A DNA stretch of 64,000 bases from Paraburkholderia agricolaris (GTDB lineage Bacteria > Pseudomonadota > Gammaproteobacteria > Burkholderiales > Burkholderiaceae), in NCBI RefSeq assembly GCF_009455635.1, contig NZ_QPER01000002.1, positions 1,550,001 through 1,614,000 of the forward strand, written 5' to 3'. Both the position numbers and the translations under genes were made by a program. Under the pieces are notes generated by a model that worked only from the letters and a program-made list of their open reading frames with translations, was not told the origin of the DNA and did not search any database. Below are positions 1 through 64,000 of this stretch, one piece after another; the first letter of the stretch is position 1, and the number at the start of each line of letters is the position of its first letter.

Positions 1-833
1 TCGATCTGAGCGTTCACCTCGGCACCAAGCTCAATCGTTCGCACCTGCTGGTGGCGAAGGAGACGTACGTGCTGCCGGTGGTGGGCCGTACGGAGCTCGA
101 TATCCAGGCGACCGGCCGGCAGTCGATTACGGTCGAGGATTCCATGTCGATGGTTCACGCCTCGTCGGGCAAGCTGAAGCCCGCGTCCGAACAGCTGCTC
201 TCCGAGCCGGCGATCATCGCCGGGATCGCCAGCGCAACGTTGCCGGACAGCAAGGTGGCGTGGTCGAACCTGGTTGCGGACTACGACCGTATCCGGGACC
301 TGATCGAGCGGACCGTGGCGGGGTTCGAGGCATTCAATGCGCGGATCAGAGTGCCGGGAGGATTCCGTATGCCGCTTCCTCCAACCGAACGCGTGTGGCC
401 CACGCCATCCGGCAAGGCGATGTTCTCGGTGTACGGCGGTGTGAGAGAAGATGCGGACGTTCTCGGCGCAGAAAATGTGCTGCGCCTCATCACGATCCGC
501 AGCCACGACCAGTACAACACAACCATCTACGCGCTCGACGATCGTTACCGGGGCGTATTCGGCCGGCGTGACGTGCTGTTCATGAACGAGGACGACCTTG
601 CGGCGCGGGGGCTCGAACATGGCGATCTGGTCGACATTGAAACCATTTCGGCAAACAGACAGCTCCGCCTGAACGGGATCACGGCGATCGCGTACAACAT
701 CGCACCGGGTTCGGTGGCGGCCTACTATCCGGAAGCGAACGTGCTGGTGCCGCTCGACTTCATCGACAAGGAGAGCGGCACGCCTTCATACAAGTCTGTT
801 CCCGTTCATGTTGTGCGTTCGGCAGAAGCTTGA
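1..833 (+). CDS. YdeP-like molybdopterin oxidoreductase, C-terminal part (5' end outside window)
   Basis: The frame is open from the left edge (first full codon at 3), so the window holds only the last 276 residues of a larger enzyme. The visible stretch reads like the C-terminal half of the FdhF/YdeP group of molybdopterin-dependent oxidoreductases: the LNRSHLL and VLPVVGRTELD segments, then a cofactor-binding C-terminal domain with the LRLITIRSHDQYNT motif. A GTG at 51 could be mistaken for a start, but the family alignment continues upstream of it. The substrate of YdeP-type enzymes is not settled; formate-dehydrogenase-like chemistry is only inferred. The cytochrome bd genes start 1 base after the stop and moaA/E/D lie 3.6 kb further on, which fits a molybdoenzyme with its electron sink and cofactor supply. 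Confidence 0.85.
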   Translation, partial: DLSVHLGTKLNRSHLLVAKETYVLPVVGRTELDIQATGRQSITVEDSMSMVHASSGKLKPASEQLLSEPAIIAGIASATLPDSKVAWSNLVADYDRIRDLIERTVAGFEAFNARIRVPGGFRMPLPPTERVWPTPSGKAMFSVYGGVREDADVLGAENVLRLITIRSHDQYNTTIYALDDRYRGVFGRRDVLFMNEDDLAARGLEHGDLVDIETISANRQLRLNGITAIAYNIAPGSVAAYYPEANVLVPLDFIDKESGTPSYKSVPVHVVRSAEA

Positions 834-834
834 C

Positions 835-2223
835 ATGGACATCTTCGACGCGTTTCACCTCGCCAGGCTGCAGTTTGCGTTCACGGTTTCGTTTCATATT
901 ATTTTTCCGGCGATCAGCATCGGCATGGCGAGTTTTCTCGCCGTGCTGGAGTGGCGCTGGTTGCTGACCGGTGACACTGCCTACAAGGACATGTTCCTGT
1001 TCTGGTCGAAGATCTTTGCGGTCGGCTTTGGCATGGGGGTGGTCTCGGGTGTGGTGATGGCCTACGAATTCGGCACCAACTGGAGTGGATTTTCCAGCGT
1101 TGCCGGCAACATCACGGGGCCGCTGCTGACCTATGAAGTGCTGACGGCGTTCTTTCTCGAGGCCGGTTTTCTCGGCGTCATGCTGTTCGGCTGGCAACGC
1201 GTCAGTCCCCGCTCGCACTTCTTCGCCACGCTCATGGTGGCGGTGGGCACGCTCATTTCCACCTTCTGGATTCTCGCGTCGAATAGCTTTATGCAAACGC
1301 CGCAGGGCTTCGCGATCGAGAATGGCCGGATCGTGCCGGTCGACTGGTTCAAAGTGATTTTCAACCCGTCGTTTCCGTATCGCCTCGCGCATATGACGAT
1401 CGCCGCTTTCATTGTCGCGGGCTTTATCGTGGCCGCGTGCGGCGCATGGCATCTGTTGCAGGGCCGGCGCGACAAACCGGTCACACGCAGCTTTTCGATG
1501 GCATTGTGGATTCTGCTGTTCCTGACGCCGATACAGATTGTGGTTGGCGATGCGCACGGCCTCAATACGCGCGAGTATCAGCCGGCCAAGATCGCCGCGA
1601 TCGAAGGGCTGTGGGAAACCGAGAAAGGCGGCACGGCGCTCAATCTGGTCGGCCTGCCCGACATGAATGCCGAGGTGACGCGATACGCGATCCAGATCCC
1701 GCATCTGGGCAGCCTCATTCTGACGCATAGCTGGAATGGAGAAATTCGCGGCCTCAAGGAGTTTCCTCCCGAAGATCGTCCGTATTCGCCGATCGTGTTC
1801 TGGACCTTCCGGGTCATGGCGGGTCTCGGCATGCTGATGCTGTTGACCGCGCTGCTTGGCCTGCTGCTCAGAGTGCGCGGCCGCCTCTATGAGACGCGCT
1901 GGTTTCAGCGTTTCGTTCTGTGCATGGGACCTTCCGGCATTGTGGCGCTGCTGGCGGGTTGGATCACGACGGAGGTCGGCCGCCAGCCCTGGACCGTCTA
2001 CGGTGTGCTGCGTACCGCGGACTCCGTGTCGCCGATCGGTTCCCAGCAGGCAGGCGTTTCCTTGCTGATCTTTGTGCTGGTGTATTTCCTGGTGTTCGGC
2101 ATGGGGTTCTACTACATGATGAAGATGATGAAGCGCGGACCGGAAGAGCATGTCGAGCGCAGCAAGTCGCGCCGGCATCCGGTGCTGCGTAATCGCCCGC
2201 TCGACGCACTGGAAGGGGAGTGA
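835..2223 (+). CDS. cydA: Cytochrome bd ubiquinol oxidase subunit I, CIO type
   Basis: Haem-carrying subunit of a bd-type quinol oxidase in the inner membrane; it oxidises ubiquinol and reduces oxygen to water without pumping protons. The 462-residue product begins MDIFDAFHLARLQFAF, and His21 matches the conserved N-terminal haem ligand. Further marks are PYRLAHMTI (second haem His), GDAHGLNTREYQPAK and GWITTEVGRQPWTVYGVLRT. The Q loop is short, as in the cyanide-insensitive (CioA) branch, not the long E. coli CydA loop. An upstream in-frame ATG at 808 lies inside the preceding gene; I chose ATG 835 because it matches the family N-terminus. cydB follows after 4 bases, so the two are translated together. 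Confidence 0.95.
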   Translation: MDIFDAFHLARLQFAFTVSFHIIFPAISIGMASFLAVLEWRWLLTGDTAYKDMFLFWSKIFAVGFGMGVVSGVVMAYEFGTNWSGFSSVAGNITGPLLTYEVLTAFFLEAGFLGVMLFGWQRVSPRSHFFATLMVAVGTLISTFWILASNSFMQTPQGFAIENGRIVPVDWFKVIFNPSFPYRLAHMTIAAFIVAGFIVAACGAWHLLQGRRDKPVTRSFSMALWILLFLTPIQIVVGDAHGLNTREYQPAKIAAIEGLWETEKGGTALNLVGLPDMNAEVTRYAIQIPHLGSLILTHSWNGEIRGLKEFPPEDRPYSPIVFWTFRVMAGLGMLMLLTALLGLLLRVRGRLYETRWFQRFVLCMGPSGIVALLAGWITTEVGRQPWTVYGVLRTADSVSPIGSQQAGVSLLIFVLVYFLVFGMGFYYMMKMMKRGPEEHVERSKSRRHPVLRNRPLDALEGE

Positions 2224-2227
2224 CGCC

Positions 2228-3235
2228 ATGCAGATCGATCTTCCTGTTGTGTGGGCCGCGATCATCGGACTCGGTGTTTTCATCTACGTGATGCTGGACG
2301 GCTTCGATCTCGGCATTGGCCTGCTGTTTCCGTTTTTCGAGGAGAAGGGCGACCGGCAGGTGATGCTCAATACCATCGCACCGGTCTGGGACGGGAACGA
2401 GACATTTCTTGTGCTGGGCGGCGCCGGGCTATACGGGGCGTTTCCGGTGGTTTATTCGACGCTGCTGCCGGCGAACTATCTGCCGCTGATCCTGATGGTG
2501 GTGGGTCTGATCTTTCGCGGAGCGGCCTTCGAATTGCGGGCTAAGGCCGTCAGGACCCAGCACGCGTGGGACCTCGCTTTCATTGGCGGCTCCGCACTCG
2601 CGGGGCTCTGCCAGGGCATCGTGCTGGGCTCACTGCTGCAGGGCATCAAGATCGTCGACGGCCGCTTCGCCGGCGACCCGTTCGACTGGCTTTCGCCGTT
2701 CAGCCTGTTCTGCGGAATCGGCGTACTCACTACGTACGCGACGCTCGGCTGCGGCTGGCTCATCCTGAAGACGGACGGCGAATTGCAGCGCAAGATGCGC
2801 GAACTGATGCGGCCGCTCGTGAGCGTCCTGCTTGGCGCGATGATGATTGTGAGTCTCTGGACCGTGATCGGATTGCCGGCGGTTGAGCATCGCTGGTTCG
2901 GCAGCGGCAATCTCGGCTGGTTCCTGCCGGTGCCGATTCTTGTGATTGCCTGTGTGTGGGGCGTGTTCCGTTCGGTGCGTCTGAAGCTCGAAGCCACCCC
3001 GTTTCTGCTCACCCTCGGGCTGTGCTTTCTCGGCTATAGCGGCTTGCTCATCAGCATCTGGCCCAACATCGTGCCGCCTTCGCTGACCATCTGGGAGGCC
3101 TCGTCGAGCCATTCGAGCCAGCTGTTCGCCCTGGTCGGCACGGTGATCGTGTTGCCGGTCATCCTCGTCTACAACGTCATGCAGTATCGCGTATTCCGGG
3201 GCAAGGTGCGCGAAGGGGACGCCGGTTACCACTGA
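2228..3235 (+). CDS. cydB: Cytochrome bd ubiquinol oxidase subunit II
   Basis: Second integral membrane subunit of the bd oxidase, 335 residues, mostly hydrophobic with about eight to nine helices. It starts MQIDLPVVWAAIIGLGVFIY and carries the family signature DGFDLGIGLLFPF followed by the APVWDGNETFLVLGGAGLYG segment. The longer open frame that begins at 2150 overlaps cydA, so ATG 2228 is preferred. No CydX or DUF2474-type small subunit is visible in the 37 bases between this stop and the next gene. Its position between a molybdoenzyme and Moco biosynthesis genes suggests it serves as terminal oxidase for that module, which is inference. Confidence 0.95.
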   Translation: MQIDLPVVWAAIIGLGVFIYVMLDGFDLGIGLLFPFFEEKGDRQVMLNTIAPVWDGNETFLVLGGAGLYGAFPVVYSTLLPANYLPLILMVVGLIFRGAAFELRAKAVRTQHAWDLAFIGGSALAGLCQGIVLGSLLQGIKIVDGRFAGDPFDWLSPFSLFCGIGVLTTYATLGCGWLILKTDGELQRKMRELMRPLVSVLLGAMMIVSLWTVIGLPAVEHRWFGSGNLGWFLPVPILVIACVWGVFRSVRLKLEATPFLLTLGLCFLGYSGLLISIWPNIVPPSLTIWEASSSHSSQLFALVGTVIVLPVILVYNVMQYRVFRGKVREGDAGYH

Positions 3236-3272
3236 GGGTGACGGCGCAGTCAGACTATTACAAGAGCACGTT

Positions 3273-4184
3273 ATGATTGTGAGGCCAGGGCAAAACTGGT
3301 TCCGGCTGCTGTTTATCTGGAACGGTTCCGTATTGCAGTCGATTATTCCTCAACTGGTTTTCATGGGGGCTGTCAGCAGTCTTGCCGTACTGACGCACGG
3401 GCGCATTTTCGGCGAGAAGATCCCGCTCAATACGGCGCCGTTCACGTTATTTGGCCTGGCGCTGGCGATCTTTCTTGCGTTCCGCAATAACGCAAGCTAT
3501 GAGCGCTTCAACGAGGCGCGCCATCTCTGGGGCAGCACGCTGATCTCAGCGCGCTCGCTGACTTCGCAGATGCTGTGCTACGTCCCGCGCGGCGATCACA
3601 ACGTGCAAATGGCGCATACCCTGATTGCGACCGCTTACGCGTTGAAGCATCAATTGCGTGGGACCGATCCGACGCCGGACCTTGTTCGCCTGCTCGGACG
3701 CACGCGAACCGAGGCACTGCAGCACACCTGCTACAAACCGACTGCGCTGCTCAACGACGTTCGTCGCGATTTCGCCGATCTGCAGGTCCGGGGATTGATC
3801 TCGGACACGAAGCTCTGGATGCTGGACGCGCAGATCGACGAGTTGGGAAAGACGGTGGGTGGTTGTGAACGGATTGCGTCCACGCCGATTCCGTTCGCCT
3901 ACAGCGTGCTGCTGCACCGTACCGTCTACGCCTATTGCGTGTTGCTGCCGTTCGGTCTTGTGGATTCCACGGAGTTCTTCACACCGCTGCTCTGCGTTTT
4001 CATTTCTTATACGCTGATTGCACTGGAAGCGATCGCCAGCGAAGTCGCCGAGCCCTTTTCGGTTGCGCCGAATGCGCTGGCGCTTGATGCGATAACCCGC
4101 AATATCGAACGCTCGGTTCTCGAACTATGCTGCTGCGAACTACCCGCCGAGATCCAGCCGCTGCGCTCGTACCAACTGACTTAG
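3273..4184 (+). CDS. Bestrophin-family (YneE/UPF0187) membrane protein
   Basis: The 303-residue protein opens MIVRPGQNWFRLLFIWNGSVL and carries the bacterial bestrophin marks: a pair of hydrophobic helices, the FLAFRNNASYERFNEARHLWG segment that lines the pore region, and the RIASTPIPFAYSVLLHRTVY motif in the C-terminal half. Bacterial bestrophins form pentameric ion channels in the inner membrane, with anion or cation preference depending on the member; selectivity cannot be read here. It starts 37 bases after cydB on the same strand, so co-transcription is likely. The functional link to a respiratory or molybdoenzyme operon is unknown. Confidence 0.85.
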   Translation: MIVRPGQNWFRLLFIWNGSVLQSIIPQLVFMGAVSSLAVLTHGRIFGEKIPLNTAPFTLFGLALAIFLAFRNNASYERFNEARHLWGSTLISARSLTSQMLCYVPRGDHNVQMAHTLIATAYALKHQLRGTDPTPDLVRLLGRTRTEALQHTCYKPTALLNDVRRDFADLQVRGLISDTKLWMLDAQIDELGKTVGGCERIASTPIPFAYSVLLHRTVYAYCVLLPFGLVDSTEFFTPLLCVFISYTLIALEAIASEVAEPFSVAPNALALDAITRNIERSVLELCCCELPAEIQPLRSYQLT

Positions 4185-4431
4185 GGCGCTTTTCCCGATG
4201 CCTCCGGTCGGGTCGCCCGGCAGTCTGCAAGCCTGCGTTGCCGTGACACCTGACACCGCGGCCAAACTGTACTCCTGGAATTCGACACTGACTGTGCGTC
4301 CCCTGCACAGGGCCGACGCACTATCCTGCCAGAAGGTCAGGCGTGGGCCGGCGGCGCTGCCAGTCAGAACAGTCGGCTGCCGCTGCTCCTTCGCTTCGTT
4401 GCCGCCTTCTGTGGCTCCCTTTGGATAGATC

Positions 4432-5538
4432 GTGAACCTCATCGACCCGCCCGTACTCGCTGACATCGCTTCCCGCCGTGGCGTAGCCACAGGCGGCGTC
4501 GCCACGGCCACGCTCGACACGCTCAATCGTCCGCTGCGGGATTTACGCCTGTCCGTAATCGATCAATGCAATTTCCGCTGCACCTACTGCATGCCGCGGG
4601 AGACCTTCGGCGCCGACTACCGGTTCCTGCCGTCTGCGGAACGACTGTCGTTCGAACAGATCCTTAAGCTCGCAAAAGCGTTCGCGCTGCTCGGGGTGGA
4701 GAAGATACGCATCACCGGTGGCGAGCCGCTCCTGCGGCGTGGGCTCGAATCCCTGATCGAACAGCTCGCGAAACTGACCACCGGAAGCGGCAAACCGATG
4801 GAACTCGCGCTGACGACCAACGGTTCGCTGCTCGCCGCGAAGGCCCGCTCGCTGCGCGACGCCGGCCTCGGCCGCGTGACCGTGAGCCTCGACGCCGTGG
4901 ACGATGCGATATTTCGCCGGATGAGCGACGTCGACATGCCCGTGTCGCGAATCCTGGACGGAATCGAGGCAGCGCGCGCAGTGGGCCTCGCACCGCTCAA
5001 GGTCAACACAGTGATCGAGCGGGGCGTCAACGACAGTCAGATCCTGCCGCTCGTGCGAATGTTCAAGGGCACCGGCGTGGCCGTGCGTTTCATCGAATAT
5101 ATGGATGTTGGTGGCGCGGACGGATGGTCGAACACGAAAGTGATCACGGCGCGCGAGACGCGCAGTATCGTTGAATCGGCGTTCCCGCTGACGCCGGTCG
5201 TCGTTCATGAGCACACGGGCACTGCCGTCAACTATCGCCATGCCGACGGTTCAGGCGAAGTCGGTTTCATCGCGAGCGTATCGCAACCGTTCTGCGGATC
5301 GTGTTCGCGTGCCCGCGTATCGGCCGACGGCCAGCTTTACACCTGCCTGTTCGCCACCCGTGGCACGGACCTTAGGCCCTGGCTCAACGAGGCCGCCTCC
5401 GTCGAGCAACTGGCCGCGGCTGTCCGCAGCCAATGGGTCCAGCGTGACGACCGCTACTCCGAGCTTCGCTCGACGCCACGCAAACCTGCATCGGGAAAAG
5501 CCTATCCCACCGTTCGCATGTCGCTGGTCGGCGGTTGA
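4432..5538 (+). CDS. moaA: GTP 3',8-cyclase, first step of molybdopterin synthesis
   Basis: Radical SAM enzyme that, with MoaC, converts GTP to cyclic pyranopterin monophosphate. The 368-residue product has the radical-SAM cluster Cys46-Cys50-Cys53 in SVIDQCNFRCTYCMP, the SAM-binding ITGGEPLLR motif near 94-102, and the second C-terminal cluster Cys288-Cys291-Cys305 (PFCGSCSRARVS ... LYTC). The tail MSLVGG preserves the C-terminal GG needed for activity. The start is GTG at 4432, giving an N-terminal extension of roughly 25 residues over E. coli MoaA. About 247 bases without a gene precede it; I could not recognise a Moco riboswitch fold there. moaE and moaD follow, moaC does not. Confidence 0.93.
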   Translation: MNLIDPPVLADIASRRGVATGGVATATLDTLNRPLRDLRLSVIDQCNFRCTYCMPRETFGADYRFLPSAERLSFEQILKLAKAFALLGVEKIRITGGEPLLRRGLESLIEQLAKLTTGSGKPMELALTTNGSLLAAKARSLRDAGLGRVTVSLDAVDDAIFRRMSDVDMPVSRILDGIEAARAVGLAPLKVNTVIERGVNDSQILPLVRMFKGTGVAVRFIEYMDVGGADGWSNTKVITARETRSIVESAFPLTPVVVHEHTGTAVNYRHADGSGEVGFIASVSQPFCGSCSRARVSADGQLYTCLFATRGTDLRPWLNEAASVEQLAAAVRSQWVQRDDRYSELRSTPRKPASGKAYPTVRMSLVGG

Positions 5539-5583
5539 CGCCGGGCCAGCCATTGCGAAGCAGACACAGACTGGAGAGCCGCC

Positions 5584-6135
5584 ATGACAACACCGTCGTC
5601 CAGTGATCGCCCACAGTCCGATGCCAGCCACGTCGGCGAGTTTGCCAGCGATCCAGTGCTTCTGGCGGACGCTGTCGCGACGGAGTTCGACGTGCGTGTC
5701 CAGCGCCAGCCGATCGATATCCAGTCGGAAATCATGCCGGTCATGCGCAATCCCAACGTGGGCGCCGTCGTGAATTTTCTCGGCGTGGTGCGCCAATGCG
5801 GCGATGTCGGCGACGTGGTCGCGCTCGAACTCGAGCACTACCCGGGAATGACCGAGCAGTCGTTCAGCAGCATCGTCGAGGAGGCGATCGCGCGATGGCG
5901 TCTCGAAGCCGTGAAGATCGTGCATCGGGTCGGCCGTGTCGCGCTCGGCGACGCGGTGGTACTCGTCGTAGTCGCCGCGCCGCATCGCGGGGCCGCCTTC
6001 GACGCGTGTGAATTCCTGATGGACTTCCTGAAGGCCCACGCGCCGCTGTGGAAGAAGGAAATTCACCGCGACGGTTCGGTCAGATGGGTCGAGGCCAGGA
6101 GCCGCGATGAACAGTCGATGTTGCGGTGGGGGTGA
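5584..6135 (+). CDS. moaE: Molybdopterin synthase catalytic (large) subunit
   Basis: Transfers sulphur from thiocarboxylated MoaD to precursor Z to make molybdopterin. The conserved core begins about residue 30 (DIQSEIMPVMRNPNVGAVVN) and includes the FLGVVR motif, LELEHYPGMTE, the HRVGRVALGDAVV segment and the catalytic stretch HAPLWKKEIHRDG. At 183 residues it is longer than the usual 150 or so, owing to a polar N-terminal extension. An alternative internal start would remove the extension, so the start is moderately sure. It sits 45 bases after moaA and 42 before moaD, with the same orientation. Confidence 0.93.
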   Translation: MTTPSSSDRPQSDASHVGEFASDPVLLADAVATEFDVRVQRQPIDIQSEIMPVMRNPNVGAVVNFLGVVRQCGDVGDVVALELEHYPGMTEQSFSSIVEEAIARWRLEAVKIVHRVGRVALGDAVVLVVVAAPHRGAAFDACEFLMDFLKAHAPLWKKEIHRDGSVRWVEARSRDEQSMLRWG

Positions 6136-6177
6136 CGTGCCGTTCGCCCATACCGGGCCAGCCACAGGAACAGACGA

Positions 6178-6435
6178 ATGAAACTCACCATCCGGTATTT
6201 CGCCAGCGTGCGTGAACAACTCGGCATTTCCGAGGAGATCGTGCACATCGACGCGCCCGAGCTTGCCGTCGATGGCCTGCGGGTCAGGCTCGCGTCGCGA
6301 GACGAGCGCATGGCCGAAGCGCTGCGCGCGGGCCGGCCGCTGCGTACCGCCGTCAACCACGAGATGGTTGCCGATACGTTTGTCGTGCGCGAGGACAGCG
6401 AGATCGCTTTCTTTCCGCCCGTCACGGGCGGTTAG
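6178..6435 (+). CDS. moaD: Molybdopterin synthase sulphur carrier (small) subunit
   Basis: Ubiquitin-like carrier of 85 residues that becomes thiocarboxylated at its C-terminus and feeds sulphur to MoaE. It has the expected start MKLTIRYFASVREQLG and the ending AFFPPVTGG, where the terminal Gly-Gly is the activation site. An AGGA Shine-Dalgarno lies about 10 bases before the ATG. It closes the rightward set that begins with the molybdoenzyme. The convergent MocR gene ends 18 bases downstream, so a terminator must sit in or near this junction; only a short GGCGG/CCGCC inverted repeat overlaps the stop. Confidence 0.93.
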   Translation: MKLTIRYFASVREQLGISEEIVHIDAPELAVDGLRVRLASRDERMAEALRAGRPLRTAVNHEMVADTFVVREDSEIAFFPPVTGG

Positions 6436-6453
6436 CAGCCCGCCGACAGGACG

Positions 6454-7881
6454 CTAACCGGCGCACATCGCAACCAGCTTGCCGACGGTAATCACCGCCT
6501 GTTCGATCTCGCTCGACCAGGCGCTGCTGTAATTGAGGCGGATGAAGTTCCGATAGGTCGTCTCCGAGACCGAGAACATGTAGCCCGGGCCGATGGTGAT
6601 GCCTTCATCGAGCGCGAGCTTATAGAGCCGCATGGCGTCGACCTTGGGCGGCAGTTCGATCCACAGCACATATCCGCCGGCCGGGTTGGACATGCGCGTA
6701 CCTTCAGGGAAGAAACGCGCGACTGTGGCCTTCATCAGATTGGCCTGCTGCGCATACGCTCTCCGGACTCGTCGCAGGTGATGCTCGTAGCCGTCGCGTT
6801 CGAGGAATTCCGCAATCGCCATTTGCGGAATCGACGGAGAAGTCAGGGTGTTCAGAAACTTGAGTTTCTCGACCTGATCGCGATACCGGCCCGGCAGCGC
6901 CCAACCAATCCGGTACGCTGCCGTCAGGGTCTTCGAGAACGAGCCGCAGTGCAGCACCAGTCCCTTCGTGTCGAAGGATTTCAACGTACTCGGGTGCGTG
7001 CTGTCATAGTGCAATTCGTTGTAGACACCGTTCTCGATGACCGGAATGTCCCACTTCGTCAGGCGTTGCACGAGTTCGCGCTTGCGTTCGTCGGGCATCA
7101 GAAAGCCCAGCGGATTCTGGAAGTTCGGCATGACCATGCAGGCCGCGATGGTCTGCGATTCCACAATCGCGGCCAGCGCCTCGATATCGATGCCGTGTTC
7201 CGGATGCGTCGACACTTCAATCGCTTTCATGCCCATCCGTTCGATCGCGTGGAGCATCGCGTAGAAGGTCGGTGACTCGACGGCAATCACGTCGCCGGGT
7301 TTCGCGACCGCCTGGAGGCACAGGTTGATTGCTTCAGTCGCGCCGACCGTGATGACGATCTCGTTCGGATCGACCGCCATGCCGTTCTCGAGGTAACGAC
7401 GCGCGATCTGGCGCATGAGTGCCGCGTTGCCGGGCGGCAGCGCATCCGTCACGCCCCAGCGGGTCTTGCCCCGTCCCGCGTCGTAAGCGTAGCGGTTGAG
7501 CTTCTCGAATGGAAACAGACTGGCATCGGGATAGGGCGAACCGAGCGGCACGGCGTCGTCGACACCGATCGAGCGCAAGGTGGACAGCACGAGGCGGCTC
7601 ACGTCGACCGGCGACGAAATCGGGATCGGTTTCGATGGCCGGAGCTCGAGCGCTTTCCGCTCGCCGCCGTCGCCCCGGAAGTTGACGAAATAGCCCGACT
7701 GGGGCCTCGCCGTTAGCAAGCCACGGCTTTCGAGCAGCAGATAGGCGCGGATGACGGTCGTCACGCTCAGCCGATGCTGCTGGCTGGTCTGCCGTACCGA
7801 CGGCAGACGTTCGCCATGCCCGTACACGCCTTGTCGGATCAGTTTCTCGATATCGTCTGCAAGCTTCTCGTAGAGATTCAT
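6454..7881 (-). CDS. MocR-type GntR/aminotransferase transcriptional regulator
   Basis: The 475-residue protein joins an N-terminal winged helix of the GntR family (about residues 1-70: LADDIEKLIRQGVYGHGERL, then SVRQTSQQHRLSVTTVIRAY) to a fold-type I aminotransferase domain. The PLP-lysine motif is CGSFSKTLTAAYRIGWALPG and the substrate-carboxylate region ends in FIRLNYSS. MocR proteins bind PLP and amino-acid-derived ligands and usually control adjacent PLP, amino acid or GABA genes; no such gene is next to this one, so the target is unknown. A Shine-Dalgarno AAGGGA lies upstream of the ATG at 7881. It diverges from the LysR gene, with 273 bases between them. Confidence 0.93.
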   Translation of the reverse strand: MNLYEKLADDIEKLIRQGVYGHGERLPSVRQTSQQHRLSVTTVIRAYLLLESRGLLTARPQSGYFVNFRGDGGERKALELRPSKPIPISSPVDVSRLVLSTLRSIGVDDAVPLGSPYPDASLFPFEKLNRYAYDAGRGKTRWGVTDALPPGNAALMRQIARRYLENGMAVDPNEIVITVGATEAINLCLQAVAKPGDVIAVESPTFYAMLHAIERMGMKAIEVSTHPEHGIDIEALAAIVESQTIAACMVMPNFQNPLGFLMPDERKRELVQRLTKWDIPVIENGVYNELHYDSTHPSTLKSFDTKGLVLHCGSFSKTLTAAYRIGWALPGRYRDQVEKLKFLNTLTSPSIPQMAIAEFLERDGYEHHLRRVRRAYAQQANLMKATVARFFPEGTRMSNPAGGYVLWIELPPKVDAMRLYKLALDEGITIGPGYMFSVSETTYRNFIRLNYSSAWSSEIEQAVITVGKLVAMCAG

Positions 7882-8154
7882 CGGACGATTCCCTTAGCGT
7901 TTTGCCGCCGCATGTGTCCCGGTCTCCGCGCCGGCTGATGCGCGCTCCCGTGGCTGTGTCGCACGGCTGGTGCCGAGATCGTAGCAGAACTGTACTGGCC
8001 CGAGCCGGTCCGATTTGTGCACTCTGCGAGCGACGGCCCGACCTTACTCTGTACTCCATCGAATACGCATTGCCAGGTCCCCACGCCAGGGCCTTGCGAT
8101 GCGTAAGAACGGATTCGGATGATACGAAATCGGTACACAGGGAGAATCGGCACC

Positions 8155-9144
8155 ATGAATCTGCTAGAAGCCATGCGGATTTACGTCAGAGTGGTTGAAC
8201 GGGAGAGTATTTCCGGCGCGGCGCGAGACCTCAATATCGGTCAGCCGGCCGCGAGCGAGCGCATCGAGCGGCTCGAGAAGTATCTGGGCTGCCGGCTTCT
8301 GCTGCGTAGCGCGCGCGCTTTCAATTGCACGCCTGAAGGGCTCACGTTCTACGAGCGCAGCAAGCGGATTCTGCATGCCGTGGAGCAGGCGGTCGCCGAG
8401 GTGTCGAACGACGGCGAGGAGCTCAAGGGCACGATTCGTATCGCGGCGCCGCACTGCTTCGGCGAAACGATCGTGCCGGAGGTGTTGACGCGGGTGCGTG
8501 AAACCTATCCGCAACTGGAGCTGGAACTGGTTCTGAACGACAGGATCGTCGATCTGGTGACGGAGGGCGTGGACATTTCATTTCGTCTTGGGCAACTGGG
8601 CGAAGGGGCCTTCATTGCCCGTCAGTTGGGTCAGGTTGGGCGCGTGCTGGTTGCCGCACCGGGTTATCTGGGCCGGCACGGTCCGATTGCCGAGCCGTCT
8701 GAACTGGTGAAGCATCCGTTCATCCGGGTGCAGGGCATGTTCGGCACGGACCAGTTGCCGCTCAGGCACGTCGCGACGGTGGTGGAGAGCGTGCCGATCC
8801 GCACCGCGATCAAGACGAGTCATTGGCGGCCGATGTATGAAATGATCCTCTCGGGTGCGGGCATCGGTGTGCTGGAAGAACCGGCGTGTGTCGAGGCGCT
8901 CGCGGACGGGCGGCTGGTCCGCATCCTGCCGGAATTCGAAGTGCTGCCATTCGATCTGAATGTACTGACGCAGGCGCAACGTCCGGTGCCGCCACGGGTG
9001 CGGACGATGGTGACGATGTTGAGAAAGTGCACGTCGGAAATTCTGGAAAGAGTGCACGTCGATTGCGGCGCAGTGACAAATCGCTTTGAAGTACTTCCCG
9101 ACGATGAGGTGTCCGCGATTCTGAAACCGTCGTTGCGGGCCTGA
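8155..9144 (+). CDS. LysR-family transcriptional regulator, copy 1
   Basis: A 329-residue LysR regulator: winged helix-turn-helix at about residues 1-60 (MNLLEAMRIYVRVVERESIS, then GAARDLNIGQPAASERIERL), followed by a type 2 periplasmic-binding-like effector domain (ELKGTIRIAAPHCFGE onward). I chose ATG 8155 over the upstream in-frame ATG at 8119 because it matches the usual LysR N-terminus. Bases 8206-8931 are almost identical to 13193-13918 in a second LysR gene about 5 kb downstream, while the first 50 bases and everything after 8931 are clearly diverged. That pattern suggests gene conversion between two older paralogues. The effector is unknown; a role in the encapsulin/peroxidase locus is inferred from position. 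Confidence 0.93.
   Translation: MNLLEAMRIYVRVVERESISGAARDLNIGQPAASERIERLEKYLGCRLLLRSARAFNCTPEGLTFYERSKRILHAVEQAVAEVSNDGEELKGTIRIAAPHCFGETIVPEVLTRVRETYPQLELELVLNDRIVDLVTEGVDISFRLGQLGEGAFIARQLGQVGRVLVAAPGYLGRHGPIAEPSELVKHPFIRVQGMFGTDQLPLRHVATVVESVPIRTAIKTSHWRPMYEMILSGAGIGVLEEPACVEALADGRLVRILPEFEVLPFDLNVLTQAQRPVPPRVRTMVTMLRKCTSEILERVHVDCGAVTNRFEVLPDDEVSAILKPSLRA
8206..8931 (+). repeat. Near-identical 726 bp direct repeat, partner of 13193-13918
   Basis: Lies inside LysR copy 1 and covers codons for most of the helix-turn-helix and effector domain. The sharp edges inside homologous genes point to gene conversion instead of a fresh tandem duplication. Confidence 0.9.
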
Positions 9145-9188
9145 GCCCTCGACGAGCGGGTCAGCTTCTGTTTTCCCGGCGAAGTCAC

Positions 9189-9222
9189 TCCGCCTGGATT
9201 ATCGAGCAACTTGCCAGGCGGA
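9189..9222 (+). terminator. Possible hairpin terminator after LysR copy 1
   Basis: TCCGCCTGG (9189-9197) pairs perfectly with CCAGGCGGA (9214-9222) over a 16-base loop, 45 bases after the LysR stop. There is no T run after it, so this may be an RNA-stabilising or factor-dependent termination hairpin. Confidence 0.4.
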
Positions 9223-9354
9223 AACATCCGCCGCGTGCCGATTCTAAATATCGGCTCAGGCTGTTTCCAGCTTGGCCAGCGAGCGGGCTGGATAGGCGAT
9301 TCCTTAACCGATAGCAGGAATTGGGAAGAACAAGTGGCAAGTTTGAGGGGAATG

Positions 9355-9371
9355 ACTATCTTTCATAGACA
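9355..9371 (+). promoter_or_regulatory. Dyad motif shared with 14116-14132, candidate LysR operator
   Basis: The 17-mer ACTATCTTTCATAGACA differs at one base from ACTATCTTTGATAGACA at 14116-14132. The core is a CTAT/ATAG dyad. Both copies lie downstream of a LysR gene and upstream of the next start codon (atpD here, DUF1269 there). Binding by the two LysR proteins is an inference. Confidence 0.45.
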
Positions 9372-9450
9372 ACGCAGTTCGTTCGCGCAGCTCGCTCATT
9401 TAGCTTCCGGCATTCGCTGCCTGTTTGCTCGATTCCGCAAAACGCGATGA

Positions 9451-10848
<1,398 letters not shown>

Positions 10849-10887
10849 TGTGCAGGCGCCTGTTCCGGCTGCCTTATTTGACCTGCC

Positions 10888-11691
10888 TTATTCGGCCTGG
10901 GTCAGCGACACCGATGCTTCACTCGTCAGCGCGAGGAAGGTCAGCGTCTCGCGCAGATAGAGGCGCACTACCGTGTCGGTATGGCTCGAATAACCGATCG
11001 ACAGCTCTTCGCCAAGGTGCAATTCGAAATCGCCGCCGCGCGTGGAGATTACGCTGCCGCCTGCCAGCGCGGGCGCCCAGATGACGTCGCCGCTCACAAT
11101 CCGCTTGATGTGTTCGATGACCGGATAACCCTGATCGCGCGCCTCGGCGAGTGCCGTGTAGGCGTCGGCGCCAAGCAGCACGGAATAGGGACCGTCGACA
11201 CCGGCAAGCCGCAGTTCTTCGAGCGCGTTGCTAATCGTGTTCGGATAAGCGGCAACGTCGGCCGGCAGCGCGAGCGCCGGGTTCGACGAGCCTTCGCGCA
11301 GGCCGCCGATACCCGCGGCCTTATAGCCGTCGAAAATCGCGCGATCTTCGGCGTAGGCGAGTTCTTTTGCGGCTTCCTTCGCGGGCTGCCAGTCAGCATC
11401 TTTTGCGCCACGCAAGACGCTGTCGATCGCTTCGCGCTGCAGTTCGAACGGCACGGTCAACTCGACAAGGCTCTTGACCTCGGACAGCTTCGCCACAACG
11501 CCCTGCTGCGGCGCGGTGATCGCGATCTGGTGCCCGGTGCCGACGCCGGATAGTTCGGTTCCGCCAGGACCCTTGACGTCAACCACGCGACGGCCGGCAA
11601 CACTGCGCTTGAAGGTGCGAGCCACTTCGTCTTCGATCTGCGACCAGGCGGCATGAGAGATGGGGGCAAGCTCGCGATGCAGATTATTCAT
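10888..11691 (-). CDS. Encapsulin shell protein (family 1, linocin-M18-like)
   Basis: The 267-residue product from ATG 11691 is an HK97-fold encapsulin, the protomer of a protein nanocompartment. Recognisable stretches are MNNLHRELAPISHAAWSQIE, KRSVAGRRVVDVKGPGG, the E-loop region LVELTVPFELQREAID, the A-domain segment PYSVLLGADAYTAL, and the end LHLGEELSIGYSSHTDTVVR. The open frame extends nine codons upstream, but the shorter start has an AAGGGA ribosome site and fits the family N-terminus. The DyP gene directly upstream ends 8 bases inside this gene (stop at 11684), so translation is coupled and shell and cargo are made together. Confidence 0.95.
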   Translation of the reverse strand: MNNLHRELAPISHAAWSQIEDEVARTFKRSVAGRRVVDVKGPGGTELSGVGTGHQIAITAPQQGVVAKLSEVKSLVELTVPFELQREAIDSVLRGAKDADWQPAKEAAKELAYAEDRAIFDGYKAAGIGGLREGSSNPALALPADVAAYPNTISNALEELRLAGVDGPYSVLLGADAYTALAEARDQGYPVIEHIKRIVSGDVIWAPALAGGSVISTRGGDFELHLGEELSIGYSSHTDTVVRLYLRETLTFLALTSEASVSLTQAE

Positions 11692-12742
11692 GTTGAGAGA
11701 TTCCCTTGAGAGAGCCAATATTCAGCGAGCCGTCATGACGCGGCCCGGTGGATGAAGAGGAGTCGGGCGCTTGCGCGACAACGGCGGCAGTTTGCGGATC
11801 GCGATCCGCGAGCGCCTCGAGCAAGCTGGCCGACGGCACGAAGAAGAGGTTGCCCGTGACCGCGCGGCTGTAGTCGAGCAGCCGGTCGTAGTTGCCCGGC
11901 GGCCGCCCGACGAACATGTTTTCCATCATCTGCTCGATCGGTTCGGGCGAACGCGCATAGCCGATAAAGTAGGTGCCGAACTCGCCCATGCCGGGGCGCC
12001 CGAATGGCATGTTGTCGCGCAGGATCTTCACTTCCTCGCCGTTCTCGGTGATCGTGGTGAGCGAGCTGTGCGAACAGGTGGGTTTGACCGCTTCGTCGAG
12101 TTCGATATCGGACAGTTTCGTGCGGCCGATAATGCGCTCCTGGGTCTCGACCGAAAGCGCGTTCCAGCCGGTCATGTCGTGCAGGTACTTCTGCACGATG
12201 ACGTAGCTGCCGGCCTCGAATTCCCGATCCTCGTCGCCGATAAGCGTGAAGTCCACGGCCTCGCGACCTTCCGGATTCTCGGTACCGTCGACGAAACCCA
12301 CCATGCTGCGCAGATCGAAGTTGCGAAACCCGTGCACTTCTTCGATCACCGTGACCGCATCGCCAAGCCGTCCCGCCAGTTGCGTGGCGAGTTCGAAGCA
12401 GAGGTCCATCTGATCGGCGCGGATGTGCAGCAGGATATCCCCGGGCGTGCTCACGGCGCGGCGTTCGCCCGAGCCGAATTCGCGAAACGGATGCAGCGCC
12501 GCCGGGCGCGGCGCGCCGAACAGCGTGTCCCACACGTCGGAGCCGAAGCCGACCACGCACGACAGGTTGCCGGACGGGACGCGCTTGCCCACCGAGCGCA
12601 CCAGGGCGGCAACGTCGCCGCACCACGCACGCACCTGTTCAGCGGGGTCCTGACCATCCTTGAGGGTCGCGACGATGAAGATCGCGCTACGGGTAATGTT
12701 ATTACATACGGCTTGCGGTTCTGGGATGTCGTCTTTAGGCAT
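11684..12742 (-). CDS. DyP-type haem peroxidase with encapsulin cargo-loading peptide
   Basis: Haem peroxidase of 352 residues that uses hydrogen peroxide to oxidise dyes or other substrates. The GxxDG motif is GFVDGTENP (catalytic Asp152), a proximal His is probable at 225 (PTCSHSSL), and the distal Arg is in KILRDNMPFG (Arg242). After a flexible Ser-rich stretch the C-terminus carries DGSLNIGSLKGI (337-348), which matches the known encapsulin targeting signal of DyP cargos. The shell gene overlaps the 3' end by 8 bases. The pair therefore encodes a peroxidase packed inside a nanocompartment, probably for oxidative stress; the natural substrate is not known. Confidence 0.96.
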   Translation of the reverse strand: MPKDDIPEPQAVCNNITRSAIFIVATLKDGQDPAEQVRAWCGDVAALVRSVGKRVPSGNLSCVVGFGSDVWDTLFGAPRPAALHPFREFGSGERRAVSTPGDILLHIRADQMDLCFELATQLAGRLGDAVTVIEEVHGFRNFDLRSMVGFVDGTENPEGREAVDFTLIGDEDREFEAGSYVIVQKYLHDMTGWNALSVETQERIIGRTKLSDIELDEAVKPTCSHSSLTTITENGEEVKILRDNMPFGRPGMGEFGTYFIGYARSPEPIEQMMENMFVGRPPGNYDRLLDYSRAVTGNLFFVPSASLLEALADRDPQTAAVVAQAPDSSSSTGPRHDGSLNIGSLKGISQHE

Positions 12743-13141
12743 CGGATTGATTATTGATAAACCGTCACGGATTCCAGGAATGGAGCGAATGCTTTCTGTT
12801 TGCTATACACCCGGGGATGTTATACCGCCGAGGCACTTTATGGAAAGTGCATGAAGGTCTTCAACGAGTTCGTACGCGCCTTGCGAGGGCGGAATGGCGG
12901 CTCGATAGCGTTTCGCGGGCTGAGCCAGCCGGCGTTGTGCCAATGCGGTGTGAGGCGTGATTGGGCGCCGATATGCTTCGACATTATTCTGTCGTCAATC
13001 TCTGCGTCTGTTTCGATACTTCATATTGGGTCTGACGGTCTTTTATTCTCCTGTCATACCGTTACCATCCGAACAGGCTTCGCTATTCTGGCCCAGAAGG
13101 CGACGCCAATTAATTCGCATTGCGAATGGAGGTTGAGTACG
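12743..13141. other. Divergent intergenic region between DyP/encapsulin and LysR copy 2
   Basis: About 400 bases without a convincing gene. An open frame starting at 12800 runs in frame into LysR copy 2, but its first 114 codons resemble no protein and precede the LysR N-terminal motif, so I treat it as leader. The region should hold the promoter of the DyP-encapsulin operon (leftward) and that of LysR copy 2 (rightward). The 17-mer dyad found elsewhere in the locus is not seen here. Confidence 0.5.
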
Positions 13142-14611
13142 GTGAATCTGCTCGAAGCCATGCGCATCTACGTAAGGATGGTTGAACGCGGGAGTATTTC
13201 CGGCGCGGCGCGAGACCTCAATATCGGTCAGCCGGCCGCAAGCGAGCGCATCGAGCGGCTCGAGAAGTATCTGGGCTGCCGGCTTCTGCTGCGTAGCGCG
13301 CGCGCTTTCAATTGCACGCCTGAAGGGCTCACGTTCTACGAGCGCAGCAAGCGGATCCTGCATGCCGTGGAGCAGGCGGTCGCCGAGGTGTCGAACGACG
13401 GCGAGGAGCTCAAGGGCACGATTCGTATCGCGGCGCCGCACTGCTTCGGCGAAACGATCGTGCCGGAGGTGTTGACGCGGGTGCGTGAAACCTATCCGCA
13501 ACTGGAGCTGGAACTGGTTCTGAACGACAGGATCGTCGATCTGGTGACGGAGGGCGTGGACATTTCATTTCGTCTTGGGCAACTGGGCGAAGGGGCCTTC
13601 ATTGCCCGTCAGTTGGGTCAGGTTGGGCGCGTGCTGGTTGCCGCACCGGGTTATCTGGGCCGGCACGGTCCGATTGCCGAGCCGTCTGAACTGGTGAAGC
13701 ATCCGTTCATCCGGGTGCAGGGCATGTTCGGCACGGACCAGTTGCCGCTCAGGCACGTCGCGACGGTGGTGGAGAGCGTGCCGATCCGCACCGCGATCAA
13801 GACGAGTCATTGGCGGCCGATGTATGAAATGATCCTCTCGGGTGCGGGCATCGGTGTGCTGGAAGAACCGGCGTGTGTCGAAGCGCTCGCGGACGGGCGG
13901 CTGGTTCGCATTCTGCCGGGTGTCGACCTGCCGCCATTGGAATTGAATCTCCTGAGTCAGACACAGCGCGAGGTCTCCACGCGGGTACGGCTGATTGTGA
14001 CGATGCTAAACAACTGCACGCCGGACATTCTCGGTAGAGTGCGCGCGGACGTCGATGCTCACTTCGACCGATGCCATACATCGGAAATAAACCGATGGCA
14101 CGCGCTGCGAAAATCACTATCTTTGATAGACACCGTCAGTGATACGAGGAGTTATCAAATGGCACAGCAATTGATTGTTGCAGTTTTCGACAGCGTGGAC
14201 GTTGCCGAAAGAGCGGGCCGGGATTTCAGGAATTTTGAGGAAAAAGACCTTGGTTTCAAAATCGAGAGTGGCGTACTGGTTCAAAAGGATGCTACAGGTA
14301 AGCTGATTTTGCTCGACAAGCAGACCCGGCCGTTTTGGGGCACAGTGATCGGTGCGCTAACTGGCGGTCTGATCGGAATGCTCGGGGGGCCGGTCGGGTC
14401 GATCCTTGGCTTCACGATCGGGGCGAGCGGCGGATTGGCTGAGCACGCAATCAAGGACGCGTTCGATGACGACCTGGTCGCCGCGATAACCGGCAAACTG
14501 ACCTCCGGCCATGTGGCGTTTATCCTCGAAGCGCAGGAAGCGTCACCGTTTGAAGTCGACAATATCGTGCTCGGTTATGGCGGCACCATTTTCCGCAAAC
14601 CGCTACCCTGA
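13142..14611 (+). CDS. LysR-family regulator copy 2, in frame with a C-terminal DUF1269 domain
   Basis: From GTG 13142 the frame encodes a complete LysR protein (helix-turn-helix residues 1-60, effector domain to about 300) and then continues without a stop into a DUF1269 protein, 489 residues in all. Bases 13193-13918 are nearly identical to LysR copy 1; the first 50 bases and the last part diverge. Copy 1 stops after its own tail, while copy 2 reads through HALRKSLSLIDTVSDTRSYQ to a Met at 14159 that has its own ribosome site. Either a LysR-DUF1269 fusion is made, or both forms are, or the LysR stop was lost recently. An upstream extension to 12800 is open but unlikely. Confidence 0.8.
   Translation: MNLLEAMRIYVRMVERGSISGAARDLNIGQPAASERIERLEKYLGCRLLLRSARAFNCTPEGLTFYERSKRILHAVEQAVAEVSNDGEELKGTIRIAAPHCFGETIVPEVLTRVRETYPQLELELVLNDRIVDLVTEGVDISFRLGQLGEGAFIARQLGQVGRVLVAAPGYLGRHGPIAEPSELVKHPFIRVQGMFGTDQLPLRHVATVVESVPIRTAIKTSHWRPMYEMILSGAGIGVLEEPACVEALADGRLVRILPGVDLPPLELNLLSQTQREVSTRVRLIVTMLNNCTPDILGRVRADVDAHFDRCHTSEINRWHALRKSLSLIDTVSDTRSYQMAQQLIVAVFDSVDVAERAGRDFRNFEEKDLGFKIESGVLVQKDATGKLILLDKQTRPFWGTVIGALTGGLIGMLGGPVGSILGFTIGASGGLAEHAIKDAFDDDLVAAITGKLTSGHVAFILEAQEASPFEVDNIVLGYGGTIFRKPLP
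13193..13918 (+). repeat. Near-identical 726 bp direct repeat, partner of 8206-8931
   Basis: By eye I find only about five mismatches to 8206-8931, most of them in the last 40 bases; the offset is 4,987 bases. On both sides similarity drops abruptly to clearly divergent paralogous sequence still encoding LysR residues. The segment between the repeats carries atpD, encapsulin and DyP. Confidence 0.9.
14116..14132 (+). promoter_or_regulatory. Dyad motif shared with 9355-9371
   Basis: ACTATCTTTGATAGACA contains the perfect dyad CTATC-N3-GATAG. It lies 27 bases before the DUF1269 ATG, within the part of the LysR frame that reads through. It could be an operator for a promoter that drives DUF1269 separately. 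Confidence 0.45.
14159..14611 (+). CDS. DUF1269 protein with glycine-zipper segment (possible independent start within the LysR frame)
   Basis: From ATG 14159 a 150-residue product begins MAQQLIVAVFDSVDVAERAG, typical of DUF1269 membrane-associated proteins. It has a long glycine-rich hydrophobic stretch (GTVIGALTGGLIGMLGGPVG and on) like a glycine zipper, then VAAITGKLTSGHVAFILEAQ. A good Shine-Dalgarno GAGGAG lies about 7 bases before the ATG, which argues for independent translation even though the frame is open from the upstream LysR gene. Function is unknown; proteins of this family are often grouped with stress genes. The SnoaL-like gene follows 36 bases downstream. Confidence 0.75.
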   Translation: MAQQLIVAVFDSVDVAERAGRDFRNFEEKDLGFKIESGVLVQKDATGKLILLDKQTRPFWGTVIGALTGGLIGMLGGPVGSILGFTIGASGGLAEHAIKDAFDDDLVAAITGKLTSGHVAFILEAQEASPFEVDNIVLGYGGTIFRKPLP

Positions 14612-14647
14612 TCGCGGGCACCATGCAATCTTCAGGAGTAACCGGAC

Positions 14648-15088
14648 ATGACCGTATCGACCGACGAAGCTATCACCCGTGAAGCGATTGAAGGGCTTTA
14701 TCGCGCCTTCGAGCAGAAAAGCGTCCCCTTGTTACGAAAGGTGGTGACCCCGGATTGGGAATATATTCCCGAGCCCGTCGGCGTGGCGCCAGGACCCGAC
14801 CAGATGGTGCCCATATTCGCGAGCATTGCCACAGCGTTGCCGGATATAAAAATCGCGATTCTCGACGTGCTGATTCATGGGGACCGGGTAGGCGTTCGTG
14901 CGGAGATCAGCGGCACGCAAACCGGGGAGCTACTTGGCATTGCTGCCAGTTCCAGACACATCAGTTTCGCGATTCACTCTTTCCATCAGATGCGCGGAAG
15001 TCTGATCGCGAAGACGTGGCACCTGGAGGACTGGTTATCGGTATTCCGGCAGCTTGGGCAGTTGCCGCCCACGCTTGGACGGTCTTGA
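14648..15088 (+). CDS. SnoaL-like polyketide cyclase/ester-cyclase family protein
   Basis: The 146-residue protein has the pattern of the SnoaL-like NTF2 fold: an N-terminal helix ITREAIEGLYRAFEQK, the segment TPDWEYIPEP, a central PGPDQMVPIFASIATALPDI, and paired strands GDRVGVRAEISGTQTGEL and IHSFHQMRGSLIAKTWHLED. Many such proteins are small cyclases, isomerases or have no known reaction. It follows DUF1269 by 36 bases with a GGAGTAACCGGAC leader, so both may be on one mRNA under the same regulator. No catalytic residue assignment is possible beyond the fold. Confidence 0.8.
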   Translation: MTVSTDEAITREAIEGLYRAFEQKSVPLLRKVVTPDWEYIPEPVGVAPGPDQMVPIFASIATALPDIKIAILDVLIHGDRVGVRAEISGTQTGELLGIAASSRHISFAIHSFHQMRGSLIAKTWHLEDWLSVFRQLGQLPPTLGRS

Positions 15089-15127
15089 GTTGCGGCCGGT
15101 ACGGACGCGTCAGCGCCGGGAAAAGTG

Positions 15128-15277
15128 TCAATGCGCGTGATGGATTGCTGCCGCGACCAGGAGATGAAACGGCAGCACGAGTAGTGCCGTGCCGCCGACG
15201 CCGAGCAGCCACAATGCAACAAACCATAGCAGACCGTGGCGCGGCGTCTCAGGGGTATCGCGGCTTGTCTGTGACAT
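15128..15277 (-). CDS. Small single-helix membrane protein, 49 residues
   Basis: An unlisted small frame: ATG at 15277, stop at 15128. A short polar head (MSQTSRDTPETPRHG) is followed by one hydrophobic helix of about 28 residues (LLWFVALWLLGVGGTALLVL and on) and a His-rich end (IHHAH). A GGAG ribosome site lies 7-8 bases before the ATG. The Trp-rich helix recalls DUF2474/CydX-type small subunits of terminal oxidases, but that is only a resemblance. It opposes the SnoaL gene and lies between it and the porin terminator. Confidence 0.6.
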   Translation of the reverse strand: MSQTSRDTPETPRHGLLWFVALWLLGVGGTALLVLPFHLLVAAAIHHAH

Positions 15278-15388
15278 GGCGTGTCTCCTGCGGGCATGGG
15301 CGCGAATTTAATAACGACGCGGGCGCCTGTTCAGTGTGTTCGATTTATTCTAGGCGATCGAATGGTATAGAGCTATCTAAAACCAGAC

Positions 15389-15431
15389 GAGCGAGGCGCG
15401 CCGAAGGATTGATCCTCGGCGCGCCTCGCTC
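15389..15431 (-). terminator. Strong hairpin terminator of the porin operon
   Basis: A 15 bp perfect stem, GAGCGAGGCGCGCCG (15389-15403) with CGGCGCGCCTCGCTC (15417-15431). Read leftward it is followed by CTGGTTTTAG, a short U tract suited to the porin gene that ends at 15453. Confidence 0.8.
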
Positions 15432-15452
15432 TGCTTTAGCCGCACCAATGCA

Positions 15453-16529
15453 TCAGAACCGATGCTGAATCCCCGCCGTCACACCCGTTTGCGTATCCGC
15501 CGCGCCGGTTAGATCGCGCGACAGGCTGACCGCGTTGCCATGCTTGGCCATTGCATAACCGCCCGCCATATACAGCACGGTTCGCTTTGACAACGCGTAC
15601 TGCCCGCGCAGTGAGATCAGCGTCGGATCGGCGTCGCTCGCATCCTTGATGTCCTGATGATAGACCGCGGCAAACAGCGAGAAGAACGGCGTCACGTCGT
15701 ATTGACCGCCAAGCCAGTACATATCGCTGCGCAACGTCGGCGCGGCGGTGTGGAAGGTGCGCCGATAGTTGCGATAGCCGGCCATCGCCTTCACCGCGCC
15801 GAAGTCATAACTCAAGCCCGCGTGAATGCCCTGGATGTAGTTGGTGGTGTCCGCGGGCGTCACGCTGTCGTTGGCGCCGTTCTGCCGGTCGAACGTGGCG
15901 ACCACGGCGAATGGACCATTCTCGTAGCCCAGGCCGAAGTCATACTTCGAGCTCGACTTCATGCTGCCCGGCACGTTACCGAAGCCGTACATGGCGCCGA
16001 ATTTGAAGCCGGAGAATGTGCCGTCATAGCGCACGGAATTGGCCGAACGCGAGAACAAACCGTCCTTGCGGCCACCCGTCGCCGTGGATGAGGTCGCCCA
16101 CGAGTAGTTCGGTGCGTAACCCATCGGGTCGAACTGCAGCATGTAGTCATAGGTGGTCGTGAAATTGCGGCCGAGCGTGATTTGCCCGAAGCGGTTTTTC
16201 AGGCCGATCGTGGCGCGGCGGTCGAAGATCGCGCCGGGGCCGTCGTCGAACTGACCGTTCGCAATGTTGATACCGCTTTCCAACTGAAAGACCGCCTTCA
16301 GGCCGCCGCCCAGATCCTCGACGCCACGCAGGCCCCAGCGCGAAGTGTTCTTGCCGCCGGACACGAGACGCGCGGCGCCACCGTCCTTGCTCGCGTGATT
16401 CACATACTCGACGCCTGCGTCGACGATGCCGTACAAGGTCACGCTCGATTGCGCATGTGCCGTTGCTGCAAATCCGGCGAGGCCGGCGCAGGTCACGCCA
16501 AGGGTTGCCTTCTTCATACTCCACTTCAT
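15453..16529 (-). CDS. Gram-negative trimeric porin (OmpC-like family)
   Basis: Outer membrane general porin of 358 residues. From ATG 16529 there is a signal peptide ending TAHAQ, then the mature start SSVTLYGIVDAGVEYVN that is typical of Burkholderia porins, the RWGLRGVEDLGGGLKAVFQL strand, and a C-terminus ending QHRF with the terminal Phe needed for outer membrane insertion. The open frame extends 53 codons upstream, but AGGAG lies 7 bases before ATG 16529. It sits 70 bases downstream of the ABC ATPase gene on the same strand, so it may be the outer membrane entry for the same solute. Confidence 0.93.
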   Translation of the reverse strand: MKWSMKKATLGVTCAGLAGFAATAHAQSSVTLYGIVDAGVEYVNHASKDGGAARLVSGGKNTSRWGLRGVEDLGGGLKAVFQLESGINIANGQFDDGPGAIFDRRATIGLKNRFGQITLGRNFTTTYDYMLQFDPMGYAPNYSWATSSTATGGRKDGLFSRSANSVRYDGTFSGFKFGAMYGFGNVPGSMKSSSKYDFGLGYENGPFAVVATFDRQNGANDSVTPADTTNYIQGIHAGLSYDFGAVKAMAGYRNYRRTFHTAAPTLRSDMYWLGGQYDVTPFFSLFAAVYHQDIKDASDADPTLISLRGQYALSKRTVLYMAGGYAMAKHGNAVSLSRDLTGAADTQTGVTAGIQHRF

Positions 16530-16599
16530 CAACAGTCTCCTGTGCTTGGTTTTTTTACTTCGGTTGGGGATGCGGTGCTGCCAGGTCCATCGACACGTG

Positions 16600-17667
16600 T
16601 TAGCTCGCCTGCGCGAACGCCCAGCAGTCGTTGGCGGGAAATTCAATCCAGTGACGGCCGGCCGCGCGCGGTACGTGGCCGAAGGCACGCAGGCGCAGAT
16701 CGCCGCAATGGAACAGGTATTCCCAGCGGTCGCCGAGATACATCGAGGTAATCAGATCGGCCTCGAGGCGGTTCGCGCCCGGACCATCGGCGACCTGCAC
16801 ACGCTCGAGGCGAATCACGGCCTGCGCGTTTTGCCCGGCGCTGAGCGCTTCGCGCGCCTGCGCCTGCAATTGCCAGCCGTCACCGGCCAGCGTCACGCGT
16901 TCGCCGTCGACCGCGGCCACGCGCGCGTCGATGCGGTTATTGCTGCCCATGAACTCGGCGGTATAGAGCGAGCGGGGCGCACCATACAGTTCGGCTGGCG
17001 TGCCTTCCTGTTCGATGCGCCCGTTGCGCAGCAGCAGGATGCGATCGGACATCGCCATCGCCTCCGTCTGGTCGTGCGTGACGCACAACGCGGACAAACC
17101 CAGCGAAACGATCAGTTCGCGCAACCAGGCGCGCGCTTCTTCACGCAGCTTGGCGTCGAGATTCGACAGCGGTTCGTCGAGCAGAATGACGGGCGGGTTG
17201 TAGACCAGCGCACGCGCAATCGCCACACGCTGCTGCTGGCCGCCGGAAAGCTGATACGGATAACGCGCGGCGAGATGGCCGAGGCCGAGCTGGTCGAGCG
17301 CGGACTGCACGCGTTTTTTCTGCTCAGCGGCCGATACGCGCCGCAACTTCAATCCATAGCCGACGTTGTCCGCCACGGTGCGATGCGGCCATAGCGCATA
17401 CGACTGAAACACGAGGCCGAGCGAGCGTTGTTCGACCGGCAGATCGACTTGAGCGGTACCGTCGAAGAACACCTTGCCGTCCAGTTCGATACGGCCCGAG
17501 GAGGGCTGCTCGAGTCCCGCGACCGCACGCAGCAGGGTGGTCTTGCCGCTGCCCGACGCGCCGAGCAGGCACACCACTTCGCCGGGGTTCAGGTCGAACG
17601 ACACACCCTTCAGGATCGGGTTGTCGCCATAGCTGAGAAACAGGTTGTCGACCGAGAGCTTATCCAT
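16600..17667 (-). CDS. ABC transporter ATP-binding protein (FbpC/PotA-like)
   Basis: Cytoplasmic ATPase of an importer, 355 residues. Walker A GASGSGKTTLLRAVAGLEQP, Q-loop VFQSYALWPHRT, signature YQLSGGQQQRVAIARAL, Walker B VILLDEPLSNLDA and the H-loop VTHDQTEAMAM are all present, followed by a C-terminal TOBE-like regulatory domain (about 240-355). The start overlaps the permease stop by 8 bases, so the two are coupled. The set resembles iron(III), hexose-phosphate (Afu) or 2-aminoethylphosphonate importers; the sequence does not decide between them. Confidence 0.93.
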   Translation of the reverse strand: MDKLSVDNLFLSYGDNPILKGVSFDLNPGEVVCLLGASGSGKTTLLRAVAGLEQPSSGRIELDGKVFFDGTAQVDLPVEQRSLGLVFQSYALWPHRTVADNVGYGLKLRRVSAAEQKKRVQSALDQLGLGHLAARYPYQLSGGQQQRVAIARALVYNPPVILLDEPLSNLDAKLREEARAWLRELIVSLGLSALCVTHDQTEAMAMSDRILLLRNGRIEQEGTPAELYGAPRSLYTAEFMGSNNRIDARVAAVDGERVTLAGDGWQLQAQAREALSAGQNAQAVIRLERVQVADGPGANRLEADLITSMYLGDRWEYLFHCGDLRLRAFGHVPRAAGRHWIEFPANDCWAFAQAS

Positions 17668-19429
17668 GCAATTTCACTCCGAAGCGCAGGGCGACGCCGA
17701 GTCCGACGCCGACCATCGCGATGTTGATGACAGAAAGCGCCGCGACCTGATCGACCGCGCCGGTCGCCCACAGCGACACCAGCAGTGCGCCGATCACTTC
17801 AGTGCCGGGCGAGAGCAGATAGACGGCGGTCGAGTATTCGCGCTCGAAAATCATGAAAATCAGCAGCCATGCCGCGAGCAGGCCGAAGCGCACGAGTGGC
17901 AGCGTCACATCGAGACTGACGCGCGCGCGGGTTCCGCCGACGCTGCGGCCTGCTTCTTCGAGTTCGGGTCCGACTTGCAGCAGTGCGCTTTGAATCAGGC
18001 GCATGCCGTACGCGAGCCACACGACCGTGTAGGCAATCCAGATGCTCCACATGGAGTTCTTCAATTCCTTCAGACCGGGCACGAAGAGGAAGATCCACAG
18101 GAAGGCGAGACCGGCGAGCAAGCCGGGCACCGCACGCGGCAGCAGCACGAGGTAATCGAGCAGGCGCGTGGCCCAGTCGTTACGGCGATGGCCCGCAAAG
18201 GCGACCAGCGAATAGAAACCCACGGCCAGCGCGCCGCCGATCACGCCGATGCCGAGCGTATTGAGAATCGCGCGAACCAGGTTGTCCTGTTCGAACAGTT
18301 CGGTGAAGTTCGCGAGCGTCAGCACGTCGGCGAGATTCACACCTTCGCCCCAGTTGGTGACGAACGCGCGCAGCGTGATGCCGGAGAGCGGGACGAACAC
18401 CGTGAGCAGCAGCCACAGCGCGACGATTGCCAATGCAACCCAACGCCATGCGCCGAGCGGCAACAAGGTCTGACGTCCCGCTTTACCCTTGACCGTGACA
18501 AAGCGGTTCGCGCTCTTCAGCAAGCGTCGTTGCAGCAGCACCAGCGGAAAAGTGATTGCGACGATGCATACGGCGACCGCGGCCATCAGATGATACGAAG
18601 GCACGCCGAGCTTGTTCGTGAGCTTGTACAGATACGTCGCCAGCACGAGGTGACCTTCGGGGTCGCCGAGCACGAGCGGCAGGCCGAACACTTCGAAGCC
18701 GAGGAAGAACACCAGCACGCCCGCGAACAGCAGCGCGGGCAGCGTCATCGGCAGGCTGACGTCGAGTGCGACGCGGAAGGGCCGCGCTCCGGCGACGCGC
18801 GCGGCTTCTTCGACATCCGAGCCGAGATTGCGCAGCGCCGCCGACGAATACAGGTACACGTGGGGCACATGGGTGAGTCCGACGATGATCGTGATTGCGA
18901 GAACCGAATACACGCTCCAGGGCGCTTCGGCGGCGCCGAACAATGCCTTCCACCAGACCGAATAGAAACCGACCGGGCCGGCCGCGACCACGTAGCCGAA
19001 TGCAAGCACCATCGGCGAAACGAACACGGGGGTGAGCAGCAGCGGTTCGAGCCAGCGGCGTCCAGGCAAGTCGGTGCGCACCATCAGGAACGCCAGAATG
19101 CCGCCGAGTGGGATCGAGATGAACAGCATCCCGCCCGCGATGATGAAAGAGTTCTTCAGCGCGGACCAGAAGTCGGGGTCGTTGAAAATGAATTCGAAAC
19201 CGGTCAGACCGAATGTGCGTTTCGCGTCGAAGAACGGTGCGTTCAGCACGCTTTGCAGCAGAATGAAGCCGAGCGGCAGCGCCACCGCGACGGTCAGCAC
19301 CGCGACGACGAGCCAGCGCAGCAAGCCCGCAAATGGCTGCAGACCGCCGCGCGGCAGCGCGCCTATCGTGCCGCCGTCGGCCGCGCGTGGTGAGGCATCG
19401 CGGTGTCCGGTTGCGCTAGTGGAAAGCAT
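17660..19429 (-). CDS. ABC transporter permease, fused double-domain (FbpB-like)
   Basis: Inner membrane permease of 589 residues from ATG 19429, with two repeats of six helices each, as in FbpB-type permeases where both halves are one chain. EAA-like loops are EEAARVAGARPFRVALDVSL in the first half and EEAGRSVGGTRARVSLDVTL in the second, the docking sites for the ATPase. An AGGGGGA ribosome site lies upstream of ATG 19429, so the ten extra codons of the longer frame are unlikely. The binding-protein gene lies 100 bases upstream in the same direction. Confidence 0.93.
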   Translation of the reverse strand: MLSTSATGHRDASPRAADGGTIGALPRGGLQPFAGLLRWLVVAVLTVAVALPLGFILLQSVLNAPFFDAKRTFGLTGFEFIFNDPDFWSALKNSFIIAGGMLFISIPLGGILAFLMVRTDLPGRRWLEPLLLTPVFVSPMVLAFGYVVAAGPVGFYSVWWKALFGAAEAPWSVYSVLAITIIVGLTHVPHVYLYSSAALRNLGSDVEEAARVAGARPFRVALDVSLPMTLPALLFAGVLVFFLGFEVFGLPLVLGDPEGHLVLATYLYKLTNKLGVPSYHLMAAVAVCIVAITFPLVLLQRRLLKSANRFVTVKGKAGRQTLLPLGAWRWVALAIVALWLLLTVFVPLSGITLRAFVTNWGEGVNLADVLTLANFTELFEQDNLVRAILNTLGIGVIGGALAVGFYSLVAFAGHRRNDWATRLLDYLVLLPRAVPGLLAGLAFLWIFLFVPGLKELKNSMWSIWIAYTVVWLAYGMRLIQSALLQVGPELEEAGRSVGGTRARVSLDVTLPLVRFGLLAAWLLIFMIFEREYSTAVYLLSPGTEVIGALLVSLWATGAVDQVAALSVINIAMVGVGLGVALRFGVKLHG

Positions 19430-19529
19430 GAGTGTCCCCCTGCAGCGTAAAAGCCGCATATCGACAGGTAGTCAGGAAAGGTAGGGCGCCCGCGCGTTTC
19501 GGCGCGCGCGCCGTCAGGTCAGTCGAGGC

Positions 19530-20618
19530 TTAACGCTTGATCGACTGTTGCCATTGCTTGAGGAATTCAAGCCGCTTGGACTGGTCGAGATACACCAGCA
19601 GGCCGGCGCCGATCGGGATCGGCTTGAGCGAGTCGCCAAGCTGCTTCGTCAGACCGGCCATCGACGTTTCACCGTCTACGTCCGCGCGAATCGAGAACAG
19701 GCTGGCCTGGTTTGCGAGCAAGGTTTGACCGCGTTGCGACAGCAGATAGTCGACCCACAGCTTCGCGGCATTAGGGCTTTGCGCCTTCTTCGAAATCGTC
19801 ACGAGGCGGCTCACCACCAGCGTGTAGTCCTTCGGATAGACGTAGCCGATCGACGGGTCTTTCTTTGCTTTGGTGAGCGCGTACGAACCGAGAATGTTGT
19901 AGCCGATCAGGTTTTCACCCGACGAGATGCGTTCCATCATCGCGCCGGTACTCGATTGCAGCTTCGGGCCGGTTGCGCCCATGGCTTTCACGAGGTCCCA
20001 CGTGACTTGCGGATTGACGCGCGCGTCCTGCGTCAGATAGTTGAAGCCGACACCGGATTTTTCGATGTCGTATGTCGTGACCTTGCCCTTGAACTGATCG
20101 GGCTTGTTTTGCAGCAGCTTGATCAGATCGGCGCGCGTTTGCGGCACTTCGCCGGCCGGCAGCAGGCGCTTGTTGTAGACGATCGCGAGCGGCTCGTAGG
20201 TGGTGCCGTATGCCTGCTTCTGATACTGCGCCCATTGCGGAAGCTGCTTCGCTTCGGGCGATTCGTAGCTGGCCATCAGACCGTCGTTGACGAGCTTCAC
20301 CTGCAGGTCCATTGCCGAGCTCCACAACACGTCGGCGCTGGTGCTGCTGGCGGCGTTCTCGCTGATGTAGCGGTTGTACAGCTCGGTACTGTTCATGTCG
20401 TTGTATTCGACCTTGATGCCGTGCAAGCTTTCAAAATCCTTGATGAGCGGGCGCACGAGGGCAGTGTCCGTGACCGAATACACGATCAGCTTGCCTTCCT
20501 TCTTTGCCGCGTCGACGGTGGCCTGATAGTCGCTGGGATAGCCGGCCGGAAAGGCCGCCCAAGCTGAGTTTGCGGCGAATGCAACCGCTACGGCGAGATA
20601 CTTCAAAGAGATTTGCAC
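19530..20618 (-). CDS. Periplasmic substrate-binding protein of the ABC importer
   Basis: The 362-residue protein has a signal peptide (MQISLKYLAVAVAFAANSAW, cleavage after AWA) and the fold of FbpA/AfuA-type ferric-iron or sugar-phosphate binding proteins: VDAAKKEGKLIVYSVTDTAL, DFESLHGIKVEYND, ADVLWSSAMDLQVKLVNDGL, IGYNILGSYAL. The tyrosine pair expected of ferric-binding FbpA is not evident, so an organic anion such as a hexose phosphate or aminoethylphosphonate is also possible. It heads the operon with the permease, ATPase and perhaps the porin, and diverges from the two-component genes that probably control it. Confidence 0.9.
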   Translation of the reverse strand: MQISLKYLAVAVAFAANSAWAAFPAGYPSDYQATVDAAKKEGKLIVYSVTDTALVRPLIKDFESLHGIKVEYNDMNSTELYNRYISENAASSTSADVLWSSAMDLQVKLVNDGLMASYESPEAKQLPQWAQYQKQAYGTTYEPLAIVYNKRLLPAGEVPQTRADLIKLLQNKPDQFKGKVTTYDIEKSGVGFNYLTQDARVNPQVTWDLVKAMGATGPKLQSSTGAMMERISSGENLIGYNILGSYALTKAKKDPSIGYVYPKDYTLVVSRLVTISKKAQSPNAAKLWVDYLLSQRGQTLLANQASLFSIRADVDGETSMAGLTKQLGDSLKPIPIGAGLLVYLDQSKRLEFLKQWQQSIKR

Positions 20619-20757
20619 GTCTTCCTCCAGAAAACATTGTGTTTGTTTTGTGTAGGCGAATGGTAAGAGAAGCGTGCTTTCTGAATGCTTTCAGTTTTCG
20701 AAAGAAATGCGTCACAATGGTCGAATCCGCCTCATGGATTTCCCTGGGATTCTGTTT

Positions 20758-21429
20758 ATGCGTGTGCTGCTGGTTGAAGACAATCCGATCCTTTCCCGCT
20801 CGCTGACCGACGCGTTGACCAGCGCGAAACTCACCGTCGATTGCATGCACGACGGCGAATCCGCCGACCATGTTTTGCGCACGCAAGACTACGCACTGGT
20901 GATTCTCGATATCGGTCTGCCCAAGCTCGACGGCCTCGAAGTGTTACGCCGTCTGCGCGCGCGGCGCAACGCGGTGCCCGTCTTGATGCTGACCGCGCAT
21001 GGTTCGGTGGAAGAGCGCGTGCGCGGCCTCGATCTCGGCGCCGACGACTACCTCGCCAAGCCCTTCGCGCTCACTGAACTTGAGGCGCGTGCGCGGGCCC
21101 TGTTGCGCCGCAGTCATGGGCAGGAACCGCTGCACGCGCAGTGCGGCACGCTGCTTTACGACAGTGTCGATCGTGGCTTCACGCTCGACGGCGAGCCGCT
21201 CGCGTTGACTCCGCGTGAACGTTCGGTACTCGAGGTGCTGATCCTGCGCAACGGCCGCGCGATCAACAAGGACACACTCTCGGAGAAAATCTTCGGGCTC
21301 GATGAATCGGTGAATGCCGAGGCCATCGAGATCTATGTGCACCGTTTGCGCAAGAAGCTCGAACGCAGTTCGGTCGGCATTGTGACGTTGCGCGGGCTCG
21401 GCTATCTGCTGGAAGCGAAAGACGCATGA
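20758..21429 (+). CDS. OmpR/TctD-type response regulator
   Basis: A 223-residue response regulator starting MRVLLVEDNPILSRSL. The receiver domain has Asp51 as phosphoacceptor (VILDIGLPKLDGLE) and the conserved Lys in DDYLAKPFAL; the C-terminal winged helix (LTPRERSVLEVLILRNGRAI ... EIYVHRLRKKLE) binds DNA. The frame is open 28 codons upstream but ATG 20758 matches the family. The kinase gene overlaps the stop by ATGA, so both are co-translated. TctDE-type systems usually regulate an adjacent transporter; the divergent ABC-porin operon is the obvious target. Confidence 0.94.
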   Translation: MRVLLVEDNPILSRSLTDALTSAKLTVDCMHDGESADHVLRTQDYALVILDIGLPKLDGLEVLRRLRARRNAVPVLMLTAHGSVEERVRGLDLGADDYLAKPFALTELEARARALLRRSHGQEPLHAQCGTLLYDSVDRGFTLDGEPLALTPRERSVLEVLILRNGRAINKDTLSEKIFGLDESVNAEAIEIYVHRLRKKLERSSVGIVTLRGLGYLLEAKDA

Positions 21430-22850
21430 CGCGGCCGAATCTGCGCGTTCGCGTCGCGCTCTGGTTGTTGCTGCCCCTGCTTTTGCTACTCGCTTTCGAT
21501 GCATGGCTCACGTATCAACGCGCAATGAACGCGGCGCACGCGGCCTTCGATCGCACGCTGGAGTTTTCGCTGCGCTCGATCCGCGACGGCATCCGTTTGC
21601 GCGACGCCCAGATCGAAGTCGATTTGCCGTATCTGGCGCTGGAGATGTTCGAATCCAACGGCGGCGGCAATATCTACTATCAGATTCGCGAGGAGGGTGG
21701 CCGGGTGGTGACCGGTTATCCGGACTTGCCGGCAGGCACGAAGGCGTCTGGCGATCTCTACAGCGTGCAGTTTTACGACGACATGTTTCGTGGTCGCCCG
21801 CTGCGCATTGCGATGCTGCGGCTGCCGGTCCACGACGTGCCGAGCGCGCAAACGCGCGTGGTGCTGGTGCGGGTCGGCGAAACGATCGAACAGCGCCAGG
21901 CGCTGGCGCGCGAGATTCTGATCGGCTCGTTGCAACAGGAATTCCTGCTGGTGGTGCTCGCGCTAGGCATTGTATGGCTGGGGGTTGCGCGCGGCTTGCG
22001 GCCGCTGAACCGCCTGTCGGCCAAAGTCGCCGCGCGTGCCGAGAACGATCCGACGCCGCTCGATACGGTGGGCTTGCCTAGCGAAGTCGCGCCGCTGGTC
22101 GATTCGATCAATCAGTACATTGGCCGTACGCAGCTAATGCAGTTGTCACGCAGGCGATTTTTCAACGACGCCGCGCATCAGTTGAAGACGCCGCTTGCGA
22201 TCATTCAGGCCGAGTCGGAGCTGGCGCTGCGCGATATCGACGGTGGTGAAGAAACCTCGATAGGCAACCGCCGGCAAGGCGTGCATTTGCGGCGGCTGAA
22301 TCGCGCGGTGCAGCAGGCGGTGCGCATCGTGCAGCAATTGCTGTCGCTCTCGCGGCTCGATGCGGACAGCGGATATACCGTCAAACATGCCGCTGTGCCG
22401 CTGCACAAGGTAGCGCGCAGTGTGACGCTCGACTGGTCGCCGGTGGCACGCTCGCGTGGCATCGATCTAGGCTTCGAACAGGACGTGCGTATCGAGGTGA
22501 TGGGGCAGAGCGATCTGCTGGCGGAACTGGTCGGCAATCTGATCGATAACGCAATTCGTTATTCCGGCGATGGGGCGGTGATTACCGTGCGCGTTGCATG
22601 CGAAGCCGGACAGGCACTGCTGCAGGTGATCGACAACGGACCGGGGATTGACGTCGGCGAGCGCGATGCGGTGTTTGAGCGCTTCTATCGCAGTGAGGCG
22701 ACGCAAGCGGTCGAGGGTAGCGGGCTGGGCTTGTCGATCGTGCGGGAAATTGCGCGCGTGCACGGCGCATCGATCGCGTTGAGTGAGGCGCCCGGCGGTG
22801 GTCTTGTGGTCAGCGTGCGGTTTCCGACGTTAAAGGCCGTGCTCGCGTGA
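21426..22850 (+). CDS. TctE-type sensor histidine kinase
   Basis: A 474-residue inner membrane kinase. An N-terminal helix (LWLLLPLLLLLAFDAW) and a second one near residue 165-185 (FLLVVLALGIVWLGVARGL) enclose a periplasmic sensor of about 130 residues of the 2CSK_N type. Then come HAMP, the H-box DAAHQLKTPLAIIQAESELA, the N-box LIDNAIRYSG, and G-boxes DNGPGIDVGE and GSGLGLSIVREIA. It overlaps the response regulator by 4 bases. Signal likely to be the substrate of the divergent ABC importer, by analogy with TctDE, which is inference. Confidence 0.93.
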   Translation: MTRPNLRVRVALWLLLPLLLLLAFDAWLTYQRAMNAAHAAFDRTLEFSLRSIRDGIRLRDAQIEVDLPYLALEMFESNGGGNIYYQIREEGGRVVTGYPDLPAGTKASGDLYSVQFYDDMFRGRPLRIAMLRLPVHDVPSAQTRVVLVRVGETIEQRQALAREILIGSLQQEFLLVVLALGIVWLGVARGLRPLNRLSAKVAARAENDPTPLDTVGLPSEVAPLVDSINQYIGRTQLMQLSRRRFFNDAAHQLKTPLAIIQAESELALRDIDGGEETSIGNRRQGVHLRRLNRAVQQAVRIVQQLLSLSRLDADSGYTVKHAAVPLHKVARSVTLDWSPVARSRGIDLGFEQDVRIEVMGQSDLLAELVGNLIDNAIRYSGDGAVITVRVACEAGQALLQVIDNGPGIDVGERDAVFERFYRSEATQAVEGSGLGLSIVREIARVHGASIALSEAPGGGLVVSVRFPTLKAVLA

Positions 22851-22879
22851 TGACCACGCTGTAATCACCGCAATGCTCG

Positions 22880-24031
22880 CTATGCGCGGATAGCGAAGCT
22901 CCTCGCGTAGGCCGTAGCTACCGTCTCGCTACCCCACATCTTGCCGTCGATGAGCCGTTGAGAATGTTCATCGCCAGGCACGGCTACGCCAACGCGTGCG
23001 GCTGCTTCGCGATACAACTGCGTCTGATTGATCCGCGCCGCGATTTCCGCGTAATCCGCGCGTGCGTCGATCATGCCCCAGCGTTCGAACTGCGTGAGAA
23101 ACCAGGCGCCCTCGGCGGCGCGCGGGTAGTTCACCGCGCCGTTGTCGAAGAACCGTACCGGCAGGCCGCGCGGCGCCGAGGCAGCGATTTCGTTGCCGAA
23201 GCGCGCTGCGATCAACGCTTCGTCGATGCCGATGAACTCGGGCCGCGCAAGCCAGTGTGCAATCTCCTCGCGATGTCCGGCGCCGTCGAGCCAGCGGCAT
23301 GCTTCGAGCATCGTCTGGACGAGGGCGCGCGCGGTATTCGGATTCGCGCCGACAAAATCGTGCCGGCATGCCAGCACTTTCTCGGGATGATCGGGCCACA
23401 CCTCGCTCGTATAAGCGACTGTTCTGCCGACACCGTTCGCTTCCGCCATTGCGTTCCACGGTTCGCCGACGCAGAGGCCGTCGAGCTTCTCTTCGGAAAG
23501 CGCGGCGACCATTTGCGGCGGTGGAATCACCACGCTCTCGGTATCGCGCAATGGATGCACGCCTTGCGACGCGAGCCAGTAGGGCAGCCACATTGCGTGC
23601 GTGCCGGTGGGGAAGGTCTGCGCGAACACCGGCTTGCGGCCGAGCGTCGCCAACGCTTTGGGCAAGCTGCCGTGTTCGGCCAACGCATCGGCGAGGCGCG
23701 TTGACAGCGTGATCGCCTGGCCGTTGCGATTGAGCACCGTCAGCACGGCCATATCCGTTTGCGGACCGCCGAGGCCAAGTTGCACGCCGTAGACGAGGCC
23801 GTAGAGCACGTGCGCCGCATCGAGATCGCCGGACAGCAGCTTGTCGCGCACGGCGGCCCATGACGGCTGGCGGCACAACTCCAGCGTCAGGCCATGGGCG
23901 TGGCCGAATTCGAGCAGCTTGGCGGCGACGAGCGGCGCCGCATCGGACAGTGCGACGAAGCCGAGCCGAAGATGAGTTTTCTCGAGCGGTGCAGGCACGG
24001 ACGAGGGGGAGGCGGAGGCGGCAGAGTTCAT
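22880..24031 (-). CDS. nasS: Nitrate-sensor NasS (NrtA/CmpA-like, cytoplasmic)
   Basis: The 383-residue product from ATG 24031 resembles the nitrate-binding proteins NrtA/CmpA (LRLGFVALSDAAPLVAAKLL; GLCVGEPWNAMAEANGVGRT; FFDNGAVNYPRAAEGAWFLT) but has no signal peptide, as expected of the soluble sensor NasS. In the absence of nitrate or nitrite NasS holds the ANTAR protein NasT; ligand binding releases it. The nasT gene lies just upstream on the same strand with 10 bases between. The longer frame from 24076 would run into nasT and is not preferred. Confidence 0.88.
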   Translation of the reverse strand: MNSAASASPSSVPAPLEKTHLRLGFVALSDAAPLVAAKLLEFGHAHGLTLELCRQPSWAAVRDKLLSGDLDAAHVLYGLVYGVQLGLGGPQTDMAVLTVLNRNGQAITLSTRLADALAEHGSLPKALATLGRKPVFAQTFPTGTHAMWLPYWLASQGVHPLRDTESVVIPPPQMVAALSEEKLDGLCVGEPWNAMAEANGVGRTVAYTSEVWPDHPEKVLACRHDFVGANPNTARALVQTMLEACRWLDGAGHREEIAHWLARPEFIGIDEALIAARFGNEIAASAPRGLPVRFFDNGAVNYPRAAEGAWFLTQFERWGMIDARADYAEIAARINQTQLYREAAARVGVAVPGDEHSQRLIDGKMWGSETVATAYARSFAIRA

Positions 24032-24041
24032 GAGCGGCGCT

Positions 24042-24617
24042 TCATTTGAGCGATTCCGCCGACGCGATAACAGCACGCGCGACTTCGGCGAGTTTGACGC
24101 CCTGGTTCATTGCGCGTTTGCGCAGGTTGGCGTACGCAGCGTGTTCGGTGATCTTCTGTTGATCCATCAGCAGGCGTTTGGCGCGATCGATCAGCTTGCG
24201 TTCGGTGAGTTCGCTTTCGACTTGCGCGAGCCGTTCGCGTAGCTGCGACTCCTGCGCAAAGCGTGCGAGCGCCACTTCGAGAATCGGCGCGAGCCGTTCC
24301 GTGGCGAGCCCTTCGACGAGATAGGCCGTGACGCCCGCACCGACCGCGTCGCGAATCAGTTGCTGGTTCGCGTCGTGGCTGAACATCAGCACCGGACGGG
24401 GCGCGGTGGCATTCATCACCGCGAGCTGTTCGAGCGTATCGCGTGACGGCGATTCCGTATCGATGATGATGACATCCGGCCGTTCGCTCTGCACCACGCG
24501 GTGCAGCGCTTGCGGCGTCGCCGTGCCGGCCAGCATCTCGTAGCCAAGTCGTGCGAGTGCGTCGCGCAGATCGCCTATCGGCTTGTCGGTATCGGTAACG
24601 AGAAGAACACGCAGCAT
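24042..24617 (-). CDS. nasT: ANTAR-domain antiterminator NasT
   Basis: RNA-binding antiterminator of 191 residues. An N-terminal pseudo-receiver (MLRVLLVTDTDKPIGDLRDA; VIIIDTESPSRDTLEQLAVM) precedes a coiled linker and the C-terminal three-helix ANTAR domain (LTERKLIDRAKRLLMDQQKI ... LRKRAMNQGVKLAEVARAVI). Free NasT binds paired hairpins in the leader of nitrate-assimilation transcripts and allows read-through. I chose ATG 24617 over 24656 from the family N-terminus. No nitrate or nitrite reductase genes are in the window, so its target operon must be elsewhere. Confidence 0.92.
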   Translation of the reverse strand: MLRVLLVTDTDKPIGDLRDALARLGYEMLAGTATPQALHRVVQSERPDVIIIDTESPSRDTLEQLAVMNATAPRPVLMFSHDANQQLIRDAVGAGVTAYLVEGLATERLAPILEVALARFAQESQLRERLAQVESELTERKLIDRAKRLLMDQQKITEHAAYANLRKRAMNQGVKLAEVARAVIASAESLK

Positions 24618-24893
24618 GGGGTAGGGTTTATCGACGGCTGACCATCGATAAAGCAACCTGTATGCCAGTGCCAGCCAATCACGGCGAAGCTAACGCAATC
24701 ACGGGCTTATCAGCGGTGCCGGGAAAGGAGGCTGCACTTGCGCGGTGCGTCCGCGGGGTGTGCACCGAAGCGGGGCGCCACATCACACCACGCCACACCA
24801 CACCTGCAGCGCAGCCCGCACTCTTCATGCCGGCGGCCAGTTCTGCGATGACGCCCGGCCGGGCAAAGTAGAGAAAGGGAACGCGTGCGCCGA

Positions 24894-26135
24894 TCAATAC
24901 CACCGCGCGTAACTGCGGGGTGAGAACAGACAGCTGACTGCAATCATGGCGGCTATGCTAACTGCGAGCATGATCCATGCAGCCCCAAACCCGCCGCTCC
25001 AGCCGCGAACGATCCCGGCAAAAACGGGCGCGACGGCGGCGACGATAAACCCGACACCCTGAGTGAACGCGACCAGTTTTCCCGCGACGCGATGATCGGC
25101 CGAATGATCCATGGCGGTCACGAGTGTCAACGAGAACGTCCCGCCAAGTCCGGCGCCGGCAACGCCGACCCAGACCAACGGCGCCGCATCGGGCCATAGG
25201 ATCAACCCGAGCAAGCCGACGAACTGGGCGGACAAGCCCAGAACCAGCCACGGCCGCCGGTCCCGGAATGGCGCTGCGGCCAGCGGAAGCAATAAAGCTG
25301 CTGCTGCCTGAAACATCGTCATGCTGGCAAGCAACGAGCCGCTATCCGTGACACTCACGCCACGCTGCTGATAAAACGCGGGCAACCACGCGACGAGCGT
25401 CGTGTACCCACCGTTGACGATGCCAAAGTAAAGGCCAAGTGTCCACGCGCGCCGTTTGCGCCACAAAAGAGGCGCCACGGGGCGCGTGACAGCGGGCTGT
25501 GCTGCAACGCCGGCCGAAGACCGAAGATTCAGACCCAACCAGCAGATCACTGCGATCAGCGCAGGAATAGCCCATACCGCGAGCCCCGCATGCCACGATC
25601 CCGTTGCGTTGCTCACCCATGGACTCAGGCGCGCCCCCAGTCCGCCGCCACCCATGATCGATGCCGAGAAGACACCCATTGCCAACGGCACCCGCGTATG
25701 GAAGCGCTGCTTCATGACCGCAGGCAGCAGAGCCTGAATCGCCGCGACACCGACGCCCGCCAGCGCAGCCGTCAACAACAGGCCGGCGCCGCTTGCTGCC
25801 GTTGCCCAGCGCGCGCCGCAAGCCAGGCCGATCGCCAGCAAACCGAGCGCGACGCCGCGCGTCTCGCCGATCGTACGGGTCAGCGCACCGGCACCGAATG
25901 CGCCGATGCCCATCGCGACAACCGGCAGGCTCGTCAGCAATGACGCGCCGTAGAAGCTCAGGCCGGTTGCCGCGCGGATCGTCGTCATCAATGGGCTGAT
26001 CGACGTCAGCAAGGGTCGCAAGTTGATGCCGATCACCACGATCACGCCCAGCCACAAGGCATCACGCCACGTCAGCGCGTGGGATGCAGGGGTGGCGTCG
26101 GTACGGGCTGAAGTGGCGCTGGAGTGCGAATTCAC
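24894..26135 (-). CDS. MFS transporter of the CynX/NimT (cyanate) family
   Basis: Twelve-helix inner membrane transporter. The CynX-type marks are WLGVIVVIGINLRPLLTSIS near the start, LTSLPVVAMGIGAFGAG, and PLLWRKRRAWTLGLYFGIVN in the centre. Counting from GTG 26135 gives 413 residues; the frame is open to 26240 but the first 35 residues of that form look unlike the family. Members export or import cyanate, 2-nitroimidazole or similar compounds; the substrate is not certain. The GntR regulator is divergent with a perfect palindrome between the two, so it is probably a repressor of this gene. Confidence 0.85.
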   Translation of the reverse strand: MNSHSSATSARTDATPASHALTWRDALWLGVIVVIGINLRPLLTSISPLMTTIRAATGLSFYGASLLTSLPVVAMGIGAFGAGALTRTIGETRGVALGLLAIGLACGARWATAASGAGLLLTAALAGVGVAAIQALLPAVMKQRFHTRVPLAMGVFSASIMGGGGLGARLSPWVSNATGSWHAGLAVWAIPALIAVICWLGLNLRSSAGVAAQPAVTRPVAPLLWRKRRAWTLGLYFGIVNGGYTTLVAWLPAFYQQRGVSVTDSGSLLASMTMFQAAAALLLPLAAAPFRDRRPWLVLGLSAQFVGLLGLILWPDAAPLVWVGVAGAGLGGTFSLTLVTAMDHSADHRVAGKLVAFTQGVGFIVAAVAPVFAGIVRGWSGGFGAAWIMLAVSIAAMIAVSCLFSPRSYARWY

Positions 26136-26272
26136 AATGGACCTGGAGGCGAGAGGTGGACGCTGCCGGTAGGCGCAAAAAAGCTGCGCGACCTTGGCGG
26201 CATGGCTGGAACAGCGTGTCGAAGGGAGCGAAAAATTCATCCGAAACTTTTTTGGTCAACAATAGTATCATT

Positions 26273-26288
26273 AAATGGTTAACCATTT
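26273..26288. promoter_or_regulatory. 16 bp perfect palindrome, likely GntR operator
   Basis: AAATGGTTAACCATTT reads the same on both strands and contains TGGT-N2-ACCA, the usual FCD-type GntR operator core. It lies between the divergent CynX-like transporter and the GntR gene, about 110-140 bases from each start. Confidence 0.75.
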
Positions 26289-26400
26289 TTTGTGATTCCC
26301 GGTATAGGCTACCGTGTAGCCGCGCCGTGAACACATGGCGCTGGTCGTGCGCCATCGCTACAATGCCCGGCGACATCGCTCCATTTCCGTTACTGAATTC

Positions 26401-27144
26401 ATGGCCCCACGTTCCCGAAGTGCCTCGTCTGCCGCTGCAGAAACGCCTCCTCACACCGTGATCGAAGACGATCCGGTCACGATCGAAGAGCGCATTTACG
26501 CGTCGATTACGGCGGCGCTATTGCAAGGCCGTTTGCGGCCGGGTGCGCAACTGGTCGAGCGCGATCTCGCTGCCGCGTTTGGTTGCACGCGTGGCGCGTT
26601 GCGCAAGGTGCTCGCGCGGCTGGGTTTCGAGGGCAAGCTGGTGCTCGAGGCGAATCGCGGCGCGTTTGTGCCGTCGCCGTCGGAAGAAGATATTCGGCAG
26701 GTGTATCGCGCCCGGCAGATCGTCGAGGCCGGCATAGTTGCGGCTTTATCCGGGAGTTTGAGTGCGGCTCACAAGCGCCGCCTGCGCGCGCATGTGCGTG
26801 GCGAGGAGAAGGCGTCACGAGCGGGCGCGGTCGAGGAATCCGTGCGGCTCGCGGGCCAGTTTCATGTGTTGCTGACCGAACTCGCGGGCGGTACGGAATT
26901 GCTTGGTCTCGTCGGGCAACTCGTCGCGAAGACCGAGCTATACAAGGCGTTGTTCGATCCGTCGAAGGGTTCGACCTGCTCGGCGGACGAGCATATGCAG
27001 ATTATCGAAGCGCTCGATGCGGGAGACCTGCATGCGGCACTCGCGGCGATGCGCGAGCATCTGTCGGAACTGGAAGAGCGGGTGGTCGAGCAGGTGCGCA
27101 GGAGCGCCGCCGGAGAGGATCTCGTTGCGGTGTTCGGGGCGTAG
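26401..27144 (+). CDS. GntR-family (FadR/FCD subfamily) regulator
   Basis: A 247-residue regulator. The winged helix is at about 30-95 (EERIYASITAALLQGRLRPG; VERDLAAAFGCTRGALRKVL), followed by the all-helical FCD effector domain (IRQVYRARQIVEAGIVAALS; FHVLLTELAGGTELLGLV; ADEHMQIIEALDAGDLHAAL) with the His residues that bind a metal in this subfamily. I used ATG 26401; an in-frame ATG 22 codons earlier is possible. A perfect palindrome 113 bases upstream is the likely operator for it and the divergent transporter. Confidence 0.92.
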   Translation: MAPRSRSASSAAAETPPHTVIEDDPVTIEERIYASITAALLQGRLRPGAQLVERDLAAAFGCTRGALRKVLARLGFEGKLVLEANRGAFVPSPSEEDIRQVYRARQIVEAGIVAALSGSLSAAHKRRLRAHVRGEEKASRAGAVEESVRLAGQFHVLLTELAGGTELLGLVGQLVAKTELYKALFDPSKGSTCSADEHMQIIEALDAGDLHAALAAMREHLSELEERVVEQVRRSAAGEDLVAVFGA

Positions 27145-27363
27145 GAAAGCACAGAAAGCGCAGGGAAGCGCACGGCAGCGCTGGAAAGCGCAGGTAAAGA
27201 GGGCGTAACGCGTGCGGCGCCGAGGCGCGCCGCTCGGGCTCGAGTCAATGATTCAAGCCGGAGAAGGCGCGCGAAAGGCTTCGCGAACAACCAGACAACA
27301 ACAGTTCACCACGCCTTGACCGACCACGAAGCAGGTCGTTGAACGGTCAGCGTGCCGCCAGCC

Positions 27364-27636
27364 TTAACGGCGACGGAATTGCGTATTGCGTGCGCCGCCG
27401 CCACCGGTGGCGCGCTCGTCTTTGTGACGGAAATTGATCCGGCCTTTGGTCAGATCGTAAACCGACAGTTCCAGCGTCACGCGGTCGCCCGCGAGAATAC
27501 GGATGTGATTCTTGCGCATGCGTCCGGATGCGTAAGCGCCAACCACGACGCCGTTGTCGAGCGTCACGCGGTAACGACTATCCGGAAGTACTTCGTCGAC
27601 GATACCGTCAAGTTCAAGCAGTTCTTCTTTCGCCAT
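27364..27636 (-). CDS. infA: Translation initiation factor IF-1 paralogue
   Basis: OB-fold factor that binds the ribosomal A site during initiation. The 90-residue product has [20 protein letters not shown], the RNA-binding [16 protein letters not shown] stretch and [13 protein letters not shown], and then a C-terminal extension of about 16 residues ([18 protein letters not shown]) that the housekeeping IF-1 of 72 residues lacks. It is not beside ribosomal protein genes, so it is probably the second infA copy common in Burkholderiales. Two repeats of GGAAAGCGCAGG-like sequence lie at 27147-27196, downstream. Confidence 0.92.
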
Positions 27637-27766
27637 GCATAACTCCTGGTCGATGGGATAAGTGGGTGTTGGCCACGCAGTTAAGCCTGGCGCAACATCT
27701 GATACGGTTGACAGTTGGCTTTCAGGCCAGCTGCTGCGGCACCAGCAGATTCGCTGATAGTACCGC

Positions 27767-28048
27767 TCAAAGATCGGCGACGGACTGGCCGTCTACACGG
27801 CCGTCGATCAATTGCTCGGCGTGGGCCATGCACGCAATGCGCGCCTTGCCCGTGCCGTCGAACGGAAACAGATACTGCAGACGGAACACACGCCCGTCGG
27901 CCGCCGGATTGGCGCCTACGCGGCAGATGCGCACCGACGCGTCGTAGCCTGCGTCCGGATTGCGGCTCGTTTGACCGTCCGCCGGGCGGCGCGGATAGAC
28001 GAGCGGGTGAATTTCGTAACCCTTGTACGTCTTGACAGCTGAATTCAT
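27767..28048 (-). CDS. Conserved small protein, function unknown
   Basis: A 93-residue hydrophilic protein starting [20 protein letters not shown]. Conserved-looking points are [26 protein letters not shown] and the end [14 protein letters not shown] recall relatives only as uncharacterised Burkholderia proteins. AGGA lies 10 bases before the ATG. A strong hairpin (28079-28103) sits 30 bases upstream, in what should be the 5' leader or promoter. infA lies downstream on the same strand, 130 bases away. Confidence 0.75.
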
Positions 28049-28590
28049 GAAGCACGTGTCCTGTATTACGTGGCCCCCGTGTCACGCGTGTTACGCGTGG
28101 CACAACAGGCCCGGCAGCGCTGCACCTTGGGGCGCGCCGCCATGGAAAAAAGGGTTGGCACAGGCCCGATGGCAAGGGCATGAGCGCGGCCGCGCAAAAT
28201 CGCGGATTCGATGGAGAAGAAACACGCTGATGTCGCGCAGACATCGGGCGCGTAAAAGCTGAACCACTCAGCTGCACAACTCGCGACGGCGAATGCAGGC
28301 GGCGCATTGCCGGAGTGACGGGATCGCCGACAGGCGGCGGTCGAACAGTCGGGGGTGGTGCGGAGACGCCAATTGAAACTGTGCTTGATACGGCCGGTGT
28401 TACGGATGCGGAATACAGCTATTCCAATATGATGCACTAAATGGGGCTAATTGGATAGCAAAAAGTTCCGTGCGCGGGCAAACCGCCCAACCGGCGGGGC
28501 GTTGGACAAGAAAAGGCTGCTGCGAACGGCGCGCCGGCCGCTGACCGGTGCGCCGCGCCCGAGGCGGCGCCGTGATGGTGCAGGCGGGCC
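28049..28590. other. 540-base region without a supported gene
   Basis: Several overlapping frames are open on both strands, but none has family-like sequence or a sensible ribosome site. The part near 28079-28103 holds a strong hairpin, and 28530-28570 is a very GC-rich repeat-like stretch. The region probably contains the promoter of the small gene ending at 28048; a small RNA is possible but not supported. Confidence 0.5.
28079..28103. promoter_or_regulatory. Strong 11 bp hairpin or operator dyad upstream of the small gene
   Basis: GTGTCACGCGT (28079-28089) pairs with ACGCGTGGCAC (28093-28103) around a three-base loop, with one G-U pair. The inner CACGCGT-N3-ACGCGTG is a perfect dyad. It lies 31 bases upstream of the ATG at 28048 and could be an operator or a leader hairpin. 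Confidence 0.45.
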
Positions 28591-28809
28591 TCAGCGGGTG
28601 GTTTCGGCGACGCGCTTCTGCAACTCGCGTGAAGCGGCGAGCGGAATGCGTGCGTCGTCCCAGCCGGCCAGCCATTCGACTTCCTTCGACGTAAAAATCT
28701 GCCCGTGATTGCGCAGCGTGTATTGCAGGGAATCGATGATGTGATTGCGAATGATTTCCGGCGTGCCTTCGTCATCGAGCACGGCACGAAACGCTTCGAG
28801 CGTGGCCAT
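28591..28809 (-). CDS. Conserved hypothetical protein, 72 residues
   Basis: From ATG 28809 the product is MATLEAFRAVLDDEGTPEII followed by RNHIIDSLQYTLRNHGQIFT and a C-terminal amphipathic part. A GGAG site six bases before the ATG supports this start over the longer frame from 28965. It looks like a small helical protein; I do not recognise a function. It diverges from the YheO/DauR-like regulator. Confidence 0.75.
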   Translation of the reverse strand: MATLEAFRAVLDDEGTPEIIRNHIIDSLQYTLRNHGQIFTSKEVEWLAGWDDARIPLAASRELQKRVAETTR

Positions 28810-29167
28810 CTGTTGCTCCGTGAAAGAGTGGATTCTTTTATCGCACGAAAAAAAAGCGCTGGCCACGCGGACAAAAATCGTTCGGTGCGGATGCAACAAC
28901 TGAAACCTGTGTACGTCGTCTGGTTGAGCGCCACGCAAAGCGCTGCGCGCGATGCGGCCCCGCAATAAAACTGCGCGGCGCCGTCCTCATGCCGTGGCGG
29001 TCGCGGTCGTCGAGTGGGGTCGTTACAATGGCGCGTTATTGCATGTTATTGCGCCTCGCTGCCGGGCAGCGTTGTGCTTGCCTCGCCTGACGGCCATAAC
29101 CCCGGCGCCTTGCCTGGCTCTTCGGAGCACAAGCGGCGCCGCATCCCTCGAACACTGCGATTTATCA
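28810..29167. other. Divergent intergenic region
   Basis: 358 bases with no supported gene between the 72-residue protein and the YheO-like regulator. An open frame from 28952 runs into the regulator but its first 72 residues do not look like protein. Confidence 0.5.
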
Positions 29168-29812
29168 ATGCGCAAGACAACCGTCTCTCCTGTGAAAGAT
29201 CTGCTGCTGGAGCGCTACGCATCCATCGCGGACGGTATCGCGGCGCTGTTCTACCCGTGTGCCGAAGTCGTGATTCACGACCTGCGCGATCAGACTATCG
29301 CGTATCTCGTGAACAACCTGTCGAAGCTCGAAATCGGCGGCCCGTCGGTACTCGATGAAGTCCACTATGCGGCACGGGGCCGGACGATCGGGCCGTACGA
29401 GAAGCTGAATTGGGACGGCCGGCGTATGCGCTGCGTCAGCAATATCCTGTTCGACGACGACGGCAAGCCGGCCGGCATGCTGTGCGTCAACTTCAACATC
29501 GCGGTGTTCGAAGATGTGCGCTCCACGCTCGATCTGTTCATCAAAGGCGGCAATCTGACAGCCGCGCCCGCGGAGGAACTGTTTCGCGACGACTGGCAGG
29601 ACCGCATCAACACGTTCCTGCACACCTGGCTGCGCGAGCGGCAAATCGGCATCAATGCGCTCACGCGCGAACACAAGCGGGAAATCGTCGAGGCGCTGCA
29701 CGCGCAGGGCGCGTTTCGCGGCCGCAGTTCCGCGAACTATGTGGCCGCCGTGCTGACGATGGGACGCGCCACCGTCTATAAGATTCTGAAGCAGATGAAA
29801 GAGGGCGGCTGA
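29168..29812 (+). CDS. YheO/DauR-like PAS-HTH transcriptional regulator
   Basis: A 214-residue regulator from ATG 29168. An N-terminal YheO-type PAS domain (LLLERYASIADGIAALFYPC, AEVVIHDLRDQTIAYLVNN, GRRMRCVSNILFDDDGKPAG MLCVNF in sequence) is followed by a C-terminal helix-turn-helix (REHKREIVEALHAQGAFRGR; YVAAVLTMGRATVYKILKQM). The best-known relative is DauR, repressor of D-arginine catabolism in Pseudomonas; relevance to amine or amino acid catabolism here is only suggestive, though putrescine genes lie 1 kb away. The OsmC gene converges with 3 bases between stops. Confidence 0.85.
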   Translation: MRKTTVSPVKDLLLERYASIADGIAALFYPCAEVVIHDLRDQTIAYLVNNLSKLEIGGPSVLDEVHYAARGRTIGPYEKLNWDGRRMRCVSNILFDDDGKPAGMLCVNFNIAVFEDVRSTLDLFIKGGNLTAAPAEELFRDDWQDRINTFLHTWLRERQIGINALTREHKREIVEALHAQGAFRGRSSANYVAAVLTMGRATVYKILKQMKEGG

Positions 29813-29815
29813 CGG

Positions 29816-30217
29816 TCACTGCACGGTCGTGTCGATCCGGGTGCCCCGTTTGATGAACAGGGTGACCGGCGTTTTCTCGCAGATCTCGGCGAGGCGGTTG
29901 CGCTGGCTATCGTCGAGAGGGCCCTCTACCGAAACGGTGCGCCGAATGAATTGGCCGCCGTCGCGCTCGACGTGCAATTCCGTGTCGACCTTGATCCGGC
30001 CGCCCGGCCAGGCCTTTCTCTGCATGTACATCCGCAGCGTGGCGGCCGTGCATGCCGCGAGACCCGAGAGCACGAATTCGAAGGGCGCCGGGCCGCTATC
30101 CTGGCCGCCTTCTCGCGGCCCTTCATCACCGAGCAGGCTGTGTGTGCCTGCATCGACTTTGACGAGATAGTTGGGCGCGTCTGCGTCCGAGATGGCGCTT
30201 GCGATCGCGAGAGTCAT
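29816..30217 (-). CDS. OsmC-family peroxiredoxin-like protein
   Basis: A 133-residue OsmC/YhfA-type protein. The two redox Cys are in LSGLAACTAATLRMYM and ICEKTPVTLF, spaced as in organic hydroperoxide reductases. Other parts are GPREGGQDSGPAPFEFVL and the final KRGTRIDTTVQ. ATG 30217 has GAGGA six bases upstream; the GTG at 30229 is less likely. Probable role: detoxifying organic hydroperoxides, with the electron donor unknown. Confidence 0.88.
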   Translation of the reverse strand: MTLAIASAISDADAPNYLVKVDAGTHSLLGDEGPREGGQDSGPAPFEFVLSGLAACTAATLRMYMQRKAWPGGRIKVDTELHVERDGGQFIRRTVSVEGPLDDSQRNRLAEICEKTPVTLFIKRGTRIDTTVQ

Positions 30218-30542
30218 TTTTGTCCTCACTGTTTATCCGTGGACCATCTGGCTGAAACGCCCACCGTTGAAATAAGCGGTTGCCGGCCGGAATCTCGTCG
30301 GGCAGATCCATCACGAAGGGACCCTGCACCGGATGCAGGATATCAACGTGACGTCGCGTATGCACCCTCGCACCTCACGCTGCTTCCAATCGACGCCTGA
30401 AATCGACGCCGTGTGACGCGCTTCATCGTGCTCCCGGATGGTCCGGCGCAATACGGTGGTTGCACCCTCCGCTTGCCTTCGTGAAAAATAGATGCTATTT
30501 TTTCATGAAATTATTTGGTTATTTTTTCACGGAGCAGCGCAG
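30218..30542. other. Divergent intergenic region between OsmC and puuB
   Basis: 325 bases without a supported gene. The right part (30482-30529) holds three A/T-rich half-sites described separately; base composition there is far lower in GC than the neighbourhood, as expected of a promoter. Confidence 0.6.
30482..30529. promoter_or_regulatory. Three A/T-rich half-sites in front of puuB, candidate PuuR operators
   Basis: TGAAAAATAG (30482-30491) faces CTATTTTTTCA (30495-30505), and TATTTTTTCA occurs again at 30520-30529, 24 bases after the first direct copy. The set ends 13 bases before the puuB ATG. The PuuR-like gene is in the same operon, so autoregulation is plausible. Confidence 0.55.
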
Positions 30543-31841
30543 ATGTTCCACCAGTCCGCCGAGCACGTCGCGAGCTACTACGCGCGCACTTATCCTGGCC
30601 CGATTCCGCTGCGCCCGGCTCTGGAAGAGCGCCTGGACTGCGACGTACTTATCGTCGGCGCAGGTTTCAGCGGCTTGCATACGGCGCTACGCCTCGCTCT
30701 GGCGGGCAAGCGTGTGACCTTGCTGGAGGCAAGCCGGGTGGCGTGGGCGGCTTCCGGGCGCAATGGCGGTCAGGCGCTGCTCGGCTGGTCCTGCGATATG
30801 CCGCCGCTGGAAGCGGCGCTGGGGCTGAAACGTACCCGTCGGCTATGGGACAGCATGTGCTGGGCCGCCGCAGAAATACGGGAGTTGCCGCAGCGGCATG
30901 GCTTCGATGCGGACTATCGCGCCGGCAGTCTGTGGGCGGCGGTGCTGCCGCGCCGCGTTGCGCTGCTGCAGCAGGCGCAGCGGGAGGCCGAGGAGAAGTG
31001 GGGCTACGACCGGATGCGCTTCATTCCTCGTGAGGAGATGCCGGCGTGGATTGCGAGCGGGCGCTACCAGGCGGCGCTCTACGATCCCGAGGCGGGCCAC
31101 CTGAATCCGCTAAAGCTGGCCCAGGGTCTGGCGGCGGCGATCGAACAGGCCGGTGGACGTATCTTCGAACAGAGCCGCGTGCTGGATTACGGCGAGACGC
31201 CGGGCGGGCTCGGCGGCTATGTGGCGCGCACCGACAAGGGCGCGGTGCGTGCCGACATACTGGTACTCGCCTGCAACGCGTATATCGACCGCCTCGACCG
31301 GCAACTGGCGAGGCGCATGTTGCCGGTCGGTACCTACCAGGTGGCCACGGCGCCGTTGCAAGCGGATCTGGCCCGTTCGCTGCTGCCGCGCAACAGTTGC
31401 GTGATCGACAACCAGTTCGTTCCCGATTACTTTCGCCTCAGTCCTGACAACCGTCTGCTATTCGGTGGCGGCTGCACGTACGCGGGCGGCATTCCCAAGG
31501 ATATTGCCGCGGCCACCCGGCCTTACCTCGAACGGGCGTTCCCGCAATTGCGTGGGGTGGAGCTGGAGTTTGCCTGGGGCGGACATATCGATATCAGCAT
31601 GAAACGCACACCCGATATCGGCCGGCAAGGCGAGCGCTACTGGTTGCAAGGCTATTCGGGGCACGGCGTGCTTCCCACGCTCGCCGCGGCACGGGCCGTT
31701 GCCGACGCGATCCTCGGCGACGACAATCTGCTGGATCTGTATCGGTCCATCGACAATCCGCCGTTTCCCGGCGGCGCGTTGCTGGCGGCGCCGCTGGAGG
31801 TCATGGGTAAGACCTGGTACCGTCTGCGCGACAGAATCTGA
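30543..31841 (+). CDS. puuB: Gamma-glutamylputrescine oxidoreductase (FAD, DAO family)
   Basis: A 432-residue flavoprotein of the D-amino-acid-oxidase fold. The FAD dinucleotide motif is CDVLIVGAGFSGLHTALRLA, with VTLLEASRVAWAASGRNGGQ as the second part and GYSGHGVLPTLAAARAV near the C-terminus. In the Puu pathway PuuB oxidises gamma-glutamylputrescine to the aldehyde. ATG 30543 lies directly after the repeats; the longer frame from 30492 would cover them and is not preferred. puuR and puuA follow on the same strand; puuC, puuD and the permease are not in the window. Confidence 0.88.
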   Translation: MFHQSAEHVASYYARTYPGPIPLRPALEERLDCDVLIVGAGFSGLHTALRLALAGKRVTLLEASRVAWAASGRNGGQALLGWSCDMPPLEAALGLKRTRRLWDSMCWAAAEIRELPQRHGFDADYRAGSLWAAVLPRRVALLQQAQREAEEKWGYDRMRFIPREEMPAWIASGRYQAALYDPEAGHLNPLKLAQGLAAAIEQAGGRIFEQSRVLDYGETPGGLGGYVARTDKGAVRADILVLACNAYIDRLDRQLARRMLPVGTYQVATAPLQADLARSLLPRNSCVIDNQFVPDYFRLSPDNRLLFGGGCTYAGGIPKDIAAATRPYLERAFPQLRGVELEFAWGGHIDISMKRTPDIGRQGERYWLQGYSGHGVLPTLAAARAVADAILGDDNLLDLYRSIDNPPFPGGALLAAPLEVMGKTWYRLRDRI

Positions 31842-31866
31842 GAGAGCCTGAGAGAGGGGATGGAAG

Positions 31867-32424
31867 ATGAACAAGCAGGAAGAAATCGAAGGTCTCGCGA
31901 TACTCATTCGCGACCTGCGCAAGCATAAGAAAGTGACGTTGGGCGCATTGGCGGAAAAGATCGGCCGCTCAGTGGGTTTCCTCTCGCAAATCGAGCGTGG
32001 TCTCTCGCGTCCGACCGTTGGCGATTTGACCGCCATCGGTGAAGCGCTTGGCGTACCTACCACGTATTTCTATAACCTGAGCAAGCCGCGAGCGCTGCCT
32101 TGGGTGACCCGGCCCGATGAACGCCGCACCCTCTATTACGCCGAGGGCGTGACCGACGTGCTGGTGTCGCCGAACATGTCGGCGGCCTTTTCGATGCTGG
32201 AAAGCCACCTGGCGCCCGGCGCCAGCAGCGGCGATAAACCTTTGAACGACAGCGACGAGCAAGGTGGCTTCGTCCTCGAGGGCGAGTTGACCATCTGGCT
32301 GGACGACGAGGCGCAGCCCGTGACCCTGGGTCCTAACGACGGCTTCCAGGTGCCGGCGCACGCCCGGTTCCGCTACGCCAACCTCTCCGATCAACCGACA
32401 CGGGTGCTTTGGGTGTTCACCTAG
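31867..32424 (+). CDS. puuR: PuuR-like repressor (XRE helix-turn-helix plus cupin)
   Basis: A 185-residue regulator with an XRE helix-turn-helix at about 12-68 (LIRDLRKHKKVTLGALAEKI; VGFLSQIERGLSRPTVGDL) and a C-terminal cupin (LESHLAPGASSGDKPLND; GFVLEGELTIWLDDEA; VPAHARFRYANL). This layout is that of PuuR, the repressor of putrescine catabolism. It follows puuB by 25 bases, so it should be co-transcribed and feed back on the repeats upstream of puuB. Confidence 0.9.
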   Translation: MNKQEEIEGLAILIRDLRKHKKVTLGALAEKIGRSVGFLSQIERGLSRPTVGDLTAIGEALGVPTTYFYNLSKPRALPWVTRPDERRTLYYAEGVTDVLVSPNMSAAFSMLESHLAPGASSGDKPLNDSDEQGGFVLEGELTIWLDDEAQPVTLGPNDGFQVPAHARFRYANLSDQPTRVLWVFT

Positions 32425-32627
32425 TATTCCGGCGGACCTCTGGATGAAGCATCGGACCTGACGCGGAACAAAAATCTGGATTGCTAATTACTGGCATCGT
32501 CAATGAACGTGATAAGCGACCACGGCGAACTTAACGCCCCATCACGGCACTGACTTGCCCGCGCCGATCCATCGCAACTTTGCACTGAATCTCAACCCTC
32601 GCGCTTGCGCGTGAGAAGGACAACACC

Positions 32628-33974
32628 ATGACGTCCCCCAGCGCTGATCTGCTTAGCGAAGTGAGAGCCTTCCGCGCGGCCTATCCCGAGGTGCGCTACG
32701 TCGACCTCATTTGCCTGGATATCCCCGGGCACTTTTACGGCAAGCGGTACCCCGTGGAGATGCTCGAGAAGGTCGCGGGAGGCAGTCTGCTGAAATTGCC
32801 GCAGAACTGCATTCTGCTGGGTGTGCAGGGCGGCCTGTACCCGATTGGCGACTATTGCTTCAACGACGGCGACCCGGATGCGGTGCGCCGCCTGATTGCC
32901 GGCACCCTCAAACCCGTGCGATGGGAAAGTCAGTTGTTGGGGCAGATGTTGATCAGCTCGGACGGCACTCACGCGCCCATCGTGTTCGAACCGCGCGAGG
33001 TTCTTGCGCGCGTGCTGAAACGCTTCGAGCGGCGTGGCATTCGCCCGGTCGTGGCCTTCGAACTGGAGTTTTACCTGTTCGACGCCCGGCTCGCCGACGG
33101 TCTGCCGCAGTTCCCGCGCGATCCCTTCTGTGACGACAGGGACGACCAGCCGAACATGCATATCGAGCGGCTGTCGCGCTTTTCCGGGGTGCTCGATGAA
33201 ATGGTCGAAGTCACACGCGAGCAGGGCGTGGACGCTACTGTAATCACGGCTGAACTGGGACCGGGGCAGTTCGAGATCAACTTTGCCCACAACGACGATG
33301 GCCTGCGCGCCGCGGACTGGGCCGCCCTGTTCTGCCGCAGCACGCGCGGCGTGGCGATGAAACACGGCTACCGCGCCAGTTTCATGAGCAAGCCTTATTT
33401 GCAGGCGCCAGGCAGCGGCATGCACGTGCACGTGAGTCTCTACGATGAGGCCGGCAACAACCTGCTGGCGGCGGACGGCCAGCGCCCGTTACGCCACGCT
33501 GTGGCCGGGTGCCTCGCGCTGTTGCCGCATTGCATGCCGGTCTTTGCCGCCAATCACAACGCGTTTCGCCGCTATGGCTGGAAGGCGAATGCCGCGAGCC
33601 GGGGCAGTTGGGGTTTTGAAGACCGCGACGCCTGTATTCGCATTCCCGAATCGGACGATCGCAACCTGCGCATCGAACATCGTGTGGCGGGCGCCGATGC
33701 GAACCCGTACCTTGTGCTGGCCGCGATACTCACCAGCATGGAGCACGGACTGGACGCCGGGCGCGAGCCCATCGCGCCGCTCAATGAAGACCGCGCGAGC
33801 GGGATCGACTTCCCGAAGGACATGCTCACGGCGGTCGCCGCGATGCAGGATCATCCGGTGGTGCGCGCGGGAATGGGCGAAGAGTTCGTCATGGTCTACT
33901 GCGAGAACAAACGACAGGATCACCTGGATTTTATGAACGACGTGAACGCGCGGGAATACCGCTGGTTTCTTTGA
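32628..33974 (+). CDS. puuA: Gamma-glutamylputrescine synthetase (glutamine synthetase family)
   Basis: A 448-residue glutamine-synthetase-like ligase. Family marks are VVAFELEFYLFDARL (metal Glu), ELGPGQFEINFAH, the MHVHVSLYDEAGNN nucleotide segment, NHNAFRRYGWKANAASRGSW and RIEHRVAGADANPYLVLAAI. It lacks the adenylylation-site loop of GlnA, as do GlnA3/PuuA types. In the Puu route it joins putrescine to glutamate with ATP. It is 200 bases after puuR, and a probable terminator follows. Confidence 0.9.
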   Translation: MTSPSADLLSEVRAFRAAYPEVRYVDLICLDIPGHFYGKRYPVEMLEKVAGGSLLKLPQNCILLGVQGGLYPIGDYCFNDGDPDAVRRLIAGTLKPVRWESQLLGQMLISSDGTHAPIVFEPREVLARVLKRFERRGIRPVVAFELEFYLFDARLADGLPQFPRDPFCDDRDDQPNMHIERLSRFSGVLDEMVEVTREQGVDATVITAELGPGQFEINFAHNDDGLRAADWAALFCRSTRGVAMKHGYRASFMSKPYLQAPGSGMHVHVSLYDEAGNNLLAADGQRPLRHAVAGCLALLPHCMPVFAANHNAFRRYGWKANAASRGSWGFEDRDACIRIPESDDRNLRIEHRVAGADANPYLVLAAILTSMEHGLDAGREPIAPLNEDRASGIDFPKDMLTAVAAMQDHPVVRAGMGEEFVMVYCENKRQDHLDFMNDVNAREYRWFL

Positions 33975-33993
33975 GCGCGCATCGCGACTGTCG

Positions 33994-34028
33994 ATCGCTT
34001 GACGCATCAGTATCAATCAGCGATTTTT
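33994..34028 (+). terminator. Probable rho-independent terminator after puuA
   Basis: ATCGCT (33994-33999) pairs with AGCGAT (34019-34024), extended inward by TTGA/TCAA with a small bulge, and is followed by TTTT. It starts 20 bases after the puuA stop. Confidence 0.6.
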
Positions 34029-34138
34029 CACGCCTCGGCACGGGTTTAGAATAACGGCCGCAACAAGACCGCGTGCTCTGTTTCGGAGAACGCCGGGTCG
34101 TCTACATACATTCCGTCGACCGGAACAGGAGCAGTTGA

Positions 34139-34333
34139 ATGGTGCGTTATCGACACTACAAAGGCGGTATTTACGAACTGATTTGCGAGGCCACGCTGGA
34201 GTCCGACCCAACGGTCACGATGATCGTGTACAAAGCCAGCAATGGTACGATCTGGACGCGTCCGGCTTCGGTATTTTTCGAGCTGGTCGAAATCGACGGC
34301 GCCAAGGTGCCGCGTTTCGCGCCGATCAACTAG
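34139..34333 (+). CDS. DUF1653 protein
   Basis: A complete 64-residue DUF1653 protein: VRYRHYKGGIYELICEATLE with the tryptophan motif TIWTRPASVFFELV. Members are small and uncharacterised, sometimes near DNA repair or nucleotide genes. Its ATG is preceded by AGGAGCAG at a proper distance. A Pmp3-like gene follows on the same strand after 81 bases. Confidence 0.85.
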   Translation: MVRYRHYKGGIYELICEATLESDPTVTMIVYKASNGTIWTRPASVFFELVEIDGAKVPRFAPIN

Positions 34334-34414
34334 ACGGGCTCGCTCAGGCGATCGCACGTGCGATCTCTGCCGAAGCAGCGTGTGCCGCCAGGTCATTACA
34401 AACAGGAAATCTGA

Positions 34415-34609
34415 ATGCGTTTATTGCTTGCCATCATTCTGCCGTGGTTTCAGTTCTTCACGATTGGCCGGCCGTTTGCCGGCATCATCTGCCTGATCTT
34501 GCAGATCACGTTGATCGGCTGGATTCCGGCCGCGATCTGGTCGGTGTATGCGTTGAGCCAGTACAACACCGACAAGAAAATCGCCCGCGCGATGGGCAAC
34601 GGCCGTTGA
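34415..34609 (+). CDS. YqaE/Pmp3-like small membrane protein
   Basis: A 64-residue protein with two hydrophobic helices (MRLLLAIILPWFQFFTIGRP; CLILQITLIGWIPAAIWSVY) and a charged tail. The pattern IILPWFQFFTIGRPFAGIIC is that of YqaE/Pmp3 membrane proteins, which affect membrane potential or salt tolerance in yeast and are stress-linked in bacteria. Preceded by a GGAAAT site. The ferredoxin gene converges 14 bases on. Confidence 0.85.
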   Translation: MRLLLAIILPWFQFFTIGRPFAGIICLILQITLIGWIPAAIWSVYALSQYNTDKKIARAMGNGR

Positions 34610-34623
34610 GGCCGGCTGCGAGC

Positions 34624-34938
34624 TTATTCGCCGCGCGCCTGTAACTCGACCGCATCCGGCACTTCGAGCACCACGTCGGTTTCCGCAATCGCCACGCACG
34701 GCAGGACGTAGCCTTCTGCTTTTTCTTCCCGGCTGAGGCCGGGCCACTCGATCGTGTAGCGCACGCGTCCTGCCGTCATTTTGCAAATGCAGGTGCGGCA
34801 CGTGCCATTACGGCACGAGCGCGGCAGGCGGAGATTCGCAAAGCCGGCGGCTTCGAGGATCGTGAGCGAATCGGGCGCTTCGAAGCTTTGGCCGAGCGGC
34901 TCGACGCGAACGAGAGGCGGGCGGGTGGAGTCGGACAT
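34624..34938 (-). CDS. [2Fe-2S] plant-type ferredoxin
   Basis: Electron carrier of 104 residues with cluster ligands in PRSCRNGTCRTCICKMTAG (C-x4-C-x2-C) and a fourth Cys in YVLPCVAIAETDV. From ATG 34938 the product has the usual length; the frame open to 35109 adds residues unlike ferredoxin. No reductase or oxygenase partner is adjacent. It points toward the sigma-54 regulator gene, which ends upstream on the same strand. Confidence 0.92.
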   Translation of the reverse strand: MSDSTRPPLVRVEPLGQSFEAPDSLTILEAAGFANLRLPRSCRNGTCRTCICKMTAGRVRYTIEWPGLSREEKAEGYVLPCVAIAETDVVLEVPDAVELQARGE

Positions 34939-35026
34939 CGTGTGAGCGGGTGACAGATTGCGCCACACTTTACACGCTACGCGCTTGCAGTACGCTGCCG
35001 GGCGTCCATGCCTCAGCGTCGCCGGG

Positions 35027-37132
35027 TCAATGCGTCGTGTTTCCGCGCCGCAGATACCGATACACCGTATTTCGCGCCAGTCCCAACTCGCGCGCGGCAG
35101 CCGACACATTGCCGTCCAGCCGCTCGAGCGTTTGCGCGATCAAGGTGGCCTGCCAGTCTTCCATCCGGGCGGGCGACGCATTCATGGGTGCGGCCTGTCG
35201 TTCACGCCCATCACCCCCGTTAGCATTGCCGGAGTGGCCTGAGCGTGACACCAACGGCTGACCGCGGACGTCGGCTGCCAAATCCCTGCAATCCTGCAGA
35301 AAATCCTCCGGCAAATCTTCCAGTTCGATCTGCTCCGCGCCTTCGGCCATGATGCTTGCGGTGCGCAGCACGTTAGCCAGTTGCCGCAGATTGCCGGGCC
35401 AGCGGCATTGCGCAAACCGCTCCAGAACCTCATCGGATACGCGCCGCGGCAAACGCTCGCCATCCGGTTGCAAGGCCAGCATGCGCTCGACGAGCACTGC
35501 CAGATCGCTGCGCTCGCTCAGCGCCGGCAGGGTGACGACGAGGCCGTTGATCCGGTAATACAGGTCTTCGCGGAAAGTGCCGGCTTCAATCATTTCGCGC
35601 AGATTGCGGTGAGTCGCGCAGACGATGCGCAGATCGACCGGAATCGCCCGCGTGCCACCGAGCGGCACGACGTTGCGCTCCTGCAGGACGCGCATCAGGC
35701 GCACTTGCTGGGCGAGCGGCATATCGCCGATTTCGTCGAGAAAAAGCGTGCCGCCGTCGGCCTGCACGATCTTGCCGACGCTGCCGCGTTTCTTTGCGCC
35801 AGTGAACGCGCCGTCCTCATAGCCGAACAGTTCCGCTTCGATCAACGTATCGGGCAAGGATGCGCAATTCAACGCAACGAAGGGTGCGCAGCGTCGGGGC
35901 GAATCGTGATGGATCGCGCGGGCGAGCCATTCCTTGCCGGTGCCGGTTTTGCCGAGCACGAGAATCGGAATATCGCGGCCGCGCAGCTTGGCGACTCGTC
36001 GCAGGATGGTGGAGACTTGGGTGTCACCGGTATCGAGCGTTTCGAGTGTGGCGGGCGGTGCGGGTGGCGTAGCTTCGTAAGGTCGTCCCGCAGCACGTGC
36101 GCCGTTGGAAGCGGTTGCACGCGCCGCGTCAGGCAGGGCTTCCGCCGAAGCCACATAACGTGGCGCGGCAAATTCACCGCGTGCGACCACCCGCACACCG
36201 CTTGGCAAGGTCAACTCGACGCTTTCGCCGGGCGCCCGGGCGATCTGTTGCAGCAGCTGGGCGAAGGCGGTACCGAACAGCGCATCGAAGCGCTGTCTTT
36301 GCAGGCCGGCGAGTGGCTGGCCGAATTGAAACAGCGCGCTGCGATTCGCGGACAGGAACGTGCCGTCCGGCGCAAAGGCGGCAAGTCCTTCGTACAGCGT
36401 ACCGATGAATTCGGCGCGTGCGTGAAAGTGGACACGAATGGCGTCGGCGAACTGATTGGAGAACAGGTGATTTTCGATCATCTGCGCCGACATCCGCACG
36501 AGCGCAAGCGTGTGCTTGTGGAAGCCGCGCGTGTCGCCGCTGACATCGAGCGCGCCGATGGTGCGCCCGAACGGATCCGCGATCGGCGCGCACGAACAGG
36601 TCAGGATCCGGTTCGCGTGCAGGAAATGCTCGCCGGCATGCACGACGGTTGGCTGCCCGTCGACGAGCGCGGTGCCGATCGCGTTTGTGCCGCGATCCGC
36701 TTCGGCCCATGACACGCCCGGGCACAGCGCGACGCGATTGGCTTTTTCAACGAAGTCGCTGTCGCCGAGACTGTGGAGAATCACGCCGTGATTGTCGGTA
36801 AGCAGCACCATGCTTTGCGTGTCGACGATCTGCGCGTGCAGGGTCTCCATGACGGGGAGCGCGTGCGTATAGAGCGACTGATTGCGATCGACAAGCTCAC
36901 GCAGCGCGACGCGGCGCAGCGGCTGAAAGTCCGGCGTTTCCGACGCCCGCAAGCCGACTTCGAGCGAGCGGGCGTGAGCCTGCGCGATGACATCTGGACG
37001 ACCGACGGCGGGTGGCGTGGCAGGACGATGAGTCAAAGCATGTCTCCGGTTATCGGACCCGGCAGGTGCGTTGCCCGCCATTGCGTTGCGCAGTGCAGCA
37101 TACGGGGTGGATGCGTGCTTGCGGCTGAACAT
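35027..37132 (-). CDS. Sigma-54-dependent activator, AcoR-like (GAF-AAA+-Fis)
   Basis: A 701-residue enhancer-binding protein. N-terminal sensory part (about 1-330) has a GAF domain (GVSWAEADRGTNAIGTALVD, HFLHANRILTCSCAPIADPF) and a PAS-like segment. The AAA+ domain has Walker A GKTGTGKEWLARAIH, the sigma-54 loop EDGAFTGAKKRG and Walker B GGTLFLDEIGDMP. The C-terminal Fis helix-turn-helix is NVSAAARELGLARNTVYRYL. It resembles AcoR-type activators that switch on alcohol or acetoin oxidation operons. No obvious target or -24/-12 promoter is next to it. Confidence 0.93.
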   Translation of the reverse strand: MFSRKHASTPYAALRNAMAGNAPAGSDNRRHALTHRPATPPAVGRPDVIAQAHARSLEVGLRASETPDFQPLRRVALRELVDRNQSLYTHALPVMETLHAQIVDTQSMVLLTDNHGVILHSLGDSDFVEKANRVALCPGVSWAEADRGTNAIGTALVDGQPTVVHAGEHFLHANRILTCSCAPIADPFGRTIGALDVSGDTRGFHKHTLALVRMSAQMIENHLFSNQFADAIRVHFHARAEFIGTLYEGLAAFAPDGTFLSANRSALFQFGQPLAGLQRQRFDALFGTAFAQLLQQIARAPGESVELTLPSGVRVVARGEFAAPRYVASAEALPDAARATASNGARAAGRPYEATPPAPPATLETLDTGDTQVSTILRRVAKLRGRDIPILVLGKTGTGKEWLARAIHHDSPRRCAPFVALNCASLPDTLIEAELFGYEDGAFTGAKKRGSVGKIVQADGGTLFLDEIGDMPLAQQVRLMRVLQERNVVPLGGTRAIPVDLRIVCATHRNLREMIEAGTFREDLYYRINGLVVTLPALSERSDLAVLVERMLALQPDGERLPRRVSDEVLERFAQCRWPGNLRQLANVLRTASIMAEGAEQIELEDLPEDFLQDCRDLAADVRGQPLVSRSGHSGNANGGDGRERQAAPMNASPARMEDWQATLIAQTLERLDGNVSAAARELGLARNTVYRYLRRGNTTH

Positions 37133-37463
37133 CGATATTACAGGACGAAACGGGAGCGGAGCGAAAGCCCTCGCAGCAGGAAAAACCAGTTCACACGATA
37201 GGGGGCGGTGCCTCAAAACAGCACGTCAGGCACCAAAATCAAGCAAACAAAAAGGAAAACTTGCGCAGCGCCCGAACTCGTCTACAGTGAATCCAATCAC
37301 CTCCGCGAGGCGCGAAGTACGGCGCGCTCGCAACCGTGAGGTGACGGACCCGCACTACCGGCATCCGACCAGGGGGAAAAGCGCTGCAAGTGCGACCAGA
37401 CTCAACCAGCGTGCGCAGTACCGATCGATTCATGCGCAGCACCCAACCTTTCAGGTGAACCCC
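37133..37463. other. Intergenic region between the sigma-54 activator and DUF1488
   Basis: 331 bases with no supported gene; an open frame running rightward from 37071 reads into DUF1488 but its first part is not protein-like. It should hold the promoters of both divergent genes. I saw no convincing sigma-54 site. Confidence 0.5.
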
Positions 37464-37754
37464 ATGCAGATCCTATTCCCGAACGAAACCCCTGAATATT
37501 CAGGTCGCGAACTTACCTTGGCGTTTCCGGCAATGGTCGATGGGCAAAGGGTGGAATGCATGATCACAGCCGAGGCGCTGGAAGACCACTTTGGCGCCGC
37601 CTCGCCGCGTCTGGAAGACATGGTCGGCGCATTCGACGCGCACCGGGCCCGGATCGAAGCAGCGACGAGACGTCTGCTATCGGAAACGCGGGCGCAATGT
37701 CTGGTGCTGAGAAGCGGTTACGTGCGCTTCTATGAAGCGAACTGGCGCAACTGA
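37464..37754 (+). CDS. DUF1488 protein
   Basis: A 96-residue protein starting MQILFPNETPEYSGRELTLA with the central VDGQRVECMITAEALEDHFG and the closing LRSGYVRFYEANWRN, as in DUF1488. Function unknown. ATG 37464 is preceded by TCAGGTGAACCCC; longer starts further upstream are less protein-like. It converges with cytochrome b561. Confidence 0.82.
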   Translation: MQILFPNETPEYSGRELTLAFPAMVDGQRVECMITAEALEDHFGAASPRLEDMVGAFDAHRARIEAATRRLLSETRAQCLVLRSGYVRFYEANWRN

Positions 37755-37782
37755 GCGCTTGCGCCAAGGACCCGGCGCCGGC

Positions 37783-38313
37783 TTAAACCATTCGCCGCAG
37801 CGTCTGGTCCTTGAACACGACATGGTGTGCAATCGCCGCCAGCGCGTGTAATCCGATCACCCAATAAAACGCGTTGCCGAGCCACACATGCGCGGTCTTG
37901 AGCAATGGCCGCGCAACCGGATCCGCGCCGATCAGCGTGTAGTTGACGTTGATCCAGGCGAGCGTGACCGGATGCCCACCGGCATTGATCATCAGGATGC
38001 CGAGCAGCGGCTGCGCGAAGATAAAAGCATATAGGGCGAGATGCGCGGCGCGCGCCAGAAACGCGAGCAGCCGGTTGCCGGTGAGTTCCGCGGGTGCGCC
38101 GGCCCAAAGCCGCCACAGCAGGCGCAGAACCGCTAACCCCAGCACCAGGGTGCCGGCCCAGAAGTGCACGCTGCTCCAGAAAGCCCGGCTGTCCGACCCT
38201 TTTGGCCCACGAATTTCGATTGCCAGATAGGCGAGCGCGACCAGCAGAAAAATCGCCCAATGAAAGAAGATCGCGGGCGTCGTATAACGGTCCGAGGCGC
38301 GGTGGTAGGACAT
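37783..38313 (-). CDS. Cytochrome b561 (two-haem, four-helix)
   Basis: A 176-residue inner membrane cytochrome of the bacterial b561 family. Haem-ligating His candidates are in IFFHWAIFLLVALAYLAIEI, SSVHFWAGTLVLG, RAAHLALYAFIFAQ and GLHALAAIAHHVVF; four hydrophobic helices are visible. E. coli CybB oxidises ubiquinol and reduces superoxide to oxygen. No redox partner adjacent. Confidence 0.93.
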   Translation of the reverse strand: MSYHRASDRYTTPAIFFHWAIFLLVALAYLAIEIRGPKGSDSRAFWSSVHFWAGTLVLGLAVLRLLWRLWAGAPAELTGNRLLAFLARAAHLALYAFIFAQPLLGILMINAGGHPVTLAWINVNYTLIGADPVARPLLKTAHVWLGNAFYWVIGLHALAAIAHHVVFKDQTLRRMV

Positions 38314-38480
38314 GCAGGGAACTCCTGTGACCAGATTCGTTGGTTTTTATCAATCATCGGATGATAAAGGGTGCCAGAGCCGAACGGGCGCCTTCAGGAA
38401 AACGATTGTTGATCCAGACCGAACCGTGGCCAAACACCGTGGCGCTACCGCCGTGCTTTCAGCCGGGAGCGGCATGGAAA

Positions 38481-38536
38481 GGCATGGCATGGCACGGCAT
38501 CGCATTGCGCACTGCCATGCCATGTCTTGTTTTTTT
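38481..38536 (+). terminator. Hairpin plus T run pointing rightward
   Basis: ATGGCATGGCA (38484-38494) pairs perfectly with TGCCATGCCAT (38513-38523), extended by about three more pairs, followed by TTGTTTTTTT (38527-38536). The T run is on the + strand, although both neighbours (cytochrome b561 and the NCS2 permease) are on the - strand. The left arm sits in a run of GGCATGG-type repeats beginning near 38471. Confidence 0.55.
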
Positions 38537-38579
38537 ATCTCGAGCGGGTTCCCGGCTTGCGCGCGAGAAGCCGGCGCGC

Positions 38580-39881
38580 TTATTCGCTGCCGAGGTAGAA
38601 ATAGCGGAACAGGAAAATCGCCGCGATGATCCACACCACCAGCTTCACTTTGCGTGCCTGCCCGGTCAGCAGTTTCAGGCCGGCATACGAGATGAAACCG
38701 AACGCGACGCCATTGGCGATCGAATAGGTGAACGGCATCAGCAGCGCGGTGAGCGCGGCCGGCACGACTTCGGTGGCGTCGTCCCACGGCAGGTCGAGCA
38801 TTTCGCGCAACATCAGGCACGACACGTATAGCAGTGCGGGCGCCGTCGCGTAGCCGGGCACCACGGCCGCGAGCGGCGCGAAAAACAGCGCCGCGAGGAA
38901 CAGCACGGCGACGGTGATCGCCGTCACACCGGTGCGGCCGCCGGCCTGTACGCCCGACGCGCTTTCGATATACGCCGTGGTCGACGACGTGCCCAGCATC
39001 GAGCCGGCCAGAATCGCCGTGCTGTCGGCAAGCAGGGCGCGGTTCAGCCGGAACATCTTGCCTTCGACCAGCAGTCCGGCGCGATTGGCCACGCCCATCA
39101 GGGTGCCGGTTGCATCGAACAGTTCGACCAGGAAGAACACCAGGATCACGTTCAGCACGCCAGTAGAGAGCGCGCCGCGAATGTCGAGCTGGAACAGTGT
39201 CGGCGAAATGGACGGCGGCGCGGAGACGATGCCGTGGAACTGGTTGCCACCGAAGAAAAAGCTCAGCACCGTCACGCCGACAATGCCGATCAGGATCGCA
39301 CCGCGCACCCGCAGAAAGTCGAGTGTGACGATCGCGAAGAAGCCGATCACCGCGAGGATCACATGCGGGTTGTGCAGATCGCCGAGCGTGACGAGGGTGG
39401 CCGGATTGCCGACCACCACGCCAGCCGTTTTCAGCGAAATGATCGCGAGAAACAGGCCGATACCGCCGGTGATGGCAATCCGTATCGAATGTGGAATGCC
39501 GTTGACGATCACTTCACGCACGCGAAACAGCGTGACGATCAGGAACAGGCAGCCGGAGATGAACACCGCGCCGAGCGCGGCTTGCCAGGTGAAACCCATG
39601 CCTTTCACGACGGTGTACGCGAAGTACGCATTCAGGCCCATGCCGGGTGCGAGCGCGATGGGGTAGTTCGCGTAGAGGCCCATGATCAGCGAGGCCAGCG
39701 CGGCGACGATGCAGGTCGCGACGAAAACGGCGTCCTTCGGCATGCCGGCGTCGCCGAGAATCGCCGGGTTGACGAAGATGATGTAGGCCATCGTCAGGAA
39801 GGTCGTCAGCCCTGCAAGCACTTCAGTGCGCAGGTCCGTGCCGGCGGCGTCGAAGCCAAAGTATCGTTTTATGGAGTCCAT
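38580..39881 (-). CDS. NCS2-family purine (guanine/hypoxanthine or adenine) permease
   Basis: A 433-residue proton-coupled permease of the AzgA-like NCS2 branch. Diagnostic stretches are RTEVLAGLTTFLTMAYIIFV, NPAILGDAGMPKDAVFVATC, APGMGLNAYFAYTV, FFLVELFDATGTLMGVANRA, and GTSSTTAYIESASGVQAGGR. ATG 39881 fits the family; the longer frame to 39983 does not. Function: uptake of hypoxanthine, guanine or adenine from outside. The T-run hairpin lies downstream but in the wrong orientation. Confidence 0.92.
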   Translation of the reverse strand: MDSIKRYFGFDAAGTDLRTEVLAGLTTFLTMAYIIFVNPAILGDAGMPKDAVFVATCIVAALASLIMGLYANYPIALAPGMGLNAYFAYTVVKGMGFTWQAALGAVFISGCLFLIVTLFRVREVIVNGIPHSIRIAITGGIGLFLAIISLKTAGVVVGNPATLVTLGDLHNPHVILAVIGFFAIVTLDFLRVRGAILIGIVGVTVLSFFFGGNQFHGIVSAPPSISPTLFQLDIRGALSTGVLNVILVFFLVELFDATGTLMGVANRAGLLVEGKMFRLNRALLADSTAILAGSMLGTSSTTAYIESASGVQAGGRTGVTAITVAVLFLAALFFAPLAAVVPGYATAPALLYVSCLMLREMLDLPWDDATEVVPAALTALLMPFTYSIANGVAFGFISYAGLKLLTGQARKVKLVVWIIAAIFLFRYFYLGSE

Positions 39882-40334
39882 GTGGCGGGTCTCTCGTTGT
39901 TCAAAAAGCGTTTCTTGTGGTTGATACGGGCTATGCGCAGCAGATGAGCAGGTCCCGCGCATGGCGACTGCACCGCCCGACACGGCTCTGATCTCCGATG
40001 CGCCACGCAGCCAGGCCTACCGGCGGATTGTAATCATGATTGGCGGTGCCGCCCAGATTGCATGACGGCAGGTTTCGCCGAAGGGGCGTGATGATACCTT
40101 GCCGGTGCGCGGAGTGGCGCGGCGCGGGGTGGCAAACAGCCTTGCGGCGTTACGGCGGGGAGGGAGGGTTTTGCGAGGAGGGCGACGGCAGAGGCATGCC
40201 TTACAGATACGCCATCTGCGCCAGATCCGTCATCTGCGCAGAGGTAAGGCGTAAGGCACACCGCGCCGGCATCGCCTGCAACCGTTGCGGTCGCGGGCGG
40301 CCGGCTTGCCGTTTGAAGGCTGGGGCGAGACCGA
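39882..40334. other. 453-base region without a supported gene
   Basis: Several short frames on both strands resemble no protein. A weak stem is visible: GCCTTAC (40198-40204) with GTAAGGC (40244-40250), enclosing the direct repeat CATCTGCGC. The region should carry the NCS2 promoter (reading left). Confidence 0.45.
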
Positions 40335-40592
40335 TTACTGGGCCATGCTTGCGCCTTGCCGCTGCGCGCGACGCGCGGCGACAATGCGGCCGGCGCGCTG
40401 CGCGTTGTCCGGATAGTCGATCCAGTCGAGCGGATCGTAGCCGGCGGCGCGCCAATCGGCCAGATCGGCTTTCACCTGAGCACGCGTGAGCGGCGCCGAC
40501 GGGTCGTAAGGCCGTGAAGTTTGCGCAAACGCGGTGCTCATGCCAACGGCGGCCAGCAGCGCGCCGAGTCCAACTAAAGAAACGATTTTCAT
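40335..40592 (-). CDS. DUF4148 small exported protein
   Basis: An 85-residue DUF4148 protein with a signal peptide (MKIVSLVGLGALLAAVGMST, cut after AFA) and the mature motif PLTRAQVKADLADWRAAGYD. This family is abundant in Burkholderiaceae and its function is unknown; some members are strongly regulated by stress or environment. Confidence 0.9.
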   Translation of the reverse strand: MKIVSLVGLGALLAAVGMSTAFAQTSRPYDPSAPLTRAQVKADLADWRAAGYDPLDWIDYPDNAQRAGRIVAARRAQRQGASMAQ

Positions 40593-40730
40593 GATTGGCT
40601 CCTATGGAGCGGTTAAAACGACCCCCGTATTTTAATTTTCGTAAGCATTTCGATTAAGCCGGTTGAACGTAATGCACCGTTTCATCCGGCGCTCCAAAGC
40701 GGCCCGGATTGAAGCCGCGTGCCCCTCGTC

Positions 40731-41504
40731 TCAGGGGGGCGAAGGCTTGCTGAAGCGGTCCAGCACCGCGCTCAGCAGATCGATCGGCAGTGGAAAGACG
40801 ATCGTTGAATTCTTGTCGGCGGCAATCGTCGTGAGGGTTTGCAGATAACGCAACTGCATGGCCTGTGGTTGCCGTGAGAGCGTCTGCGCCGCCTCCAGCA
40901 GATGCTGCGAGGCCTGCAGTTCGCCTTCCGCATGAATCACCTTGGCGCGCCGTTCGCGCTCCGCTTCGGCCTGACGGGCAATCGCGCGGATCATCGTTTC
41001 GTTGATGTCCACATGTTTGATCTCGACGATCGATACCTTGATACCCCACGCATCGGTCTGGGCATCGAGTACCTTCTGGATGTCGGCGTTCAATTGCTCG
41101 CGAGCCGCCAGCAGATCGTCGAGCTCGTGCTTGCCAAGCACCGCGCGCAGCGTGGTCTGCGACAACTGGCTGGTCGCCTCGAAATAACGCGCGACCTGAA
41201 TTACCGCCTTCTCAGGATCGACGATGCGGAAATACACCACCGCATTGACCTTCACCGACACGTTGTCGCGCGTAATGACGTCTTGCGGCGGCACGTCGAA
41301 CACGACGGTACGCAAATCCATCCGCACCGCCTGCTGCACGATCGGGATGATCAGCACGAGCCCCGGCCCTTTGACCTTCCAGAAGCGCCCGAGCATGAAC
41401 ACCACGCCGCGCTCGTACTCGCGAAAAATCCGTACCGACGATGCAATCAGTATCGCCACCAGCAGAATCAGAATGCTGCTGAAGCCAAATGTGAAACCGA
41501 TCAT
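40731..41504 (-). CDS. Slipin-family SPFH/Band 7 protein
   Basis: A 257-residue membrane-anchored SPFH protein: one N-terminal helix ([20 protein letters not shown]), then the Band 7 region ([60 protein letters not shown]) and a coiled tail ([20 protein letters not shown]). Slipins organise membrane microdomains and usually pair with an NfeD protease. The upstream nfeD gene overlaps its ATG by 4 bases, confirming that pairing. Confidence 0.93.
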
Positions 41505-43135
41505 GTGTGTTCTCCTTGTTGTTGTGCTTCCGCGGGCACCACGGTCAGCGTCAGTCCGCGCCGTGCCGTGACGCGCACCGCTTGACCGGCCGCGACCGGG
41601 GCCGTGCTGGACACCCGCCAGCGTTCACCTTGCACCTGCGCCCAGCCGGCCAGCGTGCCGCCCGCGGTGGCGTTTGCCTCCGCATTCGCGCTTGCTTCTG
41701 TGCTTGTGTCTCCAGGCAGCAGGCCACCGTCGAGCACGACGCCAAGACTGCCGATCAGCCCTTCGGAGCCGGTCACCACGGGCCGGCGTCGTGCCCGCAA
41801 CGCGAGCCTCGACACGCCGAACACAAACGCGACGCTGAACACGACCACCGCCGCGATCAGCGGCAGCGGAATGCCGTAGCCGGGCACATCGGTGTCGATC
41901 AGCATCAGCGCGCCGATCACGAACGCGATCACCCCGCCGAAGCCGAGCGAGCCGAAGGTCGGCAGAAACGCCTCGCCGATCAGGAAGGCGATGCCGAGAA
42001 AGATCAGGCCGAGCCCAACATAGTTGATCGGCAGCATCTGCATCGCGAACAGCCCCATCAGCAGACTGATGGCGCCGACCACGCCCGGCAGCACGAAGCC
42101 CGGATTGGCGAACTCGAAGAAGAGGCCGTACATGCCGATCATCAGCAGCACCAGCGCGACATTCGGATCGGTGATGACCGCAAGGAACTGGCTGCGCCAG
42201 TCGGCTTCGAGCGTGACGACCGGCGCGTTGGCAGTGTTGAGCCTGACGTCGCCGTGGCTCGTGCCGATCGTGCGGCCGTTCACCTGGCGTAGCAGGTCCG
42301 GAATGTCGCGCGCATTCAGATCGACCACGTGCTGCGCGAGCGCCTCGCCGGCCGACAGGCTGACGGCCTCACGCACGGCGCGTTCGGCCCAAACGGCGTT
42401 GCGGCCGCGCAACTGGGCGAGGCCGCGGATGTAGGCGGCCGCGTCGTGGACCTGCTTGCGTAACTCGGTGGATTGGGTGTCGAGCGGCAGGGCGGCGCTG
42501 GCCGGCGTGGCCGCGCTAGCGGAGTTTGCCGGGCCGGTTGAGGCAGCGGCGCCGGGTCCGCTTTTTGGTGCGCCGGCGCCTGCGCCGCCGCCGGGCAGAC
42601 CAGGCATACCGCCGCCCGCCGGCGGTTCCGCCCCGCCGATGCCCATTTCGATCGGCGTCGCCGCGCCGAGGTTGGTGCCGGGCGCCATCGCGGCAATATG
42701 GCTGGCGTAGACGATATAGGTGCCCGCGCTCGCGGCGCGCGCGCCACTCGGGGCGATAAAGGTGGCGACCGGCACGGGCGAGGCGAGAATCGCCTTGATG
42801 ATCTGCCGCATCGACGTATCCAGCCCGCCGGGGGTATCCAGTTGCAGCACGGCGAGTTGCGCGCGCTCGTCGGCGGCGCGCTGCAGGCTGCGCACAATGA
42901 AGTCGGCACTGGCCGGACTGATTGCGCCATTCACCGGAATTACGACCACGCTATCAGGCGCGATGCTGGCCTGGGCGGCCGAGGCCGGCGGTGCGTTTTC
43001 GCACAACGCGAAGCCGAGCGCCAACAGGGCGCCAAACGCGGTCATGCCGCGCATCAACCGGCCCGCGACGCCACCACGGATAAGCGCGGCGCGCGGACCA
43101 GACTGCCGGAACGGGAGACGTGGATACGTGCTCAT
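41501..43135 (-). CDS. NfeD-family membrane serine protease
   Basis: A 544-residue NfeD protein (ATG 43135; an ATG seven codons earlier is possible). A signal or anchor helix precedes a ClpP-like protease domain: [20 protein letters not shown] and the Ser site [18 protein letters not shown]. Then come several helices and a C-terminal OB-fold NfeD domain ([35 protein letters not shown]). A Pro/Gly/Ala-rich insert around 170-220 interrupts the protease part. These proteases cleave slipin or stomatin partners; slipin is encoded directly downstream with a 4-base overlap. Confidence 0.9.
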
Positions 43136-43216
43136 CGCTGACGGCTGCCGCGCCATGCCGATGGGTATCGACGGCGCGGGCCGCTACCCCAAAAAGGCTG
43201 GCCTGCTCCTTACAGC

Positions 43217-44272
43217 TTAGTCCGATTCCGTGCGGCGCGTGAAATCCGCATGCGCCGGCCGGTAGTCGCCTGGCCGCATGCCGGTCCACTTGCGAAACGC
43301 GCGATGAAACGCGCTCGGTTCGGCAAAACCCACGGCGGTGGCGATGTCGGCAATCGTGCGCCCACTGTCCTGCAGCTCGCCGATTGCGATGTCGCGCCGC
43401 AAGTCGTCCTTGATCGACTGATACGTATAGCCTTCCTGCTTCAGATGGCGCCGCATCGTCGCTTCGGCGACATTCAGGCGCAGCGCCATCTGGTCGGCGG
43501 CGGGCCAGCCGGCCATCGGCAGCGCGCGCAGCATTTTGCGCACCCGCGCGGTGAGCGAGCCGGGATTGCGGTACTTGACGATGAAGCTGCCGGGCGCATC
43601 GCGCAGAAAGGGCTTCGCCGATTTGCTGGTCTGGATCACCGGCAGCTCGAGAAACGCCGTCGAGAGGTCGACGTACGACTCGGCCTGATCGAACGCCATG
43701 TCGTCGCAGAACATCAGACGGTACTCGTGCGCGGCAGGCGGCTCGGCGCAGCGAAAACGCGCTTCGATAAGCGGAATGCGCCGCCCGACCAGCCAGCACA
43801 ACAGACCGTAGACGAGGATAAAGTAGGTCGCGTAAGCGAACATGGCGGGTGGCTTCGCGCCTTCGCGTTCGACATAGCGCAGCCGCACCCGCTGCGCGTT
43901 CGTCTCGATCCGTGCGCCTAGATCGTCCAGCACGAGCTGCATGAAGCCGACCGCCCGCTTGAGCGCTTGCGCGCCGTTGCGCGCGCTTAGCGCCATCTGC
44001 GTCATCGCGATGAAACTGCCGCTTTTCATGCGGTGCGAGTCCTGGCCGAAGAATTCGTCGTCCAGCGCGCGGGCGATGCCGGCCCACAACGCGCCGTACT
44101 GCGCCGACGAAACCCGGCTTTTCGGCGACGCCAGCATGGTGGCCGCAATGCCGGCGGCTTCGGCGAGCGGCAGGGCGTCGAAGCCGCGTGCCCGCGCCAG
44201 CGCCAGGGCCTCTTCGACCAGGCTGACGGAAATCGTGCCTCTATCGTTCTTGAAGTTCTTCATGTTTCTCAT
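43217..44272 (-). CDS. AraC-family regulator of the divergent valine/isobutyrate operon
   Basis: A 351-residue regulator (ATG 44272 or 44263). The N-terminal ligand domain of about 230 residues is of the arabinose-binding-like type; the C-terminal HTH includes LNVAEATMRRHLKQEGYTYQ and IADIATAVGFAEPSAFHRAF. It is divergent from the acyl-CoA dehydrogenase operon. By position it would be the equivalent of MmsR, which activates mmsAB in Pseudomonas. Two 16-base direct repeats lie between the genes and are spaced 85 bases apart. Confidence 0.9.
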   Translation of the reverse strand: MRNMKNFKNDRGTISVSLVEEALALARARGFDALPLAEAAGIAATMLASPKSRVSSAQYGALWAGIARALDDEFFGQDSHRMKSGSFIAMTQMALSARNGAQALKRAVGFMQLVLDDLGARIETNAQRVRLRYVEREGAKPPAMFAYATYFILVYGLLCWLVGRRIPLIEARFRCAEPPAAHEYRLMFCDDMAFDQAESYVDLSTAFLELPVIQTSKSAKPFLRDAPGSFIVKYRNPGSLTARVRKMLRALPMAGWPAADQMALRLNVAEATMRRHLKQEGYTYQSIKDDLRRDIAIGELQDSGRTIADIATAVGFAEPSAFHRAFRKWTGMRPGDYRPAHADFTRRTESD

Positions 44273-44279
44273 GGCTGTC

Positions 44280-44295
44280 TGGCAAACGCGCTCAA
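44280..44295. promoter_or_regulatory. Direct repeat, first copy, candidate AraC-family half-site
   Basis: TGGCAAACGCGCTCAA, one mismatch from 44365-44380. It lies 8 bases upstream of the AraC start codon, close to the ribosome site, so binding could also block its own expression. Confidence 0.5.
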
Positions 44296-44364
44296 CATTT
44301 TCCTTGGAACGATCCGCTAAACCCTTGAAAAGTTGGCCTGATCCGGCCTTTCATGATACCGGCA

Positions 44365-44380
44365 TGGCAAATGCGCTCAA
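44365..44380. promoter_or_regulatory. Direct repeat, second copy, candidate AraC-family half-site
   Basis: TGGCAAATGCGCTCAA, 85 bases (about eight helical turns) from the first copy and 143 bases before the acyl-CoA dehydrogenase ATG. AraC-type regulators commonly bind direct repeats on one face of the helix. Confidence 0.5.
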
Positions 44381-44522
44381 ACAGAATGATCGGGCTGAGC
44401 ATCGAACCTGTCCAGCGGCTTGCCTACACTTGATCTGAATCGATCGCGGGACGCATTGCCCGGAGACACCCCGGCGAGCCAGCCTCGCCGCCGCGACTCG
44501 ATGCACATAACAGGATCGAACC

Positions 44523-45656
44523 ATGGATAGCTTCTACACCGAAGAGCAGCGGATGATCCGCGACGCCGCGCGCGACTTCGCCACTGAGCGCCTCGCGCCG
44601 CACGCCGCCCAATGGGATCGGGACGCCTTGCTGCCGGCGGAAGTGGTGGCACAAATGGGCGAGCTGGGTTTTCTCGGCATGATCGTGCCGTCCGAGTGGG
44701 GCGGCTCCTATACCGACTACGTGGCCTATGCGCTCGCGATCGAAGAGATCGCCGCGGGCTGCGCCTCCTGCGCCACGCTGATGAGCGTGCACAACTCGGT
44801 CGGCTGCGGGCCGATCCTGAACTTCGGCACCGACGCGCAAAAGAACCGCTATCTGAAGGACCTGGCCAGTGGACGCACCATCGGCGCGTTCTGCCTGACC
44901 GAGCCGCAAGCCGGCTCCGAGGCGAACAATCTGCGCACCCGCGCCGTGCTCAGCGACGGCAAATGGGTGCTCAACGGTAACAAGCAGTTCGTGACCAACG
45001 GGTCGCGCGCCAACGTTGCGATCGTGTTTGCCGTCACCGATCCTGAGCGCGGCAAGCGTGGCTTGTCGGCCTTCATCGTGCCGACCGATACGCCGGGCTT
45101 CAACGTCGGCAAGCCCGAACACAAGCTCGGGATTCGCGCTTCGGATACCTGCCCCATCTCGCTCGACGATTGCGCGGTGCCCGAGGCCAATCTGCTCGGT
45201 GAACCGGGCGAAGGCCTGCGCATCGCGTTGTCGAATCTAGAGGGCGGCCGTATCGGTATCGCGGCGCAGGCGGTCGGCATCGCGCGTGCCGCGTTCGACG
45301 CCGCGCGCCGCTACGCGAGCGAACGTGTCCAGTTCGGCAAGGCGCTGAAGGACCACCAGACTATCGCCAACATGCTCGCCGACATGACCACGCGCCTGAA
45401 CGCCGCGCGTCTGCTCGTGCACCATGCGGCGCGGCTGCGCACGGAAGGTTTGCCGTGTTTGTCGGAGGCATCGCAGGCCAAGCTGTTCGCGTCGGAAATC
45501 GCCGAGGATGTGTGCTCGAAGGCGATCCAGATTCATGGCGGGTATGGCTATCTCGAGGACTACGCCGTGGAACGCCACTATCGCGACGCCCGCATCACGC
45601 AGATTTACGAAGGAACCAGCGAAGTGCAGCGGATGGTTATCGCGCGCCAGGTTTAA
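44523..45656 (+). CDS. Acyl-CoA dehydrogenase (isobutyryl-CoA dehydrogenase-like)
   Basis: FAD enzyme of 377 residues that oxidises an acyl-CoA. Family signatures are [35 protein letters not shown], and [20 protein letters not shown]; the catalytic Glu lies in [19 protein letters not shown]. From its place at the head of the mmsAB operon, isobutyryl-CoA is the likely substrate (valine route). The acyl-CoA ligase follows after 144 bases. Confidence 0.9.
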
Positions 45657-45800
45657 ACGCGAAGCAAACGGCGTTTGAGCGCAAAATAGCCTGAAAGCAG
45701 GGCAAAAAGCAGAAGCTAAAAGCAGAGCGCATAGCGCGCCATCAGCATGGGATCGGACGAGGCGCCAAAGCGCTGACGCCGGTCGACAATGGAGACGACG

Positions 45801-47492
45801 ATGACTGTAGCGAAGGGTTTTCTCGAAGCGCGTGACCTGTTATTGCGCCATCGAACCGACTACGACCGCGCTTACCGCGAATTCGCGTGGCCGGCGCCAG
45901 GCGAGTTCAACTGGGCGCTCGACTACTTCGACGTGATCGCGCGAGACAACGACAACCCGGCGCTATGGATCGTCGACGATCTGGCCAGTAACGGCTTGCG
46001 GCTCTCCTACGCGCAAATGTCGGAACGCTCGTCGCGCATGGCGAACTTCCTGCGCGGTCTCGGCGTGGGGCGCGGCGACCGCCTGTTGCTGATGCTGCCG
46101 AATCGCGTCGAACTGTGGGACGTGATGCTTGCAGCCATGAAGCTCGGCGCGATCGTGTTGCCGGCCACCACCCAGCTTTCCGCCGACGACGTGCGCGATC
46201 GCGTGCAGATCGGCGGCGCGCAGTTCGTGGTGGTCGATAGCGCGGAACTTGCCAAGTTCGATGCACTCGACGTGCCGCTTACCCGCATCTCGGTCGGTAC
46301 GCCGCGCGACGGCTGGATCGACGTTGCCGCCGCCTATGATGCATCGCCGCAATTCACGCCGGAAGGCGTCACGCGCTCCACCGATCCGCTGCTGCTGTAC
46401 TTCACGTCGGGCACCACCTCCAAACCGAAGCTGGTCGAGCACACGCACCAGAGTTACCCGATCGGCCATCTGTCGACGATGTACTGGATCGGTCTGCAGC
46501 CGAACGACATCCACTGGAACATCAGTTCGCCGGGCTGGGCCAAGCACGCGTGGAGTTGCTTCTACGCACCGTGGAATGCGCAGGCCTGTGTGTTCGTCTA
46601 CAACTTTCCGCGCTTCGTGCCGAAAGACACGCTCGACGTGCTGGTGCGTTTCAACGTCACCACGCTGTGCGCGCCGCCCACGGTCTGGCGCATGCTGGTG
46701 CAGGAACATCTCACCGACTATCCGGTGAAGCTGCGCGAGATCGTCGGCGCGGGCGAGCCGTTGAATCCGGAGATCATCGAACGCGTCAGGCATGCGTGGG
46801 GAATCACGATTCGCGACGGTTTCGGCCAGACCGAAACCACCTGCCAGATCGGCAACCCGCCGGGTCAGCCAGTGGTGTCGGGATCGATGGGCCGGCCGCT
46901 GCCGGGCTACCGGATCGAACTCCTCGATGCCGACGATCAGCCCGTCACTGAAGGTGAAATCTCGCTGCCGCTCGCCGAACGTCCGCTCGGTTTGATGACC
47001 GGTTATGCGAACAACGCCAACGCCACCGCGCAAGCCATGCGCAACGGTTTCTACCATACGTCCGACGTCGCGTTGCGCCGCGATGACGGTTACTACGTGT
47101 ACGTCGGCCGCGCCGATGACGTCTTCAAATCGTCCGACTACCGGCTCAGCCCGTTCGAACTCGAAAGCGTGCTGATCGAGCACGAAGCGATCGGCGAAGC
47201 CGCCGTGGTGCCGAGTGCCGACGCGCTGCGCCTGTCCGTGCCCAAAGCGTTCGTTACCGTGCGTCAGGGCTATGAAGCCGGCCCCGAACTCGCGCGCGCG
47301 GTGTTCGCGTTCTCACGCGAAAAGCTTGCGCCGTACAAGCGGATTCGCCGTCTGCAATTCAGCGAGTTACCGAAAACCATCTCCGGCAAGATCCGCCGCG
47401 TCGAATTGCGACGCCGCGAAATGGAGCGCGAAAGCGAGCCCGCGCGCCTGCCCGGCGAGTACTGGGAAGAGGATTTCCCGGATCTGCGTTGA
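45801..47492 (+). CDS. AMP-dependent acyl-CoA synthetase (medium-chain type)
   Basis: A 563-residue adenylate-forming ligase that makes an acyl-CoA from a free acid. The AMP P-loop is LYFTSGTTSKPKLVEHTH (a Ser where Gly is usual), then RDGFGQTETTCQIGNPPGQP, the hinge region YVGRADDVFKSSDYRLSPFE and the C-terminal catalytic Lys in LPKTISGKIRR. ATG 45801 has GGAG six bases upstream; ATG 45789 is also open. In this operon it would activate isobutyrate or a related short branched acid. Confidence 0.9.
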   Translation: MTVAKGFLEARDLLLRHRTDYDRAYREFAWPAPGEFNWALDYFDVIARDNDNPALWIVDDLASNGLRLSYAQMSERSSRMANFLRGLGVGRGDRLLLMLPNRVELWDVMLAAMKLGAIVLPATTQLSADDVRDRVQIGGAQFVVVDSAELAKFDALDVPLTRISVGTPRDGWIDVAAAYDASPQFTPEGVTRSTDPLLLYFTSGTTSKPKLVEHTHQSYPIGHLSTMYWIGLQPNDIHWNISSPGWAKHAWSCFYAPWNAQACVFVYNFPRFVPKDTLDVLVRFNVTTLCAPPTVWRMLVQEHLTDYPVKLREIVGAGEPLNPEIIERVRHAWGITIRDGFGQTETTCQIGNPPGQPVVSGSMGRPLPGYRIELLDADDQPVTEGEISLPLAERPLGLMTGYANNANATAQAMRNGFYHTSDVALRRDDGYYVYVGRADDVFKSSDYRLSPFELESVLIEHEAIGEAAVVPSADALRLSVPKAFVTVRQGYEAGPELARAVFAFSREKLAPYKRIRRLQFSELPKTISGKIRRVELRRREMERESEPARLPGEYWEEDFPDLR

Positions 47493-47573
47493 TTTTTTGT
47501 TCCCAGTCACAGTTTGGCCCTTACAGGGCCACCGATACGGCCAGCGATACGGCCACTGCACAGGAGTTCCAGC

Positions 47574-49091
47574 ATGAACACAATTGCTTCGAACCAGGTC
47601 CCCACCGTCAAGCTGCTGATCAACGGCGAGTTCGTCGAATCCAAAACCACCGAGTGGCGCGATATCGTCAATCCGGCCACGCAAGAGGTGCTCGCCCGCG
47701 TGCCGTTCGCCACAGCGAATGAAGTGAACGAAGCGATCCAGTCGGCGCACACCGCGTTCAGGACGTGGAAGGACACGCCGGTCGGCGCGCGCATGCGCAT
47801 CATGCTGAAGTTCCAGGCGCTGATTCGCGAGCACTCGCCGCGTATCGCGAAGACTTTGAGCGCCGAGCAGGGCAAGACGATTCCCGACGCGGAAGGCGAT
47901 ATCTTCCGCGGGCTTGAAGTGGTCGAGCACGCCTGCTCGATCGGCACCTTGCAGCAGGGCGAATTCGCCGAGAACGTCGCAGGCGGTGTGGATACCTACA
48001 CGTTGCGCCAGCCGATCGGCGTATGCGCCGGCATCACGCCGTTCAATTTCCCCGCGATGATCCCGTTGTGGATGTTCCCGATGGCGATCGTCTGCGGCAA
48101 TACATTCGTGCTGAAGCCTTCCGAGCAGGATCCGTTGTCGACGATGCAACTGGTCGAACTGGCGCTTGAAGCCGGCGTGCCGAAGGGCGTGCTGAATGTG
48201 GTGCACGGCGGCAAGGACGTAGTCGACGCACTCTGCACGCACGATCTGGTGAAAGCGATTTCCTTCGTCGGTTCGACAGCGGTGGGCACGCATGTTTATC
48301 GCCTTGGCAGCGAACACGGCAAACGCGTGCAATCGATGATGGGCGCGAAGAACCACGCGGTGGTGCTGCCCGATGCAAATCGCGAGCAGACCTTGAACGC
48401 GCTGGCCGGCGCAGGGTTTGGCGCGGCGGGACAGCGTTGCATGGCGACTTCGGTGGTCGTGCTGGTCGGCGCGGCGCAGCAATGGCTGCCCGATCTCGTC
48501 GCGAAGGCGAAGACGCTGAAGGTCAACGCGGGTAGCGAGCCGAATACGGACATCGGCCCGGTGGTGTCGCGCACCGCGAAGCAGCGCATTCTCGGCCTGA
48601 TCGAACAGGGTGTGAAAGAGGGCGCGACGCTCGCGCTCGACGGCCGCGACGTTAAGGTGCCGGGCTATGATCAAGGCAACTTTATCGGCCCGACGGTCTT
48701 CACCGATGTCACCACCGACATGGAGATCTACCGCCAGGAAATTTTCGGTCCGGTGCTGGTGGTGCTGAATGCCGCGACGCTCGACGACGCGATCGCGCTC
48801 GTTAACCGCAATCCGTTCGGCAACGGCGTGGGTCTCTTCACGCAAAGCGGCGCGGCGGCGCGCAAATTCCAGAGCGAGATCGATATCGGCCAGGTCGGCA
48901 TCAACATTCCGATTCCGGTGCCGGTGCCGTTCTTCAGCTTTACCGGCTCGCGCGGCTCGAAACTCGGCGACCTCGGGCCGTACGGCAAACAGGTCGTGCA
49001 GTTCTACACGCAGACCAAAACCGTCACCGCGCGCTGGTTCGACGACAACACCGTCAACGACGGCGTCAACACGACCATCAGTTTGCGCTGA
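47574..49091 (+). CDS. mmsA: Methylmalonate-semialdehyde dehydrogenase (CoA-acylating)
   Basis: A 505-residue aldehyde dehydrogenase that converts methylmalonate semialdehyde to propionyl-CoA with CO2 loss, the last step of valine breakdown. Marks: ADEQ-like SAEQGKTIPDAEGD, NFPAMIPLWMFPMAIVCGNT, SFVGSTAVGTHVYRLGSEHG, and the catalytic Cys in AAGQRCMATSVVVLVG. The upstream leader holds a short tandem repeat (GGCCASCGATAC twice, near 47527-47551). Confidence 0.94.
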   Translation: MNTIASNQVPTVKLLINGEFVESKTTEWRDIVNPATQEVLARVPFATANEVNEAIQSAHTAFRTWKDTPVGARMRIMLKFQALIREHSPRIAKTLSAEQGKTIPDAEGDIFRGLEVVEHACSIGTLQQGEFAENVAGGVDTYTLRQPIGVCAGITPFNFPAMIPLWMFPMAIVCGNTFVLKPSEQDPLSTMQLVELALEAGVPKGVLNVVHGGKDVVDALCTHDLVKAISFVGSTAVGTHVYRLGSEHGKRVQSMMGAKNHAVVLPDANREQTLNALAGAGFGAAGQRCMATSVVVLVGAAQQWLPDLVAKAKTLKVNAGSEPNTDIGPVVSRTAKQRILGLIEQGVKEGATLALDGRDVKVPGYDQGNFIGPTVFTDVTTDMEIYRQEIFGPVLVVLNAATLDDAIALVNRNPFGNGVGLFTQSGAAARKFQSEIDIGQVGINIPIPVPVPFFSFTGSRGSKLGDLGPYGKQVVQFYTQTKTVTARWFDDNTVNDGVNTTISLR

Positions 49092-49118
49092 GCCATTCAG
49101 TCTAGTGGAGATAACACC

Positions 49119-50042
49119 ATGAAAATAGGCTTTATCGGACTCGGCAACATGGGCGCGCCGATGGCGCTCAACCTGCTCAAGGCGGGTCACACGGTCAAGG
49201 TATTCGACCTCAACGCGCAAGCGGTGCAGGCGCTCGTCGAAGCGGGCGCCAGCGCGGCAGCTTCGCCGAAAGCGGCGGTGACCGACGTCGAATCTGTGAT
49301 TACGATGCTGCCCGCGGCCGCGCACGTGCGTAGCGTGCTGAGCGCGGATGACGGCGTGCTCGCCGGTATCGCGAAAGGCGTGCCGATCATCGATTCGAGC
49401 ACCATCGACCCGGCCAGCGTGAAGGCGTTTGCCGAACTGGCCGCGCAACGCGGCAACACCTTCGTCGATGCGCCCGTTTCGGGCGGCACCGGCGGCGCGG
49501 CAGCGGGCACGCTGACCTTCATGGTGGGCGGCAGCGCGAGCGCGTATGAGCAGGTCAAGCCGGTGTTGTCGGCGATGGGCAAGAACATCGTGCATTGCGG
49601 CGACACGGGCACCGGCCAGGTCGCGAAGATCTGCAACAACCTCGTGCTCGGCATCACCATGGCCGGCGTGGCCGAGGCGATGTCGCTGGGCGAGGCGCTC
49701 GGCATCGACACGAAGGTGCTGGGTGGCATCATCAATACCTCGACGGGCCGCTGCTGGAGTTCGGACACCTATAACCCGATGCCCGGCGTGATCGAAACCG
49801 CGCCGTCCACGCGCGGTTATACCGGCGGCTTCGGCACCGATCTGATGCTCAAGGACCTGGGGCTTGCCACCGACGCCGCGAAATTCGCGCGTCAACCGGT
49901 GTATCTCGGCGCGTTGGCGCAACAGCTTTATCAGACGATGAGCACGAAGGGCGCGGGACGGCTGGACTTTTCCGCGGTGATCAAGCTCTACCGCGACGAC
50001 AGCAAAGACGGCAAAGACGGTAAGAGCAGGGACGCGTCATGA
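49119..50042 (+). CDS. mmsB: 3-hydroxyisobutyrate dehydrogenase
   Basis: NAD-dependent enzyme of 307 residues that oxidises 3-hydroxyisobutyrate to methylmalonate semialdehyde. The Rossmann motif is IGFIGLGNMGAPMALNLLKA, the substrate motif DAPVSGGTGGAAAGTLTFMV, and the catalytic Lys is in GQVAKICNNLVLG. mmsA lies 27 bases upstream and the enoyl-CoA hydratase ATG overlaps its stop by 4 bases. Confidence 0.94.
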   Translation: MKIGFIGLGNMGAPMALNLLKAGHTVKVFDLNAQAVQALVEAGASAAASPKAAVTDVESVITMLPAAAHVRSVLSADDGVLAGIAKGVPIIDSSTIDPASVKAFAELAAQRGNTFVDAPVSGGTGGAAAGTLTFMVGGSASAYEQVKPVLSAMGKNIVHCGDTGTGQVAKICNNLVLGITMAGVAEAMSLGEALGIDTKVLGGIINTSTGRCWSSDTYNPMPGVIETAPSTRGYTGGFGTDLMLKDLGLATDAAKFARQPVYLGALAQQLYQTMSTKGAGRLDFSAVIKLYRDDSKDGKDGKSRDAS

Positions 50043-50875
50043 TCGAACTCGACTACGCCCACGACGGCGCCGTCGCGCTGCTGACGCTCAAGCGGCCACC
50101 CGCGAACGCATTCACGCCGGATGGCTTGCTGATGTTGCAGCAGACCGTCGAGCGTCTGAACGGCGAAGCGCGCGTGCGGGCCATCGTGATAACCGGCGAC
50201 GGCCCCAAGTTCTTCAGCGCGGGCGCCGATCTGAACACGTTCGCCGACGGCAATCGCGAGATCGCACGCACAGCGGCGACGCGCTTCGGCACGGCGTTCG
50301 AAACCTTGCAGAACGCGCGGCCGGTGGTGATCGCGGCGATCAACGGTTATGCAATGGGCGGTGGGCTCGAATGCGCGCTGGCCTGCGATATCCGCATCGC
50401 CGAGCAACACGCGGTGATGGCGCTGCCCGAAACGGCGGTGGGCCTGCTGCCCTGCGGCTGCGGCACGCAGACGTTGCCGTGGCTGGTCGGCGAAGGCTGG
50501 GCCAAGCGGATGATCCTGACCGGCGAGCGGGTGGATGCGGCGAGCGCCTTGCGTATCGGCCTCGTCGAAGAAGTGGTGGAAAAGGGCGCTGCACGCGAGG
50601 CCGCGCTGACCATGGCCGCGCGTGTCGCGACCTTGAGCCCGCAGGCGGTCGGCTTCAGCAAGACGCTGATTCATCAGGGCCGCAACGGCGTGCCGCGCGC
50701 TGCGGCGCTCGCGGTGGAGCGGGAACGCTTTGTCGATCTGTTCGACGGCGCCGATCAGCGTGAAGGCGTCAATGCGTTTCTCGAGAAACGCGCGCCACGC
50801 TGGCAGGTGACGAAGGCCGAGCCCGCAGGGCAGGTCCAACCGGCCGCCAACGTCGAGCAGGAGCCCCGTCGATGA
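50039..50875 (+). CDS. Enoyl-CoA hydratase
   Basis: A 278-residue crotonase-fold hydratase. Oxyanion-hole and active-site segments are PKFFSAGADLNTFADG, INGYAMGGGLECALACDIRI and LPETAVGLLPCGCGTQTLP, with the catalytic Glu at ALPET. It would hydrate methacrylyl-CoA to 3-hydroxyisobutyryl-CoA in this operon. Overlaps mmsB and the next gene by 4 bases on each side. Confidence 0.9.
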   Translation: MIELDYAHDGAVALLTLKRPPANAFTPDGLLMLQQTVERLNGEARVRAIVITGDGPKFFSAGADLNTFADGNREIARTAATRFGTAFETLQNARPVVIAAINGYAMGGGLECALACDIRIAEQHAVMALPETAVGLLPCGCGTQTLPWLVGEGWAKRMILTGERVDAASALRIGLVEEVVEKGAAREAALTMAARVATLSPQAVGFSKTLIHQGRNGVPRAAALAVERERFVDLFDGADQREGVNAFLEKRAPRWQVTKAEPAGQVQPAANVEQEPRR

Positions 50876-52020
50876 GCGCCTTGCAGAGCGTCGCAACCGA
50901 TCCGAGCGCGGAAGCGGAGCGCGAGATTCTGTTTCGCGTGGTCAACCGTGTGGCGATCATTACGCTGAACCGGCCTGCCGCGCTCAATGCGCTGTCGCAT
51001 GCAATGGTGCGCGAGCTTGCCGTACTGGTCGAACATTGCCGTACCGATGACGGCATCGTTGCCCTCGTGCTGAAAGGCGCGGGCGCCAAAGGTTTTTGCG
51101 CCGGCGGCGACGTGCGCGAGGTGCACCGGCTCGCGAAGAATGGCGATAGCCGGTGGCTGGCGTTTTTCGTCGACGAATACCGGCTCGACTACGCGCTGCA
51201 CCGGTTTCCGAAGCCGGTGGTCGCCTTGCTCGACGGTATTTCGATGGGCGGCGGCATGGGGCTCGGCCAGGGGGCGCGGCTGCGCATTGTCACGGAGCGC
51301 AGCAAGGTCGCGATGCCGGAGACGCGCATCGGCTTCCTGCCTGACGTTGGCGCCACGCGGTTTCTGAGCGTGATGCCGGCGGAGGTCGAACTTTACGTCG
51401 GGCTCACCGGTGCGACCTTATCCGGCGCCGATGCGCTGCGCCTGCAACTCGCGGATCTGTGCGTGCCGGCCGATTGGCTTGCGACATTCGAAGAGCGCCT
51501 GCAGCGCATGCCGCACGCGGGGGACCTGATGGGTGCGTTGCGCGGCGTGTTCGAGCCGCCGTGCAATATCATTCCCCACGCTGCATTGGGACCCTTTACC
51601 CAACTGATCCTGAGGCATTTCGACCGGCGTTCGAGCGTCGAGCGGATTGTCGCGACGTTGCGCCACGATCTGGAGCGCGAGCCGCCGCGCGAGGTGAGGC
51701 AGTGGCTGCAGTCTACTTACGACGCGATGGTCGGGCATTCGCCCACGATGCTGTATGTCGCGCGCGAGGCATTGCTGCGCGGCCGGCAGATGAGCCTGGC
51801 GGAGTGCTTCCGGATGGAACTGGGCATCGTCAAGCGGGTGATCGAGGAAGGCGATTTCTGCGAAGGCGTGCGGGCCCACTTGATCGACAAGGATCGCAAG
51901 AGCCGCTGGGCGCCCGCGACACTCGCGGAAGTGCGGCCGGAACGGGTCAGGCATTTTCTGGCTTCGCCGTGGAAGCGGGAAACGCATCCGTTGGCTGCTT
52001 TGGGGGCGGAAGAGGGCTGA
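50872..52020 (+). CDS. 3-hydroxyisobutyryl-CoA hydrolase (crotonase fold)
   Basis: A 382-residue crotonase member longer than the hydratase before it, with the HIBCH pattern: LKGAGAKGFCAGGDVREVHR, MGGGMGLGQGARLRIVTERS, MPETRIGFLPDVGATRFLSV, and a long C-terminal helical part ending EVRPERVRHFLASPWKRET. It hydrolyses 3-hydroxyisobutyryl-CoA to the free acid that MmsB uses. Last gene of the operon; a hairpin terminator follows its stop. Confidence 0.9.
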   Translation: MSALQSVATDPSAEAEREILFRVVNRVAIITLNRPAALNALSHAMVRELAVLVEHCRTDDGIVALVLKGAGAKGFCAGGDVREVHRLAKNGDSRWLAFFVDEYRLDYALHRFPKPVVALLDGISMGGGMGLGQGARLRIVTERSKVAMPETRIGFLPDVGATRFLSVMPAEVELYVGLTGATLSGADALRLQLADLCVPADWLATFEERLQRMPHAGDLMGALRGVFEPPCNIIPHAALGPFTQLILRHFDRRSSVERIVATLRHDLEREPPREVRQWLQSTYDAMVGHSPTMLYVAREALLRGRQMSLAECFRMELGIVKRVIEEGDFCEGVRAHLIDKDRKSRWAPATLAEVRPERVRHFLASPWKRETHPLAALGAEEG

Positions 52021-52025
52021 AGTCC

Positions 52026-52090
52026 AACGCCCGCGGTAACCAGCACCCGCCACGCCTGCCACGCCGCATGCGGCGACGGCGGGCGTTTTT
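52026..52090 (+). terminator. Terminator of the valine/isobutyrate operon
   Basis: AACGCCCGC (52026-52034) pairs with GCGGGCGTT (52079-52087) and is followed by a T run (52086-52090). An inner palindrome CGCCGCATGCGGCG (52062-52075) forms a second stem within the loop. Confidence 0.7.
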
Positions 52091-52103
52091 GCTGCCTGCC
52101 CCC

Positions 52104-52139
52104 TGCACCTGGTGCAAGTGCACCAGCAAGCCTGGTGCA
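52104..52139. promoter_or_regulatory. TGCACC/GGTGCA dyads upstream of the PAS-LuxR gene
   Basis: TGCACC-T-GGTGCA at 52104-52116 is directly followed by TGCACC-N9-GGTGCA at 52119-52139. The second form is repeated at 53947-53967 after the gene. The pair lies about 80-115 bases before the regulator ATG. Confidence 0.6.
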
Positions 52140-52220
52140 TTGACCATTGGCGCCGCAGCGCGATTTGGGCGATTCTGCAGTCTCGACAGGCTCTCGCGTG
52201 CTTTCCGCGCGCCCACAATA

Positions 52221-53810
52221 ATGACTGCAACACCCTCCGCCGCGCCCGCTCCACCGCTGTCGACCGACGCTTTGGACGACACCCCGCCGCCAGCCGACGA
52301 CAAGGTACTGCGTAGCCAGACCGACCGCCGCCAGTTGCAGCAGATCATCACGGGGTTGACCGAGGGCGTGATCCTCGTCGAACCGGACCAGACCATCGTC
52401 TGGGCCAATCAGGCCGCGCTGCAGATGCACGGCATCACCGAAGTCGCCCAACTGGGCGCGGACGTCACCGAATACCGCGAGCGCTTCCGGCTGCGTTACC
52501 GCAACAATCACCCCCTGCCGGAAGGCGGCTATCCGATCGAACGGGTGGTGGCGGGCGAGTGTTTCAGCGACGTGGTGGTCGAGGTTTTCCCCGCGCATGA
52601 CGATGAAGTGAACTGGGTGCATCGCGTGCGCAGCCTCGTGCTGACCAATGCCCGCGGCGAGCCCGACTGCCTTGCCCTGATCCTGCACGATGCAAGCGAA
52701 TGGGCGAGCGCCGAAAAGCGTTTCGAAAAGACCTTCAACGCCAACCCCGCGCCGGCGGTTATCTGCCGTCTCAGCGATCAGCGCTACATCAAGGTCAATC
52801 AGGGATTTCTGGAAATGACCGGCTACGTGCGCGAAGACGTCATAGGCCGCTCGGTGTACGAACTCGACGTGTTCGAAGGCGCGGAGAAGCGCGAACTTGC
52901 GATCGAGCGGCTCAGCGAAGGCGCGACGATTCCGCAGATGGAGGCGCTGTTGCGCCTGCCAGAAGGCGGCAACAAGTTCGTGGTGGTGGCGGGACAGCCG
53001 ATCGACATTGGCGAAGAAGCGTGCATGTTGTTCACTTTCATGGATCTCGAACCACGCAAACGCGCCGAGAGCGCGCTGCGGCAGAGCGAGGAACGCTTCG
53101 CAAAGTCGTTCCGGATGACGCCGGTGCCTACCGCGCTGTTTGTCGCCGGCGACTACATGACGCTCGATATCAACGATGCCTTTACCGCGACCACCGGCTT
53201 TTCCTCCGAAGAACTGCTGGGCAAGCCGCTGGACCAGAGCGGACTGTGGAACGGCGACGCCTGCGAGCGGATCGGCGCGGCGTTGCGGGAGTCGGGCAGC
53301 CTGCGCAACGTCGAATTCCAGGTGAACAATCACGCGGGCGACGGGCTGAACTGTCTCGTGTCGGCTGAAGCGGTCAGCATTCACGGCAAGGATTGCGTGC
53401 TGATGACCTTGCTCGACATCACAGAGCGCAAGCGTTCCGAAATGGAACTGGTGACGGCGATCGAGACCGTCATGCAGGACGCCTCCTGGTTCAGCCAGAC
53501 GCTGATCGAAAAACTGGTCAACGTGCGGCGCGCGAACGCGCCCGACGCCGGCGGCCATCTCGCCGACCTGACCGCGCGTGAGCGGGATGTGTTCTCCTGT
53601 TTGTGCGCGGGTCTCGCCGACAAGGAAATCGCCAGAGAGCTGGGGCTCGCGCCGAACACGGTACGCAACCATGTCGCCACGATCTACGCGAAGCTGGATG
53701 TACATAGCCGGGGCGAGGCGATAGTGTGGGCGCAAAGCCGCGGCCACTTCGGCCTCGCGCCTGCCAAAGCCGCCAAAGTGCCGCGCCGTAAGGGTTCGAA
53801 GACGGCTTAG
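52221..53810 (+). CDS. PAS-domain LuxR-type transcriptional regulator
   Basis: A cytoplasmic 529-residue regulator with PAS modules near residues 35-155 (LTEGVILVEPDQTIVWANQA), 165-290 (NPAPAVICRLSDQRYIKVNQ) and 290-410 (FRMTPVPTALFVAGDYMTLD), a helical linker, and a C-terminal LuxR/FixJ helix-turn-helix (LTARERDVFSCLCAGLADKE; LGLAPNTVRNHVATIYAKLD). There is no receiver domain and no kinase, so PAS ligand or redox sensing may act directly. The open frame extends far upstream into the hydrolase gene in another frame; ATG 52221 begins a proline-rich head and is preferred. Matching dyads flank the gene on both sides. Confidence 0.9.
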   Translation: MTATPSAAPAPPLSTDALDDTPPPADDKVLRSQTDRRQLQQIITGLTEGVILVEPDQTIVWANQAALQMHGITEVAQLGADVTEYRERFRLRYRNNHPLPEGGYPIERVVAGECFSDVVVEVFPAHDDEVNWVHRVRSLVLTNARGEPDCLALILHDASEWASAEKRFEKTFNANPAPAVICRLSDQRYIKVNQGFLEMTGYVREDVIGRSVYELDVFEGAEKRELAIERLSEGATIPQMEALLRLPEGGNKFVVVAGQPIDIGEEACMLFTFMDLEPRKRAESALRQSEERFAKSFRMTPVPTALFVAGDYMTLDINDAFTATTGFSSEELLGKPLDQSGLWNGDACERIGAALRESGSLRNVEFQVNNHAGDGLNCLVSAEAVSIHGKDCVLMTLLDITERKRSEMELVTAIETVMQDASWFSQTLIEKLVNVRRANAPDAGGHLADLTARERDVFSCLCAGLADKEIARELGLAPNTVRNHVATIYAKLDVHSRGEAIVWAQSRGHFGLAPAKAAKVPRRKGSKTA

Positions 53811-53946
53811 GCGCATTTCTATTGCGCTTCACCCACAGGCGACGTGACCGGGAACGAGGCGTGCTACACAGGTGCGTCTGCGCCGTCGCGGGATGAAGCG
53901 GCGCAGATCGGCTCGCGGGTTCAGGCGCGCGGGCATGCGGTTCAAA

Positions 53947-53967
53947 TGCACCAGGCGATCCGGTGCA
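53947..53967. promoter_or_regulatory. TGCACC-N9-GGTGCA dyad upstream of the csbD genes
   Basis: Same 21-base layout as 52119-52139, with the extended right end GGTGCATT also shared. It lies 137 bases after the PAS-LuxR stop and about 140 bases before the first CsbD start, so it could bring that pair under the PAS-LuxR regulator. Confidence 0.55.
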
Positions 53968-54104
53968 TTCGCGCCTGTCGGCAGATGCGGTGAAGCTGGA
54001 CAATGAGATCCTGCGTCGAGTGTTCGTGGGCAAGCGCTCAGGCTTTTCTGACGCGAGGTGCTCGACGTCTTTGGTGCACAACCCAATCTTTCAAGGAAAT
54101 CGTC

Positions 54105-54287
54105 ATGGACAAGAATCGTGTCGAAGGTGCGGCGAAACAGGTCAAGGGCTCCGTCAAGGAAGCGATTGGCAAGGTCACCGGCAACCGGACGACCCAGGCC
54201 GAGGGCGCGGCCGAAAAACTGGCCGGCAAGGTGCAGTCGAAAGTCGGCGAAGCTGCGGACGCGATCCGTGAGCGCGTGAAGAAGTAA
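54105..54287 (+). CDS. CsbD-family stress protein
   Basis: A 60-residue CsbD protein: MDKNRVEGAAKQVKGSVKEA followed by the repeated GNRTTQAEGAAEKLAGKVQS, with the basic end RERVKK. CsbD-like proteins are highly abundant small proteins induced in general stress; their molecular role is unclear. AAGGA precedes the ATG by 8 bases. A CG-rich hairpin separates it from the second CsbD gene. Confidence 0.9.
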   Translation: MDKNRVEGAAKQVKGSVKEAIGKVTGNRTTQAEGAAEKLAGKVQSKVGEAADAIRERVKK

Positions 54288-54306
54288 CCCGGCAACAACC
54301 GTAAAG

Positions 54307-54324
54307 CGCCCGCTGCGGCGGGCG
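54307..54324 (+). terminator. GC-rich hairpin between the two CsbD genes
   Basis: CGCCCGC (54307-54313) pairs perfectly with GCGGGCG (54318-54324) over a four-base loop. No T run follows, so it may attenuate or stabilise the mRNA and not fully terminate. Confidence 0.5.
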
Positions 54325-54354
54325 AATGCTTGCTCACTCTGTTCAAGGAGAACG

Positions 54355-54600
54355 ATGATGAACTCAAATCAGATCGAAGGAACCGTGAAAGATGCGGCAG
54401 GCAAGGTGCAGGACGCGGTCGGCGGTCTGACCGGCGATCTCGACCTGCAAGCCGAGGGCAAGGTCCGCCAGCTTGCCGGCAAGGCTCAGGCGAAGTATGG
54501 CGACAGCGTCGAGCAGGTCGCTGAGACCGCACGCAACAATCCGCTCGGTGCGTTGTTGATTGCAATCGGCGTCGGATTTCTGCTGGGCAAGCTGATGTAA
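54355..54600 (+). CDS. CsbD protein with a YqjD/ElaB-like C-terminal membrane helix
   Basis: An 81-residue hybrid. The first 50 residues are CsbD-like (NQIEGTVKDAAGKVQDAVGG; LQAEGKVRQLAGKAQAKYGD), while the end (ETARNNPLGALLIAIGVGFL plus LGKLM) is the glycine-zipper helix of YqjD/ElaB (DUF883) proteins that tether ribosomes to the membrane. ATG 54355 or 54358 both fit the GGAGAACG ribosome site. Membrane tethering of a CsbD domain is inferred. Confidence 0.85.
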   Translation: MMNSNQIEGTVKDAAGKVQDAVGGLTGDLDLQAEGKVRQLAGKAQAKYGDSVEQVAETARNNPLGALLIAIGVGFLLGKLM

Positions 54601-54735
54601 GTCAGTTCACGGCGCTTTGCGACGCATGGTGCATGGCGTCGCAGGCGCGTGTCTTTGGCCTTGGCGGGCGCCTGGTTGTCCGATTTCCCCGGCGGCTTTC
54701 AGGCGCCGGGTTCGCCGTCTGTTCGAGGAAAGTTC

Positions 54736-55818
54736 ATGCTGGGATTCGACGTCTGCACAGCCAGGAAAGTCTGGACTGCGTTTCTGATTGCGCTGCTGCT
54801 GTTCATTATCTATACCGCGTCGTCCACATTGTTAGTGGTCGTGTTCGCGGTTTTCTTCAGCTATCTGATTTACCCGATGGTCGATTTCGTCGACCGCTTC
54901 CGGCCGCGCCGCGTGCCGCGGGTTGCCTCGATTGCGCTGGTGTTCGTGGTGGTGGTCGCGGTGATCGCGGTGGCAGGTTCGCTATTCGGTGTGCAACTGC
55001 AGGATCAGGCCACCCGTCTGTTCGCGCAACTGCCCGAACTGATGAAATCCGACGTGCCTAACCGTCTTCCGTTGCCGCATTTTCTCGAACCGTTGCGCGA
55101 GCGAATTGTGGATTTCGTGCGCGGGCAGATCGAGACCGGCTCCGATAAGGCCGTGCCGATGGCGCGCAGTGTCGGTCTCGGCGTGGTGCATGCGGCGAGC
55201 AATCTGATTTACCTCGTGCTGATTCCGATTCTGAGCTTTCTGCTCATCAAGGAAGGCCCGCAGATGCGTGATGCGTTTCTTGATCTGCTGACGGATCGGC
55301 ATCGTATGTTGTGGGCCGGGATCGTCACGGATCTGAATGTGCTTTTGTCGAAGTATGTGCGGGCGTTGCTGTTCCTGTCGCTCGCGACGTTGATCTGTTA
55401 CGGGGTGGTTTTTTCGTTGCTGGGTGTGCCGTACGCGTTTTTGCTGGCGGTTAGCGCAGGCTTGCTGGAGTTTGTGCCGTTCGCCGGGCCGCTAGCGGCG
55501 GTTGCCATTACGCTGGTGGTGGCCGTTTTTAGCGGGTATGCGCATTTGCTTTGGCTGGTGATTTTTATAGCGCTGTACAGACTGTTTCAGGACTATGTGC
55601 TCAATCCCTATCTGATGAGTGAAGGGGTGGAGGTAAGTCCGTTTCTTGTCATTGTCGGGTTGCTGGCGGGGGATCAACTGGGTGGTGTGGCGGGGATTTT
55701 CCTCGCCGTGCCGGTGATTGCCATGTTGAAGATTGTTATTGGCAGGGCGAGGGTTTTTTATGCTTCTTCTGCGAAGGGGGAGGCCGCGCGGCGGGCCCTG
55801 GTGGGTGAGGCGGATTAG
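54736..55818 (+). CDS. AI-2E/PerM family membrane protein
   Basis: A 360-residue inner membrane protein with about eight helices, of the AI-2E (PerM/TqsA) family. Marks: TLLVVVFAVFFSYLIYPMVD near the start, LIPILSFLLIKEGPQMRDAF centrally, and ALYRLFQDYVLNPYLMSEGV plus LGGVAGIFLAVPVIAM at the end. Members export quorum signals or sodium, or are permeases of unknown substrate. GAGGAAAG lies before ATG 54736, so the extra 29 codons upstream are unlikely. It follows the CsbD genes by 135 bases. Confidence 0.88.
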   Translation: MLGFDVCTARKVWTAFLIALLLFIIYTASSTLLVVVFAVFFSYLIYPMVDFVDRFRPRRVPRVASIALVFVVVVAVIAVAGSLFGVQLQDQATRLFAQLPELMKSDVPNRLPLPHFLEPLRERIVDFVRGQIETGSDKAVPMARSVGLGVVHAASNLIYLVLIPILSFLLIKEGPQMRDAFLDLLTDRHRMLWAGIVTDLNVLLSKYVRALLFLSLATLICYGVVFSLLGVPYAFLLAVSAGLLEFVPFAGPLAAVAITLVVAVFSGYAHLLWLVIFIALYRLFQDYVLNPYLMSEGVEVSPFLVIVGLLAGDQLGGVAGIFLAVPVIAMLKIVIGRARVFYASSAKGEAARRALVGEAD

Positions 55819-55932
55819 CAGTTTTTTCTGTGTTCTCGCCCATTCCACCCTGATAACAAGGCCTTCATTCTTCCGGCTGCACCGCGCGCGCCGACGCGGT
55901 GCTCCGGGATGGATGCCGGCTTACCTGTTATC

Positions 55933-57189
55933 TCAGCCTTCTCCGACTGCGTTGCTTCCCAATATGGTCGTTGGCGGCAATGAGCTTTGTGCTCCGTGAA
56001 CTCGCGATATCCAGAATACCGCGACCAGCGCGACGGCGACCGCTGCCCAGCCGACCGTTCCGTACCCGACGATCTGCCCGGTCGGTGAACTGCTTAGCAT
56101 CAGGCCGCCGATCCATGCACCGCATCCCGTGCCTAGAGCCTGTAGCGCGCTATTGGCGCTTAGAAAAGCGCCTCGGCGGCTTGATTCGGGGACGGTGGTC
56201 AGGAGTGCCTGCATCGGTACTATGCGTGCGGACATCAGCACCATGAAAAATGGGAAGAACATGACTAGTGCATAGAACGGCAGATCCGGCAGATGCGTGA
56301 CGAACAGGACGGGCAGGAACGAAAGTAGCGCTGCTATCCGGAATACGCGGCGTGTGCCGAACCGGTCAGCAAGTCTGCCCACGCGGCGCGATGTGAAGAA
56401 CGTTGCTGCGCCGCCCGCCATATACAGCCAGGACAACTGCGCCGGCGCCACCCCGTGGTTGGCGACCAGTACCGGTGAGATAAAAGGGATCACCAGCATG
56501 TGCGAGACCATCATCATGAAGGTCAGCGCAAACGCATTCATATGCCGGGGGTTGCTCAAGATCCGCCACAAGTCGGGCAGCACCTCGCCAAGCGCTGGCT
56601 GGCGGCGACTCAGGTGCTCGGTAAGCGAAGGCACCAGTTGCGAGCCCGCTACCCAGACAAGCAGCGACAGCACCACCAGCAAATAGAACGGCGCGGCCCA
56701 GTTGAAATGCGCGCCTAACATCACGCCGGCCGGCACGCCGGCAATTGCGGCCAATGAAAAGGCCGTCATGATCGTACCGGTTGCGGCGCCGCGGCGCTGC
56801 ACCGGAATCACGTCGCCGACGATCGCCATGATCACTGAACCCAGCACGCCACCCGTAATGCCGGCAAATGCGCGCGCGGCAAGCAGGAGGGGGAAGCTGG
56901 TGGCCAACGCACACGCCAGGTTCGACAGCGCGAAGAGCGCATAGACGGTCAGCAACAGCCGGCGCCGGTCGAAGCGGTCGATATAGGTCGCCGCGAATAA
57001 GCCCGAAAGCCCCGAACACCACGAATACGCCGACACGGCCGTTGCAAACGCAGCGGGTGTGATGCTGAATGCGTGCATGATCTGCGGGCCGAGCGGCATC
57101 ATCACCATAAAGTCCATGATGATGGTGAACTGCGTCAGCGCAAGCAGCCACAGTAAGCGGCGCTCGTGCTTTGTGCTAATTGAGTACAT
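55933..57189 (-). CDS. MFS transporter, drug/metabolite efflux type
   Basis: A 418-residue twelve-helix major facilitator: LTQFTIIMDFMVMMPLGPQI at the start, YIDRFDRRRLLLTVYALFAL after helix 2, FAGITGGVLGSVIMAIVGDV, and a closing ALVAVFWISRVHGAQ. The pattern fits drug:H+ antiporter-like carriers; substrate unknown. It is downstream of the siderophore-interacting protein on the same strand with about 140 bases between, so it could be part of the same metal or siderophore response. Confidence 0.88.
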   Translation of the reverse strand: MYSISTKHERRLLWLLALTQFTIIMDFMVMMPLGPQIMHAFSITPAAFATAVSAYSWCSGLSGLFAATYIDRFDRRRLLLTVYALFALSNLACALATSFPLLLAARAFAGITGGVLGSVIMAIVGDVIPVQRRGAATGTIMTAFSLAAIAGVPAGVMLGAHFNWAAPFYLLVVLSLLVWVAGSQLVPSLTEHLSRRQPALGEVLPDLWRILSNPRHMNAFALTFMMMVSHMLVIPFISPVLVANHGVAPAQLSWLYMAGGAATFFTSRRVGRLADRFGTRRVFRIAALLSFLPVLFVTHLPDLPFYALVMFFPFFMVLMSARIVPMQALLTTVPESSRRGAFLSANSALQALGTGCGAWIGGLMLSSSPTGQIVGYGTVGWAAVAVALVAVFWISRVHGAQSSLPPTTILGSNAVGEG

Positions 57190-57330
57190 CGGTCAATTCC
57201 TTGTCTTGTTGTTCGAGGCACGCCGCTTGTCGTGCGATCCAGTTTCGCGCGGCCCCGCAGTTCACCCGGCTCACACGGCTCACACGGTTTGACCGACATA
57301 CGCCATTCACTGCACGCACGCTGTGGACGG

Positions 57331-58158
57331 TCAATCGTCGAGCGATTCGTGTACCGCTTCGGCGCCCTGTTTCCAGTAGCTGGCCGCGCGAATCCGCGAC
57401 TTGTCGATACCGCGCTCGGTGCACAGGTGGTAGCGCACCGCACGCATCGTTGCGGATTCGCCCGCAGCCCACACATAGCCTTCGCCGTCTTCGGGCAAGT
57501 AGATTTCACGTACTGCCTGCAGCAAGGCCTCGCCGCGATAGGCCGATTCGCTGCGGTGGCGCCAGACCATATGCAGTTCGGCTTGCGTCGTGAATTCGAT
57601 CTGCGCTGACGGGTCGGCCACTTCGATTACCGCTGCGACGCGGGTGCCGGCCGGCAGTTCTTCGAGGCGGCGGGCAATAGCGGGCAACGCGGTATCGTCG
57701 CCGATCAGCAGATGCCAGTCGAAGCCGGCCGGAATCACCAGCGAGCCGCGCGGGCCGCCAATGCCGAGATACTGGCCCGCTTTGGCTTGCGCCGCCCATG
57801 TTGCCGCCGGGCCGGCCTCGTGCATGGCGAACTCGATATCCAGTTCGCGAGCCTCAGCGTCGAAGCGGCGCGGTGTGAAATCGCGGGCGATCGGCCGCGG
57901 CTGGCCGGCGGGAAACACCGGACCGTCAGGGCTGGCTTCCGGCAGCACGGGTTTGTCGGCACCGGGTTCGGGAAAGAACACTTTGATGTGATCGTCGAAC
58001 GAAGCGGAGACGAAGTCGTGCAGATCCTCGCCCGTAAAGGTGACGCGAATCAGATGCGGATTCAGCGCGTGGACTTGTTTGACCTGCAACAGGCGAAACT
58101 TCAGCGGATGCCGTACGCGATGGACTGCCAGATCGGCGCGGTTGTCATTTGTCAGCAT
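57331..58158 (-). CDS. Siderophore-interacting protein (YqjH/ViuB-like ferric reductase)
   Basis: FAD and NAD(P)H-dependent ferric-siderophore reductase of 275 residues. The FAD-binding part has LIRVTFTGEDLHDFVS, RDFTPRRFDAEARELDIEFA and HEAGPAATWAAQAKAGQYLG; the NAD(P)H part starts LLIGDDTALPAIARRLEELP and ends AAGESATMRAVRYHLCTERG. ATG 58158 is the natural start; the frame to 58320 is rich in low-complexity residues. It is the gene next to a His-rich PadR regulator, the layout of E. coli yqjH/yqjI. Confidence 0.9.
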   Translation of the reverse strand: MLTNDNRADLAVHRVRHPLKFRLLQVKQVHALNPHLIRVTFTGEDLHDFVSASFDDHIKVFFPEPGADKPVLPEASPDGPVFPAGQPRPIARDFTPRRFDAEARELDIEFAMHEAGPAATWAAQAKAGQYLGIGGPRGSLVIPAGFDWHLLIGDDTALPAIARRLEELPAGTRVAAVIEVADPSAQIEFTTQAELHMVWRHRSESAYRGEALLQAVREIYLPEDGEGYVWAAGESATMRAVRYHLCTERGIDKSRIRAASYWKQGAEAVHESLDD

Positions 58159-58240
58159 AAGGGTGTCATTCCTCGTGGTTGGATTGGCGCGCGAAGGTAG
58201 GCATGGGCGCCCTCGCGCGCGAGTGGCAGATCGCGTAGTC

Positions 58241-59233
58241 TCAAACGGTCGGTTCGCCGCTGGTTGCGTCGTTGCCAGGATTGCCGTCACCTTCACCTTC
58301 GCCTTCGCCTTCGATTTCATTGACCGCGCGCATCAGAATTGCAGCGATGCGGCGTTGCTCGTCGGCCGGCACGTTGTCGCGGCGCAGGAGCGCATGCTTC
58401 AGCGCGCGGCGCGCCTGGCTCAGTTCCGGCAACCAGCCGCCTTCGCTGATGTCGGCCGGCTCCTCGCCGGCGAACGCGCGGCGCACGGAATCCATCTTGC
58501 GGGCGATATGCGCCAGCTTGGCGAGCATCAACTCGACGCGATCGCGATTGGCGGCCAGATACTCGCGGCCCGTTTCCGACAGTTCGTAGCGCTTGCGGTT
58601 GCCTTCGAGTTGCACGGTGACGTAGCCGAGTTCTTCCAGATAGGTGAGCGCCGGGTAGACCATGCCGGGGCTCGGGCTATAGAAACCGTTCGAGCGCGTT
58701 TCGAGCGCTTTGATCAACTCGTAGCCGTGGCTCGGCTGGGCGTCGATCATCGAGAGCAGCAGCAATTGCAGATCGTCGGAGCTGAATTTGCGGCCGCGCG
58801 GAAAACCGTCGCCGTCGCCACCGAAGCCGCCACCGAAGCCTCCGGGGCCACCGCCGAAGCGTCCGCCACGGCCGCCACGATGCTCGTGATCGCGGCCAAT
58901 CGCGTGCCACAGTGCGTGAAGCGAGAAGTGGTCGTAGCCTTGGCGGCCGAAACGGTAGCCGTCGTGGTCGCCATGGCTGCGGCGCTCGTCGCGCTCGCCA
59001 TGGCGGCCATGACGCCCGTGGCCGCGTTCGTCGCCATGAGATTCGTGCCAGTCGCCGCGGCCGCCATGACGGCGTTCGAAACTTTCTTCATATCGTTCGC
59101 TGCCGCGCTCGCCGGCCCGCTCGTAGCGGCGGGCGAAGGCGTGCCAAAGCTCATGCAGCGACGGGCGGTCATGTCCGGCGAAGAAACCGTCGTCCGCGCC
59201 ACGCGAACGGGAAAAACGATGGTGATGACGCAT
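58241..59233 (-). CDS. PadR-family regulator with His-rich N-terminus (YqjI-like)
   Basis: A 330-residue regulator. The first about 170 residues are dominated by His, Gly, Arg, Asp and Glu (GHGRHGRHGERDERRSHGDH and similar), then a PadR winged helix (SSDDLQLLLLSMIDAQPSHG; SPGMVYPALTYLEELGYVTV) and a C-terminal helical part with an acidic GEGEGEG end. E. coli YqjI has the same His-rich head, binds nickel or iron, and represses yqjH; here the reductase gene lies directly downstream. Palindromic sites precede the ATG, as expected for autorepression. Confidence 0.9.
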   Translation of the reverse strand: MRHHHRFSRSRGADDGFFAGHDRPSLHELWHAFARRYERAGERGSERYEESFERRHGGRGDWHESHGDERGHGRHGRHGERDERRSHGDHDGYRFGRQGYDHFSLHALWHAIGRDHEHRGGRGGRFGGGPGGFGGGFGGDGDGFPRGRKFSSDDLQLLLLSMIDAQPSHGYELIKALETRSNGFYSPSPGMVYPALTYLEELGYVTVQLEGNRKRYELSETGREYLAANRDRVELMLAKLAHIARKMDSVRRAFAGEEPADISEGGWLPELSQARRALKHALLRRDNVPADEQRRIAAILMRAVNEIEGEGEGEGDGNPGNDATSGEPTV

Positions 59234-59668
59234 CTTGGGTACTCCCGGTTGTGTCTTAAGATGTGTCTTAAGATATATATCTAAAGATAGTTTGTCAAAC
59301 TTATTTTTGTGGGTCCCGGCGTGCAACAAAGCGTGCGGGAACGGCAAAGCGGCCGTTCAGACGGCACTTTCAGGTTGATGGGGGGAGGCAGCGGGGGATC
59401 GAAGTGATGAAGAAACGAGATTGCTTTATGACGGTCGCCGCTTCCCTGCCGTCGTCAATATTGGTCACGAACCGGCGCAGTAGCAATGCGGGGTGCTTCA
59501 GGCGCTTACCTGATTTTTATAGACGGCAGTTTCGCCCGAATTGAGCCACTCATCATCTGAGCACGTTCGGTCGAATCGCGCAGCTTGCTGCCGGGCGTAA
59601 TCTCGACGTCAAAAAAACCAGCATATTTTCAGGGCGAAAATGGCTGATGTGGCAAGCGCTCGAACCGG
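59234..59668. other. 435-base region between PadR and the short AraC gene
   Basis: No supported gene. The first 60 bases hold the A/T-rich PadR operator cluster. A small stem TCAGG/CCTGA with TTTTT lies at 59498-59518 (rightward), but no + strand gene ends there. Confidence 0.5.
59254..59290. promoter_or_regulatory. A/T-rich palindromes upstream of the PadR gene, candidate operators
   Basis: TCTTAAGA is a perfect palindrome and occurs twice (59254-59261 and 59266-59273). It runs into AGATATATATCT (59271-59282), another perfect palindrome. All lie 21-50 bases upstream of the PadR ATG. The pattern fits a metal-responsive autorepressor controlling itself and perhaps the downstream reductase. 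Confidence 0.6.
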
Positions 59669-60247
59669 TCATAACCGATTGTGGTGTGCGTGCATGCCGG
59701 TGTGAGATTGGCGGATGTCTTGCGGTGCGAGGCCATAAGCACGCCGAAAAGCCCGCGTGAAATCCGACGCGCTTTTGAAACCGTGAGCGTAGCCGATGTC
59801 CTGCACCGGAACGCCGGGGAAAGCGACGAGTTCGTCGGCAGCGGCACGCAACCGCGTGTGCCGGATATAGGCGGCAAGTCCTCTGTCGTGCTGAAAGAGG
59901 CGATAGAGGGTGGGGCGCGAGATACCCAATGACTCCACGACACGATCGGGCGAAAGATCGTCGTCGCGCAGGTTCGCGTGCACGTAGCGGCGCGCCAGGT
60001 CGAACGCCATGGCGCGCGCGAGCGCCGGTTTGCTGCCCCTCAGCCCCGCCTGCTCGCCGAACGCGTCCGCGATCAGCAGCACGATCTCGCGAAGAATCCG
60101 GTGGGCATCCCAAGGCGCCATGAAGCGGAGGAGTTGCTGCTGGACGGGCAGCGCGGACACGTCGAAATGCTGGTGCGCGATTTCAAGCCGCTGGGCTGGG
60201 TCCAGGGTGACGGGCAGATCCTGAAAGTGCGTCTTGACAGCTGGCAT
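59669..60247 (-). pseudogene. AraC-family regulator, probably N-terminally truncated
   Basis: The 192-residue frame has an intact AraC/XylS C-terminal domain (SPDRVVESLGISRPTLYRLF; VQDIGYAHGFKSASDFTRAF, RRAYGLAPQDIRQ) but only about 90 residues before it, where this family normally has 200 or more. The upstream 386 bases hold no continuation in any frame that I could recognise. It may be a decayed remnant, or a genuine short form with its own ATG at 60247. It diverges from the large glycosyltransferase fusion gene. Confidence 0.65.
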
Positions 60248-60633
60248 GGTGAGGATTCAGTGAAAAGGCAGAAGGTCTTGCTGCAATGCAGGGACCACCA
60301 GTACGGACGTCGCAGCCCGCAGCGCGGAATGGTCACAGGGATAGTGTTGCTCGCCATGCGGGAAAGATGAATGCTTCGTAAGGTGGCTGCATTATTGCCT
60401 CATTGGATTAATTCCAAAAGCGGGAACAACGTCCATTGCGCTCCTTAATATCCCTGACGACGCCAGCTAAAGCTCGTTCGTGCGGGTGAATCCGGCCCCT
60501 GGAAAAGTTGTATAAACCGAGCGACGGCAACTACGATAGACAGTGCCTCAACGCAATCCTTACCAATCGGCGCTCGATGCGCGGCTCGCCTGCGTCGAGA
60601 AATCAACGGAAGCCTGAGCAGGGGACTACAGCC
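60248..60633. other. Divergent intergenic region before the fusion glycosyltransferase
   Basis: 386 bases without a supported gene. An open frame begins at 60508 in phase with the fusion gene but its first 42 codons look non-coding; AGGGG lies about 10 bases before ATG 60634. The stretch 60360-60420 is A/T-rich and could hold the promoter. Confidence 0.5.
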
Positions 60634-63168
60634 ATGAGCATCATCAGGCAAGTGGTGGTCGTGATTGCCCTTTCGCTTTCGGCGCTGTTCCTGGGAATTC
60701 AGTTCTGGACCACCAGCGTCATCGCCGTGCGATCTGAGCAGATCCTGCGCGAGTACGACGCTCGGCCTCCCCTTACGTCAATGGCGGAGGAAAAGGCCAG
60801 ACAGGAAGCGATCGCCGCGAAGATCCAGAATGTGAAGCAAGGTCTGTTCTGGACCGGTATCGCCGGCAACCTGAGCGCCGCAGCGGCGGTCATCGTTGCT
60901 CTGTCCGGCGCCTGGATCGGATTTCATCAATACCTCGGCGTCCGGCAGAAGGAGAGGGTTGACCGTGCCTCCGCTGAGCTGAAGTCGATCTGGGAGATGC
61001 TGGCCGATAAGTCCGCGATGGTGCGTGGCGCCGGCATGGCGGCGCTACAGAATTTCCTTGGCCGAGAACTATCGATCTATCACAGCTCCATTGCCTCTGC
61101 CTTGTCGGTAGGCTGTCGATCGATTCTGGCGTATTCGGATACCCCGAAAGATTCCGAATTTCTTCTGCGAACCGTTACGCCGGTGATTGAACGCGCCTTC
61201 CGCTCGATTGATCACGAGACGCTGGGGTCAGTCTCATGGCAGGGCGTGGTTCTCTATTACCCCCGTCTCAATGACCTCGATCTTCATGGCTTCGATTTTC
61301 GCGATGCGATCATCATGGGCGGCGACTTTACCGGCTCCAATCTTCAGGGTTGCCGCTTCAACGCTGCGCGACTGACCCAGTGTCAATTCGATGGCGCCGA
61401 TCTGCGGAAGGCGGTACTTGAACATGCCGACCTTGCGTCGGCGAGCTTCAAGGGGGCGAACTTATCGGACACGGATCTGCGCAACGTCAAGATACTGCAC
61501 ACGGATTTTTCCGCCTGCGATCTGCGCGACGCCAGATTCAGCCGGACCAAAATCGATTGGACGCTGACCAAAGGATGGCGCACCAGCCACCTCGACCCTG
61601 GCCTGCGAAAAACACTGATCGCGAAGCATGGACCGGAGGCTACGGGTCCGCGCGCACTGATGATGTGTTGGGAGTTTCCGCCTTTTGTCTCGGGCGGGGG
61701 GTGGACCGCGGCGTACCATCTGGTGCGACGGCTGCGCCGGAAGGGCAGTGACCTTACGTTGCTGGCGCCGTGGCCTCACTCCTCGTTATCGCCTTACCCG
61801 TTTGGCCACGAAGTCGAAGTTGCCGGCGTCGGTATTGATCATGCGGGAATCGATATGCGGCCTTTCCAGGGCTTTTCGGCCTATGGGTCGTACGGTGCCT
61901 ATTCGAGTGCTCCCGCGTCGGAGATCGCTTCCGGGTTGGTGCAGGCCGAGGGTGAGGCAGGCAGCATCGTCGACGAGGTGAGCGCGTTCGCGCGTCGATG
62001 CGCAGACTTCGCCGAAGAGTCCGGCCACAACTGGAAAATCATCCATGCTCATGACTGGGTAACGTTCCCGGCTGCGGCACGGTTGGCACGGGTGTCGAGT
62101 TCTCCCTGGATTGCTCATTTCCATTCGACCGAATGGGATCGAAGAGGCGATAAGGCCAGTGAACTCATTCATCAGATTGAAGAAGACGCTTGCAGAGCCG
62201 CCGACAAGATTCTGGTTCCGAGCACCGTTCTCAGGGACACGCTTGTCCGCGTGTTGAAAGCCGAGCGCACGAAGATCCTGGTCGTCCCGAACTGTTTCGA
62301 GTTTGAGCCGGAAGAGTTGCAAAGACGCGGCAGCTTCAAAGCCAGGAGGGTGATATTTGCAGGACGGATCACCGCTCAGAAGGGACCCGACTACTTCATC
62401 GAAGCGGCAACCAGGATCAGGAAGAGGTTGCCGGAGGCGACCTTCGCGATGTATGGCGAAGGCGACATGGTGCAGCAGATCGCGACCTCGATCAGGCAGT
62501 ATTTCCACCCGACGAAATTTATACCTCCGGTTGAAAACAAACAGGGGACGCCCGTGGAACTGATCGTGAGTCTGACTAGCGTGATCGTTGCGACGCGCAA
62601 TCCGGTGACCGGTCGGCTCAGCTACAAGAACACTTCGTCTCCGGCGTCGCTCGATCGCGAGTTGGAGGCGAGGATTGCGAAGGGCGGTTTCACTCTGACG
62701 CTGAAGTTCACCCCGGACGGCTACCATCTTGTGACATTCGGGGAGGGAGCGCGCCAGGAGAACTTCCTGGTCTACGGCCCTGGGTTATGGAGGGAGGGGG
62801 ACCCAATCGTGGAAATGAATGGGTTCGTCGACTGGTCGGCCCGCAATAGAATGTTTAGAAACGCCAGCGCCGTTATCGTGCCCTCGCGTAGCGAGCCATT
62901 CGGAATGATCATTCTCGAGGCAATGGAGAATGGCGTGCCCGTGTTCTACTCCAGAAACGCCGGCGTGAGCGACGTGCTTCAGACCGACCTGACAATCGAC
63001 CCCGAGGATGCGGAAGCGGTTGCCGGGAAGGTCTGCGAACTTCTGTCCAACGAGCGTCGATGGCTCGCGGTGGTCGAAGAGCAGAGGGCGGCGCTGCTGA
63101 AGTTCTCGAAAACACCTTGTGAAGACGAGGTGGTTCGGACCTGGAAGTCCCTGATCCAACGGACATGA
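60634..63168 (+). CDS. Membrane-anchored pentapeptide-repeat / GT4 glycosyltransferase fusion
   Basis: An 844-residue protein with an unusual layout. Residues 5-27 and about 72-94 are membrane helices (VVVVIALSLSALFLGIQFW; GNLSAAAAVIVALSGAWIGF). Residues 210-310 form pentapeptide repeats of the A(D/N)LXX type (DLDLHGFDFRDAIIMGGDFT; GADLRKAVLEHADLASASFK; GANLSDTDLRNVKILHTDFS). From 339 a GT-B glycosyltransferase begins with MMCWEFPPFVSGGGWTAAYH, includes AGRITAQKGPDYFIEAATRI and the EX7E motif SEPFGMIILEAMENG near the end, as in glycogen-synthase-like GT4 enzymes. About 97 residues (632-728) are inserted in the C-terminal GT half. Donor and acceptor are unknown. Confidence 0.85.
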   Translation: MSIIRQVVVVIALSLSALFLGIQFWTTSVIAVRSEQILREYDARPPLTSMAEEKARQEAIAAKIQNVKQGLFWTGIAGNLSAAAAVIVALSGAWIGFHQYLGVRQKERVDRASAELKSIWEMLADKSAMVRGAGMAALQNFLGRELSIYHSSIASALSVGCRSILAYSDTPKDSEFLLRTVTPVIERAFRSIDHETLGSVSWQGVVLYYPRLNDLDLHGFDFRDAIIMGGDFTGSNLQGCRFNAARLTQCQFDGADLRKAVLEHADLASASFKGANLSDTDLRNVKILHTDFSACDLRDARFSRTKIDWTLTKGWRTSHLDPGLRKTLIAKHGPEATGPRALMMCWEFPPFVSGGGWTAAYHLVRRLRRKGSDLTLLAPWPHSSLSPYPFGHEVEVAGVGIDHAGIDMRPFQGFSAYGSYGAYSSAPASEIASGLVQAEGEAGSIVDEVSAFARRCADFAEESGHNWKIIHAHDWVTFPAAARLARVSSSPWIAHFHSTEWDRRGDKASELIHQIEEDACRAADKILVPSTVLRDTLVRVLKAERTKILVVPNCFEFEPEELQRRGSFKARRVIFAGRITAQKGPDYFIEAATRIRKRLPEATFAMYGEGDMVQQIATSIRQYFHPTKFIPPVENKQGTPVELIVSLTSVIVATRNPVTGRLSYKNTSSPASLDRELEARIAKGGFTLTLKFTPDGYHLVTFGEGARQENFLVYGPGLWREGDPIVEMNGFVDWSARNRMFRNASAVIVPSRSEPFGMIILEAMENGVPVFYSRNAGVSDVLQTDLTIDPEDAEAVAGKVCELLSNERRWLAVVEEQRAALLKFSKTPCEDEVVRTWKSLIQRT

Positions 63169-63183
63169 CGGAATCTGGGCGGC

Positions 63184-63239
63184 GATCCAGGCATCGGCGG
63201 ACCGAGCGGTGCATTGCGGCACCTGCAGCAGCCTGGATC
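63184..63239. terminator. Inverted repeat between convergent fusion and porin genes
   Basis: GATCCAGGC (63184-63192) pairs with GCCTGGATC (63231-63239) over a 38-base loop that contains further small stems. It sits between the two convergent stops and could terminate both transcripts, although no T run is present. Confidence 0.4.
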
Positions 63240-63249
63240 AGCCGTCGAA

Positions 63250-64000
63250 TCAGAACAGGTGGCGGATGCCGATCTGCGCGCCGGTCTCGTTGTGGCCGGG
63301 GTCCGGGCTCAGCAATGAACCCGTCGTGATGCTCGCGCCTGTCATGCGGAACTGGGCTGTCCCGAAGTTCTTCAGCCATGACACCACGCCGTAGACTTGC
63401 GTGCGCTTCGAGAGCGAGTAGCTCGCAATGGCGCCGATCTGTTCGGCGTTGTTGTCGAGCGACGAATCGTCCTTGATATAGGCGTAGGCCGCACCGATCG
63501 TCGCCTGGGGCGTAAGCCGGTAGTCGGCGGACACACTGTACGTGCTGTGGTAATTGCCGGGCACGTTGCCGACCGGTCCAAGGGCGGGGTTGTACTTCCC
63601 GGCGGGGTTTGCGAGCGCATTGCCTGTGGTGGCCGAGATCACGTCGTTCGCGCGAAACCACGCGAGGTAAAGCTTGCCATGCCCATAATCGTACGTCGCG
63701 CCCGCCATGATCTCCTGCACGCGCACGCTGTTGGCCGGATTCGCGGCATTGAGGTAGGCGAGCGCCAGGTAGAGCGGTCCCTGCTGGCTTTGCGCCGCGG
63801 CCTGATAGACCGCGTTACCCGCGAGTGAGCCCGGCACACCGCCGACTGAGTAGTGCAACTCCACCTGTGTGTTGGCGAACTTCGGCGAGAACCAGGCGAC
63901 GTCGTTGTCGACGCGCGAGAGCCAGTTCGCGAAGTCGTTGTAGCCAGAACCGTAGGTGGCCGAGCCGAGCGCGTCGAGGCCGATTGCGTAGTAGAACATC
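63250..64000 (-). CDS. Gram-negative porin, C-terminal part (start outside window)
   Basis: The last 250 residues of an outer membrane porin; the start lies beyond the right edge. Strand patterns such as ANTQVELHYSVGGVPGSLAG, AGATYDYGHGKLYLAWFRAN and SVSADYRLTPQATIGAAYAY alternate as in Burkholderia porins, and the protein ends IGIRHLF with the C-terminal Phe needed for assembly. It differs clearly from the porin at 15453-16529. Upstream context is unknown, so its regulation cannot be judged. Confidence 0.9.
   Translation of the reverse strand, partial: MFYYAIGLDALGSATYGSGYNDFANWLSRVDNDVAWFSPKFANTQVELHYSVGGVPGSLAGNAVYQAAAQSQQGPLYLALAYLNAANPANSVRVQEIMAGATYDYGHGKLYLAWFRANDVISATTGNALANPAGKYNPALGPVGNVPGNYHSTYSVSADYRLTPQATIGAAYAYIKDDSSLDNNAEQIGAIASYSLSKRTQVYGVVSWLKNFGTAQFRMTGASITTGSLLSPDPGHNETGAQIGIRHLF

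Follow-up and report, generated by a model that had tools for sequence, protein, structure and literature searches.

The gene at positions 60634-63168 of the window, the whole 64,000-nucleotide stretch of Paraburkholderia agricolaris DNA that was analyzed, raises the question of what a sugar transferase does when its chain also carries a membrane anchor and a pentapeptide repeat. The explanation that we hold to be moderately likely is that the 844-residue product is a self-contained, membrane-tethered retaining GT4 glycosyltransferase, with the pentapeptide beta-helix as an arm or docking surface and a Ser/Tyr-rich loop working on the acceptor side of the cleft. The parts of this reading differ in strength: judging from the sequence, an active, membrane-tethered retaining enzyme is likely, a spacer or docking role for the beta-helix is probable, the chances are even that the loop acts at the acceptor side, and we give only a low probability to the loop itself being glycosylated. 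The protein represents a rare, patchily spread family of GT4 enzymes tethered to the membrane, which as far as our searches reach appears to be undescribed. GT4 enzymes and both folds are well established; what is new to us is how the parts are arranged and, above all, the Ser/Tyr repeat loop on the acceptor domain. What emerges is a one-gene family of membrane-tethered glycosyltransferases, thinly spread over distant bacteria, with a repeat-built loop that probably lies beside the active site.

Architecture of the 844-residue protein

A single open frame on the plus strand runs from an ATG at 60634 to a TGA ending at 63168, its sole stop. No match was found in a search for a promoter, and one terminator-like site was seen where 2.7 were expected. 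Pfam matches in the product include pentapeptide repeats (7.8e-17), Glycos_transf_1 (3.2e-23) and Glyco_trans_4_4 (1.4e-19), all exceeding the curated cut-offs. The AlphaFold model, for which a 29-row alignment was used as input (mean pLDDT 83, pTM 0.72), displays in order long N-terminal helices, a helical neck, a beta-helix and a GT-B enzyme. Its pLDDT drops below 50 for at least three consecutive residues at 73-85, 409-442 and 637-642. The initial annotation, made from the letters of the sequence, had placed two helices, a pentapeptide domain and a GT-B glycosyltransferase with an EX7E motif in one frame, and on this the open reading frame, Pfam, hydropathy and the model all agree, as do two of the checks that it had proposed: the HMM search recovers pentapeptide and GT4 models alike, and the predicted structure contains both the beta-helix and the GT-B fold.

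A protein search with the 844-residue sequence, scoring the 7994 candidates that shared most words with it, gave 268 matches including the query, of which the best 120 were listed and used for the conservation counts below. Many of those listed are 36-39% identical over near-full length, and the best 120 of the 268 share the layout of transmembrane segments, pentapeptides and GT4 enzyme, P0004 lacking the C-terminal half.

In the catalytic part, G354-G355, H497 and R503 of the acceptor domain are identical in 120/120 of these proteins and E500 in 110/120, while both glutamates of the EX7E motif (E754 and E762) are identical in 119/120, the remaining row being a gap where P0004 is truncated. 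The signatures of GT4 are thus present in the form of the EX7E pair and the N-domain GG motif, next to Pfam GT4/group 1 models above their curated cut-offs, and the GT-B fold is indicated by alignment of the model to BshA and MshA. The structure matches span residues 337-844, and identity to the known GT4 enzymes BshA, MshA, GlgM, HepE and TarM (PF00534/PF13439/PF13579) in those alignments is 14-22%. Unlike these, the present protein adds a transmembrane hairpin, a pentapeptide helix, the Ser/Tyr loop and, in what we call the long class, an insert in the C-domain. Among NCBIfam equivalogs (MshA, BshA, EpsE and others), the best 25 of 56 matches all fall below the cut-off, the top one being glgA_Coryne with 57 bits against a cut-off of 302.4.

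Two or more hydrophobic segments were identified by hydropathy in the first 330 residues of 109 of the 120 listed homologues, one segment in eight and none in three, and the segment between the two transmembrane helices holds a conserved motif (K54 in 111/120, E58 in 112/120, N66 in 101/120). Model confidence is low for this membrane part, with pLDDT block means of 47-77 over residues 1-110, and below 50 for residues 45-109 in the model of the Rhodovulum homolog P0111. All 26 of the near relatives P0121-P0146, which mostly lack pentapeptides, have zero hydrophobic segments in the first 200 residues. At the two loop-bearing GT-only loci that were read (L019 and L027, the latter with a GT frame curtailed to 240 aa), a small membrane-protein gene is found directly upstream, and the two membrane proteins are 68% identical to each other. 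From these few loci it would seem that the family may stay attached to the membrane in either of two ways, through the enzyme's own helices or through an upstream membrane-protein gene. The proposal of a membrane-tethered sugar transferase is supported by the sequence, by hydrophobic segments across the family and by the membrane-protein gene 5' of GT-only relatives (2/2). The Pfam name 8xMP, a borderline match of the L019 membrane protein (30.5 bits, cut-off 30), was given no weight, as neither Pfam nor NCBIfam matched the L027 counterpart within the limits set.

The pentads of residues 205-304 are in clean register, match PF00805 and form a right-handed beta-helix of five coils in the model. 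D221 is identical in 120/120, R223 in 114/120 and D224 in 117/120 of the listed homologues, and the flanking W202, W315 and R316 in 120/120. Given which pentad positions face outward in pentapeptide folds, the register of FDFRD (220-224) places D221, R223 and D224 at outward positions, which, together with the flanking residues, suggests a docking surface, i.e. more than a mere spacer. The beta-helix had been proposed to serve as scaffold or acceptor-binding platform; the scaffold role is made plausible by the conserved outward residues, whereas nothing was found that speaks for acceptor binding, a role for which the Ser/Tyr loop has more in its favor. The 20 clear pentads and the modelled beta-helix are shared with pentapeptide repeat proteins such as MfpA, Qnr and HetL, but here the helix is joined to an enzyme, making this a case in which a pentapeptide beta-helix with nearly invariant outward residues is tied to an enzyme of a known class. 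MfpA is an acidic DNA mimic; in contrast, residues 205-307 are close to neutral (14 acidic, 13 basic), which speaks against a DNA-mimic role here.

Table 1. Features of the gene, its product and related loci. Coordinates are window positions unless a locus is named; res, residues.
Feature	Position	Strand	Basis
Ribosome-binding-like site AGGGGA, 8 bases 5' of the ATG	60620..60625	+	sequence
Whole gene, two transmembrane helices, pentapeptide repeat and GT4, 844 aa	60634..63168	+	ORF, Pfam
Transmembrane helix 1, res 7-25	60652..60708	+	hydropathy; model draws helix 2-42
Inter-transmembrane segment, res 29-70, conserved EK-RQE-I-N motif	60718..60843	+	family alignment
Transmembrane helix 2, res 71-98 (approximate)	60844..60927	+	hydropathy; low model confidence
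Helical neck, res 99-200, followed by invariant W202 (SWQG)	60928..61233	+	model, alignment
Pentapeptide beta-helix, 20 pentads, five coils, res 205-304	61246..61545	+	Pfam, model, alignment, register
Linker with invariant W315-R316	61546..61641	+	alignment
GT-B N-terminal (acceptor) domain, res 337-556	61642..62301	+	Pfam, alignment, structure match
Disordered Ser/Tyr-rich loop, res 401-444, family hallmark, short version (FSAYGSYGAYSS)	61834..61965	+	model, alignment, composition
GT-B C-terminal (donor) domain, res 565-843	62326..63162	+	Pfam, structure match
C-domain insert, about 105 residues, within res 612-725, long class only	62467..62808	+	alignment, model
EX7E motif, E754-E762	62893..62919	+	alignment
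Shortened AraC-type regulator gene, separate from the system	59669..60247	-	comparison with G065
Small membrane protein upstream of GT-only relative	L019 1208-1645; L027 1002-1427

The Ser/Tyr-rich loop and the C-domain insert

Two features that had gone unmentioned in the initial annotation were seen in the follow-up, namely the Ser/Tyr-rich loop and the C-domain insert. In the model, the loop sits between strand 395-399 and helix 445-463 of the GT N-domain, with a short helix (430-436) drawn within its low-confidence part, and the corresponding loop of the short-class protein P0111 (424-482) is again disordered (pLDDT below 50). Measured as the stretch aligned with residues 400-448 in 119 of the 120 listed proteins (P0004 left out), it is 34-117 residues long (median 70) and built of S-[PAS]-Y-[GSA] units, the commonest words being SPYG (119), SPYA (52) and SPYS (39). 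A Trp precedes Tyr by three places in 136 of 845 cases. The most extreme example is P0144, with near-perfect PAWSPYGP tandem repeats, and P0149 has SPYSY repeats. Compared to the rest of the same 119 proteins, the loops are enriched in Tyr (5.4-fold), Ser (2.7-fold), Pro (2.6-fold) and Gly (2.3-fold) and depleted in Lys, Val, Asp and Glu, leaving a sequence of S/G/P/Y with few charges. In Tyr, 102 of the 119 loops out-score every equal-length window elsewhere in their protein, and 17 do not.

The Tyr cluster of the window protein itself is within chance, being reached by 454 of 5000 shuffles, so that significance comes only from the family, and the number of loop tyrosines varies among close relatives (three in the window protein, seven in P0004). 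Over a wider segment, Tyr makes up 5.7% in generic GT4 controls (P0163-P0238, 74/76 usable) against 3.8% elsewhere in the protein, 5.8 against 1.9 in the family (114/120 usable) and 7.7 against 1.8 in the near relatives P0121-P0146 (22/26 usable, the set containing two pentapeptide fusions). Since the raw values of family and controls are nearly equal, the two differ instead in how far Tyr in this segment stands out from the remainder of the protein, and in the loop itself. GT-only relatives with a readable segment (among P0121-P0146) mostly keep the loop. At the DNA level, tandem repeats of 12-24 bases were found in the loop region of three out of six loci (L015, L017 and L018) and none in L011, L012 and L014, at the low score limit of 30; where present, they fit growth and shrinkage by repeat slippage.

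The insert, mostly about 100-135 residues and placed after strand 603-607, occurs in 37 of the 119 proteins, among them the window protein, and is lacking in 82. Loops are shorter where the insert is present (median 44, compared with 78 where it is absent; p 9e-17, with no correction for kinship). This trade-off is partly kinship, since in a tree of 133 rows, in which 47 of the 130 inner branches have weak support, the insert state needs about six changes; the fusion state needs eight. An alignment of four long-class inserts is thin, with 21-25% identity to the first row and five invariant columns.

Loops that follow the C-terminal ends of strands in GT-B enzymes face the cleft, which is bordered by these strand ends of both Rossmann sheets. 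Combining this with the features above, we propose that both ends of the protein would lie in the cytoplasm, with the anchor keeping the enzyme on the inner side of the membrane. The beta-helix would be a rigid arm, docking via the residues conserved on its outside and fixing how far the active cleft stands from the bilayer. The Ser/Tyr loop, which comes after the C-terminal end of strand 395-399 in the acceptor domain, would handle the acceptor at the cleft, either by gripping a glycan or polymer through its many aromatic residues or by being the acceptor itself. Long-class proteins combine a shorter loop with the insert after strand 603-607 of the donor domain, and as the two elements follow C-terminal strand ends of the two Rossmann sheets, they may share a role as lid.

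Such a loop in a sugar-transferring enzyme poses a testable question, i.e. whether it serves self-modification, polymer grip or clustering. The last of these is the basis of an alternative that we consider somewhat unlikely, in which the loop, as a low-complexity sticker, would gather the enzyme into clusters at the membrane and its chemistry would be unimportant. The S/G/P/Y composition with few charges would suit a sticker, as would the gain and loss of repeat units (seen as DNA tandem repeats in three of the six loci) and a likeness to the [GS]Y[GS] stretches that FUS-like proteins contain; however, many long-class loops are poor in Tyr, the three tyrosines of the window loop being a case in point, and no sign of assembly was seen. 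The self-acceptor variant of our preferred reading can be taken further, to a proposal that we regard as quite unlikely: GT-B enzymes would here bring their own acceptor, the same enzyme O-glycosylating the S-[PAS]-Y-[GSA] loop over its cleft and thereby priming a membrane-bound glycan. The repeat copy number would then determine how many chains are made, and the pentapeptide arm would keep the reaction at the membrane. If true, bacteria would have in this family a GT-B analogue of glycogenin, which is a GT8 enzyme of GT-A fold. The likeness to glycogenin and other self-glucosylating starters lies in an acceptor Tyr or Ser that the enzyme may carry within itself, the Tyr and Ser of the loop being candidate acceptor residues only, and the difference in the GT-B fold and the several loop tyrosines.

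Relation to conflict systems

A further alternative to the membrane-tethered glycosyltransferase outlined above, and an unlikely one in our judgment, is a defence or conflict effector, whose repeat domain senses and whose GT4 domain then modifies a molecule of the invader or host. GT4 effectors have been proposed in conflict systems (PMC8195603, in excerpt), and in the available part of PMC7159879 glycosyltransferase and pentapeptide-repeat domains appear, each separately, in effector position. The present protein exceeds the cut-off of PF20706, GT4-conflict (50.4 bits, cut-off 26), and has in common with such effectors the GT4 domain and a single-gene, very patchy distribution. Furthermore, two relatives lie beside defence genes: in L013 the family member directly follows the PADLOC candidate system PDC-M55A/B/C (L013 3031-7028), with all three genes matched, and in L015 a type VI retron RT, an HTH and a Fic protein are found nearby (L015 2891-4666), the PADLOC search on relatives having covered ten neighbors from six loci. 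Against this, the generic model PF00534 fits better (82.6 bits), and generic GT4 models likewise outscore PF20706 in five relatives scanned. PADLOC gave nothing for the 844-residue protein itself and, among the 35 neighbors searched around the window copy, a match of a single protein to a single family (mad2, E 5e-16 at a limit of 1e-10). Coupling to a conflict system or NTPase switch is not seen, the protein having no such domain and the window copy no complete system around it. Relatives at other loci have household neighbors, and the ten proteins identified from seven loci are diverse (GGDEF/EAL signaling, histidine kinase, helicase, trp biosynthesis genes with Crp, FtsH and UbiA) and indicate no common pathway. 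We class the catalytic domain as GT4 and the repeat with the pentapeptide repeats, and do not place the protein among conflict effectors.

Transmembrane-linked pentapeptide repeats have also been described in the Min-Wnt operon of Bacteroidetes (PMC12419801, in excerpt). Compared by description only, these share the membrane-linked pentapeptide run, but are coupled to separate Min-Wnt and glycosyl hydrolase genes, with no GT fusion seen. Within the excerpts of PMC8195603, PMC12419801 and PMC7159879, a fusion of transmembrane segments, pentapeptides and glycosyltransferase was not seen, and open-licence PMC text gave no description of the layout, of WSPYG, of Tyr-rich self-modifying glycosyltransferases or of pentapeptides with a glycosyltransferase in Paraburkholderia; the papers retrieved for '8xMP' and one for WSPYG were irrelevant.

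Distribution and origin

A genome contig scan of the species collection turned up 351 relatives, from which 79 loci were retained; 25 of these were translated, and ORFs were listed in 13. At least 11 loci (L009-L018 and L020) bear the pentapeptide-GT fusion, under titles such as Methylomonas, Planctomycetota, Blastocatellia, Desulforapulum, Chromatiaceae, Rhodospirillales and Alphaproteobacteria, among others. L018 and L020 have near-identical proteins and region under the titles of a Rhodospirillales and a Burkholderiales bog bacterium, so that at least one bin is likely wrong. In the overlapping sets of 144 genus, 398 family, 300 order and 398 phylum genomes, the family was matched in one genome each, namely that of the window; few candidates were scored per genome, and given also the 120 of 268 matches listed and the 79 of 351 loci kept, this rarity is approximate. 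No second full copy was found within the window's own genome and no match among plasmids searched at 1e-30; phages gave a single match to the GT part only (29.5% over 34%) and viral contigs one weak match. The combination of domains, which the initial annotation had not known, thus turns out to be undescribed in the literature searched, but belongs to a family of hundreds of proteins, and the genome count that was called for places the layout in the best 120 of 268 proteins and, within the sampled sets, in the window's genome alone.

The N-terminal 330 residues alone match 161 proteins. Among the 120 listed, P0239, P0004, P0240 and P0241 cover 97-100% and resemble cut-short family members, and the others cover at most 74% and are mostly pentapeptide proteins. 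In P0239 and P0240 the N-terminal parts are intact and the ends become unrelated sequence as if frameshifted, by decay or assembly error.

These data bear on two simpler readings. Under the first, which we find very unlikely, an ordinary GT4 enzyme and a membrane pentapeptide protein were fused by chance, with loop and insert as neutral filler; the freely varying loop length would agree with this, as would the unrelated ends of P0239 and P0240, but the layout is common to very different bacteria, W202, D221, W315 and R316 are fully invariant, and the loop retains its make-up in 119 proteins and in GT-only relatives. That a frameshift or assembly error joined two genes, for which no evidence was found and which had been named as a possible refutation, can be set aside with near certainty, because the frame holds no inner stop, third-position G+C is even (0.61-0.77 across nine blocks, one coding pattern throughout), and the identical fusion occurs in other listed homologues from separate sources.

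The gene is flanked by genes for AraC, PadR, a siderophore-interacting protein and an MFS transporter on one side, and for a porin and an MFS transporter on the other; in line with the initial annotation, none of these six identified neighbors is a polysaccharide gene. The adjacent AraC gene, which was said to look damaged, is indeed shortened, encoding 192 aa where the relative G065 has 347; it is still an open frame, and its DNA matches that of G065 in two pieces, 84 and 89% identical. Similarity to G065 ends at window position 60262, after which G065 continues with a DUF817 gene, and the downstream flank of the 844-residue gene finds its G065 match only elsewhere. This break in synteny with one relative, together with the rarity of the gene, suggests from sequence comparison that it was acquired. 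The idea of an acquired, self-contained unit thereby gains from the patchy distribution, the break near 60262 and neighbors unlike those of relatives, but not from base composition, the G+C of the gene (0.56-0.62) being near that of its surroundings.

Elsewhere in the window, a family 1 encapsulin shell gene adjoins a DyP-type peroxidase gene on the minus strand (10891-12742), encapsulin and DyP-type peroxidase being a known cargo pair. Lastly, an atpD gene for the ATP synthase beta subunit (822 bits) is found at 9454-10836 on the plus strand, with flanking genes that by eye are unlike atp, and could be a second copy.
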